NCBI GenBank assembly: GCA_016871535.1 | Contig: VHCZ01000022.1 | Coordinates: forward strand, 1-43,156 | DNA: 43,156 nucleotides | Reading direction: 5' to 3' | Origin: Verrucomicrobiota bacterium | GTDB taxonomy: Bacteria; Verrucomicrobiota; Verrucomicrobiia; Limisphaerales; SIBE01 | In this document: piece by piece, positions 1 to 43,156 of the stretch | Layout of the letters: every line of letters starts with the position of its first letter | Numbering within the stretch: position 1 is the stretch's first letter | The notes under the pieces: model-generated | Database searches by the model: none | What the model was told of the DNA's origin: nothing | What the model saw: the letters and a program-made list of their open reading frames with translations, nothing else | Made by a program: the position numbers and the translations under genes

Positions 1-24
1 CGGCGCAACCCGAAGGGCGGCAGT

Positions 25-108
25 TCTTTTTCGCCAGACTTCGTTGCTTGCTCCTTACAGATCCACTTCGGGATATGCTCGTCGCTCGCGCCTCGTCTGG
101 CCGAAAAA
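25..108. repeat. Palindromic element related to the MITE-like repeat at 17.5 kb
   Basis: Arms around CCAGAC (near 34) and GTCTGG (near 95) form an imperfect inverted repeat flanked by T-run and A-run. The interior (TTCGTTGCT... GATCCAC... GGGATAT... CGCGCCTCG) matches, with small gaps, the interior of the element at 17465-17687. It is therefore a second, diverged member of that family lacking the long terminal arms. Similarity was judged by eye. Confidence 0.5.
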
Positions 109-727
109 TCCCTTGCCGCGAACGTGAGCGTATTTATGAAATGGACCCCTAAGGGTCTGTGCAAAAATAACTTCCAGTTTTGCCGGTTTGTCGGATTGAG
201 TTCCGCTATTCGCGTCGCGGAAGGCAGCCGCCAAACATGGAATGGACCGATTGGAAGGGGAAGTTTGCTTCCCGACCGAACCAAAACCCCGAGTGCTGAG
301 GGCGCTATTGATCCTTGGTTGGCGCCCGCTGCTCGGGCGAGGAGCCCCACTGCCAAGAGCCGTGCTCAATGGCCTGTGAGTTCGCCCCTAGTCCCTGTGA
401 CCCGCCGATGCGATCTTTGTCCGGCACCCCCGTGCCGAACCCTGCTTCCGAGATCGCCCGGTTTTGCCCCGCCCGCTCCTCGCCCTGAGCTTCGTGCAGT
501 CCTTCCAGTTCCACGAATACCGGCCGACTCACCATGCTCCCATGATGTGGGGCGAATCAGTTGCCTTCTATGGGGCGCTAACCCGATTTCAAGCGGGGTG
601 AATATCTCCAAGTGGATGAGGTTTTCCCTGATGGTTTCGTGTCCGCGCGTTGCTTGCATCTGCAGACGACTCGTGGAGATGGCTGTCCGCGCTCCTTCGG
701 TTACGGTTTCGCTGCGCTGGGGCATAT

Positions 728-829
728 CGCAGATTTGGAATCTGCGGCACGCAGGTCAATCCGCTGCGGCCGGGTGAGTTTGTCGCGCAGCCGACTACAA
801 GTCGGCGATACGGCAGATTGAAAATCTGC
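728..829. repeat. Array of three short perfect hairpins (REP-like)
   Basis: Three perfect stem-loops, each with a 3-nt loop, lie within 102 bp: CGCAGATT/AATCTGCG at 728-746, CCGACT/AGTCGG at 791-805 and GCAGATT/AATCTGC at 813-829. The first and third share the same stem sequence, so this is a repeat unit rather than chance pairing. No transposase of the REP-associated (RAYT) type is seen in the window. Confidence 0.6.
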
Positions 830-1136
830 GCTACGCACACCGGCAACTTGTGGATGCACCGGTCCGCGCTCAACCCGTCTTTTTTGACTTGCCGGTGTTT
901 CGCGCGCCATCCCTTTTTCGAAACGTCGTCGTGTCCTTGGCTCCCGCTCCACTCTCGCCCAGCGATTCCGCATGGTGGGATAGATTCCTGGTTAAAGTGC
1001 GGACTTCAATTTTTTGGCGGGCGCTGGCTTCCGCTGGGCCGGGGTCCGCTCTCCGAGGGTTGACGTCGCTCCGCCCCAGGGCGAGCGTTGGGCGCAGCCC
1101 TTGAACTGGAGCTTCCGTGTTGGAAATTTTTTGGGT

Positions 1137-2385
1137 TCAGCCGCTAAAGAACGGCGCGACCTCTCCGCATAGAAGTGAACGATAGATTTGTTTGCGCAAT
1201 TCCTGCAACGTGACCTTCCCCAGCCGGAGCAGCTTGCCATGCAATATGGCATAGGCGTGAAAGAGCGTGAAGGCGATGATTTTGATCCAGAGCAGGACTT
1301 GGAGAGAGACCGGGTGATGGTGAGCGCAATGGGTCAGCCGCCAGGCCTGGGTCAGTTCGTTTGAAAGCATTGTTTTCAATTTTCCAACGCAGGTGGCCCC
1401 AATCCCGGATGACCGAGCCGGCGTAACCATCCAGGTCGCCGGCCACGATCCAGATCCAGTTCTGTTCTTTTTCCTTGAGGACCCATTGGTCGCCGATGCG
1501 CTCGCGTTGCTTCCAGCTTTCCCGCACGCGCACCACGCGCACCGGCTCCGTGTACGTCTCGGTGAAGGTCATCTGACGCAGGTCCCAAATCTCCACTTGG
1601 CGTCCGTCGCGCTCGACGGTTTCGTCCGGGGACCGGCCGTTGGTCAGAGCCAGGGCCTCCTGGTAAATGTCGTAGCGGTCCTGCTTCAGGACGGCGATCA
1701 CCGGCCAGCCCATCTCCACCACCGCCTTGAGAAACGGTCCGTTGGTGTACCAGGCGTCCACCAACACGACATCGAAAAAGCGCGGACCGTGGCTTTCCCG
1801 CAGGCGCGCCAGCAGGCGCAAAGCCGCCGCACACTCTTCTTCACCCTGGCGCATCGGTTCCACATCCAAAATCACACTCAGCTTGGGACCGCTCAACTGG
1901 GCATACACCTGTTTGTGATAATACTGAATGTGTTGGACCGGCTGCCCCTGGGCATCTTTGCTCGTGATCTGGCGCGTTAAACAATCTTCGCAACAACGAT
2001 GATCGCTGCAGAATTGCTCGTTGGCATCCAGACTGATGACCAGCAATCCGTTGACTTTGTTTTCTGCAAAGGCTTTCCCGCGTTTGAGCTTGCGATTGAT
2101 CCAAGCGGCTCCCCGCCGCAATTTGCCGGGATCCATCCGCTCGCTCACATAATCCAGGGCGTCGTCACTGATGCGCTCTGGATACCCCACCCATTGCTGC
2201 CACTGCGGCAGTTGGGTTTCCGCTTGAAGCTGGAGCAGGCTGGGGATTTGGGCCACCTCGCCCAGCAGCAGAGTTAAGGAAATGGCGCGCCCCGGAATTT
2301 CCGGGTGGAGCCGGGAATCGGTGAAGGCTCCGGCCAGGAAATTGAGATGGAACATCTTTTGGGCATAGCGCACGAAGCGCGGCAA
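1137..2385 (-). pseudogene. DDE transposase (IS4-like), frameshifted
   Basis: A DDE-type transposase of about 415 residues, split by one frameshift. The first part starts at a TTG (2383-2385) or slightly upstream, because the frame stays open into the end of the DUF6788 gene. The candidate acidic triad is D120 (SLDANE), D210 (VLVDAWYTNGPFL) and E337 in the RWKIENNAF segment, matching the R-x3-E signature of IS4-type enzymes. At 1359-1362 the frame is lost in an AAA run. The expected C-terminus (NELTQAWRLTHC... to the stop at 1137) continues in the next frame, so removing one A restores it. A Cys-rich patch (CSDHRCCEDC, residues 126-135) follows the first Asp. I could not find terminal inverted repeats. 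The gene is probably inactive unless the shift is an assembly error or programmed. Confidence 0.75.
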
Positions 2386-2401
2386 TTCGCCGAAATCGGT
2401 T

Positions 2402-2767
2402 TTAGGATTCAGGCAGAAGCCTTTCCCCGCGCCGGAGCAGTTCGGCGTTGATCTGGGATAACTCCTCCAAGCCTTCCCAGAGTTGCTGGTAAGCGGTGAC
2501 CCCGTGCTGGGCGGACCCTTGTTGGGCGGGTGTTTTGAGCAGAAACTTCAGGACATGGCCTTGAGCCAAACCGGAAGCCAGGTAGTAAAAGGGGCCGTGT
2601 TTTTGGCCTTGGGCGCACACGCAGTTGGATTTGCCACACGTGGTGAACCGTTGGACATAAGAAGCGCGCAGGAAATCGGCGGGCACGTCCAGGCCGCGCC
2701 AAAGCGCGGCTTTGCGCTGGCGCAGCGCCAGCGTGGAGGTGCGGCGGAAATTGAATATCTTAGCCAT
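2402..2767 (-). CDS. DUF6788 family protein, transposase partner
   Basis: A 121-residue protein with the hallmark Cys/His cluster TCGKSNCVCAQGQKHGPFYYL (C44, C49, C51, H57), typical of the DUF6788 family. Such small proteins are often encoded next to transposases in Verrucomicrobia and other bacteria, and their function is unknown. The cluster could bind a metal and the protein could assist DNA recognition, which is inference. The gene lies directly upstream of the frameshifted transposase on the same strand with a gap of about 16 nt, and the transposase frame reads open into its 3' end, so the two look like one IS-borne operon. It is intact, with an ATG start and the stop at 2402-2404. Confidence 0.7.
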   Translation of the reverse strand: MAKIFNFRRTSTLALRQRKAALWRGLDVPADFLRASYVQRFTTCGKSNCVCAQGQKHGPFYYLASGLAQGHVLKFLLKTPAQQGSAQHGVTAYQQLWEGLEELSQINAELLRRGERLLPES

Positions 2768-2876
2768 TTACTAGGCGAAGATAGCCGCGCCGAACCGTTT
2801 TGGCAAGAAAAAGAGAATACTCCGAGGCGACCCGCCCACGCTTGCAGGAGAGAGGAACGGCAGTTAGCATTGCGTC

Positions 2877-3110
2877 ATGAACGCGACGGACATTTCACAG
2901 GCCCTCAGCCAGCGGCCATTCAAGCCTTTTCGCCTGACCTTGAGCAGCGGCCGCGAAATCCCCGTCCTGAATCATGATGCGATCTTGTTCAATGAGCCAA
3001 GAACCACGCTGCTGGTGGTCGAGGGAGAACGATTCCACGTCGTGGACCTCGAACACATCGTCGCGTTGACCTTTGGCGGCCGGCCCACGGCGGAACAATT
3101 GGCGAGTTGA
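2877..3110 (+). CDS. Small conserved hypothetical protein (77 aa)
   Basis: The protein begins MNATDISQALSQRPFKPFRL and consists of a short helix followed by predicted beta strands, with a closing segment FHVVDLEHIVALTFG. I recall similar 70-90-residue proteins (N-terminal 'RPFKPFRL', C-terminal 'DLxHI') as a recurrent uncharacterised family in Verrucomicrobia and Planctomycetes, but no function is known to me. No signal peptide or membrane segment is seen. It stands alone between the IS-like genes and a convergent secreted-protein gene. The 146-bp gap downstream holds a small GGAGCG-ACGCTCC type hairpin that may end transcription. Confidence 0.65.
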   Translation: MNATDISQALSQRPFKPFRLTLSSGREIPVLNHDAILFNEPRTTLLVVEGERFHVVDLEHIVALTFGGRPTAEQLAS

Positions 3111-3256
3111 AGAGCGTTCTTGAGGTCCATTCGCAGCAAGCCTTCTCAGTAATTATAACAACGGTGGAGCGACGCTCCTGTGGAGCTTTGCTTCGATGGC
3201 ATTGGCTCGGCAGGAGCCCCCGCCCACCTTGACTGGAACGCTCTGGCTTTTCCTCT

Positions 3257-4432
3257 TCACGGCGCGTGAACGCGCGAGAGAGAAAACGCGCCCAGCGTGA
3301 TGCCGCTAAAACTGTACGTCCCGGCGAATTGATGGGTGGTGGAATTCAACGTGCCTGCAATCAGGATCAGACTCGGCGCGGTGGTCCCAGGAATCGTGTA
3401 CGAGACAACCGCCGAGAAAGCGTTGGAGGCGTCGATTTTTCCGAACGTGCCGCCGGAGATAATCGGCGAGGACAAGAAAGTAAAAGCCGTGCCGTCGTCC
3501 GCGAGAATGAAACTGGCATCGCCGGAGAGAAGCCCGCTAAAAACGCCTGCGTAATAGCCCGCGTTGTCTTGTTGGAGTCCGCTCGTGGACTTCAGCGCCC
3601 CGCTGAAAGTCCCGGTCGAGGCGTTCGTGCCTACAAGTGTCCCGCTCACGGTATCCGTCAGGAACGTGCCGCTGATTGACGCGCCCGGCGCGAGACGATT
3701 GGAAAAACTGCCGTCCATCGCGACCCACACGTTGGTCAGGAACACGCTTTGGGTTTGCCCCGGATTGTACGCCAGAATCACCCCGAGCCGATTGGAAGTC
3801 ACGAGTCCGGCGAACCCGCCGTTGGTTTGTCCGGGGAACGTGCCCATGTAGATGCCGCGTGGCGGACCCGCCGACGCCGCGAACGTCAGCGTCGCAACGG
3901 CGCTGGTCACCGCGCCCGCGCGATTGGAGACCAACACGGCATAATCGCCGGCCGCCGTCAGAGCGAGATTGGTCAGTTCCAGCAAAGCCGAGTTTTGGCC
4001 AGGCAAGTTGGTATTGCTTCGGCGCCATTGATACGCGATAGGCGCGGTGCCGGCAGCCGCGACCGTGAAAGCCGCCTTGCCGCCCAGTGCGGCGCTCTGG
4101 CCCTGCGGTTGCGTGACAATATTCGGCGCCGGGAAGCGCAGCCGATAGAACGCGGACCCGGCGCTGGTGGAATCGCTGACGCTGGTTGCAGTGGTGGCCG
4201 CACCAAAATCCTGCCAAAGACCCAAAGCCACGTTCGTGGACTTTTGTGGCTGCACGAGATCCAGCCCGCTCGCCCACGAAACGGCCACTTGCTGATTGGC
4301 AGGCTTAATCGAGAGGGAGACAGTTTGGGCGAGCGCATTGCTAAGAAAACACAAGGTCAGGATGCCAAGCGAGCCCGCGACCAAGTATGACTGAAGACCG
4401 GCTGCGCGGCAACTCAGCCCTACCAGGTTCAA
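3257..4432 (-). CDS. Secreted protein with an immunoglobulin-like domain
   Basis: A 391-residue predicted exported protein. Residues about 14-35 form a hydrophobic signal sequence ending ALA (33-35), a likely signal peptidase I site. A region at 38-100 resembles a fibronectin/lectin-like beta module. Residues about 103-184 form an Ig-like domain of the kind frequent in Verrucomicrobia (IVTQPQ opening, core W136, and D163/Y165 in AGDYAVLVSN). The rest (about 190-391) is Gly/Thr/Ser-rich beta-repeat sequence without a catalytic motif I recognise. The role is probably extracellular binding or adhesion. It converges with the small gene at 2877 and is transcribed away from metH; the 300-bp gap to metH holds a palindromic repeat. 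Confidence 0.75.
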   Translation of the reverse strand: MNLVGLSCRAAGLQSYLVAGSLGILTLCFLSNALAQTVSLSIKPANQQVAVSWASGLDLVQPQKSTNVALGLWQDFGAATTATSVSDSTSAGSAFYRLRFPAPNIVTQPQGQSAALGGKAAFTVAAAGTAPIAYQWRRSNTNLPGQNSALLELTNLALTAAGDYAVLVSNRAGAVTSAVATLTFAASAGPPRGIYMGTFPGQTNGGFAGLVTSNRLGVILAYNPGQTQSVFLTNVWVAMDGSFSNRLAPGASISGTFLTDTVSGTLVGTNASTGTFSGALKSTSGLQQDNAGYYAGVFSGLLSGDASFILADDGTAFTFLSSPIISGGTFGKIDASNAFSAVVSYTIPGTTAPSLILIAGTLNSTTHQFAGTYSFSGITLGAFSLSRVHAP

Positions 4433-4482
4433 CGCGAAGCTTCCTTGGTCTGATGACCATGCTCACCCGCCATGAACCCGGC

Positions 4483-4560
4483 AGGGCGAGTCCGTCCCGA
4501 CGAGCCGATCGACGTGCCGGGAACAGGTCCGACTCGGCTCGTTGGGGACAGGCTCGCCCT
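4483..4560. repeat. Long imperfect inverted repeat between divergent genes
   Basis: The left arm at 4483-4508 (AGGGCGAG ... ACGAGCCGA) and right arm at 4534-4560 (TCGGCTCGT ... CTCGCCCT) are reverse complements apart from a few mismatches, with a 25-nt spacer. The element fills much of the 4433-4764 intergenic region between the Ig-like gene and metH. I saw no convincing cobalamin or SAM riboswitch in this region. Confidence 0.7.
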
Positions 4561-4764
4561 ACCATCAGGTTGATGGGAAGCAATCTCGCCACGCTTAGTC
4601 GTGCCATTCGGGGAATCCGCGCTTCCACACCAATCTCGGCAGGCGTTTTCGTCATAAGGAATTCATCGATTCAATAATTCGCAATTCCTTGTTGGCTTGA
4701 GATTTCTCATGCGGTCATATCAACCGATCAAGATTCGTTGATTTTTAATTTGAATTCCCCGGCC

Positions 4765-9021
<4,257 letters not shown>

Positions 9022-9481
9022 AAGTATCTCTGCCTTGCGCTCTGTCCACGAAATAGTTTCATGAAACCGGAGGTTGACGGAGGTTGACGATTGGAAGAGG
9101 AAAGGCTGCAAGCGCCGCGGCCTCTGCGTGGCCCAGTTACCCCGATGAGCCGTGATTGGAAGCAGACGGACCGCCGCGCTTGAAGCCCCCGTGCTCTTTA
9201 CCACGGAGTTCGCGGATTTCACGGATGTAGAAGCGGCGGATTCGTGCAAATCCGTGCCCCCAATCCCAGAGACCGTTGGGAACGTTGCGCCGGGCGTTGT
9301 GTTTACAGAGGCCACGAATGGGGTGCTTGCGGTTATCGAGGACCTTGGTGTAGGAATGGCGTTGCTTGACTGGCTTTGCGATAGATTGCAGCGCGTCTCT
9401 TAAGGCAAAAGTGTCACAAATACTGTCACAAAGTCATTTCGGATTCCTGAACTACACGTAAGTAATTGCAGGTGCGAGAAC
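9022..9481. other. Gene-free spacer between metH and tRNA-Leu
   Basis: No gene is supported. A 10-bp direct repeat GGAGGTTGAC occurs twice in tandem around 9069-9088. A CACGGAGTTCGCGGATTTCACGGAT-like tract near 9200-9225 resembles a dispersed verrucomicrobial repeat I recall from other genomes. An open frame over this tract (9152-9403) has no features of a real protein. Confidence 0.5.
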
Positions 9482-9569
9482 GCCGGTGTGGCGAAATGGC
9501 AGACGCACAGGACTTAAAATCCTGGGACCGTAAAAAGTCGTGCGGGTTCAAGTCCCGCCACCGGCACCA
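9482..9569 (+). tRNA. tRNA-Leu, anticodon UAA
   Basis: An 88-nt class II tRNA. The acceptor stem GCCGGTG (9482-9488) pairs with CACCGGC (9559-9565), followed by A and an encoded CCA (9567-9569). The anticodon stem CAGGA/TCCTG (from 9508 and 9520) encloses the loop CTTAAAA with anticodon TAA at 9515-9517. A long variable arm precedes the T arm, which contains GGTTCAAGTCC. The long variable arm and anticodon agree on leucine. The gene stands alone; a CAGTGATCAGTAGTCAGT-type short repeat follows. Confidence 0.95.
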
Positions 9570-9597
9570 TACGCGTGGTCAGTGATCAGTAGTCAGT

Positions 9598-11094
9598 TCA
9601 GGAGAGAATCGCCTCGACGACGCGCGCGTCCGTGACTCCTGTCAATCGATCCTTGAGGCCGTTGCGCTCGAAGAAGAGCTCCTCGTGGTTCATCCCCAGC
9701 AGATGGAGGATCGTCGCGTGCCAGTCAGGGACGCTCACGCGGTTCTCCACCGCGGCCAGGCCCAACTCGTCCGTCGCACCGAACACTGTTCCGCCTTTGA
9801 TCCCCGCACCCGCCATCCACGTCGTGAAGGCGTTCTTGTTGTGATCGCGCCCGGCGTTCTGCTCGCTCTTGTCATCGGGTAATTGCGCGATCGGCAGGCG
9901 GCCAAACTCGCCGCCCCACAGCACCAGAGTGCTCTCCAATAGCCCGCGCTGTTTCAAATCCCGCAACAAGGCCGCGACCGGCTGGTCCGTCCGTTCGGAA
10001 GCGGACTTCAGCCCAGCCGCAATCCCGGTGTGATGGTCCCAGATCTGGCCGTTGATAAAAATTTGCACGAATCGGACGCCGCGCTCGACCAACCGCCGCG
10101 CGATCAAACAGCGACGGCCATAGGAATCGGTCGGTTGCCGGCCGACTCCGTAGAGCTGCAACGTGCCGGAGCTTTCCTTGGAGAGATCCAGCGCCTCGTC
10201 GGCGGCCAACTGCATTCGCGCCGCCAGTTCGTAACTGGCGATGCGGGCCGCGAGTCTCGGTTGGAAGGGCCGCGCGCTTTCGTGGGTTCGGTCCAGCCGC
10301 GCCAAGAAATCGCGCGCGAATTGCGAGACCGCAGGCGCGTCTTGCTTGGCCGGATGCAAATTCAGAATCGGCGCTCCGGTCGGCCGGAAGGGTGTTCCCT
10401 GGAAAATCGGTGGCAAAAAACCGGCGTTCCAATTCTCCACCCCGTTCACGGGCAATCCCGCCGGATCGGCCAACACCACATAGGCGGGAAGGTTCTGATT
10501 CTCAGTGCCCAATCCATAAATCACCCAGGAACCCAGGCACGGATACCCCGCACGCATTTGGCCGCTGTGGATCAGATACAAGGCCGGCTCGTGGGTGATG
10601 TTGGTCGTGAACATCGAGCGAATCACAGCCAGATTATCGGCCTGCTTCGCCAGGTGCGGGAGCAGTTCGCTCAGCCACATCCCGGATTTGCCGTGCTGCG
10701 CGAACTTAAACGGGCTGCGCAAAATCGAACCTGCCGCGTTCACGTTCTCCACCTCGCCCGCGATCTTGTCGAAGTAGGATTCTCCATGATGCTTGTCGAG
10801 CATCGGCTTGGGGTCGAACAGATCAACTTGGCTCGGGCCGCCGTTCATGAAGAGCTGAATGACCGCTTTGGCTTTCGCGGCGAAATGCGGCGCGCGCGGC
10901 TTGAGATCATAGGTGGGTCCGACGCCGGGCATCGGCTCGCGCGGCTCCGCGGCGAACGCGGCGAAGCGCGCTCCAAACTCATTCCGGAACAAATAGGCGA
11001 GCGCGGTTCCACATAAGCCGCCGGTCATGCGTTCAAACCAGCCGCGGCGGGTGAGTGAGCAATCGTCTCTGGAGTTGCTTGAGTCCATAGGCAT
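9598..11094 (-). CDS. DUF1501 family exported protein
   Basis: A 498-residue DUF1501 protein, a family distantly related to alkaline phosphatase/sulfatase-fold hydrolases and very abundant in Planctomycetes and Verrucomicrobia; the substrate is unknown. The N-terminus has a twin-arginine-like signal (LTRRGWFERMTGGLCGTALAYLF, about 14-36). Diagnostic segments are IQLFMNGGPSQVDLFDPKP, the 'HSGQMRAGYPCLGSWVIYGLG' type motif, VLWGGEFGRLP and DHNKNAFTTWMAGAGIKGG. The C-terminus has the usual DWHATILHLLG. Its ATG directly follows the TAA of the upstream cytochrome gene with no gap, so the two are very likely translationally coupled. DUF1501 genes typically pair with DUF1549/DUF1553 genes, as here. 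Confidence 0.9.
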   Translation of the reverse strand: MPMDSSNSRDDCSLTRRGWFERMTGGLCGTALAYLFRNEFGARFAAFAAEPREPMPGVGPTYDLKPRAPHFAAKAKAVIQLFMNGGPSQVDLFDPKPMLDKHHGESYFDKIAGEVENVNAAGSILRSPFKFAQHGKSGMWLSELLPHLAKQADNLAVIRSMFTTNITHEPALYLIHSGQMRAGYPCLGSWVIYGLGTENQNLPAYVVLADPAGLPVNGVENWNAGFLPPIFQGTPFRPTGAPILNLHPAKQDAPAVSQFARDFLARLDRTHESARPFQPRLAARIASYELAARMQLAADEALDLSKESSGTLQLYGVGRQPTDSYGRRCLIARRLVERGVRFVQIFINGQIWDHHTGIAAGLKSASERTDQPVAALLRDLKQRGLLESTLVLWGGEFGRLPIAQLPDDKSEQNAGRDHNKNAFTTWMAGAGIKGGTVFGATDELGLAAVENRVSVPDWHATILHLLGMNHEELFFERNGLKDRLTGVTDARVVEAILS

Positions 11095-13800
<2,706 letters not shown>

Positions 13801-13802
13801 CT

Positions 13803-13912
13803 GCAGGCTGCCGCCCCCAATCCCAAGGGGATTGCGCCCTGCAGCCCAGGGTTGCGAGGAACGAGCTACCCTAGCTACCCTGGGCTTTGAGGCAGAATCC
13901 CCCTGGGATTCT
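13803..13912. repeat. Palindromic repeat cluster upstream of the cytochrome gene
   Basis: Hairpins include CAATCCC/GGGGATTG near 13817-13834, AGCCCAGGGT/ACCCTGGGCT at 13843-13886, and a perfect AGAATCCC-CCT-GGGATTCT at 13894-13912. Together they fill the first half of the 255-bp gap between the minus-strand genes ending at 14056 and starting at 13800. The remainder (13913-14055) shows nothing recognisable. Confidence 0.65.
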
Positions 13913-14055
13913 AGAGCGGAGAATTGCCTATGAGGAGCAGAGCGGACTGCCACACCGCAAGAGGCAGGCGCCTGAATTGAGAAGGCATCATTCGTGGTCC
14001 GCCCTGAATTCGCGGGGAATAAATCGAAGTTCATGACCACAGCGCGCTTGATTTC

Positions 14056-15447
14056 TCAGCCCAGCTTAACGGCCGACGCACCCTTCGGCAAAGGGAAGCA
14101 GACGATGACGGACTTGCCGTCACGGCACCAGGCGCCGGAAACGAGCTTCAAAGGCCCGCTCACTTCTCGCAACGGCTTCAGCCCTCCGTCCACGTGCAGC
14201 GCAGGCACAAGGTTTTCAGCAGCGTTGAAGCGCACCGTGAAATCCGGACACGCAAACGGCGCGCGCAACTGAATGGCGCCGCCGATGCGCTCCACGCGCG
14301 TCAATTCCTTCGCCGCCCAGTACCGCGCGACTTCGCTGAGTTTCATCCACAAGAGATTGTCGAAGCGGGCGTGCAAACGGCGCACGACTTCTTGAAAGAC
14401 TTTGAAGCCGAGCTCCTGGCCGTTCCAATAAATGCCCGTCCAATGCGCGAGCATCAGAGCCGGTTCGCCACGCTGAATGACTTCGACCATCCGGCCGCGC
14501 TGAAGATCCTCCGTGATGAATCGATCCGTCCCTGCGGGAGGCGTGCAATCCCAGCCACCTGTCCAGTCGCCGGTGCATCCGAGCACGTGCACGACGCAAC
14601 GCGGGTCGCTCGTCTCCAGGCCGCTCGCGTATTCGACGCGGGGCGCGACGCTTTGCTCGCCGCGATCGAACAAGTCGCGGAAGTAATGCGGAATCGCCGC
14701 GCCGAACACGTCGCGCACGGATTGCAGCGTGGCCTGGGCGAGTTGCGGACGGGCGCGAGTTCCAAAGCCGCCCGGCGTCGTGATGCCTTCGCATGGCAAA
14801 CCGACGTTTTTCAGAATGCGCAACGCGTAAGCCATGTAGTCCGCAATTTCGTCCACGGAGCGCCCCGTGGTCCACTCCCAGTTCTCCATGAATTTGGGCG
14901 AAGGATCGGGATACGGATGGCCGGTCTTGGTGTCGATGACGCGCGTGTGCGTGACCATTTCGGGGTGAATGTCCCAGTTCGGCATCATGAGCGTGCGCAC
15001 CAATTCCAGGCTGGCCTGCAATTCCTGATGCGACCATTCCGGCAAAAGACGATCGAGCCGTCCGACACAGGCCGGATACGGGACGATGCTGTATTTGCCC
15101 TTCACGCCGTGCTCGGCGCACCATTCGCCGAACTTGCGGACGAACGCGTCGGGAATCTCCGCCGGCCATTCGCGCCAGTTCTTTTTGTAGGTGGGATTGG
15201 CGCCGGCAAACGTGAGGTCGAACTGCGACATGGAAAAGCGGTTCAAGTTCACCAGACACGTCGAATCATCAATGATCAGTCCGACCGGGACGCGGGCGCG
15301 CGAGTTCAGCACGGTGATTCCATCTGCGCGAGGCGGGCGCTGTCCAACCGATTGAGCAACGAGAGGCACGGACTGGGCCATTGCCGTCAAAACGCCGAGC
15401 GAACGAGCCGTGGTGCCGAGAAACTGGCGTCGGGTGTGTGGCTTCAT
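14056..15447 (-). CDS. Tat-exported protein, possible polysaccharide-deacetylase-like fold
   Basis: A 463-residue protein starting at the ATG at 15447. The N-terminus is a twin-arginine signal (HTRRQFLGTTARSLGVLTAMAQ). I do not recognise a characterised family. The mature part begins VPVGLIIDDSTC and continues with alternating strand/helix pattern, including FGEWCAEHGVKGKYSIVPYPACVGRLDRLLPEW, EMVTHTRVID and GITTPGGFGTRARPQLAQ. The early Asp pair, the 'clever-adversary' layout of looking up a date or opponent being absent, and the HTRVID/TPGG segments recall polysaccharide deacetylase-like enzymes, but a complete metal-binding triad is not clear. A beta-rich C-terminus (about 380-463) may bind carbohydrate. 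It lies upstream of and co-directional with the cytochrome/DUF1501 pair, with a 255-bp repeat-filled gap, so a shared role in polymer breakdown is possible. Confidence 0.6.
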   Translation of the reverse strand: MKPHTRRQFLGTTARSLGVLTAMAQSVPLVAQSVGQRPPRADGITVLNSRARVPVGLIIDDSTCLVNLNRFSMSQFDLTFAGANPTYKKNWREWPAEIPDAFVRKFGEWCAEHGVKGKYSIVPYPACVGRLDRLLPEWSHQELQASLELVRTLMMPNWDIHPEMVTHTRVIDTKTGHPYPDPSPKFMENWEWTTGRSVDEIADYMAYALRILKNVGLPCEGITTPGGFGTRARPQLAQATLQSVRDVFGAAIPHYFRDLFDRGEQSVAPRVEYASGLETSDPRCVVHVLGCTGDWTGGWDCTPPAGTDRFITEDLQRGRMVEVIQRGEPALMLAHWTGIYWNGQELGFKVFQEVVRRLHARFDNLLWMKLSEVARYWAAKELTRVERIGGAIQLRAPFACPDFTVRFNAAENLVPALHVDGGLKPLREVSGPLKLVSGAWCRDGKSVIVCFPLPKGASAVKLG

Positions 15448-15565
15448 GCGTTTGACTATAGGCGATTTGCCTGATGGTTGCATTGGCAATTTGCGGTCTT
15501 GGCAACCTGCGGACGCAAGACGTTTCATTGCATGCAGTCTCGTCCTACACTAGGCTGCATTAGCT

Positions 15566-16291
15566 GTGAAAACCTCGGAAGGTTCGGACGCTGGCCCGGG
15601 AAGCTGGTCCTGGCTCAAAGGGTGGAAAGCGCGCCTGTTCGGGCGGAGCGACGGGCCCGACAGTTCAGGCGCCTCCGGTCAGCCCGATGTCTCCGCCGCG
15701 GCGGCGGCGGGTTCTGCGCTGACGGCAGGATTAAGCCCGGAAGAGCGGCACGTGCTGCTGGACCTGGCCAGGAGATCCCTGCAAGCCGCGGTCAAAGACG
15801 AGGTTCTTCCGCAAATCGAGCCTCCCGGCGCCTCCGCCAAATTGCTTGAACCCACCGGATGCTTTGTCACGTTGCGCAACAAGGGCAAACTGCGCGGATG
15901 TCTGGGACAGATCTTCCCGCGGTCCGCGCTTTACAAAGCCGTCATGCACAACGCGCGGTCAGCCGCCAGGAGCGACCCGCGCTTCGCGCACGTGGAGCTC
16001 GACGAGCTGGAGCAGATCGAAATCGAGATCAGCATTCTCGCCGAACCGCAGCCGTTGAGTTTCCACTCCCCGGAGGAGTTGCTGGACCAGCTCCATCCTC
16101 TGGCCGACGGGGTGGTGCTGCAGATCGGCGATCGAACGGCGACCTTTCTCCCGCAGGTGTGGGCAAACATCCCGGATCGAGTCACCTTCATGAATTCGCT
16201 CGCGAGAAAAGCAGACTGCGACGAGGACGCCTGGCGCAGACCCGGCGTGAGCGTCTCTGTCTATCGGGCGGAATCATTTAAGGAAGATTAG
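15566..16291 (+). CDS. AMMECR1-domain protein (AmmeMemoRadiSam system protein A-like)
   Basis: A 241-residue protein starting at a GTG. Residues about 56-238 form an AMMECR1 domain, shown by LSPEERHVLLDLARRSL, the signature GCFVTLRNKGKLRGCLGQIFP (LRGCLG at 109-114) and FLPQVWANIPDRVTFMNSLARKAD. The family is the A component of the AmmeMemoRadiSam set, whose biochemical role is not firmly known. Neither a MEMO-family nor a radical SAM gene lies nearby. The first 55 residues are a low-complexity Ser/Gly/Ala-rich extension with a basic Trp-containing patch (SWLKGWKARLFGR), so the true start could be later. The 3' end overlaps the convergent Sel1-repeat gene by 4 nt. Confidence 0.85.
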   Translation: MKTSEGSDAGPGSWSWLKGWKARLFGRSDGPDSSGASGQPDVSAAAAAGSALTAGLSPEERHVLLDLARRSLQAAVKDEVLPQIEPPGASAKLLEPTGCFVTLRNKGKLRGCLGQIFPRSALYKAVMHNARSAARSDPRFAHVELDELEQIEIEISILAEPQPLSFHSPEELLDQLHPLADGVVLQIGDRTATFLPQVWANIPDRVTFMNSLARKADCDEDAWRRPGVSVSVYRAESFKED

Positions 16292-16809
16292 GAATCCGAT
16301 TTCCTCCGGGTTGGTTTAACCGCGCTGACGCGCTTTCTGGTCAAGAATTCCGAGACCTGCCGCTCGGCCTCCTCCCGTTGTTCGCGCGACAATTTCCCGA
16401 GTACGACTTCTTGTGTTTTCTTGGCGCCTTCATTGCCATGGGCGGCCGCCAGACTTACCCATTTGAACGCCTCGAGGTAGTCCTGCCGCACGCCGCGCCC
16501 CAGCGCGTAGAGCATGCCGACGTTCGCTTGCGCCTGCGTGTGGCCTTGCTCCGCGGCTTTGAGAAACCACCTGAGCGCTTCCGCGTAATCTTGCGGCGCC
16601 GTGCGCCCGAAATAATAATCCTCGCCGGTATCGTATTGGGCGGAGGCGCTGCCTTGTTCGGCCTGGCGCAGACTTTCGTGAAAGCTCGCCGTTTCGTAAT
16701 TCTCAACCGTCTGCTTCACCTGCGCCGCAACCGTCTGCGCCTTCTGAATCCCGGCGCGAATCGATTTGGCCGAGCCCACCAGCGAAACGAGACGAGCAAG
16801 AAAATGCAT
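16288..16809 (-). CDS. Sel1-like repeat protein
   Basis: A 173-residue protein from the ATG at 16809. A longer upstream frame exists but overlaps the start of the divergent secreted-protein gene, so I prefer the shorter form. The N-terminus (MHFLARLVSLVGSAKSIRAG) is amphipathic or weakly hydrophobic and could anchor the protein. Two Sel1-type helical repeats follow: SASAQYDTGEDYYFGRTAPQDYAEALRWFLKAAEQG and TQAQANVGMLYALGRGVRQDYLEAFKWVSLAAAHG. The basic tail (TRKRVSAVKPTRRKSDS) is positively charged. Sel1 repeats mediate protein-protein contacts; no enzymatic domain is present. It overlaps the AMMECR1-type gene tail-to-tail by 4 nt. Confidence 0.8.
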   Translation of the reverse strand: MHFLARLVSLVGSAKSIRAGIQKAQTVAAQVKQTVENYETASFHESLRQAEQGSASAQYDTGEDYYFGRTAPQDYAEALRWFLKAAEQGHTQAQANVGMLYALGRGVRQDYLEAFKWVSLAAAHGNEGAKKTQEVVLGKLSREQREEAERQVSEFLTRKRVSAVKPTRRKSDS

Positions 16810-16915
16810 GACCCGACCAATGTAGAGAACCCAGCGGACAAAGACAACGGCGTTGCACGCCGGGCCGCACTTGCTAGAGTGCTTCCATGCAAACCCTGCA
16901 GGAAAGGACAAACCC

Positions 16916-17338
16916 ATGAAAAGAACAGTTAGCCTCTGGCTGGTGATTGGATCGCTTGGCCTGGTTTTGGCGACGGCGTCGTACGCCGCGGAAACCGCCG
17001 ACAAGAAACCGACTCCAGTCGCGCCCGCGAAGGAAAAAAAGCCCAACAGTTCTCATTTCGGGGAAAGTTGAGCGCGTTGGACAGAGCCGCGATGACGATT
17101 GCGGTGGAAGGCAAGAGCAAGCCCCGGATCATCCATATCACCTCCCACACGCGAACCGCCAAGGCGGGTAAGCCCGCGACTTTGAAATGATGCGGTGATC
17201 GGCGAGGAGGTGGCGGGCCAAGTCATTAAGAATGCGGCAGGGGAAGAGGAAGCTGTTTTGTTGCGCCTTGGGGAAAAACCCTCGGCCAAGCCCGGCGAGA
17301 AGAAAGCCAAAAAGCCGGAGGGTGAAAAGAAACCGTGA
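16916..17338 (+). pseudogene. Small secreted protein gene with two compensating frameshifts
   Basis: The ATG at 16916 follows a good ribosome binding site (AGGAAAGGA). The start encodes a clear signal peptide (MKRTVSLWLVIGSLGLVLATASYAA), then a Lys/Pro-rich linker. The frame hits a stop at 17069-17071. The conserved-looking continuation FRGKLSALDRAAMTIAVEGK ... SHTRTAKAGKPATL is read in another frame from about 17052. From the GAAATGA at 17184-17190 the original frame resumes as NDAVIGEEVAGQVIKNAAG ... to the Lys-rich end at 17336-17338. One missing base near 17050 and one extra A near 17186 explain it. I recall small verrucomicrobial proteins of this layout (signal, Pro/Lys linker, OB-like beta domain) of unknown function. 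Either the gene is decayed or the assembly has two errors. Confidence 0.7.
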
Positions 17339-17464
17339 GGGCGACCTGTGCCTTGCCTGGCTAACTCCACCGCGCGCTAAAACAGGGTTCCGGGAATTCA
17401 GGGACGAACGGAAGGCCGTGGAATGCGTCCCTACGCTTCGTTGCGGCTCGGCCGCGATGGGCTT

Positions 17465-17687
17465 ACTGATCAGACCGTGGGATAGAATACACTTTGCCAG
17501 GAGGGATTTTGGCCAGCGACGAAGCGGCTGGCCAAAAGACCCCTGGCCCTGCGGGTTGCGCCGCATTTGGGATCTGGCTTCGTTGCTCCTCAGTCGAAGA
17601 TCCACCAGGGATATTCTCCTTCGTCGCGCCTCGCCGGAGCCCAAATGCGACGCAACAAAGTGTATTTTATCCCACGGTCTGATCAGT
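17465..17687. mobile_element. MITE-like element with 32-bp terminal inverted repeats
   Basis: Arms at 17465-17496 and 17656-17687 are reverse complements at 31 of 32 positions (left arm begins ACTGATCAGACCGTGGGATA). Nested inside are a perfect 10-bp hairpin TTTTGGCCAG/CTGGCCAAAA (17507-17537) and a pair of arms around GCATTTGGG/CCCAAATGC (17557-17571 and 17640-17654). It is 223 bp with no coding capacity, filling most of the 17339-17682 gap; the first 125 bp of that gap show nothing else. The right arm supplies the stop codon of the minus-strand glycosyltransferase gene. A half copy of the arm lies at 20973 and an interior relative at 25-108. No flanking target duplication was established. 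Confidence 0.7.
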
Positions 17688-19416
17688 AGGAAGGAGGACG
17701 CAGCGCCTTCTCGAGCAACGCCAGTTCGTGAGAGGCGATGGCCGCGCCAAAGGAATCGCCCAGGGCATTCAGCAGTCCAACCAGTCTCCTTCGTACCGCG
17801 AGATCCCAGGGCTGACGTTCCAGGGCTTCTTGATAGGCCGCGCACGCCAGCGCTGTCTGGCCGATTTGCTCCAGCGCTCGCCCCAGCCCTGCATAGGCAT
17901 ATTCCAGTTCACGGCGTGCCGCGATCGCACGCGCGTACAAGTCTTTGGCCTCCTCCGCTCGACCGAGACCGAGCAAGGCGTCGCCCAGCCGCCGGGCGCA
18001 TTGCCAGCGCAGCAAAACCGTCAATTCGTAGGACAGCCGCACGGGATCGGACGCGCAGGTTGAGACGAGCCTCTCCCACTCGACCCTGAAAATATTGAAA
18101 TCCGTTTTGTTCTCCTGGGAGGAATCCACGAAGAAGCAACAGCCTTCCCGAAAAACCATCTGCTCCGGATTGGAAGAGAGTAAGTCGAGGGCTCTGCGGA
18201 GCGCCTCCACGCCGGTTTCGCGCAGGCCGAATTCGAGTCGAGCAAAGCCAAGATTCGCCCAGCCCAACAAATGACCGGGGCAAAGCTCGACCAGTTTCAG
18301 CCAGTGGCGCTCGGCATAGGCGTTGAAGACGCGCGTTCGCTCCGCTGAATCCGGGATTTTCGCGGCGGCGATGGCTTCGGCCACGGCCACCGCATTCCAA
18401 TGCTCCGGCTCGGTCGGGTCGGCTTTGACCGCCTTGACGAGTTCGTCGTGTCCCAGATGAACTTTTGGGCCGGCGCACGCGAGCCAACGTCCGTAAAGAT
18501 AGAATCGCTCCGCCTCTTTGAGATGCGGCCAACGCCGCGGGCGCCCGCGAAGTTTGCCCCAATCCAACGATTCTAGATGAGTGACCAAGCTCGCCACGTG
18601 CGCTTTGAATGTCTCCGATTGAATGCGCCTCCAGCCTGCTTCGGCGATTCGCGCGCGCAACGGTTCATTCTCGAGGTAATGATGCAGGAGTTCCTCGATG
18701 TTGTCCTCCCGATACAACACGCACTCGCGGCCCTCGATCAAAAAATCGCGGACCTCCAGGTTGCTCGCTTCCATGAAAAGCAGCGCGCCGCATGCGGGCG
18801 TTTCGTAGCCGCGCAAATTCATTTCGCGGCGCACGGAGTAATTCACCACGATCCGACTTTGCCTCAGCAGTTCCGCGTACTCGTTTCCCCAAATGCCGGT
18901 GCGGATGGCGACGCGATACCGGTCGCCCAGCTTTCCGATTCGAGCCAGAATTTGCGCGCGCGCGCGATGGATGTCGTGATTATGATTGCCTACAAAGGCT
19001 ATGTCGCAGAGGTGCGTGCGATCGGGCACGCGGTAAAAAACCTCCGGATAAAGGCCGTATCCAGGCCAGTAGCTCGCGTGGGAGATCCCGATCGAGCGCA
19101 GTCGCTCCAGTCCGAGTTTGTCCGTGACGAGGTAATCACAGCGGTCGAGCGCCTCGCGGAACGCGCTGAAGTAAAGGCTCCAATCGTTCAGAATCGCGAC
19201 CAGCGGCGCCGGACAATCGTGATGGATCGGCCAGGGGTTCGAGTCCGGATATCGCCACACCACTGCGTCCGGGTAGAAGCCTCCCGGCAAGCGCTGGAAG
19301 ATGTCATTCCAGGTCTCCCCAATCTGATACGGCAGACCGCTTTCGCCGAACTCGACGACTTGGTGCGGCGGATCGATGGGAGCATAAATCGGCAGAGGTC
19401 CCCAAAGAAGTTTCAC
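17683..19416 (-). CDS. Glycosyltransferase (CgeB-like) fused to TPR repeats
   Basis: A 577-residue cytoplasmic protein. Residues about 1-300 resemble the CgeB/DUF3880-type GT-B glycosyltransferases: an N-terminal Rossmann-like half with VAILNDWSLYFSAFREALDRCDYLVTDK, then DIAFVGNHNHDIHRARAQIL, and the donor-side segment VNYSVRREMNLRGYETPACGALLFMEAS ... EGRECVLYREDNIEELLHHYLEN. Residues about 330-570 contain helical TPR-like repeats, including AKDLYARAIAARRELEYAYAGLGRALEQIGQTALACAAYQEALERQP. The donor and acceptor sugars are not predictable. It is divergent from pncB with about 100 bp between starts. The stop codon lies inside the right arm of the MITE-like element, so the C-terminus may have been reset by the insertion. 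Confidence 0.8.
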   Translation of the reverse strand: MKLLWGPLPIYAPIDPPHQVVEFGESGLPYQIGETWNDIFQRLPGGFYPDAVVWRYPDSNPWPIHHDCPAPLVAILNDWSLYFSAFREALDRCDYLVTDKLGLERLRSIGISHASYWPGYGLYPEVFYRVPDRTHLCDIAFVGNHNHDIHRARAQILARIGKLGDRYRVAIRTGIWGNEYAELLRQSRIVVNYSVRREMNLRGYETPACGALLFMEASNLEVRDFLIEGRECVLYREDNIEELLHHYLENEPLRARIAEAGWRRIQSETFKAHVASLVTHLESLDWGKLRGRPRRWPHLKEAERFYLYGRWLACAGPKVHLGHDELVKAVKADPTEPEHWNAVAVAEAIAAAKIPDSAERTRVFNAYAERHWLKLVELCPGHLLGWANLGFARLEFGLRETGVEALRRALDLLSSNPEQMVFREGCCFFVDSSQENKTDFNIFRVEWERLVSTCASDPVRLSYELTVLLRWQCARRLGDALLGLGRAEEAKDLYARAIAARRELEYAYAGLGRALEQIGQTALACAAYQEALERQPWDLAVRRRLVGLLNALGDSFGAAIASHELALLEKALRPPSY

Positions 19417-19520
19417 TGGCGCTACCGACTACCGGCGAGCCGGGGCAATGTCAACGCCGCGCTCCATTCGAATTTCGGATTTCAAATTCACCCCGGCTGA
19501 TTTTAGAGTCCTCGCGATCT

Positions 19521-20993
19521 ATGTCCGTTCGCCATCCGCCTTCCGCCCTTCTGACCGATCTGTATCAACTGACCATGGCGTATGCCTATTGGAAATCGGG
19601 CACGCACACGAAGGAAGCAGTCTTTCATCTGTTCTTCCGGAAGAATCCCTTCCAGTCCGGGTTCAGCATCAACTGCGGATTGCAGGACGTGGTCGATTAC
19701 CTGAGGGCTTTCCGCTTCGACCGGAGCGACCTGGATTATCTGGCCGGTTTGTCCGGGAGCGATGGGAAGCCCTTGTTCGATGCCGGTTTTCTGCAGTACC
19801 TGAACGAGCTTCGCCTGAGCGTGGACCTGGATGGGATTCCCGAAGGCACGATCGTTTTTCCGAACGAGCCGCTCTTGCGGATTCAGGGGCCGATCATCGA
19901 AGGCCAGCTTCTGGAAACTGCGTTGCTGAACATCGTCAACTTCCAAACCTTGATCGCCACGAAAGCCGCGCGCATCTGTGTCGCCACCAAAGGCGATCCG
20001 GTGCTGGAGTTCGGACTGCGCCGCGCCCAGGGCATCGATGGCGCGCTCGCGGCGAGCCGCGCGGCTTACATCGGCGGCTGTGCGGCGACGTCGAACGTGT
20101 TGGCCGGAAGACTTTTCGGCATCCCGGTCCGGGGGACGCACGCGCACAGTTGGGTGATGTCCTTCGACGACGAGTTGGAAGCGTTTCAAGCGTATGCGCG
20201 GGCCATGCCGAACAACTGCATCTTTCTCGTGGACACCTACGACACGCTGGCCGGCGTGCGAAAGGCAATTGAGGCCGGCCAGTGGTTGCGCAGTGAAGGC
20301 CACGAAATGATCGGCATCCGGCTCGATTCGGGCGACCTGGCGTATCTGAGTATCGAAGCGAGAAGCATGCTCGATGAGGCGGGCTTCCCGAAGGCGGCGA
20401 TTGTCGCGAGCAACGATCTGGACGAGCAAACCATCGTCAGCTTGCGTGATCAAGGCGCGGCCATCAACGTCTGGGGCGTCGGCACGCGGCTCGTGACTGG
20501 TTACGATCAACCGGCCATGGGCGGCGTCTATAAACTCGCCGCCATCCGTCAACCCGGCGGTTCATGGAAGTACAAAGTCAAATTGTCCGAGCAAGCCGTC
20601 AAAGTATCCAATCCAGGCATCCAGCAAGTGCGCCGATTTCAGCAAGACGGCGAATTCCTGGGCGACGTGATTTATGATGTTGAGCTGGGCCTGAGTGACG
20701 GCTCCGTGATCATCGATCCGTTGGACGCGACGCGGCGCAAGCGAATTCCGTCCAGCGCGACCGCGCACGACCTGCTCGTGCCAATCTTTAGGAAGGGGAA
20801 GGAAGTGTGCGAGCTGCCGCCGATTCAGGCAGTCCGCGAACGAGCGCAACAGCAACTCGCGGGCTTCCACTCCGGAATCAAGCGCTTCCTGAATCCGCAC
20901 GAGTATCCCGTGGGCCTCGAACCGCGCTTGCTGGATTTGCGGACCAGGTTGATTCTCGAAGCCCGCGGCCATACTGACCAGACCGTGGGATAG
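19521..20993 (+). CDS. pncB: Nicotinate phosphoribosyltransferase
   Basis: Converts nicotinate and PRPP to nicotinate mononucleotide in NAD salvage, in the cytoplasm. The 490-residue length fits the longer bacterial form. Recognisable segments are LLTDLYQLTMAYAYWKSG at the N-terminus, FRKNPFQSGFSINCGLQDV, the active-site region LEFGLRRAQGIDGALAASRAAYIGGCAATSNVLAG, GTHAHSWVMSF, DTYDTLAGVRKAIEAG and IGIRLDSGDLAYLS. It is followed after 34 bp by the nicotinamidase gene, giving a nicotinamide-to-nicotinate mononucleotide pair. The last six residues (TDQTVG) and stop are encoded by a copy of the MITE arm, so the native C-terminus has probably been replaced. The catalytic core is intact. Confidence 0.93.
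   Translation: MSVRHPPSALLTDLYQLTMAYAYWKSGTHTKEAVFHLFFRKNPFQSGFSINCGLQDVVDYLRAFRFDRSDLDYLAGLSGSDGKPLFDAGFLQYLNELRLSVDLDGIPEGTIVFPNEPLLRIQGPIIEGQLLETALLNIVNFQTLIATKAARICVATKGDPVLEFGLRRAQGIDGALAASRAAYIGGCAATSNVLAGRLFGIPVRGTHAHSWVMSFDDELEAFQAYARAMPNNCIFLVDTYDTLAGVRKAIEAGQWLRSEGHEMIGIRLDSGDLAYLSIEARSMLDEAGFPKAAIVASNDLDEQTIVSLRDQGAAINVWGVGTRLVTGYDQPAMGGVYKLAAIRQPGGSWKYKVKLSEQAVKVSNPGIQQVRRFQQDGEFLGDVIYDVELGLSDGSVIIDPLDATRRKRIPSSATAHDLLVPIFRKGKEVCELPPIQAVRERAQQQLAGFHSGIKRFLNPHEYPVGLEPRLLDLRTRLILEARGHTDQTVG
20973..20993. repeat. Solo MITE-arm copy overlapping the pncB stop codon
   Basis: The 21 bp beginning ACTGACCAGACCGTGGGATA match the left arm of the element at 17465 at 20 of 21 positions, and similarity weakens beyond 20993. 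The TAG at 20991-20993 inside the repeat is the stop of the nicotinate phosphoribosyltransferase gene. Confidence 0.7.
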
Positions 20994-21027
20994 GATGTAG
21001 TCTGTTGCTGGCGGTTCCCAGTAAATC

Positions 21028-21648
21028 ATGAAAACGCTCATTCTCGTGGACATCCAAAACGATTTTGTTCCAGGCGGCGCCTTGCCTGTGCCGGAGGGCG
21101 CCGCCATCGTGCCGCTGGTGAATCGCCTCCAGGAGCACTTCGATCTGATCGTCGCCACTCAAGACTGGCACCCGCCTGATCACGGGAGCTTCGCCGCCAA
21201 TCATCCCGGACGGAAACCCGGCGAGGTCGTTGACTTGCACGGTCTGCCTCAAATCCTGTGGCCAGTCCATTGCGTGCAGAACACGCGCGGCGCGGAGTTC
21301 GTTCCGGGATTGAATGCGGGCCGCGCAGCCAAAATATTCGTCAAGGGCACGGACCCTCGAATCGACAGTTACAGCGGTTTTTTTGACAATGGCCATCGCA
21401 AAGCCACGGGGCTGGGTGATTATTTGAAGCAACGCGGCGCCAGCGAAGCTTATGTCGCCGGCCTGGCCACAGACTACTGTGTGAAATTCACCGCGCTCGA
21501 CGCTCAACAACTTGGTTTCAAGACTTCCTTGATCGAAGACGCCTGCCGTGGGGTGAATCTCAAACCAGAGGATGTCGCCCGCGCCGTTGCGGCAATGAAA
21601 CAGGCGGGGGTGAGAATCGTAAACAGCCGCCACATTTTGAATCCTTGA
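21028..21648 (+). CDS. pncA: Nicotinamidase (pyrazinamidase family)
   Basis: Hydrolyses nicotinamide to nicotinate and ammonia, feeding the phosphoribosyltransferase encoded just upstream. The 206-residue isochorismatase-fold protein has the full catalytic triad D8 (VDIQNDF), K106 (FVKGTDP) and C151 (ATDYCVKFT). The metal site is D46, H48 (QDWHP) and H81 (WPVHCVQ). A cis-peptide-type GLATDYCV segment precedes the nucleophile. Length and motif order match E. coli PncA. The start ATG lies 34 bp after the pncB stop. A cloverleaf-like palindromic element follows before the Nudix gene, so transcription of the third gene may be partly separated. Confidence 0.95.
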   Translation: MKTLILVDIQNDFVPGGALPVPEGAAIVPLVNRLQEHFDLIVATQDWHPPDHGSFAANHPGRKPGEVVDLHGLPQILWPVHCVQNTRGAEFVPGLNAGRAAKIFVKGTDPRIDSYSGFFDNGHRKATGLGDYLKQRGASEAYVAGLATDYCVKFTALDAQQLGFKTSLIEDACRGVNLKPEDVARAVAAMKQAGVRIVNSRHILNP

Positions 21649-21665
21649 GGACAATGTCCGTTGGG

Positions 21666-21808
21666 GAGCGCACGCGCCTCGCGTGCCGTGGTCGGCGCCC
21701 TCGCCGACCACACTCACGCGTCCGCTGTAAGCCTTCGCCTCTTGGCGGTCGTGCACGCCAGTTCAGACCGGCGAGGCGCCGGTCGGATCACGCGAGGCGC
21801 GTGTGCTC
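21666..21808. repeat. Cloverleaf-like palindromic element
   Basis: Outer arms at 21666-21685 and 21789-21808 (GAGCGCACGCGCCTCGCGTG and its complement) match at 19 of 20 positions. They enclose three hairpins: GTGGTCGGCG/CGCCGACCAC (21688-21711), CGCC/GGCG (21736-21747) and GACCGGCG/CGCCGGTC (21766-21784). The element fills nearly all of the space between the nicotinamidase and Nudix genes. Confidence 0.75.
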
Positions 21809-21828
21809 CGCACCATTCGAATGCACAT

Positions 21829-22355
21829 ATGGATATGCTTACTGATCGCGTCACTCTGTTCGAAGGAAAACACTTGCGCCTGGTGCGCGTGGGCCGCTGG
21901 GAATACGCGGAGCGAACCAAGGCCAACGGCGCGGTCATGATCCTGGCCGTCACGACGGACGACAAATTGATTTTGATCGAACAATTCCGATTGCCCCTGG
22001 GCAAACCGGTGATCGAGTTGCCGGCCGGCCTCGCCGGGGACATTCTCGGCCAGGAAACCGAAGCCATGGCGACGGCGGCGCAGCGCGAGTTGCGGGAGGA
22101 AACCGGCTACGAGGCTCGCGAGTTTGTCCATCTTGTGACCGGGCCGCCTTCCTCTGGCCTGTCCTCCGAGGTGGTGTCGCTGTATCGCGCGCTCGACGTG
22201 TCGCGCCCGGCGGCGGTGACGAACACGAGGACATCCAGGTCCACGAAATCCCGCTGGCCGACGTTGATGAATGGCTGGCTCGGAAAACCCGCGAAGGAGC
22301 GCTCATTGATCCGAAAGTCTATGCCGGACTCTATTTCGCCAGGAAGACACAGTAA
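21829..22355 (+). pseudogene. Nudix hydrolase (ADP-ribose pyrophosphatase-like), frameshifted
   Basis: From the ATG at 21829 the protein reads MDMLTDRVTLFEGKHLRLVR ..., with VIELPAGLAGD and the Nudix box core AAQRELREETGYE. This type usually cleaves ADP-ribose or related nucleoside diphosphates. After SSEVVSLYRALDVS (near 22200) the frame changes. The expected end, GGGDEHEDIQVHEIPLADVD then EWLARKTREG ... YAGLYFARKTQ, is encoded in another frame and stops at 22353-22355. Adding one base in the GC-rich CGCGCCCGG tract near 22202 would restore about 175 residues. The Nudix box is upstream of the break, but without repair the protein would carry an unrelated C-terminus running to about 22488, into the transketolase start. 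Context suggests NAD/ADP-ribose turnover. Confidence 0.75.
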
Positions 22356-22477
22356 GGGTGGGGTGGTTGCACCGTGCATCGCCATTACCCGCTTGCCACG
22401 TTTCCATTGCCGGGCATACTCCCGTGCACGTTTCGCGCGATTCGCGCTTTATTCTTACGTTGAAGGACGCCCCGATT

Positions 22478-24538
22478 ATGAAAACTGAGATTATCGATCA
22501 ACTCTGCATCAACACCATCCGGACCTTGTCCATGGACGCGGTTCAGAAAGCCAATTCCGGCCATCCGGGCACGCCCATGGCGTTGGCGCCGGTCGTGTAC
22601 TGTCTCTGGCAAGATTTCCTGCGCTTCGATCCTAACGACCCGATCTGGCCGAACCGCGATCGCTTCGTCCTCTCCGTCGGCCACGCCTCCATGCTGGTCT
22701 ACTCGATCCTGCACCTGTGCGAGGTCAAATCCGTGAACGCGAAGTACGAGACGCTGGGCGAACCTGCCGTCACGCTCGACGACATCAAAAACTTCCGGCA
22801 ACTCGACAGCAAATGTCCGGGCCACCCCGAATATCGGTGGACTTCCGGCATTGAAACCACCACGGGACCGCTCGGCCAGGGCGTCGCCAACAGCGTAGGT
22901 CTGGCCATTGCCGCCCAGTGGCAGGCGAAATATTTCAACCGTCCGGGCTTCGAGATGTTCAACTACGACATCTATGCCCTGTGCGGCGACGGGTGCATGA
23001 TGGAAGGCGTTTCCAGCGAAGCGGCTTCCCTGGCCGGGCACTTGAAGCTCTCCAACCTCTGCTGGATTTACGACAACAACAAAATCACGATCGAAGGCCA
23101 CACCGAATGGGCTTTCTCGGAAGACGTGGCCACGCGCTTCCTGGGCTATGGTTGGAACGTCCTCCGCGTCGGCGATGCCAACGACCTGGAGATGCTCGCT
23201 CGCGCCCTGAAAAGCTTCAAGAACACCAAAGACCGGCCCACGCTCATCATCGTCGATAGCCACATCGCTTACGGCGCGCCCAACAAACAAGACACGCATG
23301 CGGCGCACGGCGAGCCGCTCGGCGAGGAAGAAATCCGTCTGACCAAGAAGAACTATGGCTGGCCCGAAGACGCGAAGTTTTTGGTGCCGGACGCGGTGCG
23401 GGCGCATTTCCGGAATGGGATGATCGTGCGCGGTTTCGAGCTTCGTAAGGCGTGGATGGCGCAGTTTAAGAACTATCGAGCGGAGCACCCGCAACTGGCG
23501 GATCACCTCTACAAGATGCAGCATCGCCAGCTCCCGGATGGCTGGGACAAGGATTTGCCCGTCTTTCCGCCGGATGCAAAGGGCATCGCCACTCGGGATT
23601 CCTCCGGCAAAGTGCTGAATGCCCTGGCGAAGCATGTTCCCTGGCTGCTCGGCGGCTCGGCGGATCTCGCTCCTTCCACCAAAACGCGCCTTACGTTCGA
23701 CGGCGCAGGAGATTTCACTTCAGAGAATTACCAGGGCCGCAATTTTCACTTTGGCGTGCGCGAGCACTCCATGTCCTCGATCCTGAACGGCCTGGCGCTT
23801 TCCAAGGTCCGGGCTTATGGCTCCGGCTTTCTGATTTTCAGCGATTACGCGCGGCCGGCGATTCGGCTGGCGGCGTTGATGGAGATCCCGGTTCTCTTTA
23901 TTTTCACGCACGACTCCATTGGTGTGGGCGAGGACGGTCCGACGCATCAGCCAATCGAGCAACTGGCTTCGCTGCGCGCGATCCCCGGTCTGATTACCTT
24001 GCGCCCGGCCGACGCGAACGAAGTGACCGAAGCCTGGCGGTTCCTCGCCAAACTGCGGCACGAACCCGTGGCGCTGATTCTGAGTCGGCAGGCGCTGCCC
24101 ACAGTGGACCGCGTCAAATACGGCGCGGCTTCCGGCCTGGAGAAGGGGGCTTATGTCCTGGCGGACGCGCCGAACGGCAAACCGGACGTCTTGTTGCTCG
24201 CGAGCGGCAGCGAAGTATCGCTGTGCGTCCAGGCTCACGATCTGCTCGCCAAGGAAGGAATTCAGTCGCGCGTCGTCAGCATGCCGTCATGGGAACTGTT
24301 CGAACATCAGACCCAGGAATACCGCGACAGCGTGATCCCGCCGAGCGTCGTCGCGCGCGTCTCCGTCGAGCAAGCTTCGACTTTTGGCTGGGAGCGTTAC
24401 GTCGGTCGCCGCGGGCACATGATCGGCATGAAGACTTTCGGGGCTTCGGCTCCGTTGAAGGAATTGCAGAAGAAATTCGGCTTCACCGCCGAAAACGTCG
24501 TCGCCGCAGCCAAAGCCCAGATCGCCAAAGCGAAATAG
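22478..24538 (+). CDS. tkt: Transketolase
   Basis: A thiamine-diphosphate enzyme that moves two-carbon ketol units in the pentose phosphate pathway. The start ATG at 22478 gives 686 residues, close to the family norm; the upstream 40-codon extension has no similarity. Motifs in order are NSGHPGTPM, TTTGPLGQGVANSVG, the TPP/Mg motif GDGCMMEGVSSEAASLAGHL ... WIYDNNKITIEG, DSHIAYGAPNKQDTHAAHG, and in the pyrimidine-binding domain FGVREHSMSSILNG and HDSIGVGEDGPTHQPIEQLASLR. The C-terminal domain includes LLASGSEVSLCVQA and WERYVG. It supplies pentose phosphates, hence PRPP, to the upstream salvage enzymes. It is convergent with a GT9 gene across a palindromic repeat. Confidence 0.96.
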   Translation: MKTEIIDQLCINTIRTLSMDAVQKANSGHPGTPMALAPVVYCLWQDFLRFDPNDPIWPNRDRFVLSVGHASMLVYSILHLCEVKSVNAKYETLGEPAVTLDDIKNFRQLDSKCPGHPEYRWTSGIETTTGPLGQGVANSVGLAIAAQWQAKYFNRPGFEMFNYDIYALCGDGCMMEGVSSEAASLAGHLKLSNLCWIYDNNKITIEGHTEWAFSEDVATRFLGYGWNVLRVGDANDLEMLARALKSFKNTKDRPTLIIVDSHIAYGAPNKQDTHAAHGEPLGEEEIRLTKKNYGWPEDAKFLVPDAVRAHFRNGMIVRGFELRKAWMAQFKNYRAEHPQLADHLYKMQHRQLPDGWDKDLPVFPPDAKGIATRDSSGKVLNALAKHVPWLLGGSADLAPSTKTRLTFDGAGDFTSENYQGRNFHFGVREHSMSSILNGLALSKVRAYGSGFLIFSDYARPAIRLAALMEIPVLFIFTHDSIGVGEDGPTHQPIEQLASLRAIPGLITLRPADANEVTEAWRFLAKLRHEPVALILSRQALPTVDRVKYGAASGLEKGAYVLADAPNGKPDVLLLASGSEVSLCVQAHDLLAKEGIQSRVVSMPSWELFEHQTQEYRDSVIPPSVVARVSVEQASTFGWERYVGRRGHMIGMKTFGASAPLKELQKKFGFTAENVVAAAKAQIAKAK

Positions 24539-24620
24539 GATCAGTCGCGGAAAAGTAATATCAGGCCCAGCGATCCCGCGGCTTTGTTTCGGGGCTGTGG
24601 AATTGATCTGACCCTCGTTT

Positions 24621-24750
24621 CCCCTCACCCGGCCCTCTCCCTTGGAGAGAGGGAGAATCGATGCCTAGTGTTTGGCAGGCAGGAGGCTTTGGATTGTCCC
24701 AGGATGACAACAGCGCCTCCCTCTCCTTGGGGAGAGGGCCAGGTGAGGGG
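24621..24750. repeat. Inverted repeat between convergent genes, possible bidirectional terminator
   Basis: The outer arms CCCCTCACCCGGCCCTCTCC (24621-24640) and GGAGAGGGCCAGGTGAGGGG (24731-24750) are near-perfect complements. Each side also folds locally (CCCTCTC/GAGAGGG and CCCTCTCC/GGAGAGGG). The element lies in the 262-bp gap between the ends of tkt and the GT9 gene, where it could stop transcription from both sides. CCTCACCC...GGCCCTCTCC-type repeats are dispersed in many bacterial genomes. Confidence 0.7.
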
Positions 24751-24800
24751 AACAGCGACGTCGTGCCACCATCGGGCCAGTTCTGTGCCTGGAGTTTACG

Positions 24801-25754
24801 CTAGACCGCCAGCCAGCGCTCAAGTTCTGCCATCACCAACTTGACCGGAAGTTCATTCAAGCGGCCGCCGTTCTGAACAATTCTCACGCGTTCCCCGCGA
24901 GGGATCCAGACTGCCGGGTTGGTGTGCGCCCATAAAACCAGAGTCGGCACACCCAGCGCGGCCGCGAGGTGCGAGATGCCGGAGTCGTGGCCGACAAAGG
25001 CGTGGCAATCGCGTAATCGGAACGCGAGATCAACCAGCGGCAGGTTCTGCGCGACCTCGAATCGTCCGCCTGGCAAGCCCGCCGACAAACGAGTCAAACG
25101 ATCGCCCTCGGCCTCGCCGCCCACGAGCCAGAAGTGGACGTCAGGCAAAGCGGCCAGCCTTGAGATGAACTCCGCCCATTTTTCTTCCGGCCAATTCTTG
25201 CGTTCGCTGCCGCTGCCCGGATGCAGAGCAAGAACGCGGGGCCCGGGCCCAGCGCAAGTTTGAAGCGCGTGCCGTGGCCGGGTGGAATCCTGGACTGCGT
25301 TGAGTTGCAGATTCGGAACCGAGTGCGGATTGAAGATTCCCAGCCTTTCGAGCGGTTGCAGAAAAATCTCCGTCGCGTGCGCGTTTGAAGTTTCGCTCGG
25401 ACGATGCGGACCAACGATGAATTGGGCGGACGAGCACTTCGCCACATTCACACGAAAGATCGCGTCCGGATCGAACAGGTAAGAGACGATCAAGCTGAAG
25501 CCGGCGAAGTAATCGGCCAACTCCCGATCCAACGGCGTGTGCGGGGCAAAAAAACCGGCCAGAGGCCGGGCTTCGATGGAGCGAACCTTGTCCGCCAGGC
25601 CGGTGGCGAGCGCCAGTTGGACGATATGCGGATAGCCAAGAACCTCCAGTGGAGCCAACGGAAAGTGTCGCCGCAAGGCGGCCAGGACCGGCATGGTCAG
25701 GATGAAATCGCCGATGGCTCCGCCGCGAATGATCAGGATTTTGCCGAGCGCTTC
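24801..25754 (-). CDS. Glycosyltransferase family 9 (heptosyltransferase-like)
   Basis: A GT-B enzyme of about 317 residues, likely acting at the inner face of the cytoplasmic membrane on a lipid-linked acceptor. The ATG at 25754 gives MEALGKILIIRGGAIGDFIL; a GTG 7 codons upstream (25775) is an alternative. Family features are the N-terminal IRGGAIGDFILTMPVLAALRRHFP, the donor-domain LALHPGSGSERKNWPEEKWAEFI, and the C-terminal FVGHDSGISHLAAALGVPTLVLWAHTNPAVWIPRG. GT9 enzymes transfer heptose or related sugars in LPS assembly. This fits the heptose-1-phosphate adenylyltransferase gene 6 kb away, though the actual donor cannot be read from sequence. Confidence 0.88.
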   Translation of the reverse strand, partial: EALGKILIIRGGAIGDFILTMPVLAALRRHFPLAPLEVLGYPHIVQLALATGLADKVRSIEARPLAGFFAPHTPLDRELADYFAGFSLIVSYLFDPDAIFRVNVAKCSSAQFIVGPHRPSETSNAHATEIFLQPLERLGIFNPHSVPNLQLNAVQDSTRPRHALQTCAGPGPRVLALHPGSGSERKNWPEEKWAEFISRLAALPDVHFWLVGGEAEGDRLTRLSAGLPGGRFEVAQNLPLVDLAFRLRDCHAFVGHDSGISHLAAALGVPTLVLWAHTNPAVWIPRGERVRIVQNGGRLNELPVKLVMAELERWLAV

Positions 25755-25839
25755 CATACGATCCGATTCGTCCACGCCGTCATGCGCGAAAAACCCGGCA
25801 AAAGCAAGGGCAAGGACTTCCCGGCACCGCTTTCAAGAT

Positions 25840-25908
25840 GGAGCGCGGGCAACCTGCCCGCGAGAAGTTTGGTTCTCAGAAACGCGCGGGCACGGCTGCC
25901 CGCGCTCC
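25840..25908. repeat. Nested palindromic element
   Basis: The arms GGAGCGCGGGCA and TGCCCGCGCTCC close a structure made of two internal hairpins, CGCGGGCA/TGCCCGCG on the left and GCGCGGGCA/TGCCCGCGC on the right. It lies in the divergent gap between the GT9 gene and the large heme protein gene, close to where promoters would be expected. The stem resembles one of the hairpins inside metH (6026-6046). Confidence 0.65.
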
Positions 25909-26010
25909 CTGCGACTTTGAGGCATTACGCTCGTTCCGTTGTGGCGTTCGCCGCGTTGGGTTTTGCTCGCGGGCATTGCCAAGCGACGGGGCTCATATCA
26001 GAATGACGCC

Positions 26011-29000
26011 GTGAACCAATCATCTCCCGGGATCGCGCTTCTTTGTATCGCGTTGGCGATCCACGCCACTGAATCAGCTTACCCTCAGGCGCCCAACGCG
26101 GGCAGCGCCGACCGTCCACTGCCTCCGGAACAATCCCTGGCCTCCTTTCGCCTCGAACCCGGCCTTGCGGTTGAACTTGTCGCCGCCGAACCGATCGTCG
26201 TCGATCCCGTCGCGCTTTGCTTCGATGAGAAGGGCCGAATGTTCGTCGCGGAGAATCGCGGGTATCCGACCGGGCCGGGGGATGGCTACGCCCCGGCCGG
26301 CACGATCGCTTTGCTCGAAGACGCGAACGGGGACGGTCGTTTCGAGAAGCGGACGACTTTCGCTTCCGGTCTGACTTTTCCAAATGGCGTGCTGCCCTGG
26401 AAAGGCGGCCTGTTCGTCACGTGCGCGCCCGACGTGCTCTATTTGAAGGACACGGACGGCGATGGCCGCGCGGACGAGCGGCGCGTGGTGTTCAAGGGAT
26501 TTGCCACCAACCAGAGCACGCAACTGCGCGTATGCTATCCGACTTTGGGACCGGACAATTGGATTTACCTCAGCACCGGGTTGAGCGGCGGGAAGGTCAC
26601 GTCGCCCATTTACACGAATCACCCGCCGGTCGATGTCGAGCGCAACGATTTCCGGTTCCGGCCAGACACGGATCAATTCGAGGCCGCGGACGGCAAAGGG
26701 CAGTTCGGGATGACGTTCGACGACTTCGGCCACCGCTTCACGTGCATGAACCGCGTCCACATTCAGCATGTCGTGCTGCCGTCGCGCTATCTAAAACTCA
26801 ATCCGAACCTGGCGTTTTCGGAGACCATGCAGAACGTGCCGGAAGCCATGATCAACGATCTGCTGAAAGGGGAGAACCGCGCCGCGCGCATTTATCCGAT
26901 CAGCGCCAACATCACCACCGCCGATTCGCACGCAGGGACATTTACGGCGGCGTGCGGCGTTTTGATTTATCGCGGGACGGCGTTGCCAGAGGAATATCGA
27001 GGCCAACCCTTCGCGTGCGATCCCACCGGCAACCTGGTGCACTGGGACAAGCTCATTCCCGCGGGAGCGACGTTCGCCGCCCGGCGCGCGCGGAATGACA
27101 TCGAGTTCCTCGCGTCCACGGACAATTGGTTTCGTCCGGTCTTCCTCGCGAACGGTCCGGACGGCGCGCTTTACATTTGCGACATGTACCGGAAGACCAT
27201 CGAACATCCGGAGTATTTGCCGGATGAAATCCGGAAGAAGACCGACTTCGACAGCGGCAAAGGGATGGGGAGGATTTATCGTGTGGCGGGGGCGAAGCGG
27301 CCCGGCGCCGGAGGGAGAGTTGTCAGTGGTCAGTTGTCAGTGGTCGGTAAGAATCGGAACATGGATTTCGGAAAAGCCGACGTGGAAGAGCTTTGCGCGA
27401 TGTTGAGTCATCCGAGCGGGTGGCAGCGCGACGCGGCGCAGCGGTTGCTCATCGAACGGCAGGACCGCAGCGCTGTGCCGATCCTCGAGTCCATTGTGGC
27501 CGGCCGCCGCACGCCGATTCTTGGCTCGCCTGCGGGCCGGTTTCACGCGCTGCGCACGATCGAAGGGCTCGGCTCGGTCCACGACCTGACTCTTGAGTGT
27601 GCCCTGAGCGATCCGTTGCCCGGCGTGCGTGAGGCCGCGCTTCAAATCGTCGAGCCCCGTCTTCGCGGGGGACCGGACGCCTCGAAGTGGTTGGAACGTG
27701 TCGCGGCCATGGCGCCGGATCCGGATCCCCGCGTGCGTTTTCAATGTGCGCTGAGTTTGGGGGAAGCCGAGCTGAGTTTGGACCGACAAATGACCAATCG
27801 GTCCCTGCGTTTCAAGGAAAAGGCGGCGCTCATTGAAGCCCTGGCTTCCCTGGCGCTTCAGGACGCACGCGATCGATGGGCGCGCGCGGCCCTGCTCACT
27901 TCGGCGCACCGGTATGGCCAGGATTTGCTGGATGCTCTGATTCGTGAACCCCTTCCAAGCGTGGGAAATCTGCCAGAGTTCTTCGCCGAATTGGGCCGAA
28001 CGCTGGCAGTTGATCTTCCTGGCTTCGGCCCTGGCGGGATGCTCGAAACGACCCAAATCGGCTTTGACAGCCGGGCCGGATTTCTCGCGGGCTGCGCGGA
28101 CGGTTTGCGAAATCGCGCGCCAGTGAGAGGGAGCTTTACCCCCTTGGAGCTTTGGCTCAGCGGAACGTCGGATGGAAAGTACGGAGAGCTGCTCAGGAAT
28201 CTATTCGAGGAAGCCCAATCCATCCTCGCCAGGACATCCGAGCCGGCTGGCCGCCGCCTGCGCGCCATCGCCCTCCTGGCGCATGCCGACGCGAAGCAAG
28301 CCAGCGCTGCTCTCTTGCCGCTCCTGGAGTCGCAGCAACCGTCCGAAGTTCAAACCGCCGCCGTCCGCGCCCTGGTTCAACCGCACCATTCCGGAGCCGC
28401 CGCGGAATTGCTCGCTTCGTCGCGGTGGCGAAGTTTCACGCCGGCGGTTCGGAGCGCCGTATTGTCCGCGCTGTTGACGCGCCAGGAATTCTTGCCGGAC
28501 GTGCTGGCGGCGATCGAGGCGGAGTTGCTGTCCCCTTCGGTTCTGAACAACGCCCAGCGCAATCGGTTTCTGAATCACAAAGATCCGGCCTTCCGAAAGC
28601 GCGCGGAGGCGGTCTTCAAATCCGCGCAGAGCGGGGATCGCATGAAGGCCTTTGAAGAAAACAAATCCGTTTTGAGCCTGAGGGCCAACGCGCGAAACGG
28701 AAGCGCTGTTTTCAAGCAACATTGCGCGTCGTGCCATCGCCTGGACCGCGAGGGAATTCCCGTCGGGCCCGATCTCTTCGGCATCCGCAATCAGCCCAAG
28801 GAAGCGATCCTGCTCCACGTGCTCGTGCCCGATTACGAGATCGTGCCCGGGTTCGCCGGTTACGTGGTGGAGACGAAAGATGGCCGCATCCTCTCCGGAT
28901 TGATTCTCTCCGAAACGCCGACGAGCATCACATTGCGTCAAGCGCAGGGCATCGAGGAAAACATCCTGCGCGGGCAAATCGCCGGCCTCGCCGCGAGCAA

Positions 29001-29085
29001 TTCATCACTGATGCCGGCTGGTTTGGAGAAGGCGATGTCGCGCCAGGATCTGGCCGATTTGATCGCCTATCTGAAAGGCGAGTGA
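26011..29085 (+). CDS. PVC-type heme-binding protein with dehydrogenase-like propeller and HEAT-like repeats
   Basis: A predicted exported protein of 1024 residues from a GTG at 26011. I chose this start because a signal-peptide-like segment (GIALLCIALAIHATESAY) follows directly; an ATG at 25939 is possible. The N-terminal half is a beta-propeller of the 'membrane-bound dehydrogenase' type (FRLEPGLAVELVAAEPIVVDPVALCFDEKGRMFVAENRGY, DTDGDGRADERRVVFKGF, SADNWF-like STDNWFRPVFLANGPDGALYICDMYRKTIEHPE). The middle is helical HEAT-like. The C-terminus is a c-type cytochrome module with C905-A-S-C908-H909 and closing LADLIAYLKGE. Such proteins are presumed periplasmic oxidoreductases for sugars, with unknown substrate. 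A short in-frame repeat (27315-27350) interrupts the propeller-HEAT junction. Confidence 0.88.
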   Translation: MNQSSPGIALLCIALAIHATESAYPQAPNAGSADRPLPPEQSLASFRLEPGLAVELVAAEPIVVDPVALCFDEKGRMFVAENRGYPTGPGDGYAPAGTIALLEDANGDGRFEKRTTFASGLTFPNGVLPWKGGLFVTCAPDVLYLKDTDGDGRADERRVVFKGFATNQSTQLRVCYPTLGPDNWIYLSTGLSGGKVTSPIYTNHPPVDVERNDFRFRPDTDQFEAADGKGQFGMTFDDFGHRFTCMNRVHIQHVVLPSRYLKLNPNLAFSETMQNVPEAMINDLLKGENRAARIYPISANITTADSHAGTFTAACGVLIYRGTALPEEYRGQPFACDPTGNLVHWDKLIPAGATFAARRARNDIEFLASTDNWFRPVFLANGPDGALYICDMYRKTIEHPEYLPDEIRKKTDFDSGKGMGRIYRVAGAKRPGAGGRVVSGQLSVVGKNRNMDFGKADVEELCAMLSHPSGWQRDAAQRLLIERQDRSAVPILESIVAGRRTPILGSPAGRFHALRTIEGLGSVHDLTLECALSDPLPGVREAALQIVEPRLRGGPDASKWLERVAAMAPDPDPRVRFQCALSLGEAELSLDRQMTNRSLRFKEKAALIEALASLALQDARDRWARAALLTSAHRYGQDLLDALIREPLPSVGNLPEFFAELGRTLAVDLPGFGPGGMLETTQIGFDSRAGFLAGCADGLRNRAPVRGSFTPLELWLSGTSDGKYGELLRNLFEEAQSILARTSEPAGRRLRAIALLAHADAKQASAALLPLLESQQPSEVQTAAVRALVQPHHSGAAAELLASSRWRSFTPAVRSAVLSALLTRQEFLPDVLAAIEAELLSPSVLNNAQRNRFLNHKDPAFRKRAEAVFKSAQSGDRMKAFEENKSVLSLRANARNGSAVFKQHCASCHRLDREGIPVGPDLFGIRNQPKEAILLHVLVPDYEIVPGFAGYVVETKDGRILSGLILSETPTSITLRQAQGIEENILRGQIAGLAASNSSLMPAGLEKAMSRQDLADLIAYLKGE
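27315..27350 (+). repeat. Short tandem repeat inside the heme-protein gene
   Basis: The GTTGTCAGTGGTCA unit occurs twice in a row and is translated in frame as VVSGQLSVVG at the border of the propeller and helical domains. A similar CAGTGATCAGTAGTCAGT tract occurs downstream of tRNA-Leu near 9580, showing that the unit also exists outside genes. Confidence 0.7.
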
Positions 29086-29100
29086 GGCTAGTGCGCGTTT

Positions 29101-29220
29101 GAAAATGCCTTTTGGGTGGGAACAAGCCACTGGCCTGTTGCGGCAGGCTACCCGCCTGCCGGAATGTTCGGCGGCAAGTTGCCGCCGAACACGGGCTGGT
29201 AGCCCGTTCCACCCATTTTC
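29101..29220. repeat. Cloverleaf-like palindromic element between convergent genes
   Basis: The outer arms are GAAAATG...GGGTGGGAAC (29101-29123) and GTTCCACCCATTTTC (29206-29220). Inside lie three hairpins: CGGCAGG/CCTGCCG (29141-29161), a perfect 13-bp TGTTCGGCGGCAA/TTGCCGCCGAACA with a 1-nt spacer (29165-29191), and ACGGGCT/AGCCCGT (29191-29207). It fills the gap between the ends of the heme-protein and STAS-protein genes and could terminate transcription on both strands. Confidence 0.75.
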
Positions 29221-29234
29221 AAAACAGGCTGTTA

Positions 29235-29774
29235 TTAGCCCGAACCCCCAGCTTCCTCTTTGAGCTTCTTGAGATCCTCCGCCAGGAATTGGGCGACGTC
29301 CTTGAACTTGGGGACATTTTCCGGGTTCACGGCCATAAGCAGTTGATGCGCTTCCAGGCACGTCCGGGTGATTTCTTCCTTGCTGGCCGGAACATGCGTC
29401 GGCGCTGACGGTTCGAGTGCTGCTTCCGCGGGATTGGCGCCGCGCAGCATCGCGAAGAGGTGGGCGACGCCGAGATTCTCCAGCAATTCGGCGACGCGCT
29501 GATTGGGGTTGAGCAGTTGCAGGCACGTCGCGCTGCCTTCGGGCGGCGTGCCCGCGGAGTGGAGAACCGCGCCCACCAGCACGCCGAGAAACGTGCTGTC
29601 CATCGTCGCGCACTCGCCCAGGTCGAGGACGAAATTCCTGAAACCATTCCCCTGCAGCTTGGCCAGCAGAATCTTGAAATGGACGCTCAACGCGACATTG
29701 GCGCGCCCGATCACCTTCACGAACCCCACTTCGTTGGCCACGGCGACCAGCAGGTTGGAGGGTGATGGATTCAT
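29235..29774 (-). CDS. STAS-domain protein (anti-sigma factor antagonist-like)
   Basis: A 179-residue cytoplasmic protein. Residues about 8-110 form a STAS domain: VKVIGRANVALSVHFKILLAKL, the core strand FRNFVLDLGECATMDSTFLGVLVGAV, and LLNPNQRVAELLENLGVAHLF. S60 in MDSTFLG sits where SpoIIAA-type antagonists are phosphorylated by an anti-sigma kinase. The C-terminal 60 residues (EEITRTCLEAHQLLMAVNPENVPKFKDVAQFLAEDLKKLKEE) are helical and are commonly seen in such proteins in this group. No cognate kinase or sigma factor lies in the window. It is 9 bp downstream of the polymerase III delta gene on the same strand, so probably cotranscribed. Confidence 0.85.
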   Translation of the reverse strand: MNPSPSNLLVAVANEVGFVKVIGRANVALSVHFKILLAKLQGNGFRNFVLDLGECATMDSTFLGVLVGAVLHSAGTPPEGSATCLQLLNPNQRVAELLENLGVAHLFAMLRGANPAEAALEPSAPTHVPASKEEITRTCLEAHQLLMAVNPENVPKFKDVAQFLAEDLKKLKEEAGGSG

Positions 29775-29783
29775 GGTTTGCCG

Positions 29784-30935
29784 TCAAGAGGGAGCCGCCG
29801 TGGGCGTTGCGGGGCGCTTGACGATCTGAACCAGCGCTTCCTGCAACACCAACGCTTCGTCCAGGCCGCTCAGCACGAGCCGTTGGTTGCAGCGCAGCAG
29901 CAGTTCCATGGCGCGGACCAATTCTGCCGCGGTGTAATTGCGGGCGTGATCCAGCGCCTTGAACAACACATAAGGGTTCATGGCCAGAGGATTGAACTTT
30001 TTCTCCTCGGGCAGCGTGGCTGCCGGCACTCGCTCCAATTGCGCCTTGAAACGCGTATAGTCCGATTCGGCCTTGAGCCACCCTTCCCGCAGCATTTCTT
30101 TGAGGAAAAGCATGACGCGAACTTTGGAGATCAAGCCGTAAAGCAAACCGATTTCCGATTTCTGGCTGTCCGTTCTCATACTCCAGAGTTCCTCGTCCAA
30201 CACCCGGAGCACGCGCGCTAAATCACGGGCGCCCAGCGCGTCTCCCAGCGCAAACGCGCGGCTCTGTTTGTTCCGGGACACGATGGCTTCGACATCTTCC
30301 ACGCTGACAACGGGACGGTCGCTGGCATAAAGCGCGGCTTTTTCCGTTTCGCTATTCAACTGGCGCGCGTTGGGTCCCACCAGCACCACCAGGCGCGAAA
30401 CGGCTTCGGGGGAAATCTGCTTCTTCAAAGTTCGCATCTGCCGGCGCACCAGATTTTCGGCTTCCGTGGCCCAGTTTCGGTCTTCGACGGTCCAGGCGGC
30501 GAAGGCCTCGACGGTGGCGATCTTTTCGAGTGTTTTGTAGAACGTCTTGCGTTTATCGATCTTGCCCGCGGAGATCAACAGCCGGACGCCGTTCCAGGAA
30601 AAAGTTTTCAACTCCTGGGCCAGGGCGCTCAACGATTCCGTTACGGCCTGCGCGCTGGCGGCTCGCTCGTCCCCCAGGAAATTGCAGTTTTGGAACCAGA
30701 CGACTTTGCCGCGGCCGAAGAAGGGGAGGGTTTGCAGCGCTTCGCGGAGTTTCGCCAGTGCGTTCAGGGCTTCGCCGCTGTTCGAGACGCTGGCGTCGAT
30801 GATTTCATGGTCGAGCCCCGGACAGTTGGCGCACCACTGCTGGTAGAGGGCGCGGGCGCGCTGTTTGACGGAGAATTCATCTTCGCCCCAGACGAGGGCG
30901 ACGGGCGGGTCCGGGCTAGCGGCGTCCGAAGGCAT
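29784..30935 (-). CDS. holA: DNA polymerase III subunit delta
   Basis: The clamp-loader subunit that opens the beta sliding clamp. The protein is about 383 residues; the ATG at 30935 is preceded by an in-frame GTG at 30938. It is divergent from E. coli HolA but has the family layout: N-terminal VALVWGEDEFSVKQRARALYQQW, then a Rossmann-like domain (LQTLPFFGRGKVVWFQNCNFL ... KIDKRKTFYKTLEK), VVLVGPNARQLNSETEKAALYA, SVEDVEAIVSRN and the C-terminal helical collar YVLFKALDHARNYTAAELVRAMELLLRCNQRLVLSG. The bifunctional-nuclease-type gene ends 3-4 bp before its start, and the STAS gene follows, so the three form a tight minus-strand cluster. This assignment rests on overall layout more than on single residues. 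Confidence 0.87.
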   Translation of the reverse strand: MPSDAASPDPPVALVWGEDEFSVKQRARALYQQWCANCPGLDHEIIDASVSNSGEALNALAKLREALQTLPFFGRGKVVWFQNCNFLGDERAASAQAVTESLSALAQELKTFSWNGVRLLISAGKIDKRKTFYKTLEKIATVEAFAAWTVEDRNWATEAENLVRRQMRTLKKQISPEAVSRLVVLVGPNARQLNSETEKAALYASDRPVVSVEDVEAIVSRNKQSRAFALGDALGARDLARVLRVLDEELWSMRTDSQKSEIGLLYGLISKVRVMLFLKEMLREGWLKAESDYTRFKAQLERVPAATLPEEKKFNPLAMNPYVLFKALDHARNYTAAELVRAMELLLRCNQRLVLSGLDEALVLQEALVQIVKRPATPTAAPS

Positions 30936-30938
30936 CAC

Positions 30939-31391
30939 TCAAGCCATTTCGCCTCCGTTTTCGTTGATCCGTTCGAGGATTTCGGACATGTCTTCGACTT
31001 GCTCGAAAAGCGGGGCGGCGACGTAAATCGGCCGTTTTTGGGCCGCGGCAATAGCCAGGCAATCGCTGGGCCGGGCATCGATTTCCACGATTTTGCGGCC
31101 CAGTTCATTTTGCTGCTGGAGGATCAAGCGGGCGTAGTAAGTGGAGTTCTTCAACTCGGTGATGACGACGCGTTCGACCGTGATGTTGAAGCCTTTCAAA
31201 ATGTTCGTGATGAGATCGTGCGTCAGCGGCCGCTCCTTCGGGGTGTCGCGCAAGAACATGCCAATGATCGCTCCCATGTTGTGCTCGACCTGGATCACGA
31301 AAACCTTCTGCTCGTTTCCGACGAAGATGGCGCACCCGCTGTTGGCGGGCAGAATCCCTCGGATCGCGATAGGCACAACGTCTCTGTTCAT
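30939..31391 (-). CDS. Bifunctional nuclease (DUF151) domain protein
   Basis: A 150-residue protein from the ATG at 31391, which gives MNRDVVPIAIRGILPANSG; longer upstream forms lack family similarity. DUF151/BFN features are VFVGNEQKVFVIQVEHNMGAII, PKERPLTHDLITNIL, ERVVITELKNSTYYARLIL and VEIDARPSDCLAIAAAQKRPIYV. Family members have reported DNase/RNase activity, but the physiological role is unclear in most bacteria. It is first in the cluster with the polymerase III delta subunit gene, whose start is just beyond its stop, suggesting translational coupling. A palindromic element lies upstream, between this gene and the divergent rfaE2-type gene. Confidence 0.9.
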   Translation of the reverse strand: MNRDVVPIAIRGILPANSGCAIFVGNEQKVFVIQVEHNMGAIIGMFLRDTPKERPLTHDLITNILKGFNITVERVVITELKNSTYYARLILQQQNELGRKIVEIDARPSDCLAIAAAQKRPIYVAAPLFEQVEDMSEILERINENGGEMA

Positions 31392-31496
31392 GGTCACAGC
31401 ATAGGACCTGGAAGCGAAAAGACAAGTCCCTGTGTAGGGCCCGATGGTCGCATGCAAAACAACACAGGAAATTCTGCCAGCTCGAACGCGTCTCGC

Positions 31497-31553
31497 ATGT
31501 AGTCCCGGCTTTAGCCGGTTTCACACGCGGACCGCCGACAGGCGGAACTACAT
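31497..31553. repeat. Small two-hairpin palindromic element in a divergent promoter region
   Basis: The outer arms ATGTAGT (31497-31503) and ACTACAT (31547-31553) enclose two perfect hairpins, CCGGCT/AGCCGG (31505-31518) and CCGCC/GGCGG (31532-31545). It sits between the starts of the DUF151 gene and the adenylyltransferase gene. Its architecture repeats that of the larger cloverleaf-like elements. Confidence 0.7.
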
Positions 31554-31618
31554 ACAGTTCAAAAGGAGAAATTGCTGGAGGAAATAACATTTGCCACGCG
31601 AGAGACTCCCCGCCAAAG

Positions 31619-32113
31619 ATGCGTCTTGTGCCGTCGCGCGAGAAAATCATTCCCATTGAAAAACTACCTGCCTGGCGCGCGGCGATTCGCTCCGCGGGGA
31701 AAAAACTGGTCGTGACCAACGGTTGCTTCGACCTCCTTCACGTCGGCCATGTAACCTACCTGGAAACGGCGCGGCATCACGGCGACCTGCTCTTGGTGGG
31801 ACTGAACAGCGACGCGGCAGTGCGCGCGCTCAAGGGACCGGAACGCCCCGTCAATGCGGAGCAAGACCGCGCCGCCGTGCTTGCGGCTCTGGCTGCGGTC
31901 GATGCCGTGTGCATCTTCCACGAGGTCCGCGCCACGGAATTTCTCACACTCGCGGCGCCGGACGTCTATGCCAAAGGCGGCGATTATGCTTTGGAAACAT
32001 TGAATCCCGACGAACGAACCGTCGTGGAGAACGGAGGCGGCCGGATCGTAATCATTCCGCTCGTCCCGGGAAAATCGACGACGGCCCTTCTGGAAAAAGT
32101 CTCACGCGGCTAA
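31619..32113 (+). CDS. rfaE2: D-glycero-beta-D-manno-heptose 1-phosphate adenylyltransferase
   Basis: Activates heptose-1-phosphate with ATP to ADP-heptose for LPS core or glycoprotein heptosylation. The 164-residue nucleotidyltransferase corresponds to the C-terminal half of bifunctional HldE, as a stand-alone protein. Motifs are LVVTNGCFDLLHVGH with the HxGH signature at 41-44, LLVGLNSDAAVRALKGPERPVN, the family loop NAEQDRAAVLAAL, and PDVYAKGGDYALETL. The last part, GGGRIVIIPLVPGKSTTALLEKV, is the typical substrate-side end. The kinase half is not in the window. Together with the GT9 gene it indicates a heptose-containing envelope glycan, hence a Gram-negative outer membrane. Confidence 0.92.
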   Translation: MRLVPSREKIIPIEKLPAWRAAIRSAGKKLVVTNGCFDLLHVGHVTYLETARHHGDLLLVGLNSDAAVRALKGPERPVNAEQDRAAVLAALAAVDAVCIFHEVRATEFLTLAAPDVYAKGGDYALETLNPDERTVVENGGGRIVIIPLVPGKSTTALLEKVSRG

Positions 32114-32204
32114 TTGGCAAGGGCGTCTGGAGAATCGTCTTAATCGCACCCCCTCAAAGGCGCGCGCCTTGCATTCACTGCGGGCCTTCGGCACTCTTTG
32201 GCGC

Positions 32205-33938
32205 ATGCGAAATCCCACCTTCGCCTCGTCTAGGTTCCGTTCCCCAGCCTCCTCCCTGGCGCTAATTGCGGGTTGCTTCCTCCCTGAGCTGGCTTTCGCC
32301 GCCACCGCTGCCAGAACGGACTACTCTCAGGCCATTGTCTCTTTGGAATCCGCGATCGCGGATGAATTGACTCAGGACTCTATTAGCGGCGTCTCGGTAG
32401 CGCTCGTGGACGATCAGCGCATCGTGTACGCGAGAGGATTCGGGTTCGCCGACAAATCGCGCCGCATTCCCTCCAGCGCGGACACGGTGTATCGCGCCGG
32501 TTCCATCTCCAAACTGTTCACGGCGCTGGCCGCGATGCAGCTTGCGGAGCAGGGCCGGCTCAATATTGATCAGCCGGTCACGAATTACGATCCGGGGTTT
32601 CGCATCGTCGTTCCGTTCGACGACGCAAAACCAATCACGTTGCGCCAATTGATGTGCCATCGCTCCGGCTTGATCCGGGAGGTGCCGGTCGGCAGTTACT
32701 TCGACTCCTCCGAACCCGGCGCAGAGAAGACGGTTGCGAGCCTGGCGTCCTGTGTCCTGGTTTATCCGCCCGGGACCAAGACGAAATACTCGAACAGCGG
32801 TGTCACGGTCGTTGGCCACATTGTGGAAAAGGTCGCGCGCATACCTTTCGAGGCTTATCAGCAGAAGCATATTCTCGAACCGCTGGGGATGAACCACTCC
32901 GGCTGGCGGCTTGATGCGCAACTCAGATTCAAGCTGGCGACCGGTTACCTGCCCGTCGCCGACGGCAAGGGCGGCTTCGATGAAATTCGCGCGCCGCAAT
33001 TCGAGTTTGGGATTCTGCCTGCCGGGAATCTCTACACGACCTGCGAGGATCTTGGACGTTTCTTGATGTGCCTTTTCGCCGAGGGACGCATCGGTGGTCG
33101 AGCTGTGATCAAACCGGAGACCCTGGCGCAGATGTTCACGCCGCAGTTGGCGAAAACCACCAACGGCTTCGGGCTGGGTTTCAGCGTCGGGAATTTCCGC
33201 CAGCACAAGACCGTGAGCCACATGGGCGCCGTCTATGGCTTCACTTCCGCCCTCACGGCGATCCCGCATCACAAAGTCGGGGTGGTGGTTTTGTGCAACG
33301 ATGACATCGTCGTCGGTCCGGTGCGCAAACTTAACAACACCGCGCTGGGGCTGATGCTCGAAGCCAAGATCGGCGAAACAATGCCGGCACCCGCATCCCC
33401 TCTGAAGCTGCCGGCAGCCGAGCTGAATGCCTTCACCGGCGATTACGAATCGGAAAGTTTCTGGGCGAAAATCGAAATGTCCGGTTCAGCTCTGCAAGCG
33501 AACATCTCGAATCAGCGGATGGTGTTGACCGCGACGGAACCGCTCCGGTTCGAGGGCCATGGCCGCCTGGCGCATCAGTCCCCGTTTGTTTTTCAAAAGG
33601 ACGCCGCGGGCCGCGCCGAAAGTTTCACCGCGCTCGGGCAAAGTTTTCGGCGCGTCGATTCGAAAGCGACCCAAGAGATTCCCGGCGCTTGGAGGAAGTA
33701 TCTGGGCAGCTACGGACCGAGTTTCATCCCGCTGATTATCTCCGCCCGGCACGGCCACCTCTACGCCATGACCGAAAACGAATTTGATTATCGCCTCACG
33801 CCGCTCAACCCCACTGTCTTCAAGATGCCTCCGGGCCTCTACCTCGACGAGCAGCTCGTCTTTCAACTCGACGCGATGAGCCGCGTCCACAGCGCCGTCC
33901 TCGCCAACATGCCGCTCCGCCGGCGCGGAAGCCGGTAA
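32205..33938 (+). CDS. Serine hydrolase of the beta-lactamase / penicillin-binding protein class C type
   Basis: A 577-residue exported hydrolase from the ATG at 32205. The N-terminal segment SSLALIAGCFLPELAFA is a signal sequence; IAGC could be a lipobox, making it a lipoprotein. The catalytic domain has the SxxK motif S100-I-S-K103, followed by FTALAAMQLAEQGRLNIDQPV, and the YxN motif Y195-S-N197 (YSNSGVTVVG). HRSG precedes it. Further segments ILEPLGMNHSGW and SHMGAVYGFTSALTAIPHHKVGVVVLCN fit the class C fold, the latter near the third (HxG/KTG-like) motif. A beta-rich C-terminal domain (about 400-570) resembles DUF3471. The substrate may be a peptide, ester or peptidoglycan fragment, and true beta-lactamase activity cannot be inferred. 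Confidence 0.87.
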   Translation: MRNPTFASSRFRSPASSLALIAGCFLPELAFAATAARTDYSQAIVSLESAIADELTQDSISGVSVALVDDQRIVYARGFGFADKSRRIPSSADTVYRAGSISKLFTALAAMQLAEQGRLNIDQPVTNYDPGFRIVVPFDDAKPITLRQLMCHRSGLIREVPVGSYFDSSEPGAEKTVASLASCVLVYPPGTKTKYSNSGVTVVGHIVEKVARIPFEAYQQKHILEPLGMNHSGWRLDAQLRFKLATGYLPVADGKGGFDEIRAPQFEFGILPAGNLYTTCEDLGRFLMCLFAEGRIGGRAVIKPETLAQMFTPQLAKTTNGFGLGFSVGNFRQHKTVSHMGAVYGFTSALTAIPHHKVGVVVLCNDDIVVGPVRKLNNTALGLMLEAKIGETMPAPASPLKLPAAELNAFTGDYESESFWAKIEMSGSALQANISNQRMVLTATEPLRFEGHGRLAHQSPFVFQKDAAGRAESFTALGQSFRRVDSKATQEIPGAWRKYLGSYGPSFIPLIISARHGHLYAMTENEFDYRLTPLNPTVFKMPPGLYLDEQLVFQLDAMSRVHSAVLANMPLRRRGSR

Positions 33939-33990
33939 GTAAACTTTGAACCGGACGGTGTTGGACATTCGCTTCCCCTCCCACGTCTCC

Positions 33991-35178
33991 ATGGCGCCAT
34001 TGATCGCTCCCGAAAACGCCTGGCCGCTCTGGGCGGTCATGATCGTCGGCGTGGCCATCTGCATTTATCTGGAGCAAACCCGCAAATGGGCCGCCAAAAC
34101 CAGCGGACCAATCCTGGCGTTGATCGGCGGCATGCTGCTGTCGAACGGGAAGATCCTGCCCATCGCGGCGCCGTCTTATGATCTCGTCGAGGATTATCTG
34201 GTGCCGGTGGCGATTCCGTTGCTGCTCTTTCGCGCCAACCTCGTCAAGATCGTCCGCGAAACGGGGTCCATGTTCCTTTGCTTCCACGTCGCGAGCCTCG
34301 GCACGGTTCTCGGCGCATTCCTTGCGGCTTTGCTGTTTCGCGGTTCCTTTCCGCGTGTCCCCGAGGTCACAGGCGTGATGACGGGGAGCTACATCGGCGG
34401 GGGAGTGAATTTCGTCGCCATCAAAAACAGCTACAACGTCAGCGCCGATCTGACGAATCCTCTGCTGGTAGCCGACAACTTTATCATGGCGGGGATGTTC
34501 GCGGTTCTGTTCGTGATCTCCGCCAGCCGGTTCTTTCTCTCGCGCTTTGCACACCCGCACACGCACGACAGCAACAGCGATCGCGTCCAGGAACTGGCCG
34601 CGCGCTACTGGCAACGCAAGGAGATCGCCTTGCTGGACATCGCCAAAGCGCTGGCCATCGCGTTCGCGGTCGCGGCGGTGTCGATGCTTCTGACTCGCGC
34701 GATCAAGTCCCGGATCGAATCCAAGATTATCCAGTCCATCTTCGGAAATCCCTACGTGCTGGTCACGTTCTTCATCGTCGTCGTGACGACGGTCTTTCAT
34801 CGGTCCATGGAACGGATTCAGGGTTCGGAAGAACTGGGCATGTATCTGCTCTACCTTTTTTTCTTCGTCATCGGGCTGCGCGCGGACCTCTGGCAAGTCG
34901 TGCTGAACGTGCCGGTCCTCTTCGGGTTTTGCACGGTCATCGCCGTGACCAACCTGCTCGTGACGCTTGCCGTAGGAAAGCTCCTTCGCTTGAATCTGGA
35001 AGAATTGCTCCTGAGCGTAAACGCCACACTTGGCGGCGCCCCCTCGGCGGCGGCGATGGCGATTTCCAAAGGCTGGTCGAATCTGGTGTTGCCCGGACTG
35101 CTCGCCGGCATCTGGGGCTATGTGATTGGCACGTTCGTCGGCATCGTGATCGCCGAGGCGCTTCTCCGGATGCTCTGA
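33991..35178 (+). CDS. DUF819 family integral membrane protein
   Basis: A predicted inner-membrane protein of about 395 residues with around ten hydrophobic segments, matching the DUF819 (YjcL-like) family. Characteristic parts are TSGPILALIGGMLLSNGKILP, YDLVEDYLVPVAIPLLLFRANL, VTGVMTGSYIGGGVNFVAI and ATLGGAPSAAAMAISKGW. These two halves resemble each other around the Gly-rich GGGVNF and GGAPSA loops, suggesting an inverted or duplicated transporter fold. The substrate is unknown. I chose the ATG at 33991; a TTG at 33946 adds 15 residues. It follows the serine hydrolase gene by about 50 bp in the same direction, so export or uptake of a hydrolase product is possible. Confidence 0.87.
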   Translation: MAPLIAPENAWPLWAVMIVGVAICIYLEQTRKWAAKTSGPILALIGGMLLSNGKILPIAAPSYDLVEDYLVPVAIPLLLFRANLVKIVRETGSMFLCFHVASLGTVLGAFLAALLFRGSFPRVPEVTGVMTGSYIGGGVNFVAIKNSYNVSADLTNPLLVADNFIMAGMFAVLFVISASRFFLSRFAHPHTHDSNSDRVQELAARYWQRKEIALLDIAKALAIAFAVAAVSMLLTRAIKSRIESKIIQSIFGNPYVLVTFFIVVVTTVFHRSMERIQGSEELGMYLLYLFFFVIGLRADLWQVVLNVPVLFGFCTVIAVTNLLVTLAVGKLLRLNLEELLLSVNATLGGAPSAAAMAISKGWSNLVLPGLLAGIWGYVIGTFVGIVIAEALLRML

Positions 35179-35193
35179 CGTGCGCACCTTTCG

Positions 35194-35466
35194 ATGGCGA
35201 GTCCGCCAGCAAAGGTTCCCATGGCCTGGTTTTGGAACGAAGGCGAACTTGTGGTGTCAAAGCGCTCTGACAGGAATGATTTTTGCCCGGGAGCAATTTG
35301 CGATCGGGCGAGCCATATTCCCCGCGAGCTTCAAAAACCGATGAATGCCTGGACGCCCCTGGAGGTTTTGAGCGTTGCGGATGAACCGAATCTCGTGCGC
35401 CGGCTCGAAGTGGAATTGCCCGTCGGAGTTGCGGGGAGTCTGTTTCTTCGGGTCCAGCACCCGTGA
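35194..35466 (+). pseudogene. Possible 3' remnant of a secreted-protein gene
   Basis: The open frame encodes 90 residues. Only its end (MNAWTPLEVLSVADEPNLVRRLEVELPVGVAGSLFLRVQHP) looks protein-like. It resembles the C-terminal strand ending many large secreted verrucomicrobial proteins ('...FLRVQ.P'). The first half looks like random translation, with no signal peptide or ribosome binding site. I read it as the tail of a gene lost by rearrangement, but it may be nothing. It fills the gap between the DUF819 gene and glucokinase. Confidence 0.3.
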
Positions 35467-35477
35467 GGTGCAATCAC

Positions 35478-36470
35478 TCAGTACCGGCTCATGCGGATGC
35501 CGAAAAAGGCGACACGAGCGGCGCCCAGCAAAGCGGTCTTGTCGTTGATGATCACGTGCACGGGCACGGCCTTCAACAGCGCGGTCATTCGCCCCTTGGA
35601 CCAGAATGACTCCAGAAACGCCGGCTCTTTCAAGGTGGGAAGGATTTTCGGCGCAATGCCGCCGCCGATGAAGATGCCGCCGGTGGCGAGCACTTTGAGG
35701 GCGAGATTGCCAGCCTCGGCGCCGTAAATGGAAACGAAAATGTTGTGGGCCAGTTCGCAGATGGGCGCCCGGTGTTCCAAAGCGGCTTTCGTGATGACCG
35801 CGCCCGCGTCGTGCTGCTGCATTTCTTCGCGCAGCCAGGCGGGTTCCTCCGCGCGCTTGGTCTCGGCCAGAAACCGGTAGATGTTGATCAAACCCGGCCC
35901 CGAGAGCACGCGCTCGTAACTGACGTGCCCAAGCTTCTTGATGAGATAAGACAAGAGATCAACTTCGATCTCGTTGCGCGGCGCGAAATCGACGTGCCCG
36001 CCTTCCGACGCGAACGGCTGATAGTATTCGCCAACCCAGTGCAGGCCGGCTTCGCCGAGGCCGGTGCCGGCAGAAATCAGACCGGCATTTCCGTTGGCGT
36101 CGGGTTCGCCCGCGTTGAGCAAAACCAAATCTTCCTTCGCCAGCACGGAAATGCCATGGGCGTTCGCTTCGAGATCATTGATCAACTCGACGCGGTGCAA
36201 GCCGAGGACTTCGCCCAGCTTCTTCGAATCGGCGATCCACGGGAGGTTGGGCGTCTCGCAAAGGCCGTCTTTGATCGGCCCGGCGATGCCGATGCAAGCG
36301 GCGGTGATGGGGAGCGAGTTTTTGGTCAAGAATTCCTCGACGATGTCTTCAAGCCGCGGATATTGACGGCTTGGAAAGATTTGAATGCTGACCAATTTGG
36401 GGCGGTTGCGCACCAGTTCGAAGAGGCCCAGCCGCGTGTTCGTTCCTCCAATGTCGCCTGCCAGAATCAT
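35478..36470 (-). CDS. glk: Glucokinase
   Basis: Phosphorylates glucose with ATP to glucose-6-phosphate in the cytoplasm. The ATG at 36470 gives MILAGDIGGTNTRLGLFEL with the phosphate-1 motif DIGGTNTR; a start 5 codons upstream is possible. Length is about 330 residues, matching bacterial Glk of the GLK (E. coli) group. Further motifs are ITAACIGIAGPIKDGLCETPNLPW, ELINDLEANAHGI with the catalytic Asp in INDLEA, LISAGTGLGEAGL, EGGHVDFAPRNEIEVDLL and VLATGGIFIGGGIAPKIL. The GGHVDFAP segment in place of a zinc Cys cluster separates it from ROK kinases. It is divergent from the Tat-exported oxidoreductase gene and may use glucose freed from glycosides. Confidence 0.93.
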   Translation of the reverse strand: MILAGDIGGTNTRLGLFELVRNRPKLVSIQIFPSRQYPRLEDIVEEFLTKNSLPITAACIGIAGPIKDGLCETPNLPWIADSKKLGEVLGLHRVELINDLEANAHGISVLAKEDLVLLNAGEPDANGNAGLISAGTGLGEAGLHWVGEYYQPFASEGGHVDFAPRNEIEVDLLSYLIKKLGHVSYERVLSGPGLINIYRFLAETKRAEEPAWLREEMQQHDAGAVITKAALEHRAPICELAHNIFVSIYGAEAGNLALKVLATGGIFIGGGIAPKILPTLKEPAFLESFWSKGRMTALLKAVPVHVIINDKTALLGAARVAFFGIRMSRY

Positions 36471-36583
36471 GCGCGCATCCTCCACGAAAATTGTCTTTGC
36501 GCAAGCACTTGTTGGGCAGCGCTACGGGAAGGAATGTTCGGTTGAATAAAGGCCTGCGCGTCAGCATCCTTACTTTATCAGCT

Positions 36584-37975
36584 ATGAATACTCCTTTAAC
36601 ACACCCCACTTCTCGTCGTGAATTTCTGAAAACTACCGGCAAACTGGCCACCGCTTCAGCCTTGGCTGGCGTTGCGCTTCCTCATGTCCACGCCGCCGAG
36701 GACAACACCATTCAACTGGCCCTGATCGGCTGCGGCGGGCGCGGTTCGGGCGCAGCCGAAAATGCGCTCAAGACTTCCAAGCAAGGCCCGATCAAGCTGG
36801 TCGCCATGGCGGATGTGTTCGAGGCCAGGCTGAACAGCAGTTTCAACAATCTGAACAAGAAATACTCCAGCCAGATGGATGTGCCTGAGGAACGGAAATT
36901 CATCGGGCTCGATGCGTTCGAGAAAGCGATGGATTCGCTCAAACCGAATGACGTGGCGATCTTCGCTACGCCCCCGGCGTTCCGTTGGGTGCATTTCACT
37001 TACGCGGTCAAGAAAGGCCTCAACGTCTTCATGGAAAAACCGGTCACAGTCGATGGCCCCACGTCACGCCGCATGTTCAAGTTGGGCGAAGAATCCATGG
37101 CGAAGAACATGAAGGTCGGCGTCGGCCTGATGATCCGCCATTGCAAGGGCCGCCAGGAATTGTGGCAGCGGATTCAGGATGGCCAGATCGGGGACATCAT
37201 TGCGATGCGCGCTTATCGCATGTCCGGTGCATCGGCTTTGGCTCGAAAGAACAATGGGCCGCTCAGCGAGTTGTATTATCAAATCCAGAGGTTCCACGCA
37301 TTTCTGTGGGCCAGCGGCGGGGCGTTCAGCGATTATTACATCCACCAGATCGACGAATGTTCCTGGATGAAGAACGCCTGGCCGGTGAAGGCGCACGCGC
37401 TCGGTGGCCGGCATTATCGCGGCGAGTCCTTGGATCAGAATCTCGACAGTTATGCCGTCGAATACACGTATCCCGACGGAACAAAGTTGTTCTATGACGG
37501 GCGAAACATGAGCGGGTGCAAGGCCGAGTTCGCGAGTTACGTGCATGGGAGCAAAGGATCCGCGATTGTTTCGACGAACAGCCACACGCCCGGACGCGTC
37601 CGCATCTTCAAAGATCAGAATGCGAACGCGCGAGACTACACCAGCGAGAACGTCGCCTGGGCTTTCTCGCGGCCACCGGCGCCGGAGCCGAGTCCCTACG
37701 ATCTCGAATGGGAAGACCTGGTGGATGCGATCCGGAACAACCGGCCCTACAACGAGGTCAAACGCGGCGTGGAAGCCAGCCTGGTCACCAGCATGGGCCG
37801 GATGGCAGCGCACACAGGGCAAGAGGTCACTTACGAAGAGATCCTCAACTCCGAACACGAGTTCGCGCCGGATGCGGATAAACTGACGAAGGATTCTCCC
37901 GCGCCCGTGCAATTGGGCGCAGACGGGAAGTATCCTGTTCCCAAACCGGGCATTAAGAGGAACCGAGAATACTAG
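36584..37975 (+). CDS. Gfo/Idh/MocA family oxidoreductase, Tat-exported
   Basis: A 463-residue NAD(P)-dependent oxidoreductase from the ATG at 36584. A strong twin-arginine signal, TSRREFLKTTGKLATASALAG, indicates folding with cofactor before export to the periplasm. The Rossmann start is IQLALIGCGGRGSGAAENAL, a variant of the nucleotide-binding glycine motif. The family EKP motif is in VFMEKPVTVDG, and YIHQIDECSWMKNAWP occupies the substrate-site helix where family members have a conserved His/Asp. The C-terminal domain ends near QEVTYEEILNSEHEF. Exported members of this family in PVC bacteria have been linked to oxidation of glycosides at C3, which is inference here. A second, different member lies 2 kb downstream. 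Confidence 0.9.
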   Translation: MNTPLTHPTSRREFLKTTGKLATASALAGVALPHVHAAEDNTIQLALIGCGGRGSGAAENALKTSKQGPIKLVAMADVFEARLNSSFNNLNKKYSSQMDVPEERKFIGLDAFEKAMDSLKPNDVAIFATPPAFRWVHFTYAVKKGLNVFMEKPVTVDGPTSRRMFKLGEESMAKNMKVGVGLMIRHCKGRQELWQRIQDGQIGDIIAMRAYRMSGASALARKNNGPLSELYYQIQRFHAFLWASGGAFSDYYIHQIDECSWMKNAWPVKAHALGGRHYRGESLDQNLDSYAVEYTYPDGTKLFYDGRNMSGCKAEFASYVHGSKGSAIVSTNSHTPGRVRIFKDQNANARDYTSENVAWAFSRPPAPEPSPYDLEWEDLVDAIRNNRPYNEVKRGVEASLVTSMGRMAAHTGQEVTYEEILNSEHEFAPDADKLTKDSPAPVQLGADGKYPVPKPGIKRNREY

Positions 37976-38183
37976 AGGATTAGGATTTGGAGATTTGCAC
38001 GGCCCGCGACGCAACTCCGCCGCTACGCCCGCATTCGGGAGTGACGACGTTCGGTGGCAGTGTCCAGATGCGCCCAAGGGGCAAGGCGAAGCGATTGCTT
38101 TCTTCCAGCGTGAGTGCTTCAATCTGAAAGTCCTCGGCCACTTGAGCCGGAGGCAACATGTTTCTGGGCGAGGTTTGCAGCGT

Positions 38184-39023
38184 ATGTCACGTTTCCTCTC
38201 GGCAACCACAATCCTCGGGCCTTGCCTTCTGGCGTCCGCGCTGGCCGGCGGGGTGGCGACATCGCAAACGGCGGATCGCGAAGCGCCGGCGCACAACGTG
38301 GACGGCTCCGTTGTCCAGGACTGGCTCGTCCTGGGACCCTTTCCCTCCCAAGGCATGGAAACCGACTTCCTCGCGAGCCTCGGAGGCGAAGCGAACCTCC
38401 GGCCCAAGGAAGGCGAGTCCGTCACGACCGCCGATGGGAGGCGGCTGTCCTGGACTCGACTGCGATCGAAGAGCGCCTGGGTCAATCTGGGGCAGATCTT
38501 CGGCATTCAGAATCGGTCTGTCGCCTATGCTTATTGCCAACTGGAGAGCGACCAATCCAGGGAGACCACTTTTCGGTTTCTGAACAACTCCCCGGCTTCC
38601 ATCTGGTTGGACGGAACCAAACTTACACCAACGCCAACAGACGCGCCGGCACGCTTCGGTGTTCCTCCCGTTTTGCCAATCAAACTCCGCGAAGGCCGAA
38701 ACTCCTGTCTGGTCAAACTCAAGAATGAGGCGGTGGATTGGCAATTCCTCTTTCAACCTCTGCCAGGAGAGCAAGCCACGGTGGAATTCAAAGTCACTGA
38801 TCCCGATGAGAAGGCCGTGGCGGACGCTCTGATCCAGTTTTACGAGCAGGGCGAGGTGATGTGGCGCGTGACCACCGACGCCTCCGGCCAGGCGGAGGCC
38901 TGTCGTTATCCATTGGCCAAGTCCCTGACGTCCTTCTCAGCTGCTGCGCTTTTGGCGCTTCCTGGCAGCGTCTCCGCCATTTCCCGCAGACGCGAAGCAC
39001 GACTGGAACCTCGGCGCGAATGA
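38184..39023 (+). CDS. Truncated secreted protein, chimeric C-terminus
   Basis: A 279-residue ORF from the ATG at 38184. A signal peptide (MSRFLSATTILGPCLLASALAGGVATS) is followed by a beta-rich module starting VVQDWLVLGPFPSQGMETDFLASLGG, of a type seen at the N-terminus of large exported PVC proteins. At 200-240 DPDEKAVADALIQFYEQGEVMWRVTTDASGQAEA resembles a carboxypeptidase regulatory-like domain. After about residue 245 the reading becomes SLTSFSAAALLALPGSVSA, which looks like the signal peptide of another gene, then meaningless Arg-rich residues. The ORF therefore looks like the 5' portion of a longer gene joined by rearrangement to a different gene head near 38919. A functional product is doubtful. 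Confidence 0.6.
   Translation: MSRFLSATTILGPCLLASALAGGVATSQTADREAPAHNVDGSVVQDWLVLGPFPSQGMETDFLASLGGEANLRPKEGESVTTADGRRLSWTRLRSKSAWVNLGQIFGIQNRSVAYAYCQLESDQSRETTFRFLNNSPASIWLDGTKLTPTPTDAPARFGVPPVLPIKLREGRNSCLVKLKNEAVDWQFLFQPLPGEQATVEFKVTDPDEKAVADALIQFYEQGEVMWRVTTDASGQAEACRYPLAKSLTSFSAAALLALPGSVSAISRRREARLEPRRE
38919..39018 (+). pseudogene. 5' remnant of a DUF6288-like gene
   Basis: The stretch encodes a signal-peptide-like KSLTSFSAAALLALPGSVSA and, after a frame change, PADAKHDWNLGA. The latter matches the PADAKHDWNL of the DUF6288 gene at 42805 and also aligns at the DNA level (GC-AAGCACGACTGGAACCTC). Similarity stops after this, and the next gene starts at 39062. It is therefore the broken head of a second DUF6288-type gene. 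Confidence 0.55.
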
Positions 39024-39061
39024 GGGTGTGCGGGTAAGTGCCCCGCCGGAATGGGCAACCC

Positions 39062-39961
39062 ATGAAGGGTGAACTTCTCTTACTGGATGGTGCGACCGGC
39101 ACGGAATTGAACCGGCACGGAGTGGACACCGGCTTGCCGTTGTGGTCGGCGAATGCGCTCACCACTGACACCGGGTTGAATACGTTGCGCCAGATACATC
39201 TGGACTACCTGAACGCGGGCGCGGACATCCTCACCGCCAACACCTTTCGCACCCATCGCCGGGTGCTGGCGGGCAAAGGACACGACGCGCGCGAATTGAC
39301 CCTGCGCGCGGTGGCGACCGCCCAAGAGGCGGTCGCCGAATTTGGCCAACCTGCACGAGTGGCCGGCTCGGTGGCTCCACTGGAAGATTGTTATCGCCCC
39401 GACCTGGTGCCGCCCGATGACGAATGCCGCGCCGAGCACTCCGAGCGCATCCAGCATCTCGTGGATGCGGGCGTTGACCTGCTGTTGATCGAGACGATGA
39501 ATTCAATCCGGGAAGCCGTCATCGCGGCCAAACTGGCGACAGCCACCGGCCTGCCTGCCTGGGTTAGTTTTGTGTGCGGCCGCGAAGGCCGAATCCTGTC
39601 GGGCGAATCCGTGGCAATTGCCGCGGAAATGTTGATGCCGCTGGGCGTGAATGCCCTGGGCGTAAACTGCGGTCCGGCTCACACTCTGGCCAAACCACTG
39701 GCCGAGTTGCAGGCTGTCTGCGGCCCCGATTTTCCGCTCATTGCCTATGGCAACATTGGCTACGCCGACGAGAAGGACGGCTGGATCAACACGGACGCCG
39801 TAAACCCGGATGGTTACTTGCGATGTGCTCAAACCTGGCCGGCGCAGATTGTGGGCGGCTGTTGCGGCACCAGGCCGGAGCATATTCGCAAGCTAAGAGA
39901 TTGTAGAAGCCTGGGCGAAGCGGTGGCAGAATTCCGACAACTCAATAGGCCTGATTTATGA
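39062..39961 (+). CDS. Homocysteine S-methyltransferase family protein
   Basis: A 299-residue zinc-dependent methyltransferase domain protein (pfam S-methyl_trans) using a TIM-barrel fold. Family features are LLLDGATGTELNRHG at the start, ADILTANTFRTHRRVL, VAGSVAPLEDCYRP, VDLLLIETMNSIREAV and the three zinc cysteines C203 (GVNCGPAH) and C267-C268 (GGCCGTRPEHI). These match the ligand pattern of the metH N-terminal domain in this window. A GTG at 39038 is an alternative start. The methyl donor could be S-methylmethionine, betaine or another compound; there is no B12 or pterin domain. It begins within the broken DUF6288-like region and overlaps the following small ORF by ATGA. Confidence 0.9.
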   Translation: MKGELLLLDGATGTELNRHGVDTGLPLWSANALTTDTGLNTLRQIHLDYLNAGADILTANTFRTHRRVLAGKGHDARELTLRAVATAQEAVAEFGQPARVAGSVAPLEDCYRPDLVPPDDECRAEHSERIQHLVDAGVDLLLIETMNSIREAVIAAKLATATGLPAWVSFVCGREGRILSGESVAIAAEMLMPLGVNALGVNCGPAHTLAKPLAELQAVCGPDFPLIAYGNIGYADEKDGWINTDAVNPDGYLRCAQTWPAQIVGGCCGTRPEHIRKLRDCRSLGEAVAEFRQLNRPDL

Positions 39962-40098
39962 CGACTCGTCTCTTCACGCTCTACTGCTCCACCCACACCC
40001 TGCGTTCGCAGACGGAGAGCTTCGTCCCGCGCGTCTATGCGCCGGGCCGATACACCGTCAAAGAGGGCCAGAACAAACCGGATATGGTCGTGGCCTAG
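39958..40098 (+). CDS. 46-residue ORF, probable gene fragment
   Basis: Starts at an ATG overlapping the stop of the homocysteine methyltransferase gene (ATGA) and stops at 40096-40098. The sequence FVPRVYAPGRYTVKEGQNKPD resembles the C-terminal strand pair of large secreted PVC phosphatase or glycoside-related proteins, so it may be the last piece of a deleted gene. The overlap could also mean a translationally coupled tiny protein. I cannot decide between these from the sequence. Confidence 0.35.
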   Translation: MTTRLFTLYCSTHTLRSQTESFVPRVYAPGRYTVKEGQNKPDMVVA

Positions 40099-40156
40099 GG
40101 CCTCAAGGTGTCGTAACATTGCAACCTGACTCCAGAACGCTGTTCAGCCCCAATTT

Positions 40157-41521
40157 ATGAAACGCAGAACCTTCCTGAAAACTGTCGCCGGTGTCGCGGC
40201 CGGCCTGGCACCCGTGCCCTTCGCCATCGCCAAGCCCGGCAAGTCCGCGAATGGCAAACTCAATATTGCCTTCATCGGCTCCGGCGGGTGGATCGCGCAG
40301 CAGCCGTACCAGCAGGGTTGCTCGCAGGAGAACCTGGTCGCCTTCTGCGACGTGGACCGTGCGCAGTGCGCGGAGAACATGAAGAACTGGCGCGCCAACC
40401 AGCCGTTCTTCGACGACTTCCGCGTGATGCTCGACAAGATGCACCGGGAGATTGACGCGGTGGTGGTTTCGACGCCGGACCACACGCACTTCGCCGCCAC
40501 GCAGATGGCGATGGAGCGCGGGATTCACGTGTACACGCAGAAGCCGCTGGCGCATAACATCTGGCAGTGCCGCACGCTGGCCCGCTCGAAGGAGCGCTAC
40601 AAAGTCATCACGCAGATGGGCAATCAGGGCCACGCCGACGAGGGCATCCGCAACTCGGTCGAGGCGGTGCGCGCCGGAGTGATTGGTGAAGTCTCTCAGG
40701 TGTTCTGCCGCAACAGCGGGCCGCAGATGGGCGGAGAGCACTTCGGCAATCCCGCCACGATGCCGCCGCCTTCCTCGCCGGTGCCGGACGGACTGGCGTG
40801 GGACCTCTGGCTTGGGCCGGCGGCGCAGCGGGATTTTTGTCGCGATTATCTGCCGCTGAAGTGGCGCGCGTTTTACGACTTCGGTTGCGGGATGCTCGGC
40901 GACTTCGGCTGCCACACGCTGGACACGCCGGTGTGGGCGCTCGATCTCGATCCGCCCACGGCGGTCGAGTGTTTGCGGCGCGAGAAATCGCTGGAGGGCG
41001 TGATTCCCAGCGCGAGCCATGTCCGATTTCACTTTCCCGCCAAGGGTGCGCGCGGGCCGGTGAGGCTCGATTGGTTCGACGGACCGCAGGATTGGAAGAA
41101 GGTTGGGCGCATTGATGCTTTTGGCGCGGAGGACGCCTCCCACCTCGATCGCGCCTGCTGGTTGGTCGGCACCAAGGGCCTGCTCGGCTGCGGCACGCAC
41201 GCCGGGGCACCGCTCATTCTGCCCGATGACGTCCGCGAGGCGTGGAAGAAGAGTCCGCCGCCGAAGACGATTCCGCGCGTGTCGGGCGGGCCGTTTCGCG
41301 AGTGGTTGCGGGCCATCAAAGGCGAGGGGCCGGAGCCGGGATCGAATTTCAAAGTCTCGGCGAATCTCACCGAGATCATTTTGCTGGGCGTGCTGGCACA
41401 GCGATTCAACACGCGTATCGAGTGGAACGCGAAGGCCGGGCGCATCACCAACCGCCCGGAGCTGAACGCCTTCGTCAAGGAACCCGCTCGCGAAGGCTGG
41501 CGCTTCGGCGAAACGCTTTGA
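40157..41521 (+). CDS. Gfo/Idh/MocA family oxidoreductase, Tat-exported (second)
   Basis: A 454-residue protein with a twin-arginine-type signal (MKRRTFLKTVAGVAAGLAPV). The NAD(P)-binding segment is LNIAFIGSGGWIAQQPYQQG. The family motif is in IHVYTQKPLAHNIWQCRTL, where QKP replaces the usual EKP. Other parts are VVSTPDHTHFAATQMAMERG, the distinctive KVITQMGNQGHADEGIRNSVEAVRAG, PVPDGLAWDLWLGPA and FYDFGCGMLGDFGCHTLDTPVWAL with the conserved catalytic-region GDxxxH. This subtype (TQMGNQGHA, LAWDLWLGP) is widespread in PVC bacteria and usually neighbours DUF1080 genes, as it does here (41790). A role in oxidising sugar C3 before cleavage is inferred. Confidence 0.92.
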   Translation: MKRRTFLKTVAGVAAGLAPVPFAIAKPGKSANGKLNIAFIGSGGWIAQQPYQQGCSQENLVAFCDVDRAQCAENMKNWRANQPFFDDFRVMLDKMHREIDAVVVSTPDHTHFAATQMAMERGIHVYTQKPLAHNIWQCRTLARSKERYKVITQMGNQGHADEGIRNSVEAVRAGVIGEVSQVFCRNSGPQMGGEHFGNPATMPPPSSPVPDGLAWDLWLGPAAQRDFCRDYLPLKWRAFYDFGCGMLGDFGCHTLDTPVWALDLDPPTAVECLRREKSLEGVIPSASHVRFHFPAKGARGPVRLDWFDGPQDWKKVGRIDAFGAEDASHLDRACWLVGTKGLLGCGTHAGAPLILPDDVREAWKKSPPPKTIPRVSGGPFREWLRAIKGEGPEPGSNFKVSANLTEIILLGVLAQRFNTRIEWNAKAGRITNRPELNAFVKEPAREGWRFGETL

Positions 41522-41618
41522 CGCCGGGAACAAAAGACAACTCATGCCACACCTGATACCAACTGCTGATGTTGTTCGGTGGCATCGTCTGCGCTCCTTT
41601 TTCATGAACCGGACAACC

Positions 41619-41674
41619 GACAGAAAGGCAGGGGCGGAAAAAGGGACATTTTTTCCTGCCCTCTTCTTTCTGTC
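41619..41674. repeat. Palindrome between oxidoreductase and DUF1080 genes
   Basis: The arms GACAGAAAG (41619-41627) and CTTTCTGTC (41666-41674) are perfect complements. The region between pairs imperfectly (GGCAGGGGCGGAAAAA against TTTTTTCCTGCCC). The T-run on either strand gives it some terminator character. A 75-codon open frame covers it (41544-41771), but its sequence is dictated by the repeat and looks non-genic. The rest of the 41522-41789 gap shows nothing else. Confidence 0.6.
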
Positions 41675-41789
41675 AGCCAGCATGGATTCCAGGGTGCAAA
41701 GCGCGAACAGTCTCGGGGTGAGGAAGAACGCCACATTTAATTTCACCGATGAACAACAAGAGTTGGTCTGAATCTCAAACCATTATCCC

Positions 41790-42785
41790 ATGAAAACATC
41801 ATTCGCCTACTGCCTTAGCTGCGTCTTGAGCGTCATCACCTTCGCGGCGGCGGCCGCTGAACCGCGCGTTCCCAACAAGGTGTGGACCGATCCCGCGACC
41901 GCATCGCGTGAAGACACGGACTTCACCATCCAGGGCGAGTACGCCGGTGACGGGATGGGAATGCAGGTGGTCGCGCTCGGCGCGGGCAAGTTCGACGGCT
42001 ACCTGCTCGAAGGCGGCCTGCCCGGCGCCGGCTGGGAGCCGGGAAAAGCGCGGCGCGTTCTCAAGGGTGGCCGGGAGGCGGACACCGTCGCCTTGAAGGA
42101 CGAGGTCGGGAAATTCACCGCCGCAATCGCGAACGGCCGGCTTGTCTTGAGCGAGACGGGCGGCACGAAGAAGGAACTGAAACGCACCGAGCGTAGCAGT
42201 CCGACATTGGGCGCGAAGCCACCACAAGACGCGGTGGTGCTCTTCGACGGATCGAATGCGGACGAATGGGAGAAGGGCAAAGTGGACAACGGCCTTTTGC
42301 AGGCGACGGACTGCACGAGCAAGCGGCGCTTCACGGATTACACGCTGCATCTCGAATTCCGCGCGCCCTACATGCCCGCCGCGCGCGGCCAGGGTCGCGG
42401 CAACAGCGGCGTGTATCACAGCGGCCGCTGGGAGACGCAGATCCTCGACTCGTTCGGCCTCGAAGGCCGCGACAATGAATGCGGCGGCATCTACTCCGTC
42501 TCCAAGCCGCGCCTGAACATGTGCCTGCCGCCGCTCGCCTGGCAGACCTACGACGTCGAGTTCATCGCGGCGAAATTCGATGAGGCCGGCAAACGCACCG
42601 CCTGGCCGCGCATCACCGTCAAACTCAACGGCGTGGTGGTCCACGAGAACCTCGAACTCCCGAAGGACTTCACCACCGCCGCCCCGTTCTCGCGTCCGCT
42701 CACGGCACCTGACGGGCCGGTGTTCCTGCAAAACCACGGGAACCCCGTCGTCTTCCGCAACATCTGGATCAAGCCGGGCCAATAA
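41790..42785 (+). CDS. DUF1080 protein (3-keto-disaccharide hydrolase-like)
   Basis: A 331-residue exported protein with a signal peptide (SFAYCLSCVLSVITFAAAAAE). Residues about 25-140 form a PVC-specific beta domain (GEYAGDGMGMQVVALGAGKFDGYLLEGGLPGAGW). The C-terminal DUF1080 domain (about 150-330) is a concanavalin-like fold: VVLFDGSNADEWEKGKVDNGLL, DYTLHLEFRAPYMPAARGQGRGNSGVYHSGRWETQILDSFG, ITVKLNGVVVHENLELP and a closing PVFLQNHGNPVVFRNIWIKP. DUF1080 members are reported to cleave 3-keto-glycosides, which pairs with the Gfo/Idh/MocA oxidoreductase upstream (C3 oxidation, then cleavage). It is followed by the DUF6288 gene after 20 bp, suggesting an operon. Confidence 0.9.
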   Translation: MKTSFAYCLSCVLSVITFAAAAAEPRVPNKVWTDPATASREDTDFTIQGEYAGDGMGMQVVALGAGKFDGYLLEGGLPGAGWEPGKARRVLKGGREADTVALKDEVGKFTAAIANGRLVLSETGGTKKELKRTERSSPTLGAKPPQDAVVLFDGSNADEWEKGKVDNGLLQATDCTSKRRFTDYTLHLEFRAPYMPAARGQGRGNSGVYHSGRWETQILDSFGLEGRDNECGGIYSVSKPRLNMCLPPLAWQTYDVEFIAAKFDEAGKRTAWPRITVKLNGVVVHENLELPKDFTTAAPFSRPLTAPDGPVFLQNHGNPVVFRNIWIKPGQ

Positions 42786-42804
42786 TTTGCAGGACCAATT
42801 CCCA

Positions 42805-43156
42805 ATGAAGACTCGCACCATGATCAACAAATCCCTCGCACTTGTCTGCGCCGCGTGCTTCGGCCTCGGCTTCGCTTCGTCCGCGCTCGGCGCGAGCGGC
42901 GGCAAAACGCTGACCATGCCGGATTTCACTAAAGGCGATGCCATTCCCGCGGATGCCAAGCACGACTGGAACCTCAGCCCCACCGGGGCGCGCGGCTGGA
43001 TGTTTTGCGACAAGATGGTGACCTCCGATGCGCGGCAGGTGAAGATCACCACCGTGGACAAAGGCTCGCCGGCGGACGGCGTGCTGGCGGTGGGCGACGT
43101 GTTGCTCGGCGCGGGTGGAAGGGCGTTTTCATTCGACCCGCGCACGGAGTTGGGAC
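42805..43156 (+). CDS. DUF6288 protein with PDZ-like domain, 5' part only
   Basis: The gene runs off the window end, so only about 117 residues are seen. The ATG at 42805 (or 42820, MINKSLAL) starts a signal peptide (SLALVCAACFGLGFASSALG). Then come DAIPADAKHDWNLSPTGARGWMFCDK, a DUF6288 hallmark, and a PDZ-like segment, ITTVDKGSPADGVLAVGDVLLGAGG. Members are exported PVC proteins of unknown function, probably large. It starts 20 bp after the DUF1080 gene, so probably cotranscribed. A matching broken head of a related gene lies at 38919-39018. Confidence 0.8.
   Translation, partial: MKTRTMINKSLALVCAACFGLGFASSALGASGGKTLTMPDFTKGDAIPADAKHDWNLSPTGARGWMFCDKMVTSDARQVKITTVDKGSPADGVLAVGDVLLGAGGRAFSFDPRTELG

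Follow-up and report, generated by a model that had tools for sequence, protein, structure and literature searches.

Two features that overlap the stop codons of neighbouring genes in the window, the whole 43,156-nucleotide stretch analysed here, are very probably non-autonomous IS630-type MITEs that duplicate a TA target, and their overlap with the stops would be a by-product for which no targeting is needed. The contig that forms the window, C22, comes from a 6.67-Mb draft genome in 460 contigs (G000); in what follows G002 is a genome of the same genus and G010 is a genome of the same order. Such overlap would be expected because TA targets form part of TAA and TAG stops, because insertions within genes are purged by selection and because stops are built into the element ends. 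There is hence a simple mechanical reason why elements of this kind often look as if they encoded a gene's stop codon, namely that the duplicated TA sits in a TAA or TAG and the element end continues with CTGA.

The first element, a complete member of what we call family A, occupies positions 17464-17688 (unstranded) and measures 225 bp including both TAs. Its terminal inverted repeats are 33 bp long and 32/33 identical, with TA at each outer end: the left repeat, TACTGATCAGACCGTGGGATAGAATACACTTTG, lies at 17464-17496 on the plus strand, its first TA being one copy of the target duplication, and the right repeat lies at 17656-17688 on the minus strand. A first-pass annotation of this DNA had described a 223-bp element with 32-bp repeats matching at 31/32 positions; the element is real and only its dimensions needed correction. 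Between the repeats, folding places an inner hairpin 1 at 17503-17542, shortened in the window copy, and an inner hairpin 2 at 17555-17655 (both unstranded), which together form a two-hairpin core, and the 225-nt element as a whole folds into strong hairpins (-136 kcal/mol). The 21-bp core of the repeat arms is found three times in the window compared with no matches in 100 shuffles.

The right repeat contains the stop codon (TGA, 17683-17685) of a minus-strand gene at 17683-19416 encoding a glycosyltransferase with TPR repeats (Pfam Glyco_trans_1_2), as the first-pass annotation had said. When the element is excised with one TA kept, this gene ends ...RPPS-TAA, which places the element in the TA of the gene's own TAA stop and changes ...RPPS* to ...RPPSY*, the filled site reading ...RPPSY-TGA. 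An element entering that TA would thus have given the gene one tyrosine and then a new TGA, since every family-A end reads TA-CTGA. Read inwards, the element end offers three frames: TAC-TGA, which adds one Tyr, a second that closes with TAG after six codons and a third that is open. The window protein ends ...KALRPPSY as against ...KALGE in G002 and ...KAVTPIEMRS in G006.

The second feature lies between pncB and pncA at 20972-21023 on the plus strand and is probably a decayed, TA-bounded element of 52 bp, TACTGACCAGACCGTGGGATAGG...TTCCCAGTA. It supplies the stop (TAG, 20991-20993) of pncB (nicotinate phosphoribosyltransferase, 19521-20993, plus strand), whose last six residues, TDQTVG after H, are element-derived. 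Excision of 20972-21023 with one TA kept gives a pncB product ending ...ARGHKS*, with a TGA that overlaps the start codon of the pncA-type nicotinamidase gene (21028-21648, plus strand) as ATGA. We read the stretch as a 52-bp element because the reconstructed ARGHKS* is close to the ...ARGRKS* of the same-genus orthologue in G002; its right end is badly decayed, so that support for the boundary on that side comes from the restored C-terminus and the ATGA overlap. The same excision led us to reject the description of this feature as a solo arm at 20973-20993: the pncB stop does lie inside that arm, which probably belongs to the longer remnant. At this locus a second element would have entered pncB within its last three codons and decayed afterwards; the TAG after TDQTVG would come from its end.

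Other pncB orthologues carry tails of two to three residues after ARG (RKS in G002, MK in G003, VKK in G009 and FKP in G019), EV after AR in G026, or four to five residues in two further cases. The window protein ends ARG-HTDQTVG, and the reconstructed change from KS to TDQTVG is small and follows the last conserved residue. No relative yielded a natural empty site for either window locus, and both empty sites are reconstructions; pncB of G002 has no arm, but its downstream sequence differs and it provides no direct empty site. The C-termini of both genes are altered, as first proposed, in that they differ from the orthologue ends and from the reconstructed empty sites. Both changes are located past conserved sequence and we infer that they are neutral. 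For annotators, C-terminal tails such as ..Y* and ..TDQTVG* are not to be taken as biology.

In G000 the 21-bp arm core gave 134 matches at up to three mismatches, compared with none for the reversed pattern, and the matches divide into two main groups. In family A (TACTGATCAGACCGTGGGATA..) full elements reach about 270 bp, while family B (TACTGTGCAG.. / ..CCAAGCAGTA) measures 212 bp. Some elements are hybrids with one A-like and one B-type end, which suggests that element ends recombine. In the fetched G000 loci there are 190 arms at 0-1 mismatch, belonging to short, high-copy elements with inverted repeats and without coding capacity; among 77 complete elements the lengths are 212 (44/77), 189 and 270 bp. 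A more general end motif, TACTGNNNNGNCCGYGGGAT, occurs 177 times (79+98) in G000; counting G000, 10 of the 58 genomes searched have it, and in G010 there are 93 such arms. Within the order, 7 of 320 genomes have the narrower TACTGA end, and a search of named genomes with the exact end returned a single record, the groundwater Verrucomicrobia MAG contig JACPRI010000404.1.

The first-pass annotation had suggested looking for target-site duplications and for a transposase with the same terminal repeats, and both were found. TA stands directly before 51 of 52 arms, as expected of a MITE with target duplication, and the flanks show a preference for T-TA-A, with T before in 62% and A after in 73% of cases (n=77). 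In G041 a MITE of the superfamily is nested in a transposase gene, and its excision with one TA kept reopens the frame (...NPDEFVWSYMKNN...). The part of this transposase on one side of the insert matches the NCBIfam equivalog model transpos_IS630 with 217 bits (cut-off 100), and the protein has Pfam DDE_3 and HTH domains. The ends of the G041 insertion sequence, TACTGCCTAGTCCGTGGTATAGGCTACACTTTG, are identical to the window repeat at 26/33 and 23/33 positions; for the same-genus insertion sequence of G002, with the end TACTGATCAGTCCGTTGGATAGACTACAC.., the values are 28/33 and 26/33, and a G044 insertion sequence end gives 24/33, the G044 and G002 elements matching on both sides. In a control, 20 shuffled repeats had best matches of 18-23/33 in 123 kb; the unshuffled repeat reached 33/33 there, as the window is among the loci covered. 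In G041 and in G044, furthermore, the MITEs and the resident insertion sequence share the TACTGCC variant. The partner transposase is present in G041, G044 and the same-genus G002, and an IS630-family transposase with the same ends, of the kind found in these other genomes of the order, most likely mobilised the MITEs in trans. Taken with the copy number and the 33-bp repeats, this describes a large verrucomicrobial MITE family linked to a specific IS630 transposase.

Relatives of the G041 transposase gave no matches in G000, a 460-contig draft in which absence is weak evidence, and only one distant DDE_3 protein is present there. Given these two results, the partner of the G000 elements is lost or unassembled. 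The DDE_3 protein, encoded on C148, was rejected as the partner: its flanks look different by eye and the search with the G041 transposase missed it.

REP/RAYT systems depend on a Y1 (RAYT) transposase and are not known to produce a target duplication. That the repeats are REP/BIME-type palindromes moved by such an enzyme, or structural RNA elements, rather than MITEs would fit their strong hairpins and mostly intergenic positions, yet it is scarcely credible in view of the TA duplication, the 33-bp terminal repeats and a DDE-type IS630 element with the same ends. An Rfam scan of the window at the gathering threshold reported only a tRNA and no family matching the elements.

In order to examine placement relative to stop codons, empty sites were rebuilt for 77 complete elements of G000 (from 120 loci and the window) and 32 elements of G010 (from 40 loci). 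A simple gene caller built on codon usage predicted the genes, every TA dinucleotide in these sequences served as a control, and TA sites counted as permissive when they were non-coding or at the extreme 3' end of a gene. The 77 do not include the decayed pncB copy, and single exact arms without a recognisable mate (42 in G000 and 10 in G010) were also excluded. The elements avoid gene interiors: 8 of 77 lie inside a gene and outside its last 12 nt, compared with 5565 of 7920 control TAs that lie in genes. At permissive sites we found, within 15 nt of a stop, 10/69 elements against 319/2557 controls (12.5%, p=0.58) in G000 and 5/30 against 87/650 (p=0.59) in G010. Within 60 nt there is a mild excess in G000 only (25/69 against 612/2557, OR 1.81, p=0.023; G010 9/30 against 145/650, p=0.37).

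The first-pass annotation had offered two explanations for the overlap, targeting of gene 3' ends or selection for copies that rebuild a stop. Targeting, which might act via a terminator hairpin or a stop-like target sequence, is in our view very improbable. The 60-nt excess in G000 would agree with it, as would the avoidance of starts within 60 nt in G010 (3/30 against 170/650, p=0.053), but neither genome has an excess at 15 nt, starts are under-represented in step, as expected from selection against promoter damage, and only 10 of 77 elements lie between convergent genes.

Insertions exactly in the TA of a stop codon number 4/69 in G000 and 4/30 in G010, with flank-weighted expectations of 6.5% and 6.2%. 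It is possible, though we consider it rather unlikely, that selection retained copies whose ends rebuild stops and that TACTGA-ended families accumulate in stop codons in this way. Of 40 elements with TACTGA ends, 6 hit a TAA or TAG stop exactly, where about 6.3% would be expected (uncorrected p=0.038), compared with 2/49 for other ends and 0/10 for mixed ends (2/59 together; Fisher p=0.058), in splits by end type that were made post hoc on small numbers. Thirteen genes run into a TACTGA arm, 9 of them in the immediate TAC-TGA frame (p=0.009 against one third), but TA sites in stop codons favour that frame by themselves. A family-B copy at one stop (L218) also has TAG in place of the usual TAC of the end. 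Against selection of this kind, the support is post hoc, uncorrected and from few cases, G000 alone shows 4/69 in total against 6.5% expected, and eight further TACTGA elements with mates from G085 and G002 included none in a stop codon. The by-product reading remains the one we prefer.

The Tyr-TGA ending is also seen at the native stops of five other loci (L090, L253, L259, L262 and L265), all in genes with Pfam matches. In a set of eight genes, seven struck in the stop codon and one shortened close to its 3' end, every gene gave a Pfam match at E < 0.001, although that of the L218 gene comes no more than close to the curated cut-off.

Published work already describes repeats that supply stops at the 3' ends of genes, and it is the transposon family that is new. 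The open-licence literature searched contained no description of the verrucomicrobial MITE family, which is apparently undescribed so far, and a text search of a 2024 review of prokaryotic MITEs (PMC10969869) returned no 'stop codon', 'IS630' or 'Verrucomicrob'. According to the sections available of one report, 58 coding sequences overlap a BOX repeat in S. pneumoniae, 36 of them at the extreme 3' end, where the repeat encodes the stop, and orthologues gave no strong evidence of truncation (PMC3049150). BOX, as far as these sections go, is a precedent for the same phenomenon; unlike the window family it has a modular build (boxA/B/C), and the insertion sequence that its ends resemble is a different one (ISSpn2). 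The closest mechanistic parallel in the portions of the literature consulted is RUP, which in S. pneumoniae is mobilised by IS630-Spn1: RUP is short, non-coding and intergenic, uses a TA target, has terminal repeats matching an IS630-family transposon and stop codons in its frames, and inserts in transposase genes (PMC2229807, in part). RUP is 107 bp long and of another phylum and sequence, whereas the window family is 212-270 bp long with strong inner hairpins and a partner undetected in G000. Enterobacterial repeats of the RU-1/ERIC type are likewise fused to gene 3' ends. In the relevant extract on ECA3499, an RU-1 repeat replaces the normal stop past the conserved domain (PMC2759123); RU-1 is open there and adds about 35 residues, whereas two of the three frames at family-A ends close within one to six codons. 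Submariner MITEs of Pandoravirus, in the excerpt available, duplicate TA and are linked to a Tc1/mariner partner by about 83% terminal-repeat identity (PMC4495683), compared with 28/33 or 85% here, although theirs is a eukaryotic host system.

A separate observation, which may matter more than the stop question, is that the two-hairpin core of family A, held there inside TA-duplicating IS630-type ends (TACTG..), also occurs in families with unrelated ends and a TNA duplication. The first-pass annotation had taken positions 25-108 as a recurrence of the element interior. Positions 1-127 in fact belong to a related element that has different ends and is truncated by the start of the contig; the fragment is 87% identical to the core of its own family and only 70-75% identical to the element at 17464-17688, and a family-A copy at 25-108 was rejected. 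Family C, with ends GAGC[CG]TGTC[CT]GAAAATT, gave 40 near-full-length matches at 86-100%, and identical 3-bp TNA-type flanks were present in 26 of 31 scored copies (target CTNAG). The ends of families D and D' are different again; D' (ends GTGGTCC..) showed identical TNA flanks in 8 of 10 scored copies, from a sample of 23 loci of which 13 lacked two script-recognised ends. A search for an autonomous partner counted 296 arms with TNA-type ends.

In an alignment of eight elements, two per family, 61 of 90 consensus pairs show one or more double changes that preserve the pairing. Tentatively, and at somewhat less than even chance, the core is a module of its own carried by at least two unrelated transposition systems, with its fold rather than its sequence seemingly kept, since the stems differ between families yet stay paired. 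On that reading, either the folded core would aid propagation or have a cellular job, or hairpin-templated repair would keep it perfect. The paired changes show a conserved fold and not a function, because DNA processes as well as selection on RNA can keep inverted repeats perfect. Should the sharing of a core between elements with different ends be confirmed, a single folded passenger would, unusually, have made use of several transposition systems.

In locus L218, a family-B copy (556-767) lies within a stop codon. Its end has TAG in place of TAC, and because of this the reading frame is closed again. In genome G041, a MITE lies within a transposase gene (L150:1501-1604) from an IS having the same ends as the MITE. 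This parallels RUP, the short S. pneumoniae element linked to IS630-Spn1, which is likewise reported inside IS elements (PMC2229807). Minimal elements of 44 bp (L092:3013-3056) and 40 bp (genome G010, contig C51:710-749) consist of two joined ends and little else.

Across loci L336-L395 of G000, the genome of the window, one two-hairpin core was seen within at least three unrelated end sets. These end sets differ in their target duplication (TA versus TNA), and the core stems vary between them by compensating changes.

The window itself begins with a palindromic D'-family fragment (1-148; ends GTGGTCC.., TNA duplication), the rest of which is cut off by the contig start. The first-pass annotation had reported element interiors recurring at 25-108; this recurrence is the related fragment, which shows 87% identity to the D core over 1-127. 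Genome-wide, G000 holds approximately 296 arms with the TNA-type end TNAGAGCSTGTCYGAAAA. Many of its contigs have such an arm near their start or end, as if the assembly had been broken there.
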